Positions 1-49,369 of a DNA stretch of 49,369 nucleotides are shown here, piece by piece. Numbering within the stretch: position 1 is the first letter of the stretch; each line of letters starts with the position of its first letter. The notes below the pieces were generated by a model that did no database searches, was not told the origin of the DNA, and saw only the letters and a list, made by a program, of their open reading frames with translations. A program made the translations under genes and the position numbers. Source of the stretch: a virus; the IMG/VR virus record IMGVR_UViG_3300022602_003213, positions 1 to 49,369 of that record; one strand, written 5' to 3'.

Positions 1-2
1 TG

Positions 3-437
3 GTATGTGTCACAGCCAGTCAGTTGAACAGAAGTGCCACACAGGAACAAGAACATGATCACAGCATGATCAGCGGTGGCATATCCAAGATCCAAACAGC
101 AGATAATGTGATATCGATCTTTGCCAGTGCGGCAATGAAAGAGCGCGGGCAGTATCAGATCCAGTTCTTGAAGACACGCAGCTCCAGCGGCGTTGGTAGC
201 AAGGTCTATCTGGGCTTTGATCAGAACACGCTAAAGATATTTGATTTGGATGAAGAACAGCAGAACATGCTGCAGGGCGGCGGTGCTGGTGCAGATGTGT
301 TCAATGATCTGCGCAGGAAGAATCTCAATCCCCCGCCCAAGGGCATGACAGACACGCCGGCAGCAGCTAGACCCGGAGTGGATATCAGCAAGAGCTTGGG
401 TCAGCTCAGCAGCTTAACAAGCTTGATTAGGCGTTAG
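3..437 (+). CDS. Replicative DNA helicase, DnaB/gp41 type (C-terminal end, 5' truncated by window edge)
   Basis: The reading frame is open from base 3 and enters from outside the window, so this is the tail of a larger gene. The first residues read VCVTASQLNRSA, which matches the RecA-fold segment of DnaB-family helicases (TASQLNR). It continues with GGISKIQTADNVISI and the FLKTRSSSGVGSK segment, both typical of the C-terminal ATPase domain of replicative helicases in marine T4-type phages. The protein would unwind DNA ahead of the phage replisome. The last 60 residues are a low-complexity tail. The TTG at 24 should not be taken as a start, because the homology continues upstream of it. The 3' end overlaps the minus-strand gene by 11 bases. 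Confidence 0.8.
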   Translation, partial: VCVTASQLNRSATQEQEHDHSMISGGISKIQTADNVISIFASAAMKERGQYQIQFLKTRSSSGVGSKVYLGFDQNTLKIFDLDEEQQNMLQGGGAGADVFNDLRRKNLNPPPKGMTDTPAAARPGVDISKSLGQLSSLTSLIRR

Positions 438-891
438 TGATAGGCTTCTTGTAGATCTGGCGCAGGCGATTGACCACCTTCTGCGCATTGCTGGTATCAG
501 TGCTCATCAATTTAGTAAATGCAGCTGCTAGCTCCTTGAGCTGATCAGGGTCAGTAGGCTCTGACCCACTGCGCAGCTGATTAAAAGCAGTCTTGAATAA
601 TTGTGCGTTTTGCAAGCCTAGATCACCGGCCAGAGAACTCAAACTGAATTTTTCAGCTGCGGTATCACGAGGTTCGGTCATGACCTTTTCAATGTCTGCA
701 TCATCCTGAGGCTGATCTTCTGTACCAGCTTCTGGTTCTAGTGACGCAGGTTCTTCTGCTGGAGCTTCTGCTGCTGGAGCTTCTGGCTCAGCAGGGGCGG
801 CTGCATCATCGCTGCCCAATATACCGGCATCTGCCTCAGCAAGGCGGCGCATCAATTCGCGCATGGCATCTGATTGCAGTGTGATGTTCAT
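427..891 (-). CDS. Hypothetical acidic phage protein with Ala/Pro/Glu-rich linker
   Basis: A 154-residue protein with three visible parts: a short helical N-terminus (MNITLQSDAMRELMRRLAE), a low-complexity acidic Ala/Pro/Glu linker at about residues 28-65, and a helical C-terminal half (about 80-150). It is preceded on the minus strand by a CGGAG ribosome-binding site and by a late-promoter-like GATAAATACC. I do not recognise a family. It runs divergently from the late operon beginning at 973 and tail-to-tail with the helicase. The organisation (helical ends, flexible linker) would fit a virion or scaffold-associated protein, but that is inference. Confidence 0.7.
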   Translation of the reverse strand: MNITLQSDAMRELMRRLAEADAGILGSDDAAAPAEPEAPAAEAPAEEPASLEPEAGTEDQPQDDADIEKVMTEPRDTAAEKFSLSSLAGDLGLQNAQLFKTAFNQLRSGSEPTDPDQLKELAAAFTKLMSTDTSNAQKVVNRLRQIYKKPITNA

Positions 892-916
892 GGTCAGCTC
901 CGGATGGTTTATAAAA

Positions 917-926
917 GGTATTTATC
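917..926 (-). promoter_or_regulatory. T4-late-type promoter motif for the 427-891 gene
   Basis: On the minus strand the bases read GATAAATACC, close to the T4 late -10 element TATAAATA, 26 bases upstream of the start codon at 891. The plus-strand motif CTAAATA lies only 17 bases away, making a compact divergent late promoter pair. Confidence 0.45.
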
Positions 927-942
927 GGGCAACTGGCCGTAA

Positions 943-949
943 CTAAATA
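943..949 (+). promoter_or_regulatory. T4-late-type promoter motif heading the 973-6018 operon
   Basis: CTAAATAATC, 23 bases before the ATG at 973. It is the only such motif before the six overlapping genes up to 6018, which therefore probably form one late transcript. Confidence 0.5.
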
Positions 950-972
950 ATCAACCTATTACGAGGATCACC

Positions 973-1224
973 ATGGCTGACAAGATCAACAGCTTCATAG
1001 ACGAATTGGATAAGTTCGTCCCTGCCAAGAGCAAACACACGGTGATTGAGAGCCGAGCAAGCCATGTTATTGCCAGTGCTATCAATCTTGTGCAGCTGAT
1101 CAGAGAGAATTATTCAGAAGAAGATGCGCAGGATCTCATCAAGAGATTACACCGCAGCATAATGAGCGAGGATCAACGCAAGTTCATACGCAAGATAAAA
1201 GAGCTGAAGGTGAACCAGCCATGA
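973..1224 (+). CDS. Small helical hypothetical protein
   Basis: An 83-residue, strongly charged, predicted all-helical protein with a good ribosome-binding site (ACGAGG) before the ATG. It is the first gene of the late operon and its TGA overlaps the next ATG (ATGA), suggesting translational coupling. No family recognised; the residues around SEEDAQDLIKRLHRSI suggest a helical protein-protein interaction module. Confidence 0.65.
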   Translation: MADKINSFIDELDKFVPAKSKHTVIESRASHVIASAINLVQLIRENYSEEDAQDLIKRLHRSIMSEDQRKFIRKIKELKVNQP

Positions 1225-1937
1225 GAGCACAGGAATATTCAAAAGACAATCTAGAAGAATTTTGGCAGCCTCTACAGAAATGGTTGACCGGTTTGATGCC
1301 AACCAAAGACACTGAACTAGCTGGCGGTGCCAAAGAGATGCAGCGATATGTCAATGGATTCATTCTTGAGATATCAAAGCTAGCTGGCAGATATCAAGAT
1401 GCAGATGGCAAGCCAATAACCAAGGCAACCATGAACCAATTGCCTACCAAGGCACTGTACCTCTACATGCGCAAGATGAAGCTGCCTGATGCAGAGATAA
1501 ACCGAATCTTAAAATCCATGAAGACCAAACTGGGCACTGGTATTAAGCCAGTTGATGTTGCAGCTGCCACACTTGCAGATGATGACTCTACTATACAGAG
1601 CATCTGGGGTGTCCAGGACGGTGCAACTGCTGACATGCTGATTGATAAACTGATAGGCGTGGCTGCTGTTCGCAAGATGGAGATAGAAAAGCTTGGGGAC
1701 AAGGCAGATCAAACAGCTCAGCAGCCTCAACAAGGTAAAATAGCAGCAGGCGGAGCAGCAACATCAGGTGGTACAGTGCCAGATGGAACAGCAACAGGTG
1801 CTGCAGCAACATCAGGTGGTACAACGCCAAGCGCAGCAGGTACTACAGCGTCAGCTCCTGCTGCAAACCTTCAGAGTTCTAACAACCGCATTGCTATGGC
1901 GCAACAGGCACTGAGACAGCTAGCAGGTGTAGCATGA
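1221..1937 (+). CDS. Late-operon protein with CTS-like N-terminus and Gly/Ala/Thr-rich tail
   Basis: A 238-residue protein. The N-terminus MRAQEYSKDNLEEF resembles those of several other proteins here (see the 1934, 5809, 12124 and 14976 genes) and T4 internal-protein targeting peptides. Residues to about 160 look helical. Residues about 165-215 form a low-complexity Gly/Ala/Thr/Ser tract that contains two copies of AATSGGT, so this part is probably disordered. Start and stop overlap both neighbours by the ATGA pattern. No enzyme motif is visible. A virion or injected protein is my inference from the operon and N-terminus. Confidence 0.65.
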   Translation: MRAQEYSKDNLEEFWQPLQKWLTGLMPTKDTELAGGAKEMQRYVNGFILEISKLAGRYQDADGKPITKATMNQLPTKALYLYMRKMKLPDAEINRILKSMKTKLGTGIKPVDVAAATLADDDSTIQSIWGVQDGATADMLIDKLIGVAAVRKMEIEKLGDKADQTAQQPQQGKIAAGGAATSGGTVPDGTATGAAATSGGTTPSAAGTTASAPAANLQSSNNRIAMAQQALRQLAGVA

Positions 1938-3928
1938 AAGCACATGAATTCAGAGACGAATTATTTGAATCTCTAGCGTATGACACTGATGCTAGGACAT
2001 TGCGTCAGCTCACTGAGATGCGAGACAATTTTGTCAAACCATACAGAGCATGGTTAAGCCAGAGCCTCAATGAAAGCAGATTGCGAGAAGCAGCTGCAAT
2101 TGATCCCACTACCTATGATAAGATAATGGCAGATTTCAATGCAATGAAGCCTGCTGAACAGCCTAAGGCTACCAGCTTGGGCGACATCGTGCCTGAGAAA
2201 CTGCAGCATCAGTTCTATGACAAGATACCAGATGCCAATAAAAGCACGCCTGTCAAGGGATTTGCTGACAAGATCAAAACTGCATTGTCAGCAGTGAAAG
2301 ATGCTGCTGCCAAGCAGGAGTTAATGAAGCTGGCGCAGACTGCTGTAAAAAATCCAGCATTACAAAGCCTAGCATTGACAGCTATATCCGGTGCAGCAGG
2401 TGCAGCAGTGTTGATGACCACAGCAAGTCCCCAGGCGGCAGGCGCAGTAGCTGGCGGTCTAGCCAGCATAGCTCGTGCCAAGATGGCAGGACAGGATTGG
2501 AAGTCGGCTGCCAAAGCTGGCGCCAAGGGCGCTGCCATGGGCCTGGCTGCTGGTGCCATAGGCGGCCTAGCAGCCAGCGCAGTTGGTCAACTTGGTCACA
2601 TGATGATGGCCAATACCAGCACTAATGCTCCGGTGGCGGATCCTCAGCATCCCAAGGACATAGAAGACATGCTGAATGATCTCAAGCAGATGGCCAAGGA
2701 TGGTAAGATAACTGACCATAACAGCTACGAAAAAGCCCTTGATACAGTTATCGCAAACGCAGGCGAAGATGGTATCAGAGCCGAAGTTGACCGTAGTGAA
2801 TTAGACATGTATGCTGGCGCGGAGGCAGCACAGGCGCATGGTGGTAGCATGAGCGGTGGCAGTGCCGCCATAGAGAAAGCCTTTGTGGAGCTGAACAATC
2901 CAGAAGCTGCCAAAGGCTTTAATCAAGACATTGAAAATGCTGCAAAATTTCGTGATGAATACAACAAGGCTGTGCCAGGAAATGCTGGTTCTCCAGATGT
3001 TTCGCTGCCACCATCAGCAGAAACGCCGCCGCGTCGTTACAAAGCAGGTGTGCAAGGTTCATCAGGTTTGGCAAACAACATCGAAGATTTTGAAGAATCT
3101 ATTGCAGCCAACTTTGGACTGCGTGTTTTGCTTGAAGCCGGACCTGCCACTGATGAGGATCTATATCTAGCCCAGAAGAAAGCTGGATTCAGCGATGAGC
3201 AGATAAAATCAGTGTTTGACAAGTACGGGCTTGCACTGCCTGCTATGGCAGACAAGGCAACCAAGAAAGAACCAACTCTGGCAAAACCAGGAACAGCACA
3301 GCAGCCAGGTCAACCTCAGCCACAAGCAGCAGCCCCTGAACAACCAACAGCTAAGCCAGCTACAGCACCAGAACAACCAACAGCTAAACCAGCTACTGCA
3401 CCCGCATCATCACCTGCACCAACAGCAGCAACAGCCCCAACAACTGCGTCTGCACAAACACAAGCTCCCGTTATCAAGACGGGTGATGCAGAACTAGATA
3501 AAGAAGTAAATGACAAGCTAAGCAAGGAAGGCAAAGCTGCGGCAGAAGCATATCTACGAGAGATAATCTGGCAGGAGCGTCAAAAGTTACTGAGCTCAGC
3601 ACAGGGTATCCGCAGTGAGATAGCCAAGCTGAAACCCGCGCAGGCCAAGCAAGTTCTTGACATACTCAAGACACAAAAGATCACAGAAGCAACACGCTCT
3701 GCGCATCCCAATATCATACAGCAGATTGCCCTAGCAGTGGCTAAGCAAAAACCAAATAGTCGTGTTGCAATACTTCAGGATCTCAAGCTAATAGCTGGCA
3801 TTGCAAGGGGTAAAAAGCCAACGGCTGCTAAAACTACAGCTGCTCAGCCCGCTGCAGCACCTGCACAGACAGCAGCAGCGCCAGCAGCTGTATCGCAGTT
3901 TGAAGGACGTAGACGTGCGCCACGCTGA
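1934..3928 (+). CDS. Large late-operon protein with glycine-zipper segment
   Basis: 664 residues. N-terminus MKAHEFRDELFESL is CTS-like. Residues about 150-225 are a long Ala/Gly-rich segment with repeated GxxxG/AxxxG spacing (GAAGAAV, AAGAVAGGLA, AAGAIGGLAAS) that looks like a membrane-inserting glycine zipper. Residues about 450-515 are Pro/Ala/Gln/Thr-rich and include a direct repeat of EQPTAKPATAP. The C-terminal part (about 520-600) is helical, followed by another Ala/Pro tract. No catalytic motif is seen. A zipper in a late virion-operon gene would fit a protein that penetrates or pores a membrane at genome entry, but this is unproven. Confidence 0.65.
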   Translation: MKAHEFRDELFESLAYDTDARTLRQLTEMRDNFVKPYRAWLSQSLNESRLREAAAIDPTTYDKIMADFNAMKPAEQPKATSLGDIVPEKLQHQFYDKIPDANKSTPVKGFADKIKTALSAVKDAAAKQELMKLAQTAVKNPALQSLALTAISGAAGAAVLMTTASPQAAGAVAGGLASIARAKMAGQDWKSAAKAGAKGAAMGLAAGAIGGLAASAVGQLGHMMMANTSTNAPVADPQHPKDIEDMLNDLKQMAKDGKITDHNSYEKALDTVIANAGEDGIRAEVDRSELDMYAGAEAAQAHGGSMSGGSAAIEKAFVELNNPEAAKGFNQDIENAAKFRDEYNKAVPGNAGSPDVSLPPSAETPPRRYKAGVQGSSGLANNIEDFEESIAANFGLRVLLEAGPATDEDLYLAQKKAGFSDEQIKSVFDKYGLALPAMADKATKKEPTLAKPGTAQQPGQPQPQAAAPEQPTAKPATAPEQPTAKPATAPASSPAPTAATAPTTASAQTQAPVIKTGDAELDKEVNDKLSKEGKAAAEAYLREIIWQERQKLLSSAQGIRSEIAKLKPAQAKQVLDILKTQKITEATRSAHPNIIQQIALAVAKQKPNSRVAILQDLKLIAGIARGKKPTAAKTTAAQPAAAPAQTAAAPAAVSQFEGRRRAPR

Positions 3929-5066
3929 CATACTCATACCACAGCGTTGGTTCATCGCAGAAGCCAAGGCGCGCATCGATCATCCAGAAGATACGGTGTT
4001 CGACGAAGGATCTGCTGGTGCGAATCGTGCGCTCAACGCACTGGTACATGCCGCTGAACAACCACACACAGTGACCATAAAGTGGGATGGAAGTCCGGCG
4101 CTGATATTTGGTCGCGATGCTGAAGGTTTTACTCTGACTGATAACAGTGGATTCCGCAGCAAGAAGCCTGGCGGCATGCCTCGCAGTACCAGTGATCTCA
4201 ACACTATGCTGTTCATGCGCAAGCCCGACGATCCTGGTAGGCAAGACTATGCCAAGAGCATTGCCGGACTATATAGCATGCTTGAACGTGCTGTACCTGC
4301 CAACAAGCAGGAATACCTACAGGGCGACGTGCTTTGGACTAAGACTCCGGAGATAGCCAACGGTCATTATGTTTTCACGCCTAACAAGATAACCTATCGC
4401 ATACCAGTAGATAGCCCACTGGGCAAGCGTATTGGCAAGAGCCGTGCTGGTTTAGCTGTGCACAGCAGGTTTGATAGCCGAGAAGATGAAGAGCCGCGTG
4501 CTATCGGAGACATAGCCGGTAGTGGGCTGCGTGAGGTTCCCGGTTTGGTTATCATGGGACCAGAGATACGCGATCTAGAAAGCACTGAGCTGCCAAACAA
4601 GTCTATCACAACGCTGCGCAATTTTATCAACAGCAACAGCGCTGCTATAGATAGGTTTTTAGATCCTGCCAGTTTAGCATCAAGACAGCTGACCAATCTA
4701 CCAGATTTGATGAAGAAATACGTGAACAGCCGGGCCTATGCTGGCACACAAGGTCTGGCAGATGCAGCCAACGGTTTCATTGAATGGGCCAAGAGCAATA
4801 CCAAGGATATCTCTGACCGCAAGCGTGAGAATCTGCTGGCATGGATCAGCGAGAATACCAAAGGTTATGGTGCCACATGGATGATAGCTGATCAGCTAAC
4901 CAAACTCAAGGATGTTCTGAAGAGCAGCGTTGACACTCAGGTAGGCGGGACAGTCAGAGCTGATCTCAGAGATGTCCCAGGACATGAGGGTTATGTAGCA
5001 GACACGCCAAGCGGTAAGATAAAGCTGGTAAATCGCCCGCATTTCATGAAGAAGGACACAGCATGA
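3915..5066 (+). CDS. Putative nucleotidyltransferase/ligase-fold virion-operon protein (DUF6267-like)
   Basis: 383 residues from a GTG start at 3915, chosen because it follows an AAGGA site by 8 bases and gives the short overlap usual here; the open frame upstream is only a shadow of the previous gene. Motifs fit the covalent nucleotidyltransferase (DNA/RNA ligase) superfamily: TIKWDGSPA with K56-x-D58-G59 (motif I), GDVLW at 137-141 (motif III-like), EGYV at 358-361 (motif IV) and KIKLV at 368-372 (motif V). The pattern resembles proteins I recall from marine T4-type phages as DUF6267. If active it would form a lysine-AMP intermediate. Its place among late genes, away from replication genes, is unusual for a ligase. 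Confidence 0.6.
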   Translation: MRHADILIPQRWFIAEAKARIDHPEDTVFDEGSAGANRALNALVHAAEQPHTVTIKWDGSPALIFGRDAEGFTLTDNSGFRSKKPGGMPRSTSDLNTMLFMRKPDDPGRQDYAKSIAGLYSMLERAVPANKQEYLQGDVLWTKTPEIANGHYVFTPNKITYRIPVDSPLGKRIGKSRAGLAVHSRFDSREDEEPRAIGDIAGSGLREVPGLVIMGPEIRDLESTELPNKSITTLRNFINSNSAAIDRFLDPASLASRQLTNLPDLMKKYVNSRAYAGTQGLADAANGFIEWAKSNTKDISDRKRENLLAWISENTKGYGATWMIADQLTKLKDVLKSSVDTQVGGTVRADLRDVPGHEGYVADTPSGKIKLVNRPHFMKKDTA

Positions 5067-5812
5067 AGCTGTCATTGATTGATACCCTGGATGAGAACCA
5101 GCTGTTACGCACTAGGAATCCCAGCAATTTCAATGCCAAAGACATGGCAGAACTTGCTTTCTTATACTTGATAGCTTTGCATATCATGCGCAGCGAATAT
5201 GAGACTGCGCCGTTTGCCCAAGCATATGCTCGTCGCACCATGAGCCACAGCAACTTTGATCGCGAAGACCGACAAAACACTGATCTCTATCAGTTCCTTC
5301 ATGTGATCAAGGACCATGACAGTGTGATTGGGCAGCAGCTAAACCATCCAGAAGCCAATGATCTGTTTTGGCATCAGGTGCATTTCAACGGTGCTAGCAC
5401 CAGACAGCTGCTCACTGCCATGAGCCGCTCGCACTATGATGGCACTATGGCGAGGCGTTTGCTGATGAACATAGAGCAACAGCTGCACATCACCAACAGC
5501 AACTATCGCAGTGTGCGTCGTCTTGCCAGCGCGTGGGATACAGGACAGCTTGATACTGAACAAAAACAGCTCACAGTAACCAGATTGCTGCAGGCATTGC
5601 GTGCTAAGGCTCGCATGGGAGACATCATCAATCAGTTCCAACATCTGGCACATGTTAACAGATATGAGCTTCATGGTGTGCATGATGCAGAAACAGGCAC
5701 ACCATCGGCAGCAGTCAACAAGCGCGGCGGATTTGGATTGCTTAAAGGCCTAGCTGTAGCAGCTGGCATAGCAGCAGCAGATGCACTTATAAGAAAGGCA
5801 GCAAAGACATGA
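5063..5812 (+). CDS. Helical hypothetical protein with hydrophobic C-terminus
   Basis: 249 residues, overlapping the gene before (ATGA) and the gene after. Mostly helical by eye, with many His and Arg residues. The last 30 residues (GGFGLLKGLAVAAGIAAADALIRKA) are hydrophobic and glycine/alanine rich, similar in character to the zipper in the 1934 gene product two genes upstream. No family recognised. Probably another virion or injected protein of the same operon. Confidence 0.65.
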   Translation: MKLSLIDTLDENQLLRTRNPSNFNAKDMAELAFLYLIALHIMRSEYETAPFAQAYARRTMSHSNFDREDRQNTDLYQFLHVIKDHDSVIGQQLNHPEANDLFWHQVHFNGASTRQLLTAMSRSHYDGTMARRLLMNIEQQLHITNSNYRSVRRLASAWDTGQLDTEQKQLTVTRLLQALRAKARMGDIINQFQHLAHVNRYELHGVHDAETGTPSAAVNKRGGFGLLKGLAVAAGIAAADALIRKAAKT

Positions 5813-6018
5813 GGATCAGAGATTTAACAAAGAAAAACGGCGAGTTTCCTGATATCTCAGAAAGCGCCAGCGGAGGTGCTACCTCAGCAGGCAGTGTGGC
5901 TAGCATAGCCAATCCCATGGGTAATATCAACCGTCGCCCCAGTCTCTTTGGCTACATTCCCTATGAGGAACCAGACGACAAGCCAAAGAAGACCAAGAGA
6001 TCCCGCAAGCGCAGCTGA
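5809..6018 (+). CDS. Small basic-tailed protein, last gene of late operon
   Basis: 69 residues. Starts MRIRDLTKKNGEFPDIS, another example of the shared N-terminal signature, has a Ser/Gly/Ala-rich middle and ends in a strongly basic tail (KPKKTKRSRKRS) that could bind nucleic acid. It overlaps the preceding gene by ATGA. The next gene has its own promoter, so the operon probably ends here. Confidence 0.6.
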   Translation: MRIRDLTKKNGEFPDISESASGGATSAGSVASIANPMGNINRRPSLFGYIPYEEPDDKPKKTKRSRKRS

Positions 6019-6030
6019 AACAGCCTGCGG

Positions 6031-6038
6031 TATAAATA
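6031..6038 (+). promoter_or_regulatory. Perfect T4-type late promoter TATAAATA
   Basis: TATAAATA followed by ATC, 45 bases before the ATG at 6083. It is an exact match to the T4 late consensus. Together with the downstream terminator at 6911-6933 it isolates one gene as a single transcription unit. Confidence 0.65.
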
Positions 6039-6082
6039 ATCACAGCAAAACAATTTTGCATTAACTCTTAAGGAGAGAGAAA

Positions 6083-6880
6083 ATGACCGATCAAGTAAAT
6101 GGTAATTACCAGGCTGGTTCGTTCCTCAGTGGACAGCCAACATGGTGGGCATTCGCTACCGTGGTTCCAATGAGCCAGACCAATGTTGACACTCCAGTTG
6201 TTGACCTTCCTGGTTATCAGACCTATGCTACCCTTGGCACATGGACCAATGTCACTGTAACCAACGGTGCAGGTGTACCAACAACCTACAGCAGCCTAAA
6301 CACCTACCTCAATGCATTCTATCAGCAGCAGAACATGAACATTCTCGTGAATGCTTTCGCTGCTCGTGGCAACCCAGTGCAGGTTGGCGCTACCTACTTT
6401 GCAACCAAGACCATTAACGGCAATCCAGTTAATGGTAATGCTACATATTGGGCAGATGCTGGTTATACCAACAACATCAGCACTCCAACCAGCATATTTG
6501 GTACTTCTACATACAACTCAACCGTCAATTTCACCATTGTTACGATCAGCACTGAAAAGAACAATGAGTGGGAGCTCAATGGTTATTACAACTATGGTAC
6601 TGGTGCAGTTGCCACAACTCCTGATAACACCAATGTCAATGGTTACAATATCCTCAGCAGCAACACGCTGTATGGCGGTCTTGACGGCTTGCTCTGCTAT
6701 GATAACCAGAGTGGTCAGGTTGTCAGCGGTTCAAGCAACAGCAGCCCAGCTGCAGTAAACAGCACGTTTGCAACAACCAACACTGTTGCACCATACGTGA
6801 CTGCATTCAACACCAGCAGCACCAGCCTCTGCAACGTCATGGCTTCTCTGGACATGATGCTCCCAGGCAGCTTGATCTAA
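6083..6880 (+). CDS. Probable abundant late virion protein (unknown family)
   Basis: 265 residues, rich in Asn, Thr, Tyr, Gly and Ser with very few charged residues, a composition typical of beta-structured fibre, tube or decoration proteins. A strong AAGGAGAG ribosome-binding site lies 7 bases before the ATG. It is the only gene between an exact late promoter and a hairpin terminator, an arrangement expected for a highly expressed structural protein. Two Cys are present near the C-terminal half, and no signal peptide is evident. I cannot name the family; tail tube, head decoration or fibre component are the main options. Confidence 0.6.
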   Translation: MTDQVNGNYQAGSFLSGQPTWWAFATVVPMSQTNVDTPVVDLPGYQTYATLGTWTNVTVTNGAGVPTTYSSLNTYLNAFYQQQNMNILVNAFAARGNPVQVGATYFATKTINGNPVNGNATYWADAGYTNNISTPTSIFGTSTYNSTVNFTIVTISTEKNNEWELNGYYNYGTGAVATTPDNTNVNGYNILSSNTLYGGLDGLLCYDNQSGQVVSGSSNSSPAAVNSTFATTNTVAPYVTAFNTSSTSLCNVMASLDMMLPGSLI

Positions 6881-6910
6881 TAGATCAACCCCACAGGGTA
6901 CTGACACAGA

Positions 6911-6933
6911 AAGGGCACCTCCGGGTGCCTTTT
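6911..6933 (+). terminator. Rho-independent terminator
   Basis: Stem GGCACC (6914-6919), loop TCCG, stem GGTGCC (6924-6929), flanked by AA and followed by TTTT. It lies 31 bases after the stop of the 6083-6880 gene. Confidence 0.8.
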
Positions 6934-6947
6934 CGCATGAATAAGCA

Positions 6948-6954
6948 CTAAATA
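6948..6954 (+). promoter_or_regulatory. T4-late-type promoter motif
   Basis: CTAAATATC directly after the terminator and 22 bases before the start codon at 6976. It likely drives the 6976-9042 gene string. Confidence 0.5.
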
Positions 6955-6975
6955 TCACACTGGGGAGAGCAAGCA

Positions 6976-7149
6976 ATGCTGCTGGATGAAGTATTTGAGG
7001 GTGTCAAGCGCATCAAGCGAGCCTGGGTCCGCAAGGATGGCCAGCTTGCCAAGGTTGATCGTGAGGTTGGCCCACAGCGCGATCTGCCCAAGCTTGTCAA
7101 ACCAATGTTCCCCATAAAGAAACCAAGGTACGCAGATCCCAATGCTTGA
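6976..7149 (+). CDS. Small basic hypothetical protein (57 aa)
   Basis: ATG at 6976 preceded by GGGGAGAG; reads MLLDEVFEGVKRIKRAWVRKDGQ and ends at TGA 7147-7149. It is Lys/Arg/Pro rich. The next gene's ATG at 7142 lies inside its last codons (ATGCTTGA), an overlap of the kind seen throughout the window. The late motif, ribosome-binding site and overlap together support a real gene. No function assigned. Confidence 0.6.
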   Translation: MLLDEVFEGVKRIKRAWVRKDGQLAKVDREVGPQRDLPKLVKPMFPIKKPRYADPNA

Positions 7150-7855
7150 ATTCATACGTACCATAACCTCGGAGGATGATGACATGAGACGTCTCAAGAA
7201 GTTCGCACAGGTAGATCTCAATGGCGCGGAAGGTCTATATGAGACCACTGCTGACCGTTTCAGCCGCCAAGCGAAACATCATCTAAGCCAAGGAGAGATC
7301 GCAAGTGCGGTCTTGATACCTCAATATGAGATAGGCGAACAGGTCATATACGAAGGTAGATCAACTGAAGTGCGCATCGCACAAGGTCCGCGCAACACTG
7401 TGGGCATAATTGACAAAGGAAATCTCAAGATGGTACACGAGACCAAGATCAGCAAAAGAATAGAAGAAGGTGTGCTAGGCGGAGTTCAGGCCATGCCCAC
7501 ACTAAACCGCATGATGCAGCTGGCTGGATTGGAAAACAGCGGTGCGGTTATTGCCGAAGAAACACTGGTAGAAGACATGGGCAATGACATGTTGGGCAAG
7601 CTTGTAACCCAGGCAGAAAACATGCCACAGTACAAGGGCAATGCCGAAGCAGCTCGCTTCTATGTGATAGGCAGCGTGCTCAGTGCTATCAGCGGCAGCG
7701 TCAAAGCCAATCCACCGCAGACAGCAGCCGGACAAAAGAAACAGCAGGAACTGAACGCTTTGGCAGTGATGGGAGCTGATCTCATCAAGAGCGCACAAGA
7801 CATGACCAAAGCTAAGGCAGCTCCAGCAGCAGCAGGAACAGCAGCAACAGAATGA
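7142..7855 (+). CDS. Hypothetical phage protein with Ala-rich tail
   Basis: 237 residues. The central part (about 60-110) looks like a small beta domain (IGEQVIYEGRSTEVRIAQGPRNTVGII). It is followed by a short segment PTLNRMMQLAGLENSG and then a helical C-terminus ending in an Ala/Pro-rich tract. No catalytic residues recognised. It overlaps the next gene by ATGA. Probably part of a virion or assembly gene set, by position only. Confidence 0.6.
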   Translation: MLEFIRTITSEDDDMRRLKKFAQVDLNGAEGLYETTADRFSRQAKHHLSQGEIASAVLIPQYEIGEQVIYEGRSTEVRIAQGPRNTVGIIDKGNLKMVHETKISKRIEEGVLGGVQAMPTLNRMMQLAGLENSGAVIAEETLVEDMGNDMLGKLVTQAENMPQYKGNAEAARFYVIGSVLSAISGSVKANPPQTAAGQKKQQELNALAVMGADLIKSAQDMTKAKAAPAAAGTAATE

Positions 7856-8082
7856 AGTTCCTTGAGATCACAGGCGGATTGATGGTGCCAGTCAGCAATG
7901 ACGAGATGCTGGTCAGCGAGCGCGTGAGAGGTCACGGTGCTCCGTTACCTCGCAGGGAACTGAACGAGCGGGAGCAAGAGCTTGCTCGCCAACTGGTGTT
8001 CAGAGGTGTGCTAGACCGTGCGTTTATTGACGGTCGCACCTATTATACATACAATGATATTGAGTACGTGGAGAGAGACTGA
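7852..8082 (+). CDS. Small hypothetical protein, possible winged-helix-like fold
   Basis: 76 residues. N-terminal MKFLEITGGLMVPVSNDE, then a helical segment LNEREQELARQLVFRGVLDRAF and a beta-like DGRTYYTYND end. The pattern helix, turn, short strand pair is reminiscent of small winged-helix proteins and I recall similar short ORFs in marine T4-type phages, but I cannot name a function. Coupled to both neighbours. Confidence 0.6.
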   Translation: MKFLEITGGLMVPVSNDEMLVSERVRGHGAPLPRRELNEREQELARQLVFRGVLDRAFIDGRTYYTYNDIEYVERD

Positions 8083-8747
8083 TGACTGTTGTCACTGATG
8101 CAGAACGCGAGGCAATGGCCCGCATGATGGCTATAATGAATGGCGAGGCACCTCCGGCTCCTCGTGCCAATAGTAATCAGATGGTCACGGAGAGCCTCAG
8201 CACTGAAGGCGGACCAGGCAGCCCTAGCCAAGCAGAAGTGCATGCCATGGCTCGAGTGCTAGAGAATCTCAACAAGGTCACCAATGAAGTGATCATGGAA
8301 AGCAACCCTGATACCAAGCTAGCAGTCCACACTCGCAGAGACACCAATAGTGTTAGTGTTGGCGAGTACAAGATAGAGATACATCTAAACGAGCAACGTG
8401 CTGCTGGCAAGCAATATTACAGCATCGAACACAGCGGTACTGGTATAGTGATTGCCAATGACATCACTCTGTATGAAGTAGCATTAGCTGCGGTTAAGAT
8501 GCTGAACAATCACAAGTACGTGAACAATCCAACTGTGCGCAGATTGTTCGAGCTCGACGATCATTACACCAGCTGCAAGATTGATGCCATGAGCAGCAAG
8601 CAGGCACAGAAGCGTGCCGAACAGCGCGGTGACATGATCAAGGAAGATATCTACGCAACCAAGTTCCAGAAAGCCCTTGATACCGCTGGAAGCATCAAGC
8701 GCGACATAAAGGCGATCCTTGAAGATGCCGGTAAAGCTAACCGATAA
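8082..8747 (+). CDS. Hypothetical phage protein (221 aa)
   Basis: 221 residues. The first 55 look disordered. Residues about 60-100 form a helix followed by strands. A mixed domain around YYSIEHSGTGIVIANDITLYEVALAAVKMLNNHKYVNN continues into a long charged helix. The ATG at 8082 shares a base with the previous stop. The gene extends 23 bases into the next one (IscA-like), so it is probably cotranslated with the Fe-S gene. No family recognised. Confidence 0.6.
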   Translation: MTVVTDAEREAMARMMAIMNGEAPPAPRANSNQMVTESLSTEGGPGSPSQAEVHAMARVLENLNKVTNEVIMESNPDTKLAVHTRRDTNSVSVGEYKIEIHLNEQRAAGKQYYSIEHSGTGIVIANDITLYEVALAAVKMLNNHKYVNNPTVRRLFELDDHYTSCKIDAMSSKQAQKRAEQRGDMIKEDIYATKFQKALDTAGSIKRDIKAILEDAGKANR

Positions 8748-9042
8748 AGCCATTGAACGATTTGGACAATTAAGGATAGATAATCCTTGTGCACCCCGCA
8801 TTGAAATCCGTGCAGGCGGATGCAACGGATTTGAAAAGCATTTTGGTTGGACAGACGCTATTGAAATAGACGATATGATCATAGATACCGCCACGGGTCC
8901 CGTGGTCATAGACAAGATCAGCTATGACCTGCTTGACAATGCCACAGTTGATTACAAGACCGATCTAGCTGGCGCTTATTTTGTCATAGACATACCAGAA
9001 GCTGCTAGCACCTGCGGTTGCGGCACCAGTTTCAGCCTTTAA
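8725..9042 (+). CDS. A-type iron-sulfur carrier (IscA/ErpA-like)
   Basis: 105 residues from ATG 8725, the usual length for the family. The three conserved cysteines of A-type carriers are all present: C33 in the GGCNGFE segment, and C97 and C99 in the C-terminal CGCG. These bind and pass on Fe-S clusters (or iron) to target enzymes. The start at 8725 is chosen over TTG 8719 because it gives the standard N-terminus (VKLTDKAIERF). It overlaps the previous gene by 23 bases, with only a weak ribosome-binding site. A second Fe-S protein (Nfu type) lies at 15632. Likely clients in the phage or host are not identifiable from sequence. Confidence 0.85.
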   Translation: MPVKLTDKAIERFGQLRIDNPCAPRIEIRAGGCNGFEKHFGWTDAIEIDDMIIDTATGPVVIDKISYDLLDNATVDYKTDLAGAYFVIDIPEAASTCGCGTSFSL

Positions 9043-9072
9043 TAACTCACTATTCCATCCCTGCTATCGCTA

Positions 9073-9080
9073 AATAAATA
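9073..9080 (+). promoter_or_regulatory. T4-late-type promoter motif
   Basis: CTAAATAAATACC contains AATAAATA at 9073-9080 and an overlapping CTAAATA at 9070-9076, 44 bases before ATG 9125. It is preceded by an 83-base gap after the IscA-like gene and probably starts a new late unit (9125-15604). Confidence 0.5.
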
Positions 9081-9124
9081 CCAGCAATCCAAGCAATAAG
9101 GCCGGCTGGCCAGGAGAGGTTTCC

Positions 9125-12109
9125 ATGTTCGTTGATGATGTAAAGACAAGTGCAGAGCACAGGCTCGCCCAGATAGCTCACACGCTCAAGCATGTGTATG
9201 ACACAGAACTAACACTAGATGAGTCAACCATCGACGAGCTAGCAGCACTGCATGACAGCAGTGAGATAGTCAAAAACAGCATAGTCAGCGAGAGCGCATT
9301 TAACAGTTGGCACAGCAACCCAACATACACCAAACACATGTTGATCATGGAAGCAGTACGTCTTTATCTCACTGAGATAGCACCAAGACGTCGTCCGCGC
9401 AATCTACGCGAAAGCGAAGAAATCAATCTTAGCGAAAGCCATGCTACCAAAGTTGGGCGCTGGATGATGGACTTTGCTGAGAAGGCCAACACCAAGGATG
9501 ACAAGCTGTTGGCCATGCTCAACAGCTTTGGTCGCGTCGGCGAAGACCTAGTGCGTCTGGGACAGCCATTCTCACCAAAGAGCATGAAGGATCTCATAGC
9601 TTATTATGAAGCGCGAGTTGGCGACACCAACGACGACGAAGATGATCGTAGGCAGGCTAAAGAGAACCTCATGGCACTGCGCATGGGTCACAAGATGTAC
9701 GACAAGCATCATGTTAAGAAGACTGAAGAAAGCGCACCAGTCAAGGAGGAAACAGTGGCACACATGGCAGACAAGGGTGCAGCAGCACACCACATGGATC
9801 CTGAATTGGCAGCACTGATGAAGAAATATGGTGTTGACGCTGGCCATGAGATGGACGAGATGTTCTTCTTTGCCAATGACAAGAGTCCTGAAGGGCAGCG
9901 TGCTGTGAACAAGCCGCGTGACGTGTTAGGTCGCCGACCAGCAGGCGGCATAGCCAAGACGCCTCATGATTTCAAAGACATGAAGAAAGACGCACGCATG
10001 AGCAAGTTCTATCCACTGGGCGGACCAAAGGGTGCACTACCAGAAGAAGAGATCACAGACGAAGGCAATGAATTCACGGGTGCGTTGGCAGCAGCCAAGG
10101 CAGCTGGCAAGGACAAGTTTGAAGTTGACGGCAAGACATACGACGTAACAGAAACAATGAAGAGCAAGATAGCACAGGCACTTAACGAAGAACATATGCA
10201 ACATCATGATTATCAGGCTAGCATGGCACGCAGTGAACTATATCGCAATGCCAAGTACGGCATGGACATGCTCAAGATGATCCGCAAGGAAGACGAGATT
10301 GAGCCTTGGATTGCTAGCTGCTTGACCAAGGCAGCAATGAATCTGGACAAGATCTATCACTACATGGACTACTATCAGCATGCAGAACCTGGCGTGCTCG
10401 GCGAAGATGCTCCCATGGCTGATTACAGCATGGATGACGAAGACATGGGCGGCGATGAAGAACTGGGTGAGACCAGCGGCAGCATAGCACGCATGAATCT
10501 GCTCAGCATCGTTGAAGACAGCATCAAGCTGTTCCAGATGATACAGCCAGGCGATCACCTCGAAGGCTGGGTAGCTATGAAGCTGACCAAGGCCAGCGAA
10601 GGCATCAGCAGCAGCAAGCACTTCCTAGACTACAAGGCATTTGAGAAGCATGCTGGCGATGACGTTGGTCTTGAAGAAAGCCGTTACGGGCTTGTGGCTC
10701 GCATATTGCGCGAAGCTGCTGATACTCCTGAACAGGATCTACAGCAGGCACAGACGCTGATCGCTGCCAAGAGCATCAGCGATGATCTACAGAGCATGGC
10801 AGAGAAAGTTGCACGCATGGGAGTTGACGATCTCATGCCGCTGGTAGACACCATGAAGACACAGTTCGGACCAGAAGCAGCAGATGCGTACAACGACGTG
10901 ATGAAGGCACAGTTGGAGACTCTGTTGCAGAGCGTGCAGACTGCCAAGGATCAGAGCGACGATGCTGTGCTAGCATTGCAAGGCGGTGGCGTACCAGGAC
11001 AGGGCGCCAGCGACATCGAAAACCTCCCAGCAGCTCCAGAAGTCGGCGGAGCAGAACTTGGTGCCGGAGATGGAACTGGAACCATGCCAGCAGCAGCAGG
11101 TGGCGAAGAGCCTCTTGGCCGCGCCAAGAAAGCAGCACCAGGCGAAGAGCCAGAACTGGCAGAAGGTCGCAAGAAGGTAGCTGAGAAGTGGGGCACCGAG
11201 ATGCACACTGCTGAGAAGGACAAGGGCAAGTGGGATGGCTATACCATAGCTGATCTCAAGGCCAAGAAGAAGAAGCTGATGGACAAGGAAGAGCGCAGTG
11301 CTGCTGAACAGAAGACTGTGAAGCAGATCGACTTTGCTATCCGTGCCAAGCAGAAAGACAAGTTTGGCGCCATCAAGAAAGAAAGCGTAGAAGAAGCCAA
11401 GGGCAAGAAGCCAGACTTTCTTGACATCGACAAGGACGGTGACAAGAAAGAACCAATGACCAAGGCTATCAAGGACAAGGCCAAGAAAATGGACGAAGCT
11501 GCTAAGAAGAGCAAGAGCCCATTTGCCATAGGCATGTGGCAGGCCAAGAAGGAAGCTGGCATGGATCCAGACAAGCCTGCACACGATCTTCCCAAGAAAG
11601 TGGTCAAGAAGGCACACGAGATTGGCAAGAAGATCGAAAAAACTGATGAAGCTATCGCCCGCGCCGGTAAGCTTGTAGAAAAGGCACTGCTAGGCAAGCG
11701 CAAGTACGAAGCCGATCTCGCAGAACACCGTGCGGAATTTGCTCAGCGTCTAGCAGAAGGCAAGGTCAAGGACTTGCTCAAGAGCGGTCAAGGTCTCGAA
11801 GGCGATTTGCTTGAAAAGAAGATAGCATCATGCGTTGCTATGGCTGCTGATTTGAATGAACAAATCCGTGTGCTAGAGTCTGATGCTAATGCAAAGTTGC
11901 TGGCAGCTATCAAAGAAGAACGCAAGGCAGCACGTTTTGCCACAGCCAAGGCCACTAAGCCCTGGGGCGTGATGTACGAGTCACAGGGCAAGCGCAAGAC
12001 CAAGTTCTTCGAAGATCAGAAGGCACGCGATTATTGGGCACAGCTCAACGATAGTCTAAAGCCTGCGTTGATCAATCCAGAGCACTTTGACCGCGTAGCA
12101 GCCAAGTGA
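9125..12109 (+). CDS. Large modular charged protein with two tandem helical repeats and a DxDxDG loop
   Basis: 994 residues with a GGAGAGG ribosome-binding site. A helical N-terminal region is followed by linkers. A domain of about 60 residues occurs twice: first near 360-425 (MARSELYRNAKYGMDMLKMI ... EPWIASCLTKAAMNLDKIYHYMDYY), then near 455-515 (ARMNLLSIVEDSIKLFQMI ... EGWVAMKLTKASEGI). Gly/Pro/Ala linkers at about 615-690 lead to a very Lys-rich region that includes FLDIDKDGDKKEPM (near 765), a DxDxDG pattern like calcium-binding loops. It ends in a coiled-coil-like basic segment. I recall similar pieces in marine T4-type phages without known function. Probably a virion-associated protein. 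Confidence 0.65.
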   Translation: MFVDDVKTSAEHRLAQIAHTLKHVYDTELTLDESTIDELAALHDSSEIVKNSIVSESAFNSWHSNPTYTKHMLIMEAVRLYLTEIAPRRRPRNLRESEEINLSESHATKVGRWMMDFAEKANTKDDKLLAMLNSFGRVGEDLVRLGQPFSPKSMKDLIAYYEARVGDTNDDEDDRRQAKENLMALRMGHKMYDKHHVKKTEESAPVKEETVAHMADKGAAAHHMDPELAALMKKYGVDAGHEMDEMFFFANDKSPEGQRAVNKPRDVLGRRPAGGIAKTPHDFKDMKKDARMSKFYPLGGPKGALPEEEITDEGNEFTGALAAAKAAGKDKFEVDGKTYDVTETMKSKIAQALNEEHMQHHDYQASMARSELYRNAKYGMDMLKMIRKEDEIEPWIASCLTKAAMNLDKIYHYMDYYQHAEPGVLGEDAPMADYSMDDEDMGGDEELGETSGSIARMNLLSIVEDSIKLFQMIQPGDHLEGWVAMKLTKASEGISSSKHFLDYKAFEKHAGDDVGLEESRYGLVARILREAADTPEQDLQQAQTLIAAKSISDDLQSMAEKVARMGVDDLMPLVDTMKTQFGPEAADAYNDVMKAQLETLLQSVQTAKDQSDDAVLALQGGGVPGQGASDIENLPAAPEVGGAELGAGDGTGTMPAAAGGEEPLGRAKKAAPGEEPELAEGRKKVAEKWGTEMHTAEKDKGKWDGYTIADLKAKKKKLMDKEERSAAEQKTVKQIDFAIRAKQKDKFGAIKKESVEEAKGKKPDFLDIDKDGDKKEPMTKAIKDKAKKMDEAAKKSKSPFAIGMWQAKKEAGMDPDKPAHDLPKKVVKKAHEIGKKIEKTDEAIARAGKLVEKALLGKRKYEADLAEHRAEFAQRLAEGKVKDLLKSGQGLEGDLLEKKIASCVAMAADLNEQIRVLESDANAKLLAAIKEERKAARFATAKATKPWGVMYESQGKRKTKFFEDQKARDYWAQLNDSLKPALINPEHFDRVAAK

Positions 12110-12123
12110 ATTGGTGAACACTG

Positions 12124-12468
12124 ATGAGGTACAGCGAAATATCAAGCCTGCCTAGCAGCCCTGAAGAAGCCCAAAATGCTATGCTAGATCTCATCAGCGT
12201 CTATCGCAGCAAGGATGCGGCCAGCATACCCATGGATGAAATACTAAGCGTGCTTCACAATCAGGGATTTGATGCTAATACTCGTTGGGTCATGGATAAT
12301 CTGAAGGATAAGAGCGGTGTTAAGCGCATTACTCCCAATGAGATAATGCTGCAGCAAGACAACATACCTGACAGTGAAGCATCAGCAGACGAAACTGACA
12401 AGAGCGAAGACAAGGTCAGCAAGATGGCGGCTAAGGCAGCAAGGAAGGGCGTGAAAGATGCCAACTAA
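12124..12468 (+). CDS. Small hypothetical protein with CTS-like N-terminus
   Basis: 114 residues beginning MRYSEISSLPSSPEEAQNAML, another member of the shared N-terminal signature set. The middle (IPMDEILSVLHNQGFDANTRWVMDNLKD) resembles a small helical, possibly DNA-binding, fold. The tail is acidic then Lys/Ala rich. It overlaps the 837-residue repeat protein gene by 11 bases. No family assigned. Confidence 0.6.
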   Translation: MRYSEISSLPSSPEEAQNAMLDLISVYRSKDAASIPMDEILSVLHNQGFDANTRWVMDNLKDKSGVKRITPNEIMLQQDNIPDSEASADETDKSEDKVSKMAAKAARKGVKDAN

Positions 12469-14971
12469 TTACTCTACTACGGCTGCTAGCATTTTCATCA
12501 CTGCTGCTGACGCACGGCAGAATCCCATACGCGAACGAATCGTTTTTGACGAAGGCACTGCTATCAGTGCAGCAATCCTAGAAGCAGTGCGCACTGGTTT
12601 CTATAACGCATTGGTCAATGGTGGTACAACCATGACGCAAAATACCGGTGTGATTGAAGCTGTGAACAGCATTAATGATGCCACTGGAACGTTTGAAGTA
12701 CCTAACCATCCATGGAACAACGGCGATGCTGTGTTTGTGAACAGCACTGGAGAGTTGCCCAGCCCGCTGGCAATGAGCACGCTATACTATGTGATATATG
12801 TGGATGAGAACAACATACGTCTAGCAAACACCAAACAAGCAGCATTAGCTAAGCGCCCGCTCAGCATCGTACTTAGTAGCGGTGTTGATACTATATCGCT
12901 AACCAACCAAGGTGGTGGTTACAGCGCCACACCCACAGTTACTATCTCAGGTGGCAATGCCACTGTTACAGCTACAGCGCAGGCATATCTTGCTCCATAT
13001 GGTCAGATAAGCTATATTTCCATAGGCAGCAACGGCAGTGGATATCATTATCCACCATCGGTGGAGATAGTGCCTCAAGGCAGCGGAGCTACAGCTGGAC
13101 CTGCTACATTTACAGCAGCTACAGCTTACATCAACCAGGGTGGTATAAACTACGCTGTTGGAGATGTCTTGAGCGTGGTAGGTGGAACTGGTACTGCTAC
13201 ACAAGCCACAGTAACCAGCACCATAGGCAGCGGCGCAGTTGAAACAGTGAGTCTGAGCAGGTCAGGTGCTTATTCAATATTACCAACTCTCAGCAACGTG
13301 ATGACCAGCGTGAATCCAGGCGGCGGCACAGGTGCCACGTTGGATCTCAGCATGGGCATAGGCAACATATCAGTGTCAGCTGGCGGTCAACAATACACAG
13401 CACCTCCTTTGGTGGTTATATCGGGTGGTGGTGGCGCAGGTGCATCAGCTTACACCACGCTTGCTGCTGGTACTGTGAACAGCATCAACATGAGCGCGCC
13501 GGGTGCGGGCTTTGTGAGTCAGCCAACTATTACTATAACCAGCGGATTTGGCGCAGAAGCCACAGCATATCTTCAGCCTACTGGCGTAGGCAACATCATG
13601 TTATTGACCAACGGTGGAGCTACCTATACCGAAAGCCCAATGGTTACTATTACTGCGGCAGGATCTGGAGCTACTGTGAGCAGTGTATACATGCAGATCT
13701 TGACTGCTAGCCTAACCACTGGTGGTGCTGGTAGCCAATATGTGGTAGGCGACACGCTGATATTGAGCGGCGGTGAAGGATCAGATAGTGCTACTATAAC
13801 AGTAAACCAAGTGGATGCCGCAGGCTCGATAGTAAATTACACGCTAGCAACCAGCGGACTTTATACTATATTACCTACTATGCAGGGCAACGCAGCGTAT
13901 GGTGGCAGTGGACAAGCAGCAGCCTTCAATCTCACAGCTGGTTTAAACAGCGTGATCCTATCATCGGGCGGAACAGGCTATACCCAACCGCCAACTGTGT
14001 TGATATCTCCCAGCAACGGAATTGGTTTTGGAGCCAGTGCTTACACACTGCTTAGCGGCTCCAGCGTGAGCAACGTAGTAGTTACAGCACCCGGTACTGG
14101 CTATACAGCAGCACCTACGATTTCAATAACCAGCGGCAGCGGTGCCACAGCTTCTGCAAATCTAGCAGTGACCAGTGTGCAGTTTGTCAATGTAGGAAAC
14201 ACAGGTAGCGGTTATACTAATGCCACAGTAACCTTGAGCAGCCAATACGGTTATGGCGCCACAGCAGAAGCTATTATACTTGGTGGAGCTGTCACAGGTG
14301 TTACAGTGACCTTTGGTGGATATGGATATGTAGAGGCACCACTGGTTATAATATCAGGGGACGGTATTGGCGCTACTGCGACTGCTCAATTAACACCAAC
14401 TCCGATATCAACACTAACAATAACCAATGAAGGTACTAATTACACCAGCATCCCTAGTGTTACGGTAGCAGGCGCTGCCACAGCCAATGTTAGCTTGTAT
14501 AGCACTGGTGTACAACAGGTAGTGGTGACCAGCGGTGGACAAGACTACAGCAGTGCTCCTCAAGTAAACTTAGTAGCTGGGGCAGGTGAGATAGTTCAGC
14601 CAACGCAGCCCAGCAACACGCCAATCATAGGATTTAGTATCAGCACTATAGCTATCACCAGTCAAGGTCAGGGCTACCAGTCAGCTCCTACAATAACAAT
14701 CAGCGCTCCTCAAAATCTAAATGGCAACTTAGCCACTGCTACAGCTACCATAGGTTACGGAGCAGGTACCATGAGCGTGATAGGATACCCTGCTAGCTAT
14801 GATTATTATCAGGTAGCACAGGGTGGTAATGCGCTTGATACTAACCAGACTCGACCCTACGCTGATCAGATGGGTACCATAATCAATTACTTCCAAAATC
14901 TAGGTTATACCATAACGCAGCAGACCAATCCCAACACCAACAGGACGTTCCAATGGAACGTGCAGTGGTGA
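12458..14971 (+). CDS. Repetitive beta-structured fibre/adhesin-like protein
   Basis: 837 residues. After an N-terminal region of about 140 residues, the protein carries about 16 imperfect repeats of the form G-x-G-Y-x(2)-x-P-x-[VIL]-x-[IV]-S-G-G followed by an Ala/Thr-rich strand. Examples are GGGYSATPTVTISGG, GTGYTAAPTISITSG and GQGYQSAPTITISAP. Such regular Gly/Tyr/Pro-Thr repeats suggest a long beta-solenoid or fibre shaft. The C-terminal 75 residues are non-repetitive and may be a tip or trimerisation part. No cysteines are obvious in the repeats. It probably forms a virion surface fibre; the attachment target is unknown. Confidence 0.65.
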   Translation: MPTNYSTTAASIFITAADARQNPIRERIVFDEGTAISAAILEAVRTGFYNALVNGGTTMTQNTGVIEAVNSINDATGTFEVPNHPWNNGDAVFVNSTGELPSPLAMSTLYYVIYVDENNIRLANTKQAALAKRPLSIVLSSGVDTISLTNQGGGYSATPTVTISGGNATVTATAQAYLAPYGQISYISIGSNGSGYHYPPSVEIVPQGSGATAGPATFTAATAYINQGGINYAVGDVLSVVGGTGTATQATVTSTIGSGAVETVSLSRSGAYSILPTLSNVMTSVNPGGGTGATLDLSMGIGNISVSAGGQQYTAPPLVVISGGGGAGASAYTTLAAGTVNSINMSAPGAGFVSQPTITITSGFGAEATAYLQPTGVGNIMLLTNGGATYTESPMVTITAAGSGATVSSVYMQILTASLTTGGAGSQYVVGDTLILSGGEGSDSATITVNQVDAAGSIVNYTLATSGLYTILPTMQGNAAYGGSGQAAAFNLTAGLNSVILSSGGTGYTQPPTVLISPSNGIGFGASAYTLLSGSSVSNVVVTAPGTGYTAAPTISITSGSGATASANLAVTSVQFVNVGNTGSGYTNATVTLSSQYGYGATAEAIILGGAVTGVTVTFGGYGYVEAPLVIISGDGIGATATAQLTPTPISTLTITNEGTNYTSIPSVTVAGAATANVSLYSTGVQQVVVTSGGQDYSSAPQVNLVAGAGEIVQPTQPSNTPIIGFSISTIAITSQGQGYQSAPTITISAPQNLNGNLATATATIGYGAGTMSVIGYPASYDYYQVAQGGNALDTNQTRPYADQMGTIINYFQNLGYTITQQTNPNTNRTFQWNVQW

Positions 14972-14975
14972 GACC

Positions 14976-15353
14976 ATGAAAGCAGACGATCTAAGACATA
15001 AGACGCTGTATCTAATGATGGAGCCGCATGGGGTCAAAGGCGCAGCAGTGCAGACCGATCAAGCTGCATTAGAATATGTGCTTAAACAGGTCAAAAGAGC
15101 CGTTAAACGAGACAAGATACCGCAGGACGAACTCAGGCAGATGCATGACGGATTAGCTGCAGATCTAACCAGGATGCTGCCCAGCATCATGCGTAATGGC
15201 AATGCAGTGTCTGCTCATGGCGAATTCGTTGATGCACAGACTTTTGACAATGATTGCATACTGTGCGCTATCTATGATTACTTGGCCAACGGTACACGCA
15301 TACATATCACAGACAATGTTGGCCCAGGCAAGAGCGACACGGTTCACGAATAA
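14976..15353 (+). CDS. Hypothetical protein (125 aa), CTS-like N-terminus
   Basis: Starts MKADDLRHKTLYLMMEPHG four bases after the repeat protein ends. Helical, with a His-rich spread of residues and a C-terminal stretch GTRIHITDNVGPGKSD. TAATG links it to the next gene. No known family recognised. Confidence 0.6.
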   Translation: MKADDLRHKTLYLMMEPHGVKGAAVQTDQAALEYVLKQVKRAVKRDKIPQDELRQMHDGLAADLTRMLPSIMRNGNAVSAHGEFVDAQTFDNDCILCAIYDYLANGTRIHITDNVGPGKSDTVHE

Positions 15354-15604
15354 TGCGCAGCACACTACATGGCCCAGAAGCGTTCCTGCTAAAGAGCAAG
15401 AAGCCGCATGTACAGGCCTTGGTAGCCAAAGCACATGACATGACCATAGAAGAGATAGATGCGTTGCCCGAGAAACCAGACGTGAAGCTGGGACTCAAGA
15501 ACATCAAGAAACAAGGCAATCAAGCTGCGTCAGCTGCCCGCGCAGAGCTGCTGGCAGACATGATGATCGCCAAACATCATCCGGAACTGTCTAGACATAT
15601 CTGA
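15353..15604 (+). CDS. Small basic hypothetical protein (83 aa)
   Basis: 83 residues, Lys/Ala rich and helical, beginning inside the previous stop (TAATG). It ends just before a promoter-like element and an Nfu-type gene, so it closes the late unit that begins at about 9073. No function inferred. Confidence 0.55.
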   Translation: MRSTLHGPEAFLLKSKKPHVQALVAKAHDMTIEEIDALPEKPDVKLGLKNIKKQGNQAASAARAELLADMMIAKHHPELSRHI

Positions 15605-15620
15605 CTATCTAGCTTATACT
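15592..15620 (+). promoter_or_regulatory. Sigma-70-like promoter before the Nfu gene
   Basis: TAGACA (15592-15597), 17-base spacer, TATACT (15615-15620). The -10 element is only about 8 bases from the first ATG (15629), so the transcript would have a very short or no leader, although an AGGAG lies between them. Confidence 0.45.
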
Positions 15621-15631
15621 AGGAGACAATG

Positions 15632-16159
15632 ATGATTTACACAGAAACAACTCCGAATCCTGATGCCCTGAAGTTCATACCAACCGTACCCGTAACTACA
15701 GGTGGTACTCTGGATGTGAGGTCATTGGAACACACTCAAGACATAGAGCTATTAGAGGCAATGTTTGATATTCCGGAAGTGATCGGAGTCTATCTAGCAC
15801 CAAACTTTGTGACAGTGACCAAAACCACTGGAAATTGGGAAGATATAACATCATCTATAATTGACATCATATCTGAAAATTTAATAGATCCTATTGACAT
15901 TGCAGGTTCGATTCAAAAAATATCAAAAAACAAAGATATAATTAATCAGATCTTGGAACTATTAGATCAAAGGATAAGACCAGCAGTTGCCAACGACGGC
16001 GGTGATATTGTATTCAAGGATTACACAGACGGTATAGTATATCTAGAGCTGCAGGGCAGCTGCAGCGGTTGCCCAAGCAGCACTGCTACCCTACGCTATG
16101 GTGTAGAAAATCTTATCAAGCATTACATTCCTGAAGTATTAGAAGTGAGATCCATCTGA
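15632..16159 (+). CDS. Nfu-type iron-sulfur cluster carrier
   Basis: 175 residues from the second of two adjacent ATGs (15629 would add one Met). Residues 1-85 match an Nfu N-terminal domain, recognisable from YTETTPNPDALKF. Residues 100-175 are a NifU-like C-terminal domain with GGDIVFKDY and the cluster-binding C144-x-x-C147 in GSCSGCPSS. Two such proteins dimerise to hold a 4Fe-4S cluster and deliver it to client enzymes. With the A-type carrier at 8725 this gives the phage a late-acting Fe-S delivery pair, with no scaffold or desulfurase seen in the window. The base composition is more AT-rich than its neighbours. Confidence 0.85.
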   Translation: MIYTETTPNPDALKFIPTVPVTTGGTLDVRSLEHTQDIELLEAMFDIPEVIGVYLAPNFVTVTKTTGNWEDITSSIIDIISENLIDPIDIAGSIQKISKNKDIINQILELLDQRIRPAVANDGGDIVFKDYTDGIVYLELQGSCSGCPSSTATLRYGVENLIKHYIPEVLEVRSI

Positions 16160-16160
16160 C

Positions 16161-16844
16161 ATGGTCAAGTACAATCCCATATATACCTACAAAAAACTGG
16201 ACAGGCAAGACGGTGGTGGGCAAGGCCGTGTGTATGTGGATGATGTGGGAAACAAGATCCCATCAGTTACAACTATTTTGTCTAAGACCAAAGACATGAC
16301 ACATCTCATAGCGTGGAAGAAGCGCATCGGTGAAGACAAAGCCAAGCAGATCACGGAAGAATCTGCAGGACTTGGTACTACAATGCATGCCCATTTGGAG
16401 GCATATGTGCTGGGTGAGCAACGGCCTGGTGGAAACAACTATGGTCGGCTCATGGCAGAACGCATGGCTGATACTGTGATTGCCGAAGGTCTCAAGGATG
16501 TTGACGAAGTCTGGGGTGTCGAGAGCCATCTCTATTACGAGAACCTCTGGGCAGGTACCACTGATCTGGTCGGAACATGGCAGGGCAAGCCTGCTATCAT
16601 TGACTTCAAGACCACTATCAAACCCAAGAAGCGAGAATGGGTAGAGGATTATCGTTTACAGCTAGCAGCATATGCAATGGCACACAACAACATACACAGT
16701 ACTGATATCAAGACCACTGTGGTATTGATGTGTAGCCGAGAGTGCGAATTCCAGAAGTTTGTCTGGGAAGGCGCTGAATTTGAAGAAAGCACGCTGCTTT
16801 GGAGCCAGAAGGTAGCTGATTATTATGAACGGTTTGTGTTCTGA
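16161..16844 (+). CDS. PD-(D/E)XK family exonuclease (RecB/MGME1-like)
   Basis: 227 residues. The nuclease core is readable: H76/H78/E80 in GTTMHAHLEAY, E121, D135 in AGTTDLVG, D148-x-K150 in IIDFKTT and the Q167-x3-Y171 motif in RLQLAAYA. That order is typical of RecB-type and MGME1-like single-strand DNA exonucleases found in T4-type marine phages. It would trim or resect DNA during replication, recombination or host genome breakdown. It starts one base after the Nfu stop codon, so the two are probably cotranscribed. Confidence 0.85.
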   Translation: MVKYNPIYTYKKLDRQDGGGQGRVYVDDVGNKIPSVTTILSKTKDMTHLIAWKKRIGEDKAKQITEESAGLGTTMHAHLEAYVLGEQRPGGNNYGRLMAERMADTVIAEGLKDVDEVWGVESHLYYENLWAGTTDLVGTWQGKPAIIDFKTTIKPKKREWVEDYRLQLAAYAMAHNNIHSTDIKTTVVLMCSRECEFQKFVWEGAEFEESTLLWSQKVADYYERFVF

Positions 16845-16863
16845 TCGTATCATGTGCCATAAT
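16834..16863 (+). promoter_or_regulatory. Weak sigma-70-like promoter before the oxygenase gene
   Basis: TTGTGT (16834-16839), 18-base spacer, CATAAT (16858-16863), 14 bases before ATG 16878. A moderate match only. Confidence 0.3.
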
Positions 16864-16877
16864 ATTGGAGATCGTGC

Positions 16878-17576
16878 ATGTATGACGCAGATACATTACA
16901 GGAATTTATCGAAAATTGTCGCAATCATAAACCGGTAATTCCGCAACTAGTTGATCCAACTCCTACTGACATACGAAGTTCATTTGGATATCTAGCGTTA
17001 CGTCTGCCATTCGAAATACCTCACGAAGACATGTTGTCTGAAGCGAAGAAACTACGAGATTTCTTCGTTTATCACAGAGCAGGTGGTCAACATCGGGGTT
17101 GGCGTAGCTTATGCCTGCATGGTATCAGCAGCGTGCACACTGAAAACCATGACAGATACGGTTTCCCAGACAGAGAATCTGCTCCGTATGCATGGACCGA
17201 TATCAGCAAATTTTGCCCAGTATCTACTGAATTTTTCAGCAAAACTTTTGGATACGAATGGTATGAGCGGGTGCGTTTCATGTTGCTGGAACCGGGGGGT
17301 TACATACTGCCACATGAAGACGTTGATTGGAAACAGCTGGGTCCTGTGAACATAGCGCTGAACAATCCAGATGGCTGTATCTTCGCCATGGAAGATTGGG
17401 GCATCGTGCCGTTCTCTGACGGTACCGCTAACATGCTATCAGTCGGATACCGACATGCTGTTCATAATAATACAGACACCGATAGGTATCACATCATAGT
17501 CCACGGCACGCGCGGTAGGCAGTGGGATAAACATATCAGGAACAGCTATCTCGGAATGGTCACTCAGCATGTCTAG
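16878..17576 (+). CDS. Aspartyl/asparaginyl beta-hydroxylase-like dioxygenase
   Basis: 232 residues. The 2-oxoglutarate/Fe(II) oxygenase pattern is present: H146-x-D148 in the YILPHEDVD segment, H193 in GYRHAVHN and R203 before YHIIVHG. Spacing and the final HxxxHG-like segment match the Asp/Asn beta-hydroxylase family (PF05118 type), which hydroxylates protein side chains or small molecules. A GGAG ribosome-binding site lies 9 bases before the start codon. It overlaps the next gene by 8 bases. Substrate unknown; such genes occur in other marine phages near tail fibre genes, as here. Confidence 0.75.
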   Translation: MYDADTLQEFIENCRNHKPVIPQLVDPTPTDIRSSFGYLALRLPFEIPHEDMLSEAKKLRDFFVYHRAGGQHRGWRSLCLHGISSVHTENHDRYGFPDRESAPYAWTDISKFCPVSTEFFSKTFGYEWYERVRFMLLEPGGYILPHEDVDWKQLGPVNIALNNPDGCIFAMEDWGIVPFSDGTANMLSVGYRHAVHNNTDTDRYHIIVHGTRGRQWDKHIRNSYLGMVTQHV

Positions 17577-19038
17577 TGTTTCGGTCGGATATGCCCTGTG
17601 GAACCGCCGTCATCTGTTTGATAGCGAGACCGAGTATCTGCTCACTGACATAGATTTCGCATTGGATAGCATAATCACTTTATTCGTACATCATGATATC
17701 GATGCCATAATCGCACACATGGCAGACGAGACTGATCACACGCATGTGGTGATATATGCTAGTGGTACGAGGGTTAAGCGTGCTTATAAGCTAGATACCG
17801 AATGGCATGCGCACTGCTCAGGTCATTGGTTGGTATCTGGTCATATCCTGTCGCGTGTTTCTGATCAATATCCAAGATTGCATGAACAAACCATCGCCAT
17901 CAACCTAGGTCTTTGGCGTTCAGTTGGTAGACCCAGCGTTGGTTATGCTGGGTCTGGTTATCAACTGCTTGCTGACTACGAACGCAGTCCTGAAAACATA
18001 CACGACGATTATACTCCTTTATGGTTGAAATCAAGGCAAAGCGACCCGATCGGTACCGATGTGCGCAAGCTAGGATGGAATCTCATATCGTGTTCCCTGT
18101 CTCACGGGATAGATGTGGTGAATCTACCTACAGCGGTGCGTCAGGAAAAAGTCTACGTGTATCCCGAGGACCATGGACGTCGACTAGCGGCTGCCACACA
18201 GAAGCTGCGCGGAGATCACAGGTTATCCATTGAAAGGTTTGATAATCACGATCAAGAGGATTGGATTAGCTATATGCGATGGTTTCTTCAAGACACCATA
18301 ACGCCGATCTTCATATTCAACACCGGCGACCTCTATGAGACACAGGATGCACCAGCCCCTGGCAGCATATGGACAACTGCAAGCGGTTTCAAATCTTTCG
18401 TAGAATGGTACAAACGGGGATCGCTGTCCTCGTGTCGTATAGATACCTATGACTACAATGCTAAGAGCTTGAAACTGTGGCAAACCATACATCGAGAATG
18501 GACCGGAGACGATATCTATGCTTTCATGCGACAGTATGACGATGATTGCGATAACGAGGAACGTTATTGCTGGGGCAATAAGCTAGCTGTGGAAAGCACA
18601 AGAGAATCTAGCGCGAGACAAGAGCAAGAGATGGTCCAATATTTTGGCGGCCGTGGGAACCTGCAGGTCCAATGGCGCGCTTTCCAGAATCTAGAACATA
18701 GCTACCATCACTGCAATATAGTCACAGAGCACCACAAGATACTAGATGAACTCGAGGCAGATCGCACGCATTTGATCTGGGTCAACAATATCTTCTTCTT
18801 CAGACTGGGCATCCTGAAATACGGGTTACAGGCACTTAATAACAGCTTGTGCGCACTGGTCAATGCCATAGCAGAAACGGCACCAAACACCTACTTGTTT
18901 GGACAATGCTCAAGGTTCCATTTTGAACATCAAGCCAAGAATCTAGCCAAACGGTTTGATGTGTTGACGGATCATAAGCATCAGTGGTATCTGAACGCTA
19001 ATAGGGTTGCCATAAATATCTCTGTTCACCGGAGATAA
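17569..19038 (+). CDS. Unknown 489-residue protein upstream of tail spike
   Basis: 489 residues, overlapping the hydroxylase gene. Rich in Trp, Tyr, His and Asp. Segments such as VYVYPEDHGRRLAAATQKL and TPIFIFNTGDLYET look like Rossmann-type or glycosyltransferase-like alternation, and the C-terminal third has a conserved-looking QWRAFQNLEHSYHHC segment. I do not recognise the family. Its place between a protein-modifying oxygenase and a tail spike suggests modification of the spike or a receptor-related role, but that is inference. Confidence 0.6.
   Translation: MSSVSVGYALWNRRHLFDSETEYLLTDIDFALDSIITLFVHHDIDAIIAHMADETDHTHVVIYASGTRVKRAYKLDTEWHAHCSGHWLVSGHILSRVSDQYPRLHEQTIAINLGLWRSVGRPSVGYAGSGYQLLADYERSPENIHDDYTPLWLKSRQSDPIGTDVRKLGWNLISCSLSHGIDVVNLPTAVRQEKVYVYPEDHGRRLAAATQKLRGDHRLSIERFDNHDQEDWISYMRWFLQDTITPIFIFNTGDLYETQDAPAPGSIWTTASGFKSFVEWYKRGSLSSCRIDTYDYNAKSLKLWQTIHREWTGDDIYAFMRQYDDDCDNEERYCWGNKLAVESTRESSARQEQEMVQYFGGRGNLQVQWRAFQNLEHSYHHCNIVTEHHKILDELEADRTHLIWVNNIFFFRLGILKYGLQALNNSLCALVNAIAETAPNTYLFGQCSRFHFEHQAKNLAKRFDVLTDHKHQWYLNANRVAINISVHRR
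19011..19018 (+). promoter_or_regulatory. T4-late-type promoter motif before the tail spike gene
   Basis: CATAAATATC, 28 bases before ATG 19046. It lies within the last codons of the preceding gene. Confidence 0.5.
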
Positions 19039-19045
19039 CCCTTAG

Positions 19046-20575
19046 ATGGCCATAGTTTCAATCAGCCGCTTACAACAACGCCGGGGTCTCCTGGCAGATC
19101 TGCCAGCCAATCTCAACGAGGCTGAGTTTGGATGGTGTTTGGATACGAGACAGCTGTTCATTGGTAACGGCAACACCTACACAGGTAACAGCCAGATACT
19201 AACACAGTGGAGTCCCAATGATGAGATCATAACTCACAAATATCAGGGTACCACAGGAGTCAGTGCCTACGGCACTGTTGTTAGGACACTGTCCAGCATT
19301 CTAGATGACACGCTCAATGTCAGAGATTATGGGGCCGTGGGTGACGGTGTCACTGATGATACAGCTGCTATACAACAGGCCATCAACGACGAGTGGGCAA
19401 GAATTTCCAACAGCAACGCAGCTGTTTTCAGCAGCAGAAACGTGATCAATTTCCCTGCAGGCACTTATGCTGTATCTGGAACCATAAACCTATTGCCATA
19501 CATCACGCTCAGCGGTGAAGGTATTAACAGGACCAATATAACCTTGATGTCTGGTTCTCTTGGACCTGTATTCACCACTGCTGATAGTCTTGGACAGACT
19601 GGGCCTAATATTGGTACCAATGGAGCTATATTGCCCACAAGCATTAATGTGAACGGAATGAACATTGACTGTAGCAGTGATCCGACCAATCCTGTTGTGA
19701 GCCTGCAACGTTGCAGCGATGTGAAACTTAGTAGCTTAGGAGTACTAGGTGCTTGGGTACAGGGTGATTCTCCCAATACTGCATCGCCTGGTTTTTTAAT
19801 TGAAAGTCTTGGCAATGCCGTTATAACCTCAGATATAACATTTACCGATGTTGACATACGTAACTGCAGCAATGCTATAGTAACCAGCAATCCAATATCG
19901 CACATCAGTGTGGTAGGCACAAATATACAAAAGTGTTTCAGTGGTATATCGCTCCTCGGAGGAGCCAACGGTCCAAGCAATGTTCAGATTAGCAGTAGCC
20001 GATTCCAAGACGTGAGCAGCTATGGCCTTTATGTGACCACTACTAATCGTGGCGTGACTAGCATGAACAACTTCTATACCAAAGTTGGCGTTACACAAGG
20101 TGTTCCGTCTATATATTGGGCAGCTGGCACAGATTCATGCTCTAGCATCGGAGATGTATTCAGTGCCAATGCATCAACTGGCCGCATATATAATGGTAAT
20201 CCCCGCAATAATCTAATTCTTGACGCCCAGCAAACTGGGCTGGTTTCGAATGTCCCAACACCCTTAAACGTCGCGCTATTGAATGGTCAAACCAATACAC
20301 TTACAGGTATAGCATATAGCACTAGTGGCGTAACCAGTTTCTTTGGCGAGATAAAGTACAGCATTACCATGGGAACATACAGGCGGTCTGGTACACTCGC
20401 TATCACGTCCGATGGCACTTCAGCTGAATTAAGCGACAGTAGCGTGCAGCTCAACCAAGATGTATCTGTGGTATTTTCAGTAGGTATATCTGGTAACATT
20501 CTGGCAATATCTTACACTAGCACGGGTAGCACTGCTGGTACCATGAACTACATACAGACATTGTGGCAGTCTTAA
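19046..20575 (+). CDS. Tail spike/fibre with pectate-lyase-type beta-helix
   Basis: 509 residues. Residues 1-75 form a short tail-fibre N-terminal repeat (LQQRRGLLADLPANLNEAEFGWCLDTRQLFIGNG), a pattern common in phage fibres. From about residue 92, LNVRDYGAVGDGVTDDTAAIQQAIND is the signature of the pectate lyase 3 superfamily right-handed beta-helix found in depolymerase tail spikes. The beta-helix runs to about residue 400, and the final 110 residues are a separate beta domain. It probably binds or degrades a host surface polysaccharide. It has its own late promoter and an AGATAACC leader. Confidence 0.8.
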   Translation: MAIVSISRLQQRRGLLADLPANLNEAEFGWCLDTRQLFIGNGNTYTGNSQILTQWSPNDEIITHKYQGTTGVSAYGTVVRTLSSILDDTLNVRDYGAVGDGVTDDTAAIQQAINDEWARISNSNAAVFSSRNVINFPAGTYAVSGTINLLPYITLSGEGINRTNITLMSGSLGPVFTTADSLGQTGPNIGTNGAILPTSINVNGMNIDCSSDPTNPVVSLQRCSDVKLSSLGVLGAWVQGDSPNTASPGFLIESLGNAVITSDITFTDVDIRNCSNAIVTSNPISHISVVGTNIQKCFSGISLLGGANGPSNVQISSSRFQDVSSYGLYVTTTNRGVTSMNNFYTKVGVTQGVPSIYWAAGTDSCSSIGDVFSANASTGRIYNGNPRNNLILDAQQTGLVSNVPTPLNVALLNGQTNTLTGIAYSTSGVTSFFGEIKYSITMGTYRRSGTLAITSDGTSAELSDSSVQLNQDVSVVFSVGISGNILAISYTSTGSTAGTMNYIQTLWQS

Positions 20576-20590
20576 ATACAATATAGGTTA

Positions 20591-21088
20591 ATGCATAATC
20601 CTTTCCTATCGCATCCGCAACAGTTAAGGCAGTGTTGGAAAGATATCCGTTCATCATTGGACGGTTCAATAAATCTAATTAACCAGCTGCAACTGATTGC
20701 AGATTTTTGGAATCAAGCTCCGATCAGCAAACCCTATCTGGACTATCTTGATCCAGAATCATGGCCGGATCCGTGGACATTGCTAGACAGCAAGCAGCTA
20801 GATAAGAACAGTCTCAGCTTGGGCATGTTCTATACTATTTTGCTAAGCAGCAACGAACGCATAAAGAACATTGATATCTCACTGGCTATGATGAGGCAGC
20901 CTAATATTTCATGGGAAGGATTGGTATGCGTGGTTAATGGTCAGTGGATCATGGGTTATGATAATAATGCAGTTGTAGACCTGTACTCAATACCAGATCT
21001 GCGTGTCATGCATACGTACAAATATGATTTGCGTAAACGCTGTATCACAGAGATCTGCACTGCCACTGCCAACTCTCATTATGCCTGA
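20591..21088 (+). CDS. Hypothetical protein following the tail spike (165 aa)
   Basis: 165 residues, Trp- and Pro-rich (PISKPYLDYLDPESWPDPWTLLD), with C-terminal strand-like segments (GLVCVVNGQWIMGYDNNAVVDLY). A TTAAATA motif at 20572-20578 is only 13 bases from the ATG, so I doubt it serves this gene. It sits directly after the spike and may be a spike chaperone or fibre accessory protein. No family recognised. Confidence 0.55.
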   Translation: MHNPFLSHPQQLRQCWKDIRSSLDGSINLINQLQLIADFWNQAPISKPYLDYLDPESWPDPWTLLDSKQLDKNSLSLGMFYTILLSSNERIKNIDISLAMMRQPNISWEGLVCVVNGQWIMGYDNNAVVDLYSIPDLRVMHTYKYDLRKRCITEICTATANSHYA

Positions 21089-21237
21089 TGCGATTATATT
21101 GAGTAAGGATTTCAAGCCAATATTGGATACTGACAAATAGTTAACAGGTTGGATGCTCATGGCTGATTTTGTCAAAAATCTGCCAAATAATGGTAATTTT
21201 TCCAAGGATTTATTGGGTTTTTATTGGTATCATAGGT

Positions 21238-21265
21238 TTGTCATAAACCCACATTTGCGTTAAAT
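21238..21265 (+). promoter_or_regulatory. Sigma-70-like promoter for fractured nrdA
   Basis: TTGTCA (21238-21243), 16-base spacer, TTAAAT (21260-21265). The -10 region also reads TTAAATA like the late motif. It lies in the 232-base gap 21089-21320, which also holds a small GGTTT/AAACC inverted repeat (21235-21249) and otherwise nothing I can identify. Confidence 0.45.
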
Positions 21266-21320
21266 ATACCTGTTGCTGAAAGCGACTGTCCACCATACAA
21301 TAGCAGGGAAAGATAGAGAG

Positions 21321-23552
21321 ATGATCATGGCCACTTCACCTAGAAACGAGATACTGGTAACCAAACGTAACGGTAGCAAGGAGCCACTGAACATTGAAAA
21401 ACTGCACAAGGTAGTGTTTTGGGCAACTGAGGGTATCCAAGGGGTCAGTGCCAGCGAAGTAGAGATCCGCAGCCAGATCCAGTTCTATAACGGTATCAAG
21501 ACGCAGGACCTGCAGGAAACACTGATCAAGGCAGCTGCCGACCTCATTTCCGAAGAAACACCTAACTATCAGTATGTGTCTGGACGTTTGGTCAACTATC
21601 ATCTGCGCAAGGAAGTCTATGGCGATTATCAGCCGTGGCACATACTTGATCTCATCAAGAAGAACGTTGCTGACGGATTTTATGATGCACAGCTGTTGGA
21701 AGAATACACCGAAGGCGAATGGGATGCTATCAATCGTTTCATTGATCACGAGCGCGATGCCAGCTTGACCTATGTGGCCATGGAGCAGATGCGCGGCAAG
21801 TATCTGGTGCAGAACCGAGTGACTGGTGAGATCAAAGAAACACCTCAGATGGCCTATGCGCTGATCGCAGCCACGCTGTTCATTCGCCACGATAAGCCCA
21901 CCAGATTGAACGTTATACATGACTACTACGATGCTATCAGCAGGCATGACATCAGCTTGCCCACACCTATCATGGCAGGCGTGCGCACACCTCAGCGCCA
22001 ATTCAGTAGCTGTGTGTTGATCGAAACAGGCGACAGCTTAGACAGCATCAATGCCACTGCCAGCGCAGTGGTCAAATACGTTAGCCAAAAGGCTGGTATC
22101 GGTATCGGTGCTGGGTCTATTCGTGCTATTGGTTCCCCAATTAGGAACGGTGATGCCAGCCACACAGGCGTGGTACCGTTCTACAAGCTGTTCCAAGCGG
22201 CCACCCGTTCTTGCTCACAGGGTGGTGTACGCAATGGAGCAGCCACCCTTTACTATCCGATCTGGCATCTTGAAGTTGAAGAGATGCTGGTGCTCAAGAA
22301 CAATCGCGGCACCGAAGACAACAGAGTGCGTCACATGGATTACGGTGTGCAGTTCAGCAAGTTGTTCTATGAGCGACTGATACAGGGCGGAGATATCACG
22401 CTGTTCTCACCCAGCGATGTGCCTGGTCTCTATGATGCGTTCTTTGCTGACCAAGACCGGTTCCGTGTGCTGTATGAGACTGCTGAGAAGAACAAGAAGC
22501 TGCGCAAGAAGACGGTCAAGGCCATCGATCTGTTCAGCAGCTTCATGCAGGAACGCAAAGACACAGGCCGCATCTATCTACAGAACGTGGACAATGCTAA
22601 CCAACACGGTGCGTTTATTGAAAGCCTTGCACCAATCAAGCAGAGCAACCTTTGTTCAGAAATAGATTTGCCGACCAAGCCGTTGAATGATTTCAATGAC
22701 GAAGAAGGCGAAATCAGCCTCTGCACTCTCAGTGCCATCAACTGGGGCAACATCCGCAGTCCAGCCGACTTTGAGAAGCCTTGCAAGCTGGCAGTGATGG
22801 CGCTGGACAATCTGTTAGATTACCAAAGCTATCCTGTAAAGGCAGCTTATCGTAGTACAATGAACCGCCGTCCTCTGGGTGTGGGCATCATCAACTTTGC
22901 CTATTGGCTGGCCAAGAACGGCGTAAGCTACAGCGATCCCTCAGCACTGCCGTTGGTTGACGAATACATGGAAGCCATGAGCTACTATCTGATCAAGGCC
23001 AGTGTGGATCTGGCTCGAACCAAAGGGGCTTGCGGCAAGAGTGAAGAGACCAAGTATGGGCATGGTATCGTTCCTATTGACACACGCAAGCGTGACATTG
23101 ACGAACTAGTACCACATGTTGAGCGCATGCCTTGGGCAGAGCTGCGTGAGGATCTGCAAGTAGTTGGCATACGCAACAGCACGTTGATGGCAGTGATGCC
23201 TGCTGAATGTCAATCTCTTAATAATGAAATGCAATTAGCAGATGGAAGCATTATATCACTTGCTGAACTTATACAAGATCTAGGCGGCATTGACATAGAC
23301 GCTGTACATGATAATGTTATGCCAGGTCAGCGATATAGCTTTGATAAACCAATTGAACTAAGCGGAAATATAACTGCATATGAATGCTATTATAATGGCC
23401 CGCAGCCTATGACTGAGATAGAATTTGAAGATGGTAACATCTACAAGTTTACCGAAAATCATAAATTATTAGTTTCTAGGTCTGGTAAACAAATATGGGT
23501 AGAGGTCCGAGACCTAACAGAGGATGATGATATTGTGGCATTGATGCCGTAG
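21321..23552 (+). CDS. nrdA: Ribonucleotide reductase class Ia large subunit, N-terminal part fused to split intein N half
   Basis: 743 residues from ATG 21321 (21327 is an alternative). Residues 1-629 align by eye with E. coli NrdA, with the active-site residues in place: C231 (QFSSCVL), N443, C445 and E447 (SNLCSE), and C468 (LCTLS). At MPAE the protein switches to an intein: C1 is the first residue, T82-E83-N84-H85 matches intein block B, and it stops at TAG after 114 intein residues. The remaining NrdA sequence is encoded 1.1 kb downstream behind the matching Int-C. NrdA reduces ribonucleotides to dNTP precursors with NrdB. This half is inactive without protein trans-splicing. Confidence 0.9.
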   Translation: MIMATSPRNEILVTKRNGSKEPLNIEKLHKVVFWATEGIQGVSASEVEIRSQIQFYNGIKTQDLQETLIKAAADLISEETPNYQYVSGRLVNYHLRKEVYGDYQPWHILDLIKKNVADGFYDAQLLEEYTEGEWDAINRFIDHERDASLTYVAMEQMRGKYLVQNRVTGEIKETPQMAYALIAATLFIRHDKPTRLNVIHDYYDAISRHDISLPTPIMAGVRTPQRQFSSCVLIETGDSLDSINATASAVVKYVSQKAGIGIGAGSIRAIGSPIRNGDASHTGVVPFYKLFQAATRSCSQGGVRNGAATLYYPIWHLEVEEMLVLKNNRGTEDNRVRHMDYGVQFSKLFYERLIQGGDITLFSPSDVPGLYDAFFADQDRFRVLYETAEKNKKLRKKTVKAIDLFSSFMQERKDTGRIYLQNVDNANQHGAFIESLAPIKQSNLCSEIDLPTKPLNDFNDEEGEISLCTLSAINWGNIRSPADFEKPCKLAVMALDNLLDYQSYPVKAAYRSTMNRRPLGVGIINFAYWLAKNGVSYSDPSALPLVDEYMEAMSYYLIKASVDLARTKGACGKSEETKYGHGIVPIDTRKRDIDELVPHVERMPWAELREDLQVVGIRNSTLMAVMPAECQSLNNEMQLADGSIISLAELIQDLGGIDIDAVHDNVMPGQRYSFDKPIELSGNITAYECYYNGPQPMTEIEFEDGNIYKFTENHKLLVSRSGKQIWVEVRDLTEDDDIVALMP
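23208..23549 (+). other. Split intein N-terminal half (Int-N, 114 aa)
   Basis: Begins with the nucleophile Cys at codon 23208 immediately after MPAE of NrdA and ends at a natural stop. It contains block A (CQSLNNEMQLADGS) and block B (FTENHKLLVS) but no blocks F or G, which are in the separate gene at 24577. Composition is clearly more AT-rich than the surrounding nrdA. Confidence 0.88.
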
Positions 23553-23554
23553 AC

Positions 23555-23562
23555 GATAAATA
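23555..23562 (+). promoter_or_regulatory. Late-type promoter motif of the intein-associated endonuclease
   Basis: GATAAATAGTC starts two bases after the Int-N stop, 33 bases before the endonuclease ATG. It suggests the endonuclease can be expressed independently of nrdA. Confidence 0.45.
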
Positions 23563-23594
23563 GTCATGAACTATGCATCAATGCCGAGGTTTAC

Positions 23595-24587
23595 ATGAAA
23601 TCCAACCCATACGATCCAAGTTACATAATGAAGAGAGACAAATGCTCGTATGAAGATGCGCTGCAAATAATATCCAAGATGAAGGCTAGGAATGCCGTAA
23701 ACAAGGGTAAAAAAATAAACAATAGACCTAGCCCCTATGATCCAAACTATATTATGGTGAGGGAAGGGTGTTCGTATGATGCTGCTATTGAATATATCAA
23801 GGCATATAAAGCTAACAAGGCAACATCATTAGATAACTTTATTAAACGACACGGAAATGATGTTGGTAAGATGAAATATGAGGAATGGTTCAACAACTCT
23901 CTGAAAAAAGGTTGGGAAGCAGCTGCTAAAAATGGTAAATCTCAATCGAAATTTTCAGTTGAATACTATATTCGTAAGGGATATATTCACGAGGAAGCCA
24001 GAGAACTTGCATTACAATATCAATACGAAACTAGTCCATTGCATATAGACTATTATATTAAACGTGGAAAATCATTAGATTACGCTAAAAAACAGATACG
24101 TGCTATACACGATAAAAAAATAGGAATTGACAGTTATCGAACGCATTTGCAAAATACAACGCCGATGACATCAGACGAGATACCTCAACAAATCAAAACA
24201 ACAAGAGGGCATTGTTCTAGATCTGCACTAGGCGATGACGAGTTCAATAAGAGGATAGAAAAAACTAGAAAAACCTTTGAATCTAAAAATTTATGGGTTC
24301 CATTAAAAGACATGTCGGATTATGCACTATATCGAAAAGAAGTTTGGCGCTATACAAATGCGAACGACTTGTTGTCATTGGAAAATTATGATAAAAGAGC
24401 ATTAGCAGGAGTAGACGCCGGTTATCACTTAGATCATAATTATTCTATAAGCCAGGGATACATCAATGGTGTTCCTCCAGAGTTAATAGGATCAATACGA
24501 AATTTAAGGATGATACCGTGGAAAGAAAATGTGGTTAAACAAGGCAAATGTGAGATAACCGAAAAGGAATTGTACAATGAAGATTAA
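23595..24587 (+). CDS. Free-standing HNH-type homing endonuclease between the split intein halves
   Basis: 330 residues with a GAGG ribosome-binding site. The N-terminal half has four copies of a roughly 30-residue module. Two begin PYDPSYIMKRDKCSYEDAL and PYDPNYIMVREGCSYDAA (near 4-35 and 43-76); two shorter ones follow near 112-170 (FSVEYYIRKGYIHEEA and HIDYYIKRGKSLDYA). These look like DNA-recognition repeats. Near 275-320, HLDHNYSISQGYINGVPP and IGSIRNLRMIPWKEN form an HNH-like catalytic motif (D-H, N, N). Its 3' end overlaps the Int-C start by 11 bases. The AT-rich composition fits a mobile gene. It would cut intein-free nrdA alleles to spread the insertion. Confidence 0.8.
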   Translation: MKSNPYDPSYIMKRDKCSYEDALQIISKMKARNAVNKGKKINNRPSPYDPNYIMVREGCSYDAAIEYIKAYKANKATSLDNFIKRHGNDVGKMKYEEWFNNSLKKGWEAAAKNGKSQSKFSVEYYIRKGYIHEEARELALQYQYETSPLHIDYYIKRGKSLDYAKKQIRAIHDKKIGIDSYRTHLQNTTPMTSDEIPQQIKTTRGHCSRSALGDDEFNKRIEKTRKTFESKNLWVPLKDMSDYALYRKEVWRYTNANDLLSLENYDKRALAGVDAGYHLDHNYSISQGYINGVPPELIGSIRNLRMIPWKENVVKQGKCEITEKELYNED

Positions 24588-25116
24588 AAGAATTACACGA
24601 GCAGTTGGAATTGAGCATACCTGGGACGTCAGCACATCAAACGAAACATACCGGTTATCTAATGGATGTGTTAGCCATAACACCTCTGCCCAGATTGCCA
24701 ATGCCACCAACGGTATCGAACCACCTCGCAGCTTGATCAGCGTGAAGCAGAGCAAGCACGGTGTGCTCAAGCAGGTTGTTCCAGAGTTCCGTAGACTCAA
24801 GAACAAGTACGAGCTGCTCTGGGATCAGAAGAGCCCAGAAGGTTATCTCAAGATATGCGCAGTGCTACAGAAGTACATTGACCAAGGCATATCGGTGAAT
24901 ACGTCTTACAATCCTCAGCATTATCAAGATGATAAGATCCCACTTAGCGAGATGCTGGGCCACTTGTTGATGTTTTACAAGTATGGTGGCAAGCAGCTTT
25001 ATTATTTCCAGACCTACGATGGTCAGGGAGAGCTCAATGTGACCAAGCTGATCTCAGAGGATGTGGTTGCTTTACCACCAATCGACGAAGCTGACTGCGA
25101 GAGCTGCACCATCTAA
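24577..25116 (+). CDS. nrdA: Split intein C half fused to NrdA C-terminal part
   Basis: 179 residues. Residues 1-35 are Int-C: block F-like HTWDVSTSNETYRLSNG and the terminal H34-N35 of block G. The C-extein begins with Thr at base 24682 (TSAQIANATNGIEPPR), exactly where E. coli NrdA continues after its MPSE. It includes the radical-transfer tyrosine pair in QLYYFQ and ends DCESCTI, the redox-active C-terminal cysteines recharged by glutaredoxin. An AAGGA ribosome-binding site at 24564-24568 supports separate translation. After trans-splicing, NrdA would be 773 residues, close to the E. coli length. Confidence 0.9.
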   Translation: MKIKRITRAVGIEHTWDVSTSNETYRLSNGCVSHNTSAQIANATNGIEPPRSLISVKQSKHGVLKQVVPEFRRLKNKYELLWDQKSPEGYLKICAVLQKYIDQGISVNTSYNPQHYQDDKIPLSEMLGHLLMFYKYGGKQLYYFQTYDGQGELNVTKLISEDVVALPPIDEADCESCTI

Positions 25117-25121
25117 CTAGG

Positions 25122-25150
25122 TTGGCAATCTAGCCAGCCTGCTCTATAAT
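25122..25150 (+). promoter_or_regulatory. Sigma-70-like promoter for nrdB
   Basis: TTGGCA (25122-25127), 17-base spacer, perfect TATAAT (25145-25150), 26 bases before ATG 25177. The strongest -10 match in the window. Confidence 0.65.
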
Positions 25151-25176
25151 CAACACATACAGATGAGGAAACAATC

Positions 25177-26280
25177 ATGAGCGTTTTTGACGTCGCTAAC
25201 CGATCGGACCATACCAAGAGCCTAGCGTTCCTTGATCCCAACGGTGGAGTGAGCATACAGCGCTATGATACCATGAAGTACAAGACGTTGGACAAGCTCA
25301 CAGAGCGACAGCTTGGTTTTTTCTGGTTACCCACTGAAGTTGATATCTTCAAGGATGCCAAAGACTTCAGGGACCTCACTGCGCACGAACAGCATATATT
25401 CACAAGCAATCTCAAGCGGCAGATACTGCTGGACAGCGTGCAAGGTCGCGCACCCAGCGTGGCATTTGGTCCGATCTGCAGCTTACCTGAGCTAGAAAAC
25501 TGGATCACCACTTGGACGTTCAGTGAGACCATCCACAGCCGCAGCTACACTCACATCATCCGCAATGTCTACAGCAATCCCAGCAAGATCTTTGATGAGC
25601 TCATGGACATTGCTGAGATCGTGGACTGCGCAGGTGACATCAGCAAGTACTACGACGAGCTGATTGCCATGAACAACCTGCTGGCTCAGCCTGGTCCTCG
25701 ACCTGGATATGATGCCTATCGCCACAAGCAGCTGATCTGGTTGTGCATGATGAGCGTGAACATTCTAGAAGGCGTGCGCTTCTATGTGAGCTTTGCCTGC
25801 AGCTGGGCATTTGCTGAAGTCAAAAAGATGGAAGGCAATGCCAAGATCATCAAGTTCATCGCACGTGACGAGAATCTTCACTTGGCCAGCACGCAGACGC
25901 TGCTAAAGATATTACCACAAGACGACCCAGACTACGCCAAGATAGAAGTTGAATGTCAAGCCAAAGCTGTCAAGATGTTTGAAGATGCAGTTGACCAAGA
26001 GAAAGCCTGGGCTGAATATCTGTTCAAGGATGGCAGCATGATCGGACTTAACAATCAGTTGTTGTCTGAATACGTTGAATGGATCGCCAACAAACGCATG
26101 ACTGCTGTGGGATTGCCCAGCAAGTACAAGGGCGGTTCAAATCCCTTGCCATGGACACAGAAGTGGATCGCCGGCGGCGAGGTGCAGGTCGCCCCACAAG
26201 AAACGCAGATCAGCAGCTATGTGAGCGGCGGTACCAAACAGGACGTGGGCTCTGACAGCTTCAAAGGTTTCAGCCTCTGA
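25177..26280 (+). CDS. nrdB: Ribonucleotide reductase class Ia small subunit
   Basis: 367 residues, close to the 376 of E. coli NrdB. Di-iron ligands and the radical tyrosine are visible: D86 (LLDSVQG), E117 and H120 (FSETIHSRSY), Y124 as the tyrosyl radical site, then the helix-pair ligands in the ARDENLHL region. The C-terminal tail (DSFKGFSL) is the expected NrdA-docking peptide. It generates the radical used by NrdA. A GAGGAAAC ribosome-binding site and its own TATAAT promoter make it independent of the fractured nrdA. It ends in TGATG, coupling the next gene. Confidence 0.95.
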   Translation: MSVFDVANRSDHTKSLAFLDPNGGVSIQRYDTMKYKTLDKLTERQLGFFWLPTEVDIFKDAKDFRDLTAHEQHIFTSNLKRQILLDSVQGRAPSVAFGPICSLPELENWITTWTFSETIHSRSYTHIIRNVYSNPSKIFDELMDIAEIVDCAGDISKYYDELIAMNNLLAQPGPRPGYDAYRHKQLIWLCMMSVNILEGVRFYVSFACSWAFAEVKKMEGNAKIIKFIARDENLHLASTQTLLKILPQDDPDYAKIEVECQAKAVKMFEDAVDQEKAWAEYLFKDGSMIGLNNQLLSEYVEWIANKRMTAVGLPSKYKGGSNPLPWTQKWIAGGEVQVAPQETQISSYVSGGTKQDVGSDSFKGFSL

Positions 26281-26966
26281 TGCGAGTGGCGATTGTCACA
26301 CCCTATCACACTGAGGATGCTGCGATACTGCGCAGGTGCCACGATAGCGTGCTAGCTCAGACCTATTCAAACGTTCGCCACATGATGGTCAGCGATGGTA
26401 ATCCTCATCCCATGGTAGACAAGTTAGATGTGGATCACTACAAGCTACCCCAAGCTCATGCAGATGCCGGCGCAACACCGCGAGCCTTGGCAGCACTGAG
26501 CGCATTTAGCCAAGGCTACGATGCGGTGGGATTCATTGATGCTGATTGCTATCTCAAACCCAATCATGTGGAGCTCATGGTCAACATACTGCGTGAAAGC
26601 GGCGCTGATGGTGTGATAGCCACTCGCGTGATACACAGCCAAGACGATCGTGAGATGTATGTTGATCGCGTGGAAAGCAACGGCGAGAACATGGTTGATA
26701 CCAACAGCTGGTTCCTCACGCGCAAAGCATTATCAGCCATGACTGGTTGGATAGTTGAACCAGGGCAACGCCTGTGGAGCGACCGATACTTTGCCAAGGC
26801 AGTGATAGATACTGGTATGTGCATAGTACGCAGCGACGACCCCACAGTGGTATATGTCACGCGCTGGGCTTGGCATTATGAGTATGCAGGTTGGCCCATA
26901 CCCTATGGTACAGTGTGGATACATACCAATGCTGATGGCTCATTGTGCCATGTTACGCACCAATAA
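26280..26966 (+). CDS. Family 2-like glycosyltransferase
   Basis: 228 residues. The N-terminal MRVAIVTPYHTEDAAILRRCHDSVLAQTY is the classic GT-A start, and D87-A-D89 in FIDADCYLKP is the metal/nucleotide-sugar DxD motif. It would transfer a sugar to DNA, a virion protein or a host glycan; no base-modification genes are obvious nearby to decide. The ATG overlaps the nrdB stop (TGATG), so it is cotranslated with the reductase genes. Confidence 0.8.
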   Translation: MRVAIVTPYHTEDAAILRRCHDSVLAQTYSNVRHMMVSDGNPHPMVDKLDVDHYKLPQAHADAGATPRALAALSAFSQGYDAVGFIDADCYLKPNHVELMVNILRESGADGVIATRVIHSQDDREMYVDRVESNGENMVDTNSWFLTRKALSAMTGWIVEPGQRLWSDRYFAKAVIDTGMCIVRSDDPTVVYVTRWAWHYEYAGWPIPYGTVWIHTNADGSLCHVTHQ

Positions 26967-26969
26967 ATA
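26962..26969 (+). promoter_or_regulatory. T4-late-type promoter motif before glutaredoxin
   Basis: AATAAATACCC overlapping the glycosyltransferase stop codon, 25 bases before ATG 26987. Confidence 0.4.
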
Positions 26970-26986
26970 CCCTGAAGGATTTACCA

Positions 26987-27247
26987 ATGCATGCTATCAT
27001 TTACACCAAAGACAACTGCCCATACTGCACCAGAGCCAAGGCATTGTTTGACAAAAACGGCATATCATATGAAGAAAAGATCATAGCTGTCAACGGCAAG
27101 GATGGTAGAACCCTGACTGAGAATCAAGAGTGGACCACACGCGATGCGCTGCTGGAGATAGCTCCTGCTGCCAAGACAGTACCTCAGATATGGTTAGATG
27201 GTCAACACATAGGCGGACACGATGACCTCGTGAAACATCTGGGATGA
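26987..27247 (+). CDS. Glutaredoxin
   Basis: 86 residues starting MHAIIYTKDNCPYC. The redox motif C11-P-Y-C14, the cis-proline segment TVPQIW and the following GG are all at family positions. It reduces the C-terminal cysteines of NrdA, matching its place after nrdA and nrdB, as T4 nrdC does for the T4 reductase. The start at 26987 follows a GAAGGA ribosome-binding site; the longer frame upstream is a shadow of the glycosyltransferase. Confidence 0.92.
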   Translation: MHAIIYTKDNCPYCTRAKALFDKNGISYEEKIIAVNGKDGRTLTENQEWTTRDALLEIAPAAKTVPQIWLDGQHIGGHDDLVKHLG

Positions 27248-27251
27248 TCTG

Positions 27252-28202
27252 ATGCCATACATCACAGCTCCTGTACCACAAGCACTTGATCTCACAGATC
27301 CTGGTGTAGTAGATGTCTACAGCAGTCCCACAGTGTTTGTTAACTATCAGCAAGTAGCACTGTGGAATGCCCCACAGTTAGGCAACAGTGTGTTAAGCTC
27401 GCTTGCCATACCGCCACCTCCACCTTTGCAGAACTATGCTCCCAGTCAAGAGCAGATCAACAATTATAAATCCAGTTCAGCGGGATCGCAGGCTGATCCT
27501 ACTGAAATTGATAACGTGGCAGGTGGTAGCATTGGTGTGACCAAGATGGACCAGGGCAACCCACCTGGTCCGAATACCAGCGATCCCAACGATCTTGGCG
27601 GTAATCCAGATGCAGCGGCCGGGGTACCAGTGGCCAGTGGAGACAGCGTGTTTGGCAGGGTTGAGAATCTGCTCAATCAATGCCTGCAGGAAGCAGCAGG
27701 TGGCGCATGGAAGGCTAACGGAAACAATCAAAACATCCTAGGTTGCTACGCACAAAACGGTGGGGTAGCAGCAGCTCAGCGGCTTGGTCCAGGAGACAGC
27801 ACTCCGTGGTGTGCTGCCTTTGCGGGTTGGTTGCTCAAGGGTGCCGGTGCCAAGGCATTGGTCACTTTTTCTGCAGACAGCTATAGAACTTCATGGGTAG
27901 CTAAATGTGGTGCCACAGCTTTGCCTATCAATGATCCCAGCACTTGGCGCAGGAATGATCTGATAGTGCATTTGGATGACAGAGGGAACCACCACGTGAC
28001 CTTCATCAGAGGCGTGGATTTGAAACAACAGGTATATCAGGGCGCTGGAGGCAACCAGAGCCACAACATGACCCAGTGCACGTTCCAAGCTGGCAGCAGC
28101 AGATGGATAGCGTTCGTTGGCAGGGCCTGGGATGTGCCCGCCGACTTTGATAAACCAATAATCCAGTCATTGCCGCGCGGATACAAGGTTCCTACTCGCT
28201 GA
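27252..28202 (+). CDS. PAAR-like spike protein fused to NlpC/CHAP-type peptidase (TIGR02594-like)
   Basis: 316 residues. Residues 1-45 (DVYSSPTVFVNYQQVALW) resemble a PAAR-type tail-tip motif. Residues 55-140 are a Pro/Gly/Ser-rich linker. The C-terminal domain has W186-C187 in TPWCAAFAGWLL, a His in NHHVTFIRG and AGGNQSHN, matching TIGR02594-type cysteine peptidases that cleave peptidoglycan. The fusion suggests a baseplate-spike enzyme that opens the cell wall at entry. It lies four bases after the glutaredoxin gene. A related secreted protein is at 43885. Confidence 0.65.
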   Translation: MPYITAPVPQALDLTDPGVVDVYSSPTVFVNYQQVALWNAPQLGNSVLSSLAIPPPPPLQNYAPSQEQINNYKSSSAGSQADPTEIDNVAGGSIGVTKMDQGNPPGPNTSDPNDLGGNPDAAAGVPVASGDSVFGRVENLLNQCLQEAAGGAWKANGNNQNILGCYAQNGGVAAAQRLGPGDSTPWCAAFAGWLLKGAGAKALVTFSADSYRTSWVAKCGATALPINDPSTWRRNDLIVHLDDRGNHHVTFIRGVDLKQQVYQGAGGNQSHNMTQCTFQAGSSRWIAFVGRAWDVPADFDKPIIQSLPRGYKVPTR

Positions 28203-28211
28203 TCTTGTGAC

Positions 28212-28238
28212 TTGATTCAATCGCGGTTACACTATTAC
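28212..28238 (+). promoter_or_regulatory. Weak sigma-70-like promoter
   Basis: TTGATT (28212-28217), 15-base spacer, TATTAC (28233-28238), before the AGGAG site of the 28256 gene. Low-grade match. Confidence 0.3.
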
Positions 28239-28255
28239 AAACAGGAGTAATAGGT

Positions 28256-28591
28256 ATGTTGATTGAAAAATCATGGAAGGTTGATGACATCTGCACAGTA
28301 AAGATGGTCAGCGGTGAAGAGATAATAACCAAGATAGTTGCAGCAGATGATGCTAGCATCACAATGAGCAAACCACTTAGTGTTCAGCTTAGCATGGACC
28401 CTCAGAGCGGTAGGATGGGCATGCAGCTGCTGCCTGGTTTCGTGCTCACGGTGAACGTTGATGCCAAGATCAAGGTTGGCATGCACAATGTCATGTTCAT
28501 CGCACCAACTGAAGAAGGCGTAAAAAAGAGCTATCTCAGCCAGACCACAGGTTTGGCAATAACTAGCGGGAACAGTGGCCTCAAGCTTTGA
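28256..28591 (+). CDS. Sm-like-fold phage protein (tentative)
   Basis: 111 residues. The segment VKMVSGEEIITKIVAADDASITMSKPL has the strand pattern of Sm1-type domains found in small T4-type phage proteins, with GEEI at the first bend. No catalytic residue is seen. It has an AGGAG ribosome-binding site and its stop overlaps the TTG start of the next gene. It might bind RNA, which would be interesting given the adjacent tmRNA, but the call is by pattern only. Confidence 0.5.
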   Translation: MLIEKSWKVDDICTVKMVSGEEIITKIVAADDASITMSKPLSVQLSMDPQSGRMGMQLLPGFVLTVNVDAKIKVGMHNVMFIAPTEEGVKKSYLSQTTGLAITSGNSGLKL

Positions 28592-28821
28592 GATATCCGT
28601 CCAATCCAGAACCAAACAAGACTATACAATGGGCACAGGGACAACCTTGCAGCCATTGCGGAAAGCCCACTGAGGCTATATTGCATCAGTTTCAAGGCGG
28701 TAATGATAGGTGGGCGTACTGGGCACCTCTGTATCACAATGCAGAGCGCAATCTAGGATTTTGTGACGTTAAGTGTAGTTTTGAGTGGTCTAAGGTTGAC
28801 TATACAAGGATTGATGCTTAA
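28588..28821 (+). CDS. Small zinc-ribbon-like protein
   Basis: 77 residues from a TTG at 28588; no in-frame ATG exists near the N-terminus and the TTGA overlap matches the coupling style of the window. Contains CSHC near residue 21 and C-D-V-K-C near 59-63, a four-cysteine set likely to bind zinc, and two Trp-rich segments. No family named. It ends inside the tmRNA promoter region. Confidence 0.55.
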   Translation: MRYPSNPEPNKTIQWAQGQPCSHCGKPTEAILHQFQGGNDRWAYWAPLYHNAERNLGFCDVKCSFEWSKVDYTRIDA

Positions 28822-28824
28822 ATA
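28796..28824 (+). promoter_or_regulatory. Promoter of the tmRNA gene (sigma-70-like overlapping a late-type motif)
   Basis: GG-TTGACT (28796-28801), 16-base spacer, TTAAAT (28818-28823), and the same bases read TTAAATA like the late motif. A start point near 28830 would place the RNA 5' end just before the acceptor piece. It overlaps the end of the preceding gene. Confidence 0.5.
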
Positions 28825-28829
28825 GAACT

Positions 28830-28893
28830 GCTGATGTTGATAGCATCATAATAAGCGGACTGGACCCGGGGGCGGTACCCGGCGCCTCCACCA
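28830..28893 (+). other. tmRNA acceptor piece
   Basis: Ends CCTCCACCA at 28893. T-stem CCGGG (28866-28870) with CCCGG (28878-28882) and a 7-base loop GGCGGTA, which lacks the usual TTC. A small hairpin GATG/CATC (28833-28847) lies near the 5' end. The 5' limit is estimated from the promoter. Confidence 0.7.
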
Positions 28894-28973
28894 TAGATAC
28901 ACAGCGCAAATGCCTAGCAAGGGGGCATGGTTGATATACCCGCTCGCTGAATAAAACCATGTGTATCTTTGCT
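28894..28973 (+). other. tmRNA intervening segment removed during maturation
   Basis: AGATACACA (28895-28903) and TGTGTATCT (28960-28968) are exact reverse complements, so the precursor folds into a helix stacked on the acceptor stem. An inner hairpin ATGCC/GGCAT is also possible. This is the layout expected of a permuted pre-tmRNA. Confidence 0.75.
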
Positions 28974-29068
28974 GGGGGCGAAATAGGATTCGACAGACGT
29001 GTAAAGGGTAGCAGGAGTCAGTAGGTTAGGCACGCCTCCGGGTAACCGGATTGTCCAATTTTCTAACT

Positions 29069-29113
29069 GCAAACGATAACAACGTTGCATTTGAGACTCG
29101 CCTAGCGGCGTAA
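29069..29113 (+). other. tmRNA tag-encoding frame
   Basis: GCA resume codon at 29069, then 13 further codons and TAA at 29111-29113, giving ANDNNVAFETRLAA. The ANDN start and LAA end are typical of alphaproteobacterial tags; LAA is the ClpX/ClpA recognition end. Upstream a TCCGG-GTAA-CCGGA hairpin (29037-29050) sits where pseudoknot 1 is expected. Confidence 0.88.
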
Positions 29114-29156
29114 CCTCATTGGGTATGGGTTCCACCTAGAAACAGAACGGGCCCAC

Positions 29157-29891
29157 TCATTTTTCATATTCAAAGTAAAGCCTGTCGCCATTGTCTTTCT
29201 TGAAGGTAACCAGTGTTACGGCATTCTCTTTAGCAATGCGATGTGCAGCTTCAAAATCCCAAGGAAATATTTCAATCCATGGTCCATTCTTGTGTGATTG
29301 TCCAGGATTGGCACGAACGTATATCTTGCCGCCGGGTGCGGTCAGTTCAAACACCTTGCTGAACCTAGCAGAAACATCATCATAATCTCCAAAATTGATG
29401 CTACCAAACACTATTACAGCATCATAGCTCTCGGGTTCAACATTGTATTCTAGTATGTCCACCATGTAATCTGCGCTGTTGTTGAACTTATCAATTCCAA
29501 CCAAGTTCTTGATCCTCGGCTTGAATTGGTTATAGCCACAGCCCACATCCAGCACAGCCTTGGGATCGCGCTTGTTGATCTCATCGACTATGTTCCAACC
29601 CGTGTATTGATAAACATCTGTGCGAGGTTGCCAAACGCCGCCGCCCCAGAATCTTGCGGCATACTTGTCGTCAATGTCAGCAGTTAGGTTAGTTACAGAA
29701 CCTGATAGATCAATCTCAACATCAAACAGATTGGCAAGGTCGTCTTTGAACTTTGCTAAACGCTTGGGTGTCCACGGTAGGTCCAAAATAACAGAGTCAG
29801 CTGCTATGCCAGCACGGATATCATCCCATCTGGGTAAATTAAAGGATTCGTGTAATTTTTCGACAAGATGATTGAAAATTTTGGTGTTCAT
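29157..29891 (-). CDS. SAM-dependent class I methyltransferase
   Basis: 244 residues from ATG 29891 (MNTKIFNHLV); the longer frame upstream overlaps the divergent gene. The motif I segment VLDVGCGYNQF, the acidic end of strand 2 (LVGIDKF), a motif IV-like DAVIVFGSIN and the post-motif APGGKIYVRANPG identify a Rossmann-fold methyltransferase. The substrate is not evident; no target-recognition domain of DNA methyltransferases is visible, so a small molecule, glycan or protein is as likely. It is convergent with the tmRNA and divergent from the oxygenase at 29962. Confidence 0.8.
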   Translation of the reverse strand: MNTKIFNHLVEKLHESFNLPRWDDIRAGIAADSVILDLPWTPKRLAKFKDDLANLFDVEIDLSGSVTNLTADIDDKYAARFWGGGVWQPRTDVYQYTGWNIVDEINKRDPKAVLDVGCGYNQFKPRIKNLVGIDKFNNSADYMVDILEYNVEPESYDAVIVFGSINFGDYDDVSARFSKVFELTAPGGKIYVRANPGQSHKNGPWIEIFPWDFEAAHRIAKENAVTLVTFKKDNGDRLYFEYEK

Positions 29892-29932
29892 GTAATTTTT
29901 CCGCGCTGGTATTTGATTTGTATAATATATAA

Positions 29933-29940
29933 TATAAATA
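29933..29940 (+). promoter_or_regulatory. Perfect T4-type late promoter TATAAATA
   Basis: TATAAATATC in an AT-rich 70-base divergent spacer, 22 bases before ATG 29962. Confidence 0.55.
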
Positions 29941-29961
29941 TCAGCATATAGCGAAAAAAAC

Positions 29962-30696
29962 ATGACAGACACAAAAACAGAAGATTGGCAAGGTAGCAGA
30001 TGGGAATTTACCAAGAACCGTAGCCGTTGGCATTTTGATACCACACGAGCGCCTAAGCCGGGCATGGACAGCTACACGCATGTGTGTAGATTCAATGCAG
30101 ATTTCAGCACAGCTATCGCAGAATGCATGCCTCGTGCCAAGGTCAGCAGCTGGGGCACACGCAATAACTTCAACAAAGATATCGCCGACCAAGGACTGTA
30201 CAGTGCCAGTGCCGAGGAGCAGGATTTGATCAAGGCGGGTGCAGATCCCAGTGCTGCTGTGTTTAATCGAACTGCTGCTGAAGACATTGAGTTGTTTGGT
30301 AAGATCAGCGACTGTTTGGGCATGGATGACAGCATGATCAAGTTCCATAACCAGACCACAGGGCAGATGCTGCACACTCACATAGACAATTTCGCAGCAC
30401 GTCCAGAGCGTGAGAACAGCTTCAAGGTAACTGAGATGGATGAGAATCCACAGATCATGCGACGGTTTGCGATAATGCTTGCAGACTGGCAGCTGGGACA
30501 GATATTCCAACTGGGCAATGCCAATTTCACAGGATGGCGAGCAGGTGACTGCATAACCTGGGAATGGCAGGACATGCCGCATAGCACGGCCAACATGGGA
30601 TGGTGGGATCGCCCCATGCTGCAGATAACAGGATATGTGACTGACAAGACACAGTGGCTCTTAGACACAAAGAAGCCTATAGAATTTAACTTGTGA
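29962..30696 (+). CDS. 2-oxoglutarate/Fe(II)-type oxygenase (tentative)
   Basis: 244 residues. The facial triad pattern H140-x-D142 (LHTHIDNF), H207 (DMPHSTAN) and R217 (WWDRPMLQITG) fits 2OG dioxygenases. The core strands (RRFAIMLADWQLGQIFQLG, GDCITWEW) match a double-stranded beta-helix. It is distinct from the beta-hydroxylase-like protein at 16878. It lies between a methyltransferase and a transporter, so it might modify a small molecule taken up by the cell, or a host protein; the sequence does not decide. Confidence 0.65.
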   Translation: MTDTKTEDWQGSRWEFTKNRSRWHFDTTRAPKPGMDSYTHVCRFNADFSTAIAECMPRAKVSSWGTRNNFNKDIADQGLYSASAEEQDLIKAGADPSAAVFNRTAAEDIELFGKISDCLGMDDSMIKFHNQTTGQMLHTHIDNFAARPERENSFKVTEMDENPQIMRRFAIMLADWQLGQIFQLGNANFTGWRAGDCITWEWQDMPHSTANMGWWDRPMLQITGYVTDKTQWLLDTKKPIEFNL

Positions 30697-30706
30697 GGAG
30701 GAACTG

Positions 30707-32125
30707 ATGTTTCCATTATTTGATCAATCCGTAGGACTGTTAATGATTGCAGTCTACGCAATATTTGCATTTGGACTAACGTCGTGGTTTGCCAAAAACT
30801 ATGATCGCACCAAAGAAAGTTTCTTGGTAGCAGATAGAACGGTACCATATTGGCAGGGCAGCATGGCAGTAGGTGCTAGCTGGATCTGGGCACCGGGTCT
30901 ATTTGTTGCAGCACAGCAGGGATTCAACAACGGACTAGCCGGTGTGTTTTGGTTCAGCCTTGGTAACTTTTTCAGCTTAATCATTTTCAGTTATGCTGCC
31001 AAAAAGATCAGAGACCAATACAGCGAAGGTTTCACTCTTAGCCAATGGTTCCGAGGCAAATATGGTAAATTCATACAGTTCTTGGTCTTGATTAACACCG
31101 CGTTGTACGCACTGCAAGGCATCACCATCAATTTATTTGCTGGAAGCAAGAGTGTGACACTGCTCAGTGGGTTACCGCAGCTATTGGTCAGCGTTCTGTT
31201 AGTAGCCATAGCTTTGACTTACAGCTGGCGCGGCGGACTCAAGGCTAGTATAGCCACTGATATTGCCAAGATAGTTGCTATTTGGATTGGCATGATCATA
31301 GTTGGTGTATGTGTTTTTGGCCATACTGGTTTTGATCCTGTCATAGCAGGTGCTGCAGGCAAAAGCGGAGCAGGTACAACGCTGTTTAGTTCACCTCTAG
31401 CGCTGGGGTTGTTTTTTGGGTTTGGGGTGCCAACAGTGGTGGGGCATTTGGCAATGAGCTGGAGCGACAACAGCAATTATCAAAATGCCTTTAGCATGAC
31501 CCCAGATGTTGTTCGTAAAGCGTTCATAACCGCCCCGTTGTATTGGTTGATACTGCCGACACTGGGCGGCATGATAGGGATGCTGGCAGCTGGACTCAAC
31601 TACGATGTCAAGGGTCCCGATACTGGTTTCATTAACATCGTGGTTATGGCTAAAGAAGTTGGTTCATGGCTGCCTTTTGTGTACATGGCAGTGGTATTTG
31701 CTGGATTGGTGAGCATCATTGATACACAGATGCTCAGTGCTGGCAACATTGGTGGTAACGACGTGCATGACAGCGCTAACGGCAGCAATGCTATCCAATG
31801 GGGACGTTGGGCTATGGTGGTTTTGGCCGTGTTTGGTGTTGCTTTAGCAAACATACCGGGCCTGGACATCAATACCATATTTGTTTTCAGCAAGAGTCTT
31901 ACCTTGGTTTTCTTTGCTCCGATAGCAATGGCTATCGTGGCAGGAAATCATCTAACCAAACAAGGATTCATAGCAGGTAGCATCGTAGGCATGTTCGTGG
32001 GATTGCCAGTTTTTACATATGGTCAGTTTTGGGGAGGTGGTAGCCAGATAATAGCATTAGGTGTAGTGATCCAAGTGTTTGGATCAGCTGCAGTAACTTG
32101 GATAGTGAGCAAGCTTACAGCATGA
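30707..32125 (+). CDS. Sodium:solute symporter family transporter
   Basis: 472 residues with about 12-13 hydrophobic segments across the full length and a GAGGAG ribosome-binding site. The order of segments and motifs such as DRTVPYWQGSMAVGASWIWAP, TLSQWFRGKYGK, a TYSWRGGLKASIATD loop and GLVSIIDTQMLSAGN matches SSS/LeuT-fold symporters (PutP, DUR3 and related). It would move a solute into the cell with sodium across the inner membrane. The substrate cannot be read; urea, proline, choline-like and organic acid carriers all belong here. It is intact and full length, unusual for a phage gene. ATGA overlap with the next gene. Confidence 0.85.
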   Translation: MFPLFDQSVGLLMIAVYAIFAFGLTSWFAKNYDRTKESFLVADRTVPYWQGSMAVGASWIWAPGLFVAAQQGFNNGLAGVFWFSLGNFFSLIIFSYAAKKIRDQYSEGFTLSQWFRGKYGKFIQFLVLINTALYALQGITINLFAGSKSVTLLSGLPQLLVSVLLVAIALTYSWRGGLKASIATDIAKIVAIWIGMIIVGVCVFGHTGFDPVIAGAAGKSGAGTTLFSSPLALGLFFGFGVPTVVGHLAMSWSDNSNYQNAFSMTPDVVRKAFITAPLYWLILPTLGGMIGMLAAGLNYDVKGPDTGFINIVVMAKEVGSWLPFVYMAVVFAGLVSIIDTQMLSAGNIGGNDVHDSANGSNAIQWGRWAMVVLAVFGVALANIPGLDINTIFVFSKSLTLVFFAPIAMAIVAGNHLTKQGFIAGSIVGMFVGLPVFTYGQFWGGGSQIIALGVVIQVFGSAAVTWIVSKLTA

Positions 32126-32763
32126 AAATGATAATCCTCATAGGTCCGCAGGGATCTGGTAATCATCTGTTTGCCAAGATATTCAGCTTGCATGACCAGG
32201 TAAACGGATGGAAAGCTGCATTGGAACCAGATGGTTACTTCATACCTCATTGGTTTGAGCCATTCAATTCCCATTGGAACGATACCAAATCGATAGATAA
32301 ATCAATAATGGGTGGCAAGCAGTATGCTGTAACCAGTGTAAGTAACCCATACATGGAAAAGTTTGCTCCTAAGATTCCAAACTTAGTAGATTTCGTGGCC
32401 GCTTTATCCGAGGCTAAGATAGACAGCCAAATAGTGATAATAGGCAGAGATCGCAATATATTGGACTTGCAGCAACGTAGAGTGCGTGGCGGTCCAACTT
32501 GGGGTATGATGCAGATAATGCTGAATAGATTAGAAATTCCGCCGTTTTTCGTTAGCCAAGAGTTACTGTATCTATATAGGCAGAATTATCTGCGCAGCCT
32601 GTCCAAATGGTTAGATTTCCCAATAGCCTGGGACGATATTCGATTAGAAGATATATTAGCAAAAGATGCTAACCAAAAGTATATACAACCCTGTGACGCT
32701 ACTGAGCTGGATCAAACAGTCAAGGGGTTCATAACACCGCCTTGGTTAAACAGCAGAGCGTGA
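32122..32763 (+). CDS. P-loop protein (NTPase or sulfotransferase-like)
   Basis: 213 residues from ATG 32122, overlapping the symporter stop. The N-terminus MKMIILIGPQGSGNHLFAKIF has a Walker A-like GPQGSGNH. The middle has strand-like VIIGRDRNILDLQQRR, followed by helices. The fold fits a small P-loop kinase or sulfotransferase-like protein. A related protein follows directly. No substrate evidence. Confidence 0.6.
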   Translation: MKMIILIGPQGSGNHLFAKIFSLHDQVNGWKAALEPDGYFIPHWFEPFNSHWNDTKSIDKSIMGGKQYAVTSVSNPYMEKFAPKIPNLVDFVAALSEAKIDSQIVIIGRDRNILDLQQRRVRGGPTWGMMQIMLNRLEIPPFFVSQELLYLYRQNYLRSLSKWLDFPIAWDDIRLEDILAKDANQKYIQPCDATELDQTVKGFITPPWLNSRA

Positions 32764-32770
32764 GCCATCA

Positions 32771-33400
32771 ATGAAATACCTATTCGTAGCAGGTGCTCCG
32801 GGCAGCAAATGGAGCAGCGTGGTCAAGAACATCTATTATAGTCCAGATGTAGATCGTGGCGATTACAGCGATGATCGCACCTACTATCATGATGCCGGCG
32901 GCAAGATGGATCTCATGCATCTGGGTGCTTACTTTGATCCTGGCATGGAGTTTGGAGCATGGTTTGATCAGCTGGACCAGCACAGCAAGGGCATGTGCGA
33001 AGCAGAGTTTGATCGTCCCTGGGCAGGACAAGCACAGGGCGGCATCAAGATAATCAAGAGCCATGTGTTCTCAGCACAGATAGACTTTCTCAGAGAGACA
33101 TGGCCAGAGTGTCCTGTGATATTGGTGCATAGAAACAATGATGCTTGCCTTGGTTGGTGGGTGCGCTGTGGACATTTCAACATCAGCTATCCAAAGTACG
33201 CCTATTACCAAGATCTCAAGCAGATGGCGTGGCATATTGATTACCAAAACAATGCCATCTTAAACGCTGCTGCTGCTGCTGATGCAGACTTTGATATAGT
33301 GGATAACCAGCATCTGTGCCAGCGAGTGGGCATCACACCGCCCACAGATCATTGGCAAAATTATCTGCGATCTGATATCAAGGTAGCGGTATTACGATAA
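32771..33400 (+). CDS. P-loop, sulfotransferase-like protein
   Basis: 209 residues. MKYLFVAGAPGSKWSSVVKNIYYS has a phosphosulfate- or phosphate-binding type loop (GAPGSKWSS), and VILVHRNNDACLGWW resembles the 3'-phosphate-binding strand of sulfotransferases. I recall close relatives in marine T4-type phages. It follows another P-loop gene by 7 bases and overlaps the convergent endonuclease gene by 40 bases at its 3' end. A sulfate or phosphate transfer to a small molecule or glycan is possible, but not shown. Confidence 0.6.
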   Translation: MKYLFVAGAPGSKWSSVVKNIYYSPDVDRGDYSDDRTYYHDAGGKMDLMHLGAYFDPGMEFGAWFDQLDQHSKGMCEAEFDRPWAGQAQGGIKIIKSHVFSAQIDFLRETWPECPVILVHRNNDACLGWWVRCGHFNISYPKYAYYQDLKQMAWHIDYQNNAILNAAAAADADFDIVDNQHLCQRVGITPPTDHWQNYLRSDIKVAVLR

Positions 33401-34284
33401 TCAGATTCCCAAACATCTATCAAATTATATCCAGCTGATTTGATAGCATCAATTTTATCTAATGTTTTTTGATACAGTTCTCCAAAGGTTTTCTGACATG
33501 TTGGGTTCATGGAATCAGGAGGAAATTTATTAGGATTTCCGTGATAATAATCACCCCAAAATTCATATACCGTGTTGGTAATCGGATCATACCCATCCAC
33601 ATAATATTTCTTTTGATCAATTACGAGGAGAATATTTCTTTGACTAGAGTAAATGTGCTGTTCATCCAACCATGCTGATTCAACCTTTGATCTAGGAGTA
33701 CACCGTGGACATTCTGAACCTCGTAAGTGTGATAATAGCGTTGGAATTTTATATAAACCGTGTTCCTCACAAATTATTTCAATTGGCTTATGTAAACCAC
33801 CAAATGATTTTTCAGAATAGCGATATTTTCCTGAATATAGTGCTTCTAATTTACAGGAATAATCATCTAAGTTCTTCTTCTTGTGATTAATCTTTGTTTC
33901 TCTATAGCAACTTGGACAGCCTTTGGCTTTAAGTGTCCTGTAATATGAATAGATGCGTGTGCAGTGTACCTCACAGTTGAGTTCTATATTATTACAATCT
34001 ATCCACCTAAATGGTATTTTTAAAAATGATGATACTTTTTGTGATTTATCAAGCCACTCTTTACTTTTAAATCCAGATCGAGCAGCTATACCGCAATCTT
34101 TACACCCAGCGCCGCTCAAATGGTGGAACGATTTTTGCTCAAACGACCCGTGAACTGGACAATCGATCGTGATTTTTTGATGTGCCTTGACAGATTTGGT
34201 ATCAATCGTGTATACATACTTGCTATCGTGTTTGTCGGCTGCTAGTTTGATGAACTCTGACGTGGTTATTGAAGGTTTACTCAT
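33361..34284 (-). CDS. Vsr-like (EDxHD-type) homing endonuclease with three zinc-binding repeats
   Basis: 307 residues from ATG 34284. Three C-x2-H...C-x2-C repeats are visible: C42/H45/C61/C64, C104/H107/C123/C126 and C172/H175/C192/C195. A C-terminal nuclease follows with E202, D230-G-Y-D, E241-F-W-G-D245-Y-Y-H248 and a final KIDAIKSAGYNLIDVWESDY, the arrangement of the Vsr-like EDxHD endonucleases linked to phage inteins and introns. It is far more AT-rich than its neighbours. It sits directly upstream of the topoisomerase gene on the opposite strand, and the two 5' regions interleave. Probably a mobile gene. Confidence 0.78.
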   Translation of the reverse strand: MSKPSITTSEFIKLAADKHDSKYVYTIDTKSVKAHQKITIDCPVHGSFEQKSFHHLSGAGCKDCGIAARSGFKSKEWLDKSQKVSSFLKIPFRWIDCNNIELNCEVHCTRIYSYYRTLKAKGCPSCYRETKINHKKKNLDDYSCKLEALYSGKYRYSEKSFGGLHKPIEIICEEHGLYKIPTLLSHLRGSECPRCTPRSKVESAWLDEQHIYSSQRNILLVIDQKKYYVDGYDPITNTVYEFWGDYYHGNPNKFPPDSMNPTCQKTFGELYQKTLDKIDAIKSAGYNLIDVWESDYRNTATLISDRR

Positions 34285-34290
34285 TAAATA
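34284..34290 (+). promoter_or_regulatory. Late-type promoter motif for the topoisomerase gene
   Basis: TTAAATATAAT on the plus strand, just upstream of GTG 34331. It overlaps the endonuclease start codon at 34282-34284. Confidence 0.4.
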
Positions 34291-34307
34291 TAATCCTAAG
34301 GTAAATG

Positions 34308-34314
34308 TATTTAG
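34308..34314 (-). promoter_or_regulatory. Late-type promoter motif for the homing endonuclease
   Basis: CTAAATACA on the minus strand, 24 bases upstream of ATG 34284, facing away from the plus-strand motif at 34284-34290. The two promoters cross over each other. Confidence 0.4.
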
Positions 34315-34330
34315 CAAGGAAGATGTATAC

Positions 34331-36214
34331 GTGGTAAAAAAGGAAGAGATTGTAAAACTCAGTGATTACGCTCATCACAGGCTACGCACAGAGATGTATC
34401 TGGGCAGCCGCAGTCCTCACAGCCAGACCATCGTAAACTGGGATGGCAAAGCTCTGAAACCTGTGGAGATGACTTGGACTCCTGCGGTCTACTGCGCATT
34501 CCGTGAGATATTGGATAATGCTCTGGACGAGGTGGTGGGTCATGGTCACGGCAGCAGCGTAGAAGTCACCTTTGATCAGAAAGAGATGCTGTTCACTGTC
34601 AGCGACGATGGCCGCGGCATTCCCATTGACTGGGATGCCAATGAGAACATGCACAAGGCCACGCTGGCACTCACACAGGCACGCGCAGGACGCAACTTTG
34701 GTGCTCGTGAGGAAGTGCGTGGTACCAACGGCATTGGTGCCAGCACAGTGGTCAGCTGCAGTGAACATTTCAGCATAGACATCATCAGGGACGGGCAGCG
34801 CTTCCAACAGACCTTCCGTGAGGGCAATGCTGCGTTTGACGAGCTGGACATCAGAGAACCCAAGATAACCAAGAATTCAAGCAAGACTGGCACCACCATT
34901 GAGTTCAAGCTCAGCAAGGACGTGTTCAAGAAGGCTAACTTGCCCCTGGCCTTCGTCCGAGCACGCATGATGGAAATTGCGGCAAATCATCCAAAGATTC
35001 GCTTTAGTTTCAATGGCTCGCGCGTGGTGGTCAAGCCAACAGTAGCTCGCACCTTCTTTGACGGCAAGACCGTGATCACCATCGATGTCAAGGACAAGAA
35101 TTTCAAGAGCAGCTTCTACCTGGTACCTAACTTTGCTGAAGATGGCGAATACCTACACACCACGGTCAACGACATTCCTGCTTTCAACGGCGGCCAGCAC
35201 ATTGACACCTTCAAGCGACTGTTCTACGGCGGATTGATACGTGCGCTGGAACGTGAGAGCAAGCGTCGAGGCTTGACACCCAATCGTTCAGACATTGCTG
35301 ACGGATTGCTGATCTACAACGTCACTGTGATGCATGCACCAAACTTTGACAGCCAGAGCAAGACGCGGCTGATCAACGACGATGTTGACGGTTACATCAA
35401 GGCTGTGTTGGAAGATGAGAACACGCTCAAGAACATCATCAAGACTAACAAGGCTTGGATAGACGAGATCTATGCCCGTTGCGCTGCTAGAACGCAGAAG
35501 AAAGACGATGCTGAGCTAGCCAAGCAGGCACGCAAGATGATGCGCACCAAGGTGCCCAAGCTGTTGGATGCCAACGGCAAGGATCGCACCAGGTGCGTGC
35601 TGCTGATCACAGAAGGTGACAGTGCCAAGACCATGGTATCGGCTGTGAGAGATCCAGAGATACACGGTGCACTGCCACTGCGAGGCAAGATCCTAAACGT
35701 CAGAGGCGAAGCGCCCAAAGCACTGTTGGACAACCAGATCCTCATGGATCTCATGACCAGCATTGGTTGTGCGCTGGGACAGCGTGCTGATCGCGGCGAC
35801 TTGCGCTATGGACAGGTATGGCTGGCAGCTGACCAAGATCCAGATGGTGCCAACATCACTGCACTGCTGGTCAACTTCTTCTATCTGCACTGGCCAGAGC
35901 TGTTTGACCCCAAGCTACCCACGTTCTTCTATGCGCTGCAGACACCGTTCATCATCCAAGAGAAGGGCAAGAATCGCCACTACTGGTATGCTGATGACTA
36001 TCACACCTATGATGCCAAGGACTGGAAAGGTGCTCCAAAACCCACACGCGCCAAGGGTCTGGGTTCTTTGGAGGAAGCAGACTGGCGTTACAGCCTGGTC
36101 AAGCCCAAGCTGATACCGATCACTGATGATGGCGGTCTCAGCGATGCGCTACAGTTGATATTCGATCCCAAGGGCGCAGATGCTCGCAAGGATTGGATAG
36201 CGTTAGATGCTTGA
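34331..36214 (+). CDS. Type II topoisomerase large subunit (T4 gp39 plus gp60 equivalent, undivided)
   Basis: 627 residues from GTG 34331, chosen because an AAGGA site lies upstream, the frame before it lies in the endonuclease gene, and MYLGSR (a family N-terminal motif) falls at residue 22. GHKL ATPase motifs: FREILDNALDEV, DDGRGIPI and GTNGIGAS. TOPRIM motifs: E in LLITEGDSAK and the D-x-D pair in AADQDPDGANIT. In T4 this protein is split between genes 39 and 60; here it is one chain. With the gp52-like subunit at 37638 it relaxes DNA ahead of phage replication. It overlaps the next gene. Confidence 0.9.
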   Translation: MVKKEEIVKLSDYAHHRLRTEMYLGSRSPHSQTIVNWDGKALKPVEMTWTPAVYCAFREILDNALDEVVGHGHGSSVEVTFDQKEMLFTVSDDGRGIPIDWDANENMHKATLALTQARAGRNFGAREEVRGTNGIGASTVVSCSEHFSIDIIRDGQRFQQTFREGNAAFDELDIREPKITKNSSKTGTTIEFKLSKDVFKKANLPLAFVRARMMEIAANHPKIRFSFNGSRVVVKPTVARTFFDGKTVITIDVKDKNFKSSFYLVPNFAEDGEYLHTTVNDIPAFNGGQHIDTFKRLFYGGLIRALERESKRRGLTPNRSDIADGLLIYNVTVMHAPNFDSQSKTRLINDDVDGYIKAVLEDENTLKNIIKTNKAWIDEIYARCAARTQKKDDAELAKQARKMMRTKVPKLLDANGKDRTRCVLLITEGDSAKTMVSAVRDPEIHGALPLRGKILNVRGEAPKALLDNQILMDLMTSIGCALGQRADRGDLRYGQVWLAADQDPDGANITALLVNFFYLHWPELFDPKLPTFFYALQTPFIIQEKGKNRHYWYADDYHTYDAKDWKGAPKPTRAKGLGSLEEADWRYSLVKPKLIPITDDGGLSDALQLIFDPKGADARKDWIALDA

Positions 36215-36494
36215 TCCGATCCCTATCGGCAACATGGCCTTCAATCATGACTATGAGCACCAATCAGAGACCGTGCTGAAAGCCATGTTCATGAGGAATA
36301 ATGTGCAGCTTCGCGACTGGTTGTTTGAAAACTTTGGTCAACATTATGCCGAACGCATCAGGATACAGCACATCGAATGGGGACGCACGTGGTTCACTGC
36401 GGAATTCACGTTCCAGCCTCTGACCGAATCTGAACGAGTGCTGTTAGCTCTAGCGATTTCTACGATCGCGGATGCAACTGGTGCAGCAAGCTGA
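36207..36494 (+). CDS. Small hypothetical protein after the topoisomerase gene
   Basis: 95 residues, overlapping the topoisomerase stop (ATGCTTGA). Aromatic and charged (HDYEHQSETVLKAMFMRNNVQLRDWLFENFG), one-domain size. It overlaps the convergent minus-strand gene by 45 bases at its 3' end. No family recognised. Confidence 0.55.
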   Translation: MLDPIPIGNMAFNHDYEHQSETVLKAMFMRNNVQLRDWLFENFGQHYAERIRIQHIEWGRTWFTAEFTFQPLTESERVLLALAISTIADATGAAS

Positions 36495-37553
36495 ACCATG
36501 ATCATCATCTGCATCGGCAGGTCCAATCACATGCTCTGCATTGATGCTGCTCCATCCACTGCCATTGGTGACCTGGAACACACCTATGTAGCCTCCGCTG
36601 TACAGCTGGAATGGCTGTGACAGATGGTTCATCTGATCATAGCGATGACCTGCATAATTGGTTATGGTGGTATCGAACCATGAGGGCCACACGAAGTCGC
36701 TGACCTGTATGCCGTTGATCTGATAGCCTAGATTGTCGGCTTCTACGGCATCGCACGCTTCATAAGCATAGATCAAACCTGCGGTGTTGGTGGTCTGCCT
36801 GAACACTGTGAGATTCACGTAGGGATCCAGCATCATCTCCAACAGCTCGTGGCTGAGAGTGACTGTCCAGTTGTAGCCATAGGTGATGTCGTCCTTGGCA
36901 AATATTCTACTGTATGGCAAACCTGCAGCAGTCTCATCGTGATAACCCAATGCCCCACTGACATCGCTGGTGTCCAGTATGTAGATGGGCCATGCCCCTG
37001 TGGGTATGCCCTGAGTCCTGCTGACAAATACCAGTGTGGCAGTGGTGCCCCAAGCTGCCTGCCAATCTCTGTCCAGCTGTATCTGCAGTGCTGCCACGGC
37101 AGCTTGGACTTGTGCATCAGTAAGCACCGTGCTGGAATTCTGTATGGCTATGGTTGGACCCATGCGCACCACAGCGTTGCCACTACCAGGTGGGGGAGTT
37201 GGCACAGGAGGTGCAGGCGGTGAGGTATAGGTAAACAGGCTGTTGGCAGTATTGGTACCGCTGCTGGTGGTCACTGTCACGCTGACTGAGCCAGCAGCGT
37301 GCGCAGGAGCAGTCACATGTATTTGCGTGTTGCTGTTAACCACAAGATTGGTGGCTGGTGTGGTACCAAATTTCACGCTGGTTGCACCTGCAAAATAATT
37401 ACCTGCAATCACCACGCTGGCACCGCCCGCGATGTTACCGCTGCTGGGCGTCACTGCGGTCACGGTTGGAGCCGGTTTGGTGGCAGCTGTGATGCCCAAT
37501 GTTGCAAATTTGGCTTGTATCTGCTCTTCTGTGGGCAGGCGGTAAGTGGCCAT
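36450..37553 (-). CDS. IPT/TIG domain protein with metalloprotease-like domain
   Basis: 367 residues. Residues about 28-111 are an Ig-like IPT/TIG domain (PTVTAVTPSSGNIAGGASVVIAG pattern). A Pro-rich linker (about 111-125) leads to a domain with H235-E236-L-L-E239-M-M-L-D243-P, a zinc-protease-type HExxE...D motif. YILDTSDVSGALGYHDE lies before it and YEACDAVEAD after it. The TIG domain and lack of a signal peptide suggest a virion-surface protein with a peptidase activity. Its AGGAG site and a GTAAATAG late motif upstream support separate late expression against the flow of surrounding genes. Confidence 0.65.
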   Translation of the reverse strand: MATYRLPTEEQIQAKFATLGITAATKPAPTVTAVTPSSGNIAGGASVVIAGNYFAGATSVKFGTTPATNLVVNSNTQIHVTAPAHAAGSVSVTVTTSSGTNTANSLFTYTSPPAPPVPTPPPGSGNAVVRMGPTIAIQNSSTVLTDAQVQAAVAALQIQLDRDWQAAWGTTATLVFVSRTQGIPTGAWPIYILDTSDVSGALGYHDETAAGLPYSRIFAKDDITYGYNWTVTLSHELLEMMLDPYVNLTVFRQTTNTAGLIYAYEACDAVEADNLGYQINGIQVSDFVWPSWFDTTITNYAGHRYDQMNHLSQPFQLYSGGYIGVFQVTNGSGWSSINAEHVIGPADADDDHGSACCTSCIRDRRNR

Positions 37554-37577
37554 TGCATGATCTCCTGTTTGTACAAG

Positions 37578-37585
37578 CTATTTAC
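37578..37585 (-). promoter_or_regulatory. Late-type promoter motif for the TIG/metalloprotease gene
   Basis: GTAAATAG on the minus strand, 25 bases upstream of the start codon at 37553. A weaker AATAAATG on the plus strand (37593-37600) may serve the gp52-like gene. Confidence 0.35.
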
Positions 37586-37637
37586 AATAACCAATAAATG
37601 CGTTACAGTAAATGAAAAATAGGGGAAAAGTGACCGC

Positions 37638-38993
37638 ATGACCTTGCAAAGCACCACTGATTACATCAAGACTATCAGCAGAGATTACTCCATTTATGTG
37701 TGCCAGACTCGTGGAATACCAAGTGTGTGTGACGGTCTCAAGGACGCACAGCGCAAAGGATTGGATGTAATCAAACCGCTGGGAGACAAGATCAAGACCA
37801 TATCTTTGGCAGGGCTCATGATTAGTTCTAATAGATATCTGCACGGTGACGCATCTGCTGCTGAAACGCTGAGCCTCATGGCTGCTCCCTACTGTAACAA
37901 TGTGCCTCTGCTGCATGGCATCGGTGCGTTTGGCACCAAGGTTGGACCCACTGACTGGGGTGCAGCACGCTATACCTATCTCAAGCGAAATGCTCACACA
38001 GATGCGCTGGTGTTCACAGACTATGACATCGTGCCACTGAAAGAAAACTACGACGGCAGCGTGCTGGAACCCAAGAACTATTTGCCGCTGGTTCCCATGG
38101 TGCTGCTAAACGGCATCAGTGGTATCGCAGTGGGTTGGAGCACAGACATCTTACCTCGCACGCTGGATGACATCATAGACGCTACCATTGCTGCCTTGGA
38201 TGGCAAGAAGATCAAGACACTGGTACCGCGCTATGACTATCTCAACTGTGGTGTGCGCAACATAGCTGGCAACAGCTGGGAATTCACTGGACGCTGTCGC
38301 ATAGATGGCAGCACGGTATGGATAGAAGAACTGCCACCTGATCTCAGCCTCGAAAAGTTCAAAGCACGCTTGAACACCATGGAAGAAGAAGACAAGATCC
38401 AGACCTACATCGATCGCAGCACCAAGGAGATCCGCATTGAAATACGTTTCAAGCGCGGTGCTATCAAGGACTGGACCGAGGACACTGCCATCGACTATTT
38501 CAAGCTGCGCAGCAAGGCCACAGAACGCATCGTGGTCTTGGACTGGACTGGCAATAGCGTGCGCCAGTTTGAATCTGCTGAACAGGTAGTCACTGAATAT
38601 GTGGAATGGCGCTTGGGTTGGTACAAGACTCGCTATGCCAAGATGATAGCTGATCTCACCTATCAGCTGAACTGGAATTTGGCTATCAAGGCTTGTATCG
38701 ATGGCCAGCTGCCGCAGTTCCTCCCCGCTGCAGATGACAAAGCTGCCATCGTGGCCAAGGTCAAGACGCTGTGTGTGGCTATTGATCTTGATGATGATCA
38801 GATCGATCGCATTGCCAGCTTGCCCAGCTATCGTTGGGCCAAGGATACCTATGCTGATGTGGTAGCAAAGATAGCTGATCTATCCACAACTATCGCAGAT
38901 CATACGGCAACTTTGGCTGACCCTGTGAAGCAACGAGAAATATATAAGCGTGAGGTCCAGGCACTAAAGAAGCTGCCAAAAGTGGATCGATGA
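37638..38993 (+). CDS. Type II topoisomerase DNA-cleavage subunit (T4 gp52-like)
   Basis: 451 residues, like the 442 of T4 gp52. The catalytic pair R111-Y112 lies in GAARYTYLK, matching the GyrA/gp52 active site. GISGIAVGWSTDILPR matches the family segment after the tower region, and the C-terminal part is coiled-coil-like. Cuts and reseals DNA using the covalent tyrosine, together with the large subunit at 34331. The two topoisomerase genes are separated by the TIG/metalloprotease gene in the opposite direction. An AGGGGAAAAG leader precedes the ATG. Confidence 0.92.
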   Translation: MTLQSTTDYIKTISRDYSIYVCQTRGIPSVCDGLKDAQRKGLDVIKPLGDKIKTISLAGLMISSNRYLHGDASAAETLSLMAAPYCNNVPLLHGIGAFGTKVGPTDWGAARYTYLKRNAHTDALVFTDYDIVPLKENYDGSVLEPKNYLPLVPMVLLNGISGIAVGWSTDILPRTLDDIIDATIAALDGKKIKTLVPRYDYLNCGVRNIAGNSWEFTGRCRIDGSTVWIEELPPDLSLEKFKARLNTMEEEDKIQTYIDRSTKEIRIEIRFKRGAIKDWTEDTAIDYFKLRSKATERIVVLDWTGNSVRQFESAEQVVTEYVEWRLGWYKTRYAKMIADLTYQLNWNLAIKACIDGQLPQFLPAADDKAAIVAKVKTLCVAIDLDDDQIDRIASLPSYRWAKDTYADVVAKIADLSTTIADHTATLADPVKQREIYKREVQALKKLPKVDR

Positions 38994-39009
38994 TCAGCGG
39001 GGCAATCAC

Positions 39010-39210
39010 ATGGAAGACAGGGTTCCCAATCCCAGCATAGGCTTCTACCTCACCACAGCATTCGACTACGAGATACGCAACAGATTGGACATAGATATAG
39101 CTACACTGCAGGACATTGACGAGCTCAATGAAGAACAGTGTGATCAGCTGAGGATATTGAACACTGTGAAAGAATATATGCTTAGACGCAAAGGTGAGAT
39201 CAAGCCATGA
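39010..39210 (+). CDS. Small hypothetical protein (66 aa)
   Basis: Helical, acidic, starting 16 bases after the topoisomerase stop, with ATGA overlap to the next gene. Contains FDYEIRNRLDIDIATLQDIDELNEE. No family recognised; part of the dense small-gene string from 39010 to 46057. Confidence 0.55.
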   Translation: MEDRVPNPSIGFYLTTAFDYEIRNRLDIDIATLQDIDELNEEQCDQLRILNTVKEYMLRRKGEIKP

Positions 39211-39425
39211 ACGATTGGTTAGTAACAGCCACAGAAACACAAGCCAAGCTGGAAGATGCTCTGACCAAATTGGCAGCTGCTGAGGCCGAACTGGCACGGC
39301 ACCGCTACAATCTCGGCATCATAGCGCACGATGGATATGAGCTCAGCTGGGAGAAGATCGTGAACCAGCGCGATTACTTCATCAAGCTGGCGCGTCAATC
39401 GCTGTATCCAGAGCAAACAAAATGA
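39207..39425 (+). CDS. Small coiled-coil-like protein (72 aa)
   Basis: 72 residues; residues 8-30 (TETQAKLEDALTKLAAAEAELAR) are a clear heptad-like helix. ATGA overlaps on both sides. Unknown role. Confidence 0.55.
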   Translation: MNDWLVTATETQAKLEDALTKLAAAEAELARHRYNLGIIAHDGYELSWEKIVNQRDYFIKLARQSLYPEQTK

Positions 39426-39763
39426 AATATCACGCACACGTATATTGGAATGATGCTGAGCAGCGTGCACATGCTGTGGCCATGCGCATAGGGTTGGAGA
39501 TGCTGGGCTGTGATCTTGGACGCATCCATGACGTGCCAATTGGACCCCATCCCTTGGCCATGTACCAAGCCATGTATGACGACAGCATCAAGGAACCAGT
39601 TGAGCGCATGCTGACAAACCAATCGCATGGTATCAGCATCTTGCTGCATGAGGACACTGGTGATGACATACATGATCACACGGAAGGTGTGCGTTGGATC
39701 AATGAACCCGTGATTCTGGACATAGTTTGGTTGGAAGAGTACACCAAACACAGGGATCACTGA
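39422..39763 (+). CDS. DOPA 4,5-dioxygenase-like protein
   Basis: 113 residues. The signature of the DOPA dioxygenase family is readable from the start: MKYHAHVYWN (H4, H6), then PIGPHPLAMYQAMY, then SHGISILLHEDTGDDIHDH. These His/Asp-rich segments are where the fungal and bacterial extradiol-type enzymes bind metal. The reaction in that family opens a catechol ring; the phage substrate is unknown. Length is typical. It is coupled by ATGA to the gene before. A small oxygenase of this kind is unexpected in a phage. Confidence 0.75.
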   Translation: MKYHAHVYWNDAEQRAHAVAMRIGLEMLGCDLGRIHDVPIGPHPLAMYQAMYDDSIKEPVERMLTNQSHGISILLHEDTGDDIHDHTEGVRWINEPVILDIVWLEEYTKHRDH

Positions 39764-39781
39764 TGGACCACCGCTGTTTGG

Positions 39782-39809
39782 TTGACAATGCTCTAGCCTG
39801 TGCTATGCT
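39782..39809 (+). promoter_or_regulatory. Sigma-70-like promoter GGTTGACA-N16-TATGCT
   Basis: TTGACA (39782-39787), 16-base spacer, TATGCT (39804-39809), 27 bases before ATG 39837. One of four copies of GGTTGACA-N16 in the window. Confidence 0.55.
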
Positions 39810-39836
39810 GAATGCTATAAAAGAGAGACTAGCAGC

Positions 39837-40058
39837 ATGAGCGCAGAACGCAAACTGGTTTTTCCCGAGGACACCTGTCCATACATTGACATGACCATTG
39901 AACTGTTGGACAAGATTGCCAACCAAGATGACCTGCAGTGGAGAGTGAACCAAGCTGCTTTGGCCAAGGCTCTGCTAGAGCATGTGCGTGACAGCAACCA
40001 AGCTCTGCGCACAGCCAGCAAGCACTGGTACGACCGTGCCAAGAAGGTTAAACGATGA
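39837..40058 (+). CDS. Small helical hypothetical protein (73 aa)
   Basis: First gene after the promoter at 39782. Charged and helical with a Lys/Arg-rich end (WYDRAKKVKR). ATGA couples it to the next gene. Typical of small early phage proteins; no family known. Confidence 0.6.
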   Translation: MSAERKLVFPEDTCPYIDMTIELLDKIANQDDLQWRVNQAALAKALLEHVRDSNQALRTASKHWYDRAKKVKR

Positions 40059-40693
40059 CTGATCAGATAGAACCAATCGGCGACAGCAGAACAGATTTCA
40101 ATGAATCATGGTTAAGCGAGATGCCAACGGGTATTGGTCAGATAGATACCTATGATTTCATAGCAAAGACCATAAAGGAGCGCATTGCACACGGTGCCAC
40201 TGTGATTGATTTGCCAAACGGTCTCAAGAAGATCGATGGTAGCCAAACCAAGTTCTATTGGTACCAAGATGGCATAGATATCGTGCTGGCTGCAGAACTT
40301 TCGGTTCAACGGCAGGCATTGGTGGTCAATGTTGTGGGTAAGAATGCCAATTACAAAGGACGGGCACCATTTGCTGCTGATCTCTACGATGCCATACTCA
40401 AGGACAGCGATGTGAGCATCAGATTGATGAGCGACAGGCAGCTGAGCGACGATGGTTATGCTATTTGGAAGAGGCTGTTCGCGCTGGGACACAATATATC
40501 TGTGTACGATCGCAAGGAACCTGGCACCAGCTATACCACGTTTACAGATGCGGCAGAGATGGATCAGTTCTTCAAGCACCATGACGATGCTTATAAGAGA
40601 TATCAGTTTGTGTTAAGCGAGAGTGCAAAGTTCGGTGAGACGCTGAGCTTCTTCCGCACTCGTAGGATGCGTGAACTGAGCGGATTGCTATGA
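40055..40693 (+). CDS. Hypothetical protein (212 aa)
   Basis: 212 residues, mixed alpha/beta. Strand-rich centre (IDIVLAAELSVQRQALVVNVVGKN) followed by MSDRQLSDDGYAIWKRLFALGHNISVYD and a C-terminal Arg-rich helix. The layout of strands and a helix before a conserved-looking SD-Q-L-S segment hints at an acyltransferase-like fold, but I cannot confirm it. Overlaps neighbours by ATGA on both sides. Confidence 0.55.
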   Translation: MTDQIEPIGDSRTDFNESWLSEMPTGIGQIDTYDFIAKTIKERIAHGATVIDLPNGLKKIDGSQTKFYWYQDGIDIVLAAELSVQRQALVVNVVGKNANYKGRAPFAADLYDAILKDSDVSIRLMSDRQLSDDGYAIWKRLFALGHNISVYDRKEPGTSYTTFTDAAEMDQFFKHHDDAYKRYQFVLSESAKFGETLSFFRTRRMRELSGLL

Positions 40694-40896
40694 TGGATGC
40701 TGTTGAGCAACATAGGTTGGTGTGCGAGGGCCAGCTGCATCTCTGCCTTGACCCAGACACGCTGCAGCCCGGTTTGCTTGACCCTATCACAAAGATCTGG
40801 GAACCAACCTCCGATCAGTTCAATCACATACAGACCCAGGCCTATGAAGCGGCGGTAGACTGGCGCAGGGAACTGCTGAGGAGACAACATGCCTGA
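40690..40896 (+). CDS. Small hypothetical protein (68 aa)
   Basis: Overlaps the preceding stop by ATGA and extends 8 bases into the next gene. Has HLCLDPDTLQPGLLDP and WRRELLRRQ segments. No family recognised. Confidence 0.5.
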   Translation: MMDAVEQHRLVCEGQLHLCLDPDTLQPGLLDPITKIWEPTSDQFNHIQTQAYEAAVDWRRELLRRQHA

Positions 40897-41200
40897 ACCT
40901 GAGCAGATCTGGGTGCTAGACTGGCAACATCTTGATGATTGGGAAGCCATGGAGCGAGTGGAATGGTTGCGAGAGAATCTGGTGGCTGGTACAGATTGGG
41001 GCGTGTGTAACGATCCGCGCATGTGCGTGCTCAAGACAGAGGTAGCGGGCACACTCTATCGCATGCGATGGTTTGACGGCACGCAGAGCAGCTTTGAACC
41101 ATACATGCCAGAATCGCCGCTGTTGCCCTATTTGGATGACCTTAAAGAGGTAGACCGGAACCTCGCCAAGATGAAAGAAATGCTGGAGAACATGCGATGA
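40889..41200 (+). CDS. Hypothetical protein (103 aa)
   Basis: Acidic protein rich in Trp and Met (WVLDWQHLDDWEAMERVEWL) with a C-terminal helix. Joined by ATGA to the S4-domain gene. A GAGGAG-like site precedes the ATG. Function unknown. Confidence 0.5.
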   Translation: MPEPEQIWVLDWQHLDDWEAMERVEWLRENLVAGTDWGVCNDPRMCVLKTEVAGTLYRMRWFDGTQSSFEPYMPESPLLPYLDDLKEVDRNLAKMKEMLENMR

Positions 41201-41433
41201 CCGTTGAAGAAGTCATTGAATGGTGCACGGCGCACGAGTTGGTTGACCTCATGGTACAGATGGGTTGGACCAAGAGCAAGGGCGAAGGCCGCAGGCTGAT
41301 CACCCAGGGTGGCATACGCATCAATGATGAGAAAGTCACTGATCCCAACACCTATGTGTTCGTCACACCAGACCGCAAGCAATTCTATCTCTTGGGTATA
41401 GACGGGAGCAAGATTAATGCCCAAGCTGATTGA
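41197..41433 (+). CDS. Stand-alone S4 RNA-binding domain protein
   Basis: 78 residues. Residues 12-50 (ELVDLMVQMGWTKSKGEGRRLITQGGIRINDEKVTDP) match the S4 domain of TyrRS and ribosomal protein S4, including the SKGEGRRLI-QGG-I-IN-E-V-D pattern. S4 domains bind structured RNA such as tRNA or rRNA. No synthetase core is attached. With TilS, a tmRNA and an Sm-like candidate it points to RNA handling by the phage. It overlaps its neighbours. Confidence 0.72.
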   Translation: MTVEEVIEWCTAHELVDLMVQMGWTKSKGEGRRLITQGGIRINDEKVTDPNTYVFVTPDRKQFYLLGIDGSKINAQAD

Positions 41434-41971
41434 TCCCAAGAGCGGTGAGCCTAAGTTCTACAAAGGTCCTGGCAGGAAAAAGGACAAACAGCTGGGTATC
41501 TACGACGCCATCATAAAGAAACCCATGGTCATCGAGGGCAAGATCAATGCTCATCTAAAAGACCATAGACCGTTACATAAGTTAACTGCTGATGGGTTAC
41601 AGCAACGTGACGCAAAATTAGATGTCGCTTGCAATAAGACCATAAGGCAACGCACAGAGCCATTGCTAACCAATGTATCCAATCCAAAGCCGTTGATCCG
41701 GATCAAGAAACCAAAGTTTGGACAAAATACTCAAATCTATGACAAGATACATAAGAAATTTGGAACAGTATGGCGAGATCATCATATTGCCGAAGACGGA
41801 AATAGAGTATTTGACAAGGTCACTGTAAGATACGAGGACGGAACCACCGATGTGGTAGACTGCGCTCAACTGCAGAAGCATCGCAGGCGTCCTGGGAAGA
41901 ATCTTCCGAAACCGATACGATCTTGGCGCGATACAGATGATAGGAGTGATGATGGCACAACCTCTCCGTGA
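41417..41971 (+). CDS. Basic hypothetical protein, possible nucleic-acid binder
   Basis: 184 residues, high in Lys, Arg and Asp. There are no Cys clusters or catalytic motifs. The C-terminal part (about 105-150) reads as a small beta domain (VFDKVTVRYEDGTTDVVDC) like a chromo/SH3-type barrel, followed by a basic tail. It overlaps the S4 gene by 17 bases and the glycosylase gene by 20. No family known. Confidence 0.5.
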   Translation: MPKLIDPKSGEPKFYKGPGRKKDKQLGIYDAIIKKPMVIEGKINAHLKDHRPLHKLTADGLQQRDAKLDVACNKTIRQRTEPLLTNVSNPKPLIRIKKPKFGQNTQIYDKIHKKFGTVWRDHHIAEDGNRVFDKVTVRYEDGTTDVVDCAQLQKHRRRPGKNLPKPIRSWRDTDDRSDDGTTSP

Positions 41972-42353
41972 CGATCTAATGGTTCAGGAACAAATATCAG
42001 GACCTTGGCAGATGTTTGTTGGTTGTATAATGCTGAACCAAACGGGCCGCAAGCCTGTGAAGACCGTGCTGCCAGAGTTCCTAGCTCGCTGGCCCACACC
42101 CGAGGCATATCTTAACAGCGACCCAGATGAGGTCAAGGCAGTGATACGACCACTAGGATTCTACAATCGCAGAGAAAACACCTTCCGCCGCATGAGCCAG
42201 GACTTCCTTGTCTGGGACGGTGTGGATGCTACCAAGTTATATGGAATTGGACTGTACGGGTCACAGAGCTATCGCATATTCTTCCTTGGTGAGAGATTTG
42301 AACCACAGGATAAGGAACTGCGTCGTCATCTTGGCTATCCGCAGCTGGCATAA
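41952..42353 (+). CDS. HhH-GPD DNA glycosylase, MBD4-like
   Basis: 133 residues from ATG 41952 after AGGAG. Signature features: GPWQMFVGCIMLNQT, LPEFLARWPTPEAYLNSD, IRPLGFYNRRENTFRR, then the HhH-type LYGIGLYGSQSYRIFF and the catalytic Asp (D120) in EPQDKEL. This matches the catalytic part of MBD4-type thymine/uracil glycosylases (endonuclease III superfamily), which remove T or U mispaired with G. It is shorter than bacterial Nth and has no FeS-cluster cysteines. Possible role: mismatch or deaminated-base repair of phage DNA, or attack on host DNA. Confidence 0.72.
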   Translation: MAQPLRDDLMVQEQISGPWQMFVGCIMLNQTGRKPVKTVLPEFLARWPTPEAYLNSDPDEVKAVIRPLGFYNRRENTFRRMSQDFLVWDGVDATKLYGIGLYGSQSYRIFFLGERFEPQDKELRRHLGYPQLA

Positions 42354-42361
42354 ATTATAGC

Positions 42362-42811
42362 ATGAAGATAGATGAACTCAGCCAAGGTGCCAGCAAGGCA
42401 CTGATATGGAGCAGGTTGGACGATACCTACTTGTTCATACTGCGCAGCGATCTCAGCAAGCATCCTCTGCAATGGGACCTACCTGGCGGGCATGTGGACG
42501 CAGGTGAGAGCCATAGGCAGGCACTGTATCGCGAGATCATCGAAGAGCTTGGCACAGATCTCAGTGATCAGCCCAGCATGTTGCTCAGTGAAAACATCAC
42601 AGAAGAACCTCGCTTTGTGATGCGCAACTACGTGATATGCGTGCCCAAACAGTTTGAACCCATGCTCAACTGGGAGCATGTCGAGTGGCAATGGAAACCT
42701 CTGGACGAGATGCCAGAACCAGTTACCTTTAGCGTGGACATGCTGATGAGCAATGATCGTGCTGCAGAACGTCTCAAGACTTTCATAGACCAGCAGCGCA
42801 AAGCAGGTTGA
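42362..42811 (+). CDS. Nudix hydrolase with CTS-like N-terminus
   Basis: 149 residues. The Nudix box is intact: G43-x5-E49-x7-R57-E58-I59-x-E61-E62-x-G64. It hydrolyses a nucleoside diphosphate-linked compound; the substrate cannot be read. The N-terminus MKIDELSQGA resembles the shared short signature seen in the late proteins. The ATG at 42362 closely follows an ATTATA/TTGGCT pair, a possible near-leaderless promoter. Confidence 0.85.
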   Translation: MKIDELSQGASKALIWSRLDDTYLFILRSDLSKHPLQWDLPGGHVDAGESHRQALYREIIEELGTDLSDQPSMLLSENITEEPRFVMRNYVICVPKQFEPMLNWEHVEWQWKPLDEMPEPVTFSVDMLMSNDRAAERLKTFIDQQRKAG

Positions 42812-42835
42812 CAGCTTCACACACTGTGTTAATGT
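42808..42835 (+). promoter_or_regulatory. Sigma-70-like promoter GGTTGACA-N16-TAATGT for tilS
   Basis: TTGACA (42808-42813), 16-base spacer, TAATGT (42830-42835), ending 6 bases before ATG 42842, so transcription would begin at or near the start codon (leaderless). Confidence 0.5.
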
Positions 42836-42841
42836 AGTCAC

Positions 42842-43774
42842 ATGTTTGATGTGGATGAGCTAGCAGCACAACTGGGCACACGCAGGACCGTGATCGGTGT
42901 GAGCGGCGGTGTAGACAGCATGGTATTGCTGTATATTATCAGCCAGAATCTCGATAAATTTCACTGTGATCTCAGTGTGGTAACTGTGAACCATAAGATA
43001 AACGCTAACAGTGACGCTTGGGCAGAATTTGCTGGCAAGCAATGCACGCAGATGGGCATCCCTGGATTCACCTTCACTGTCAAGGTCAATCCCAACGGTA
43101 ACCTGGAGAATGCTGCCAGAGAAGCACGCTACAGCGCATTTGCCAGCATGGAACCTGAAGCTATCGTGCTGGCACACCATGCTGATGATCAAGCTGAAAC
43201 CGTGCTGATGAAGCTGTTCCGTGGTTCGGGTGCGCGTGGTCTCAAGGGCATGGAGAAATATGGTCCCTGCTGGAATGATCCCAAGGTGCTGCTGTGCCGC
43301 CCCATGCTGGAGCTTAGCAAGCGTGAGATTGAGACCTATGCCAAGATCTGTGAGATTCCATATGTGGAAGATCCCAGCAATACTGATAACAAGTATGATC
43401 GCAACTGGATCCGCAATGAGCTAATGCCGGACATCAAGCGCAGGAATCCGCTGGCGCTGGACAACATCTGCAAGACTGCCAGCATAGTCAGCGAGAGTTT
43501 GGAGCTGATGCGGGATATCGCAAGCATTGATTTGGCTAACGTTGCGCAAACCGATGGCAGTTTGGACTGGCCTAGACTGTGTAAATTAAGCCACACCAGA
43601 TTGAAAAACTTGTTGATGCATGTGTTAGAGCAAAACAATGTTAGCAGCTACAGCACTGATCACATTGAAGATTTTTCTCGAGGACTGTTAAGTGCCAACA
43701 GTGACAGCCGAAATGAGATGAGAATCGGCGATTTTAAGCTACAAAAACGCGGACATCGCGTTATAATTGGGTAG
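42842..43774 (+). CDS. tilS: tRNA(Ile)-lysidine synthetase
   Basis: 310 residues. The ATP PP-loop S21-GGVDS26 is followed by the usual TVNHKIN, NLENAAREARY (the NxExxARxxRY family motif) and HHADDQAETVLMKLFRGSGARGLKGM, a near-textbook TilS block. Length matches short TilS forms that lack the C-terminal domains. TilS adds lysine to C34 of tRNA-Ile(CAU) so that it reads AUA. No phage tRNA is in the window, so it would act on host or out-of-window tRNAs. Own promoter. Confidence 0.9.
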   Translation: MFDVDELAAQLGTRRTVIGVSGGVDSMVLLYIISQNLDKFHCDLSVVTVNHKINANSDAWAEFAGKQCTQMGIPGFTFTVKVNPNGNLENAAREARYSAFASMEPEAIVLAHHADDQAETVLMKLFRGSGARGLKGMEKYGPCWNDPKVLLCRPMLELSKREIETYAKICEIPYVEDPSNTDNKYDRNWIRNELMPDIKRRNPLALDNICKTASIVSESLELMRDIASIDLANVAQTDGSLDWPRLCKLSHTRLKNLLMHVLEQNNVSSYSTDHIEDFSRGLLSANSDSRNEMRIGDFKLQKRGHRVIIG

Positions 43775-43825
43775 CCGGTGTTAGAACACACTCAAACCAG
43801 CCTTTAGTGATAAATTACTATAGCC

Positions 43826-43867
43826 ACTCGAAGGGAGTGCTCGAAACATGCGTGCAGGAACCTGCAC
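43826..43867 (+). repeat. Two hairpins in the 5' leader of the secreted peptidase gene
   Basis: CACTC/GAGTG (43825-43829 with 43835-43839) and GTGCAGG/CCTGCAC (43852-43867), both short perfect stems upstream of the ATG at 43885. The region also has GATAAATT (43808-43815), a near-match to the late motif. The hairpins may control translation or act as processing sites. Confidence 0.4.
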
Positions 43868-43884
43868 CACACTGAGGAGAATAG

Positions 43885-44541
43885 ATGGCTTTTCGGCCTA
43901 TTTTGGTGCCGCTTGCGGTGCTGATGTGGGCAGCTACGGCGATCATCCACGGGGCCCATGCTACAGAGCACCCACGAACACACGCCCAGCTGCATCACCA
44001 CCACGATAAATCCTGCCATGTCAAGGCTCATAAAGCCTGTAAAGGCTCTAAGCATGTAAAGCATGCCATAGGTCATCACGGCCATTGGGTCATCACGGAT
44101 GAAGATGATCTACCAGATGGTCCTATGAGCAATGTGCTTGATGTGGCCGCTCAATACCAAGGGCTGGACGAACACAAAGACGGCAAGCAGCTAGCCCAGC
44201 TGTTTGACTCAGAGCTTGACATCAGCATCAATCCCCGCAGGACTGCGTGGTGCGCTGCGTTTGCCAATGCTGTGTTGGTCAAAGCTGGGTATGATTACAG
44301 TGGCAGCTTGGAGAGTGCCAGCTTTGTGCGCTATGGTAAACCGGTCAAGGAACCAGCCAGAGGTGACATCGTGGTTTTACACGGCGGACGTCGCAGCCCC
44401 ACACATGTGGGATTCTTGGTGGGTACTGCCAGAGTGAACGGCCAGCTGTTTTACACAGTGCTGGGTGGTAACCAAAGCAATCGAGTACAGGTCAGCTATT
44501 TCCCAGCCAGCAAGGTCATTGCCATACGCAGAGTTGGTTGA
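43885..44541 (+). CDS. Exported NlpC/CHAP-type peptidase (TIGR02594-like) with His-rich segment
   Basis: 218 residues. N-terminal signal-like sequence MAFRPILVPLAVLMWAATAIIHGAHA. Residues 28-67 are rich in His and Lys, including HHHH. The peptidase domain follows with C123 in RTAWCAAFANA, GDIVVLHGG, H174 in THVGFLVG and LGGNQSNRV, the set seen in the 27252 protein. Probably cleaves peptidoglycan from the periplasm, as a lysin or during exit. The ribosome-binding site is GAGGAGA. Confidence 0.7.
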   Translation: MAFRPILVPLAVLMWAATAIIHGAHATEHPRTHAQLHHHHDKSCHVKAHKACKGSKHVKHAIGHHGHWVITDEDDLPDGPMSNVLDVAAQYQGLDEHKDGKQLAQLFDSELDISINPRRTAWCAAFANAVLVKAGYDYSGSLESASFVRYGKPVKEPARGDIVVLHGGRRSPTHVGFLVGTARVNGQLFYTVLGGNQSNRVQVSYFPASKVIAIRRVG

Positions 44542-44565
44542 CATATGCTTTAGCTCAGCTATCTT
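44538..44565 (+). promoter_or_regulatory. Sigma-70-like promoter GGTTGACA-N16-TATCTT
   Basis: TTGACA (44538-44543), 16-base spacer, TATCTT (44560-44565), 6 bases before ATG 44572. It begins within the last codons of the peptidase gene. Confidence 0.5.
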
Positions 44566-44571
44566 TAGCAT

Positions 44572-44745
44572 ATGAGCACTGGGATAGACCACGATCATGT
44601 GAAAGCGCTGGAACTGGAGATTGCTATATTGACCAGCAGGCTACAGACGCATGACACTGGCCATCTGCACACAGCTATAAATGTACTACAAGCTCGCATT
44701 GAAGAGATACTGGGCCATGGAGACAACCGTGAACGACAGCAATGA
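44572..44745 (+). CDS. Small conserved-looking phage protein (57 aa)
   Basis: ATG 44572 to TGA 44743-44745. The sequence ALELEIAILTSRLQTHDTGHLHTAINVL is a clear amphipathic helix with a DTGH-HT-I-VL motif that I recall from short T4-type phage proteins. The start sits just after a promoter -10 element, so translation would be near leaderless. It overlaps the next gene by 29 bases. Confidence 0.6.
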   Translation: MSTGIDHDHVKALELEIAILTSRLQTHDTGHLHTAINVLQARIEEILGHGDNRERQQ

Positions 44746-44908
44746 TTTTGAATCCAAGTATCGCACTTGGCACACACGTCTATCCTACATCAAGAGTGCT
44801 GTGCGCATCTCAGCATGCGCTATCGCTTTGTGTGATAGCAGCATCGCGGTGTTAGCAGCTGGGCTGTTGATTGCCGAATTGGTTGGTATTGCGGAGGAGT
44901 GGGTATGA
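44717..44908 (+). CDS. Small membrane protein (63 aa)
   Basis: Starts METTVNDSNDFESKYR inside the previous gene; the C-terminal half (about 30-60) is hydrophobic (VRISACAIALCDSSIAVLAAGLLIAELVGIA), one probable membrane segment. It ends with ATGA leading into the next membrane protein gene. Confidence 0.55.
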   Translation: METTVNDSNDFESKYRTWHTRLSYIKSAVRISACAIALCDSSIAVLAAGLLIAELVGIAEEWV

Positions 44909-45111
44909 GCACGCAGAGCAAGGTTGGCACAGATACAGTGATATTGGTCGCGGTGATATTGATATTGGCGGCTGTATTCTCACCGTTCATGACCATCTGG
45001 AGCCTAAACACGCTGTTTCCGCAGCTGGCAATTCCCATGAACTTTTACACATGGCTGTCCATGGAATGGATCAACCTCATCATCATCGGACGGATCAGCA
45101 AGCGTGCCTGA
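44905..45111 (+). CDS. Small two-span membrane protein, holin-like
   Basis: 68 residues from ATG 44905. A first hydrophobic span (VILVAVILILAAVFSPFMTIWSL) and a second (YTWLSMEWINLIIIG) separated by a short loop. Size and layout fit a small holin or antiholin, and it is near the exported peptidase gene, but the assignment is by topology only. ATGA coupling before and overlap after. Confidence 0.55.
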   Translation: MSTQSKVGTDTVILVAVILILAAVFSPFMTIWSLNTLFPQLAIPMNFYTWLSMEWINLIIIGRISKRA

Positions 45112-45370
45112 TTTCGCCAGTTGGCAGGGCGGCAAGGCAGTGCGATTGGGTCCCATGGACAGTGCCAAGATCCCAGAAGTGCTGCGCTGGCTGCATGACC
45201 AACACGGCGGGCATTACCATTGGCAAGGCCTGCACTATGTGGGATTTGCTGGATATCAAGGCGGTGCGTTCAAGGTCAAGCCCATGCAGGTGGGTCATGG
45301 CAATGTGGTGCTGGATGTGCTGTTGCCAGACGATGCTGCTGCCATGATGTGCTGGCTTAATTGGGCGTAA
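45104..45370 (+). CDS. Small hypothetical protein (88 aa)
   Basis: GTG start at 45104 inside the previous gene. Rich in Gly, His and Trp (WQGGKAVRLGPMD, HGGHYHWQGLHYVGFAGYQGG). The repeated His/Trp pattern might bind a metal or sugar. No family. Confidence 0.5.
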   Translation: MPDFASWQGGKAVRLGPMDSAKIPEVLRWLHDQHGGHYHWQGLHYVGFAGYQGGAFKVKPMQVGHGNVVLDVLLPDDAAAMMCWLNWA

Positions 45371-45377
45371 ATATCTG

Positions 45378-45806
45378 GTGAACAAGAAGATGAACACCAT
45401 CACCTGCGGCGTGCTGATCACAGACGGAGATAGTTTGTTGATCTGTCACCCCACCAACAGCAAGCACTGGGACATACCCAAGGGCAAGAAAGACGGCTGG
45501 GAGATGATTGGTGATGCTGCAGTCAGAGAGCTGCAGGAAGAGACTGGCCTAGTGCTTGACAGCAGCGACATACGCTACATTGGCATCTGGGATTACAAGC
45601 CCGGCAAAGATCTGGCGCTGTTCTTGCGGATTACTCACAGCATGCCCGATCCGCTGTTCTGTTTCTGTGAAAGCACATTTGAACATGATGGACAGCAGAT
45701 ACCAGAGATGGATGACTGGGCTGTGATCAGCTGGGCGGAAGCCATAGACAGGATGAACCCTGATCTGGCCAGAGTGCTAACCACTGCTAGGACGCAGATC
45801 TGGTGA
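45378..45806 (+). CDS. Nudix hydrolase (second)
   Basis: 142 residues from GTG 45378 (ATG 45390 would also work). The Nudix box is G36-x5-E42-x7-R50-E51-L52-x-E54-E55-x-G57, preceded by HWDIPKGKKDG, typical of MutT/RppH-like hydrolases. Separate in sequence from the 42362 Nudix. An RppH-type action on RNA 5' ends is possible; the substrate is unproven. It has a GTAAATATC motif at 45367-45375. Confidence 0.85.
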   Translation: MNKKMNTITCGVLITDGDSLLICHPTNSKHWDIPKGKKDGWEMIGDAAVRELQEETGLVLDSSDIRYIGIWDYKPGKDLALFLRITHSMPDPLFCFCESTFEHDGQQIPEMDDWAVISWAEAIDRMNPDLARVLTTARTQIW

Positions 45807-46057
45807 AGGTCATACTTTATCGTGACAAGTACCTGTCCATTGACAATTGGAAGGATATCAACACTGCTGAGTACCGCAAGCTAAGGATCTTGATCTATGA
45901 TCTATATGCTGTGGAAGCGTGGTTGAATGACCGAGAGCTCACTCTCAACATGGAAAACGTGCGTCACAAGGATGCAGACGGTCGGTGGATAGTGACCACC
46001 TTCTGGGCCGATCTCACACATGAACAGCAGATAGAGCTCAAGCTGACATTGGGTTAA
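45803..46057 (+). CDS. Small hypothetical protein (84 aa)
   Basis: GTG start overlapping the Nudix stop. Mixed helix and strand; the end (VTTFWADLTHEQQIELKLTLG) runs to just before the terminator at 46070. No known family. Confidence 0.55.
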   Translation: MKVILYRDKYLSIDNWKDINTAEYRKLRILIYDLYAVEAWLNDRELTLNMENVRHKDADGRWIVTTFWADLTHEQQIELKLTLG

Positions 46058-46069
46058 CCAGCCAAAAGA

Positions 46070-46093
46070 AAACCCGGGATTGCTCCCGGGTTT
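46070..46093. terminator. Bidirectional Rho-independent terminator
   Basis: Stem AAACCCGGGA (46070-46079) and TCCCGGGTTT (46084-46093) with loop TTGC. T-rich on the right and A-rich on the left (AAAAGAAAA), so it can stop both the plus-strand operon and the minus-strand outer-membrane gene that faces it. Confidence 0.85.
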
Positions 46094-46112
46094 CTCCTAG
46101 CCTATTTTAGTA

Positions 46113-46760
46113 TCAGAAACGAACAATAGCACCCACGTTGAATGCGTCACCAGTTGCGTTCCAGCTGGTGTCATAGTTGCGAGCAACGTTGGCAACCAAG
46201 CTGTAGCTCTTGTTGATGTCATAGGTGACACCGGTGCTGAGCTGATGGCTCTGATAACCATAGGTGTTGCTGTCAATAGCCGAACGGAAACGATAGCCCA
46301 CTGCGTTGAGCGTGATGCTGTCGTTTACCTTGTAGTCAGCTGCGCCGTACACAGCATAGTATGGGAAGTTGGTGGTGGTGAACTTCTCACCGAGACCAAC
46401 CTTACCGCTGAGGGTAACGCCGTACATTGCTGGCAGAGCGTAACCAGCCTGGGCTTCGAGGATCTGTGTCAGCTGGCTGTTAGGAACCTGTGCTGTCTGT
46501 GCCTTGCCGCCGATGCTGAAACCAGCACCGAGGTTGTGCTTGTAGGTCAGCGTGTAGGCGTCGTCGACCTTGGCTCCAAAGTTGTTGTCGAGGTCCTGGC
46601 CGTACTCAACCTTCAAGCTGTCTGAGCTGCCAGCAACTGCTTCGGTAGCAGCAGCCACAGGGGCAGCAGCAGGAGCAGTCTTCTTCTTGGGTAGATCGGT
46701 TGCGAAAGCAACTGATGCAGTTGCCAACAAGGCAACCATTGCTGTAGTGATGATCTTCAT
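46113..46760 (-). CDS. Outer-membrane beta-barrel protein with signal peptide
   Basis: 215 residues from ATG 46760, after GAAGGAA. The N-terminus MKIITTAMVALLATASVAFA is a Sec signal peptide with an AFA-type cleavage site. A Lys/Ala/Pro linker leads to alternating strand patterns from residue 50 (SLKVEYGQDLDNNFGAKV, AYTLTYKHNLGAGFSIG, GVTLSGKVGLGEKF) and a final VGAIVRF, the terminal-Phe signature for BAM insertion. The total suggests an 8- to 10-strand barrel. It would sit in the host outer membrane. The leader of about 80 bases has a GGTCC/GGACC hairpin. Nothing in the window suggests recent host acquisition apart from the unusual function. Confidence 0.75.
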   Translation of the reverse strand: MKIITTAMVALLATASVAFATDLPKKKTAPAAAPVAAATEAVAGSSDSLKVEYGQDLDNNFGAKVDDAYTLTYKHNLGAGFSIGGKAQTAQVPNSQLTQILEAQAGYALPAMYGVTLSGKVGLGEKFTTTNFPYYAVYGAADYKVNDSITLNAVGYRFRSAIDSNTYGYQSHQLSTGVTYDINKSYSLVANVARNYDTSWNATGDAFNVGAIVRF

Positions 46761-46841
46761 AGTATTTCCTTCATGTTTGAGCGGGTCCTTTTGGATCCTC
46801 GGACCGGCCTGGTTAACCATTTTGCCATGACTGGCTAGCTA

Positions 46842-46848
46842 TATTTAA
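46842..46848 (-). promoter_or_regulatory. Promoter motif for the outer-membrane protein gene
   Basis: Minus-strand TTAAATATAG, 82 bases upstream of ATG 46760. It reads as a late motif and also as a -10 with a poor -35 (TTGCTC) 16 bases upstream. The 227-base gap 46761-46987 holds this promoter, the 46927 promoter and the leader hairpin; nothing else seen. Confidence 0.4.
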
Positions 46849-46926
46849 TAGTTAACGACCAAAAGAGCAAGATTGTGCGCCGCAAATTGTCACAAATCAT
46901 GTGTAAGATTGTAACAAAATAAATGG

Positions 46927-46954
46927 TTGACAGCAGATCTAGCTGTGTTATTGT
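46927..46954 (+). promoter_or_regulatory. Sigma-70-like promoter GGTTGACA-N16-TATTGT
   Basis: TTGACA (46927-46932), 16-base spacer, TATTGT (46949-46954), before the 46988 gene. Confidence 0.55.
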
Positions 46955-46987
46955 GTGATCAATATGCAATTTACTCGGAGCTACAAC

Positions 46988-47179
46988 ATGCAGGAAGTCA
47001 TTGCAGGTACGTTAGAAATCGGCGAATTTGTTAATTATTTTATGTACGGGCTGAGCAACAGAGGTTCTCGCTACGGTAAGGCATACGTATCGCGTAAGTC
47101 TAAGAACTATGTCTGGGTAAGAACTCCTACGAAGATCATACGGTTTGACAAGAATGATAAGCTTTACAAGGATTTATGA
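46988..47179 (+). CDS. Small hypothetical protein (63 aa)
   Basis: Start ATG 46988 chosen because CGGAG lies 7 bases upstream and the promoter -10 is at 46949. Basic, strand-rich sequence (MYGLSNRGSRYGKAYVSRKSKNYVWVR). It runs into the HAD gene with ATGATG. No family recognised. Confidence 0.6.
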   Translation: MQEVIAGTLEIGEFVNYFMYGLSNRGSRYGKAYVSRKSKNYVWVRTPTKIIRFDKNDKLYKDL

Positions 47180-47619
47180 TGACCAAGGTTATCGTGTTTG
47201 ACATAGACGGCACTGTGGCAAATATCACACACCGCAGGCACTGGGTGGCCACAAAACCCAAGAACTGGGGTGCATTTAATGCTGGCATGGCGCAGGACAC
47301 GGTGTATGCAGACATCAAGTTCTTATACGATACCTTTGCTGCAGCCGGCAACACCATCGTCTTCTGCAGTGGACGCGGCGAGGAAAACCGTGATGTAACC
47401 GAGAGTTGGTTGCGTGCCAATGGATTTGCGTGGTCTGCTTTATATATGAGAGCTGCTCGAGACCACAGGCAGGACAGCATTGTCAAGGTTGAACTGTTGG
47501 CAGTGATCCGTGCGCACTTTGGTGAACCCTACTTGTGGCTTGACGATCGCAATCAGGTGGTTGATGCCATCCGAGCACAGGGTGTGCGAGTTCTCCAAGT
47601 TGCCCCGGGGGATTTCTAG
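47176..47619 (+). CDS. HAD phosphatase, polynucleotide-kinase 3'-phosphatase-like
   Basis: 147 residues. HAD motif I VFDIDGTVAN with both aspartates, motif II-like FCSGRGEENRD, a Lys in SIVKVELL and motif IV WLDDRNQV. The arrangement resembles the phosphatase half of T4 PseT (polynucleotide 5'-kinase/3'-phosphatase) rather than a general HAD. A T4-type enzyme repairs RNA or DNA ends; no kinase or RNA ligase partner is next to it, so the role is uncertain. Confidence 0.72.
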   Translation: MMTKVIVFDIDGTVANITHRRHWVATKPKNWGAFNAGMAQDTVYADIKFLYDTFAAAGNTIVFCSGRGEENRDVTESWLRANGFAWSALYMRAARDHRQDSIVKVELLAVIRAHFGEPYLWLDDRNQVVDAIRAQGVRVLQVAPGDF

Positions 47620-47760
47620 ATGACAGATAAACCAACTGTGCACATATTACACATGTACCAGCGGCGGCAGCGCGAGCGTTGGCTGCTGCCTCTGGCCTAT
47701 GATGCACAAGCGCGAGGCATCTGGATACCTACCAAACCGCGCATGGATATACGGTGTTAG
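47620..47760 (+). CDS. Small Arg-rich protein (46 aa)
   Basis: ATG follows the HAD stop (TAGATG). Sequence MTDKPTVHILHMYQRRQRERW with a basic helix, stop at 47758-47760. Likely real from coupling alone. No family. Confidence 0.4.
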   Translation: MTDKPTVHILHMYQRRQRERWLLPLAYDAQARGIWIPTKPRMDIRC

Positions 47761-47770
47761 GAACACTAAG

Positions 47771-48307
47771 ATGAAGATGGCATTGACTGGTCACACCAGC
47801 GGGTTAGGCGAGTGCATTTTCCAAAGATTCTCTCCGAATTGTGTGGGATTTTCTCGCGATAATGGATTTGATATCGGAGACTCTGACTCGCGTAAACGTT
47901 TAATCAACCTGTGCGCAGATTCTGATGTCTTCATAAACAATGCACATTTTGGATTTGCACAGGTTGCTCTACTCTACGAACTCTATGACAGCTGGAAACA
48001 CAGCGACAAGCTAATCATCAACATCAGCAGTATCAGCAGCGATGGTACTGCATCCAGTGTGCATCCATACTCAGTGAATAAATCTGCATTGGATAAAGCA
48101 TCTGACCAGTTGAGTAATCTGGATAATTCGTGTAGGGTATGTAATATCAAACCTGGCTGGATAGACACACCCAGGGTATCTGCTGTGACTGATAGGATCA
48201 AGATGCGTCCAGATGATGTGGTAGACCTAATAACCTACATAGTAAACCTACCCCGTAATTTGGTCATACCATCGATTACGGTGGTGCCATGGAGACATCG
48301 GCTATGA
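47771..48307 (+). CDS. Short-chain dehydrogenase/reductase (short form)
   Basis: 178 residues from ATG 47771. NAD(P)-binding TGHTSGLG (6-13), an INNAHFG segment, S86/S87 in NISSIS and the Y100-x3-K104 catalytic pair identify an SDR, at the short end of the family. Its stop overlaps the start of a second SDR. The short length may mean a reduced substrate pocket. Possible roles include sugar-nucleotide or cofactor modification. Confidence 0.72.
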   Translation: MKMALTGHTSGLGECIFQRFSPNCVGFSRDNGFDIGDSDSRKRLINLCADSDVFINNAHFGFAQVALLYELYDSWKHSDKLIINISSISSDGTASSVHPYSVNKSALDKASDQLSNLDNSCRVCNIKPGWIDTPRVSAVTDRIKMRPDDVVDLITYIVNLPRNLVIPSITVVPWRHRL

Positions 48308-49053
48308 GATTAAAAGACAAGAAAGCACTGGTGATTGGCGGCCTGGGCGGGGTTGGCGCAGCTATAGTGGCAACGCTGCAGGCACAAGGCGCCCAGACCT
48401 GTGTGTCAACATTCAAACACTGGGATGGCAACGATGCGCAAATAGCAGATAAACTGCACATGGACCTCTGCAACACGGCGCAGATTGATAGCATGATTGC
48501 TGCAGCAGTGAAAAAAATGGGTCATATTGACATATTGGTTAATGCAGCAGGTGTCATCACTTATGCGCCATTGGTTGAGATCGATGACGTCGGGTACAAC
48601 AATCTGTTTGATGTTAATGTGCGAGGCACACTGTTCGCCATGCAAGCTGCGGCCAAACACATGATTGCTGCTGGCATAAAGGGACGAATGGTAAACATCT
48701 CGTCTGTGGCAGGCATGCGAGGTGAAGCAGGATTGAGCCTCTACTGTGCTTCTAAAGCTGCGGTGATCAGCATGACGCAGTCTGCAGCACTTGAATTGAT
48801 CAGGCACGGTATACGAGTAAACTGTGTGGTGCCGGGTGCTGTAGACACAGACATGATGCGCTGCTTGATCAAGTCAAGGCTGCTAGACCAAGATGTGGAT
48901 GATGCTATGTCAAATTTAGCACGTATCATACCAACAGGACGCATAGCAGAGCCATCTGAAATAGCAAGCTGTGTAGCATTTCTTGCCAGCGATGACAGCA
49001 GCTATATGGTTGGTGAAAGCATGGTAGTGTCTGGTGGTATGTACGTGGGTTAG
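48304..49053 (+). CDS. Short-chain dehydrogenase/reductase, FabG-like
   Basis: 249 residues from ATG 48304 (overlapping the previous TGA). Classical SDR features: GGLGGVGA nucleotide loop, LVNAAGV, NISSVAG and the catalytic YCASK, followed by the typical PGAVDTDM and C-terminal VVSGGMYVG. FabG-type enzymes reduce 3-ketoacyl or sugar intermediates; the substrate is not evident. Tandem with the shorter SDR, which suggests a two-step pathway or a paired dimer. Confidence 0.85.
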   Translation: MRLKDKKALVIGGLGGVGAAIVATLQAQGAQTCVSTFKHWDGNDAQIADKLHMDLCNTAQIDSMIAAAVKKMGHIDILVNAAGVITYAPLVEIDDVGYNNLFDVNVRGTLFAMQAAAKHMIAAGIKGRMVNISSVAGMRGEAGLSLYCASKAAVISMTQSAALELIRHGIRVNCVVPGAVDTDMMRCLIKSRLLDQDVDDAMSNLARIIPTGRIAEPSEIASCVAFLASDDSSYMVGESMVVSGGMYVG

Positions 49054-49074
49054 GCAGCTTAAAGGAACGCAAAC

Positions 49075-49260
49075 ATGCAGAGCATACAAGATCGAATGGA
49101 AGAGCTGATGCGCCCCGTGGATCAGCAGATCATGATGTGCGATGATCGCGAAGAAGTGCTGATGATGGCCTGCGCCATGATGCAGCGAGTGCGTGAGATA
49201 TTTGACACTCAGATCGGCGAGGAAGCTCGCAAGGTCATGTTCGGAGACTATGCCAAATGA
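49075..49260 (+). CDS. Small helical hypothetical protein (61 aa)
   Basis: AAGGAAC ribosome-binding site, very Met-rich (MMCDDREEVLMMACAMMQRV), helical. Stop ATGA leads into the next gene. No function known. Confidence 0.55.
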   Translation: MQSIQDRMEELMRPVDQQIMMCDDREEVLMMACAMMQRVREIFDTQIGEEARKVMFGDYAK

Positions 49261-49369
49261 ACATCAAGTTCACCATACTCAGTGCCATAGTTGGCTCAGT
49301 GCTATGCATGTTCTTCAACTTAAACATCATGCAGTATATCTTGGTGTTGGTGATGACCAACATGATATG
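49257..49369 (+). CDS. Small membrane protein, truncated by window edge
   Basis: ATG 49257 overlapping the previous stop; MNIKFTILSAIVGSVLCMFFNL then hydrophobic residues to the end of the window. At least one membrane span. Only the first 37 residues are present. Confidence 0.5.
   Translation, partial: MNIKFTILSAIVGSVLCMFFNLNIMQYILVLVMTNMI

Follow-up and report, generated by a model that had tools for sequence, protein, structure and literature searches.

Does a T4-type phage carry a complete and working two-piece tmRNA gene of its own, and what does such a gene hold between its two pieces? These questions were raised by a locus in a virus record 49,369 bases long, an incomplete genome whose whole length is referred to as the window.

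Layout and phage setting of the permuted tmRNA gene

Covariance models and ARAGORN located a two-piece tmRNA gene, complete and circularly permuted, on the plus strand at 28830-29157, and every element claimed in the original prediction was found in it (Table 1). That prediction had named a search with Rfam covariance models as its check, and two models matched across both pieces in the cmscan of the window. The alpha_tmRNA model (RF01849) gave the better match, with 120.9 bits against a gathering score of 50 (E 1.6e-32; span 28792-29157; model positions 1-355), while tmRNA_permuted (RF04321) scored 105.2 bits against a gathering score of 47 (E 1.4e-19; model positions 1-213 from 28830). At the gathering score these were the sole Rfam matches in the window, with no riboswitch among them. 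ARAGORN likewise reported a permuted tmRNA with the tag ANDNNVAFETRLAA, the same as obtained by reading the structure, and the tag frame closes in a hydrophobic AA followed by the stop codon. Single-sequence folding of the tmRNA gave a z of -1.7 by plain folding, which cannot display pseudoknots.

The locus had been placed at 28796-29140, and its place stands while its ends do not. At 28796 lies the TTGACT of a putative promoter, whereas the RNA itself probably starts, with the acceptor piece, near 28826-28830; its coding piece probably ends at about 29145-29157. Strict scanning of the window for sigma-70 promoters reported none, TTGACT-N16-TTAAAT being a weak match; the promoter is put forward because six relatives (L064, L082, L115, L147, L102 and L059) carry TTGACA/T-N16/17-TATAAATA at the equivalent place upstream of the acceptor piece.

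Table 1. Features of the tmRNA locus in the window, with two endonuclease genes of related contigs (L numbers are handles of the compared records)
Feature	Position	Strand	Remarks
Upstream neighbour ORF, 77 aa	28588..28821	+	part of syntenic block; homologue precedes tmRNA in L064, L100/L144
Putative promoter TTGACT-N16-TTAAAT	28796..28823	+	overlaps upstream ORF end including its stop codon; inferred from relatives
Acceptor piece (tRNA-like 3' half)	28830..28893	+	P2-side strand, GGAC, T-arm, acceptor 3' strand, ACCA; RF04321, RF01849
T-arm	28866-28882	+	within acceptor piece
Acceptor 3' strand CGCCUCC	28883-28889	+	followed by ACCA 28890-28893
Intervening segment, 80 nt	28894..28973	+	closed by perfect 9-bp helix 28895-28903/28960-28968
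Coding piece	28974..29157	+	acceptor 5' strand, AGGATTCGAC, tag reading frame, 3' part; RF01849 to 29157
Acceptor 5' strand GGGGGCG	28974-28980	+	7/7 pairs with 28883-28889, G3-U70 included
AGGATTCGAC consensus	28985-28994	+	coding piece
Tag reading frame ANDNNVAFETRLAA-stop (GCA...TAA)	29069..29113	+	ARAGORN
Convergent methyltransferase-like gene	29157..30065	-	Methyltransf_25 E 0.0013, below curated cut-off
LAGLIDADG-type gene between acceptor and coding pieces	L144:1600-2109		contigs 3300000553_000713, 3300022602_003131
GIY-YIG endonuclease, directly upstream of tmRNA	L064:2781-3542		phrog_314, 6e-39; syntenic relative

The T4-type setting that had been proposed was borne out by genes matching topoisomerase gp39/gp52, NrdA, NrdB and polynucleotide kinase (PNK) and by syntenic relatives; further matches in the window were to an exonuclease, a DnaB-like helicase end and tail or virion proteins. 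The upstream 77-aa ORF has no Pfam or PHROG match, and the coding piece stops at the stop codon of the convergent methyltransferase-like gene. Elsewhere in the window, the NrdA gene (21273-25116) is seemingly interrupted by an intein, with an N-part ending intein-like in CQSLNNEM..., a C-part starting ...GCVSHN/TSAQ and the halves flanking a separate ORF at 23595-24587, which could be a homing endonuclease in a split-intein arrangement. An unusual phage cargo was also noted at 30707-32125, namely a Sodium:solute symporter family protein (PF00474 E 3.7e-10; phrog_20720 E 3e-62).

Conservation, host and proposed role

Covariance search of 29 related records recovered a tmRNA in 19, in 16 of them above the curated cut-off. 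Two relatives, L064 and L082, share flanking genes with the window, mostly at 67-78% DNA identity, and both keep the tmRNA. The acceptor strands co-change among relatives though separated by 31 to 504 nt, with the G3-U70 pair kept throughout: GGGGGCG/CGCCUCC in the window becomes GGGGCAU/AUGCUCC in L064, GGGGCUG/CAGCUCC in L082, GGGGACG/CGUCUCC in L147, GGGGUCG/CGGCUCC in L102 and GGGCCUG/CAGGUCC in L120.

Forty-two viral tmRNAs were then aligned across the spacer. Pairing was found in 99.7% of cells in the acceptor stem and 100% in the T-arm, the loci having been preselected for at least 6/7 acceptor pairs and U70, so that the pairing figures for the acceptor and the constancy of G3-U70 hold partly by construction. 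The 13-bp helix that closes the spacer was not a criterion in choosing loci; it was paired in 81.5% of cells and showed both-sided changes at 13/13 pairs. The covariation score over the acceptor, T-arm and closing helices was 0.576, against 0.168 with shuffling and at most 0.122 with slid structures. As the relatives hold the gene in place while its separated acceptor strands co-vary, sequence comparison indicates that the window tmRNA is under selection and is not debris.

Processing, pairing, charging and tagging are established steps for the alphaproteobacterial two-piece tmRNA. The window gene would follow them with one precursor driven by the promoter at 28796-28823, from which host tRNA-processing enzymes would remove the spacer, RNase P cutting at G28974 and a 3' nuclease acting after the CCA at 28893. 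The acceptor and P2 helices would hold both RNA pieces together, and G3-U70 would let the host alanyl-tRNA synthetase charge the CCA end. Host SmpB and EF-Tu would bring the charged tmRNA to stalled ribosomes, where addition of the tag ANDNNVAFETRLAA would lead to destruction of the product by host proteases and freeing of the ribosome. A phage supply of tmRNA would be of use at times when many mRNAs are broken by phage nucleases and transcript turnover. By this analogy, the phage may rescue ribosomes with its own tag, as the original prediction had proposed, and we consider it highly probable that at this locus a T4-type phage carries a functional two-piece tmRNA gene of the alphaproteobacterial type. 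The window would then add a T4-type lineage, distant kin of the Rhizobiaceae jumbo phages, to the phages with a ribosome-rescue RNA of their own.

Improbable as we judge it, the phage tmRNA might instead serve as a decoy which competes with the host tmRNA for SmpB or ribosomes and so blocks trans-translation. The tag frame argues against this, being intact in the window, unlike that of DS6A, and conserved in kind among the sisters, whose tags include ANDNNVASEIRLAA, ANDNFVASEIRLAA and ANDNFVASEIALAA.

Still less credit can be given to the locus being a passenger or attachment-site debris, that is, a captured host ssrA whose function is lost. Host ssrA genes commonly serve as integration sites and their fragments are found in prophages (PMC9004378); moreover, neither the window nor any of 18 related records, all of them fragments, yielded an SmpB (PF01668), so a phage tmRNA would need host SmpB. 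The gene is complete, however, its position is retained in the relatives with compensatory changes, and their tags retain ANDN...LAA. Nor was there any near host sequence: across 385 alphaproteobacterial genomes, the coding piece had only short chromosomal DNA matches, the best of about 32-38 nt. With matches of that size, naming a host from DNA was rejected. The exact tag-region pattern also had no match in the searched genome contigs.

A probably functional phage gene leads on to the question of its host, for which the original prediction had pointed to Alphaproteobacteria. Such a host is plausible because the alpha model matches best and because the nearest cultured phages infect Rhizobiaceae: by the gp52-like protein these are the jumbo phages Phosso (Sinorhizobium, 57%) and Atu_ph07 (Agrobacterium, 53.5%), while the first 24 kb of the window had no match among 50,697 phage records at megablast level. 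It is not proven, since phage Melnitz has an alpha-type tmRNA despite its gammaproteobacterial host (PMC9004378).

Relation to known two-piece tmRNAs

The phage two-piece tmRNA is a kind already known, reported in 2022 (PMC9004378), so the window tmRNA adds less novelty than had been implied. In that survey, which covered 18,146 phage genomes, two-piece forms made up 53 of the 133 unique phage tmRNA structures, and 50 of these forms were marine or aquatic (PMC9004378), and a tmRNA database holds 79 phage tmRNA sequences (PMC11915505). Melnitz, Mosig and the pelagimyophages have two-piece tmRNAs (PMC9004378), and like the window they represent a permuted alpha-type ssrA in a T4-type myophage; covariance search placed RF04321 at 145161-145370 in HTVC008M. 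Melnitz and Mosig differ in having a glutamine riboswitch linked to ssrA (PMC9004378), for which the window has no counterpart at the Rfam gathering threshold, and the window also belongs to another phage lineage and has another tag.

With the chromosomal alpha_tmRNA (RF01849) of Alphaproteobacteria such as Caulobacter the window gene shares gene order, the CCA acceptor, G3-U70 and the ANDN...AA form of the tag. Its own tag was absent from the 30 alphaproteobacterial tmRNA loci compared, whose spacers measure 10-61 nt (median 35) as against 80 nt in the window and up to 504 nt in viruses.

Phosso, the nearest cultured relative by topoisomerase (57%), has a permuted tmRNA like the window, unannotated in its record, and differs in its 410-nt spacer and its tag ANDNVSTKVALAA. 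No significant ORF was found in that spacer (L007:2013-2422), which holds an internal inverted repeat GCTGCAAACG...CGTTTGCAGC. In its relative Atu_ph07 no tmRNA was found, which is consistent with a published comparison where Sinorhizobium jumbo phage AP-J-162 has one tmRNA and Atu_ph07 has none (PMC11242549).

Protein genes in the spacers of viral tmRNA genes

The nesting of protein genes within viral split tmRNA genes matters more than the element of the window itself. When the fetched viral contigs were scanned by structure, about 65 distinct permuted tmRNAs emerged, their spacers measuring 5 to 504 nt. Between the acceptor and coding pieces of viral tmRNAs lie a LAGLIDADG endonuclease gene and small-protein genes of at least three unrelated families. 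The spacer ORFs often reach nearly to the last spacer base, a co-varying helix closes the spacer and the tmRNA is intact. The spacer of the viral split tmRNA gene is, in our estimation, quite likely a recurrent slot for protein genes. The contigs came from overlapping samples and are partly redundant, and dN/dS was taken on unique sequences. ORF length reached p 0.01 or better in 10/42 viral spacers, family B segments taken singly not among them; length alone being weak, the case for spacer genes rests on codon-level conservation.

For family B, 80 of 247 contigs were fetched by protein similarity (L339-L418). Its ORF encodes a hydrophobic membrane protein of 38-40 aa with a single span and lies within tmRNA spacers of 157-380 nt in 74/80 contigs, 71 identified by script and three by eye (L402, L410 and L411; the tmRNAs of L402 and L410 were also recovered by covariance search). 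In the other six it stands directly upstream of the tmRNA (four) or near a contig end, unplaced (two). Among 38 unique DNA sequences the median dN/dS was 0.097 and differences were distributed as 29/10/60% over the codon positions; a Shine-Dalgarno-like purine stretch was present in 38/38 by a loose test. The TGA stop ends exactly one base before G1 of the GGGGGCG coding piece in 37/38, and another frame, of about 19 aa and with a DEEP-STRGK-like end, overlaps the ORF and starts just past the CCA in 63/73. One family B contig that was checked (L393) has a gp59-like helicase loader.

Family A comprises ORFs in 180-215-nt tmRNA spacers under purifying selection (L019, L052, L027, L058 and L305) that encode 64-68 aa; of the first four, the closer three show dN 0.19-0.29 and dS 1.1-2.8. 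Since the family also occurs as a stand-alone gene in viruses, with a tmRNA nearby or not, the slot is apparently one that genes can enter and leave. Family C (L038 and L054; dN 0.07, dS 0.51) matches phrog_16066 at 7e-10, and a 114-aa ORF occupies most of the 383-nt spacer of L306. A further group, D (L023/L060/L053), was considered as a nested gene and left as unproven, as its ORF extends into the coding piece and is subject to the constraint on that piece. Neither family A nor family B had a match among cultured phages. Within a limited search that reached few subscription journals, no literature report on ORFs in permuted-tmRNA spacers was found.

A contrast to the window is offered by two sister contigs of its phage, L100 and L101, whose neighbouring protein is 91% identical. 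There most of a LAGLIDADG-type ORF of 169 aa (phrog_5046 E 8e-18; Pfam E 7e-4, narrowly short of the curated cut-off) falls within a 504-nt spacer, and the rest continues into the coding piece; the ORF has its own TATAAATA, the acceptor is still 7/7 paired, and the protein was found in those two contigs only. The 80-nt spacer of the window holds no significant ORF, the longest being 14 codons (p 0.40). In the window phage the slot would be unfilled, in the two sister contigs filled. Group I intron tmRNA genes with a homing endonuclease (PMC11915505) likewise have a mobile or coding insert in a tmRNA gene; there the T-loop region contains it as a self-splicing intron, whereas in the viral relatives the insert occupies the intervening segment and would go by tRNA processing.

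That the main value of the locus lies in an insertion or transcription scaffold for mobile and small genes, with tmRNA function secondary, can scarcely be credited, for although a GIY-YIG endonuclease lies directly upstream in L064, the LAGLIDADG gene sits within the spacer in L100/L101 and ORFs are present in many viral spacers, the window has neither endonuclease, the tmRNA structure is intact throughout, even across the 504-nt insert, and the pattern so far is that nested ORFs come and go while the tmRNA structure persists.

One primary transcript would yield a small mRNA and then, after cleavage, a tmRNA. If protein genes are indeed nested in viral split tmRNA genes, cutting the precursor would compete with translating the nested ORF, and a group of small phage proteins linked to trans-translation is opened to testing. 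Annotation tools overlook the longest permuted tmRNA forms, ARAGORN missing both the LAGLIDADG form and the tmRNA of Phosso.
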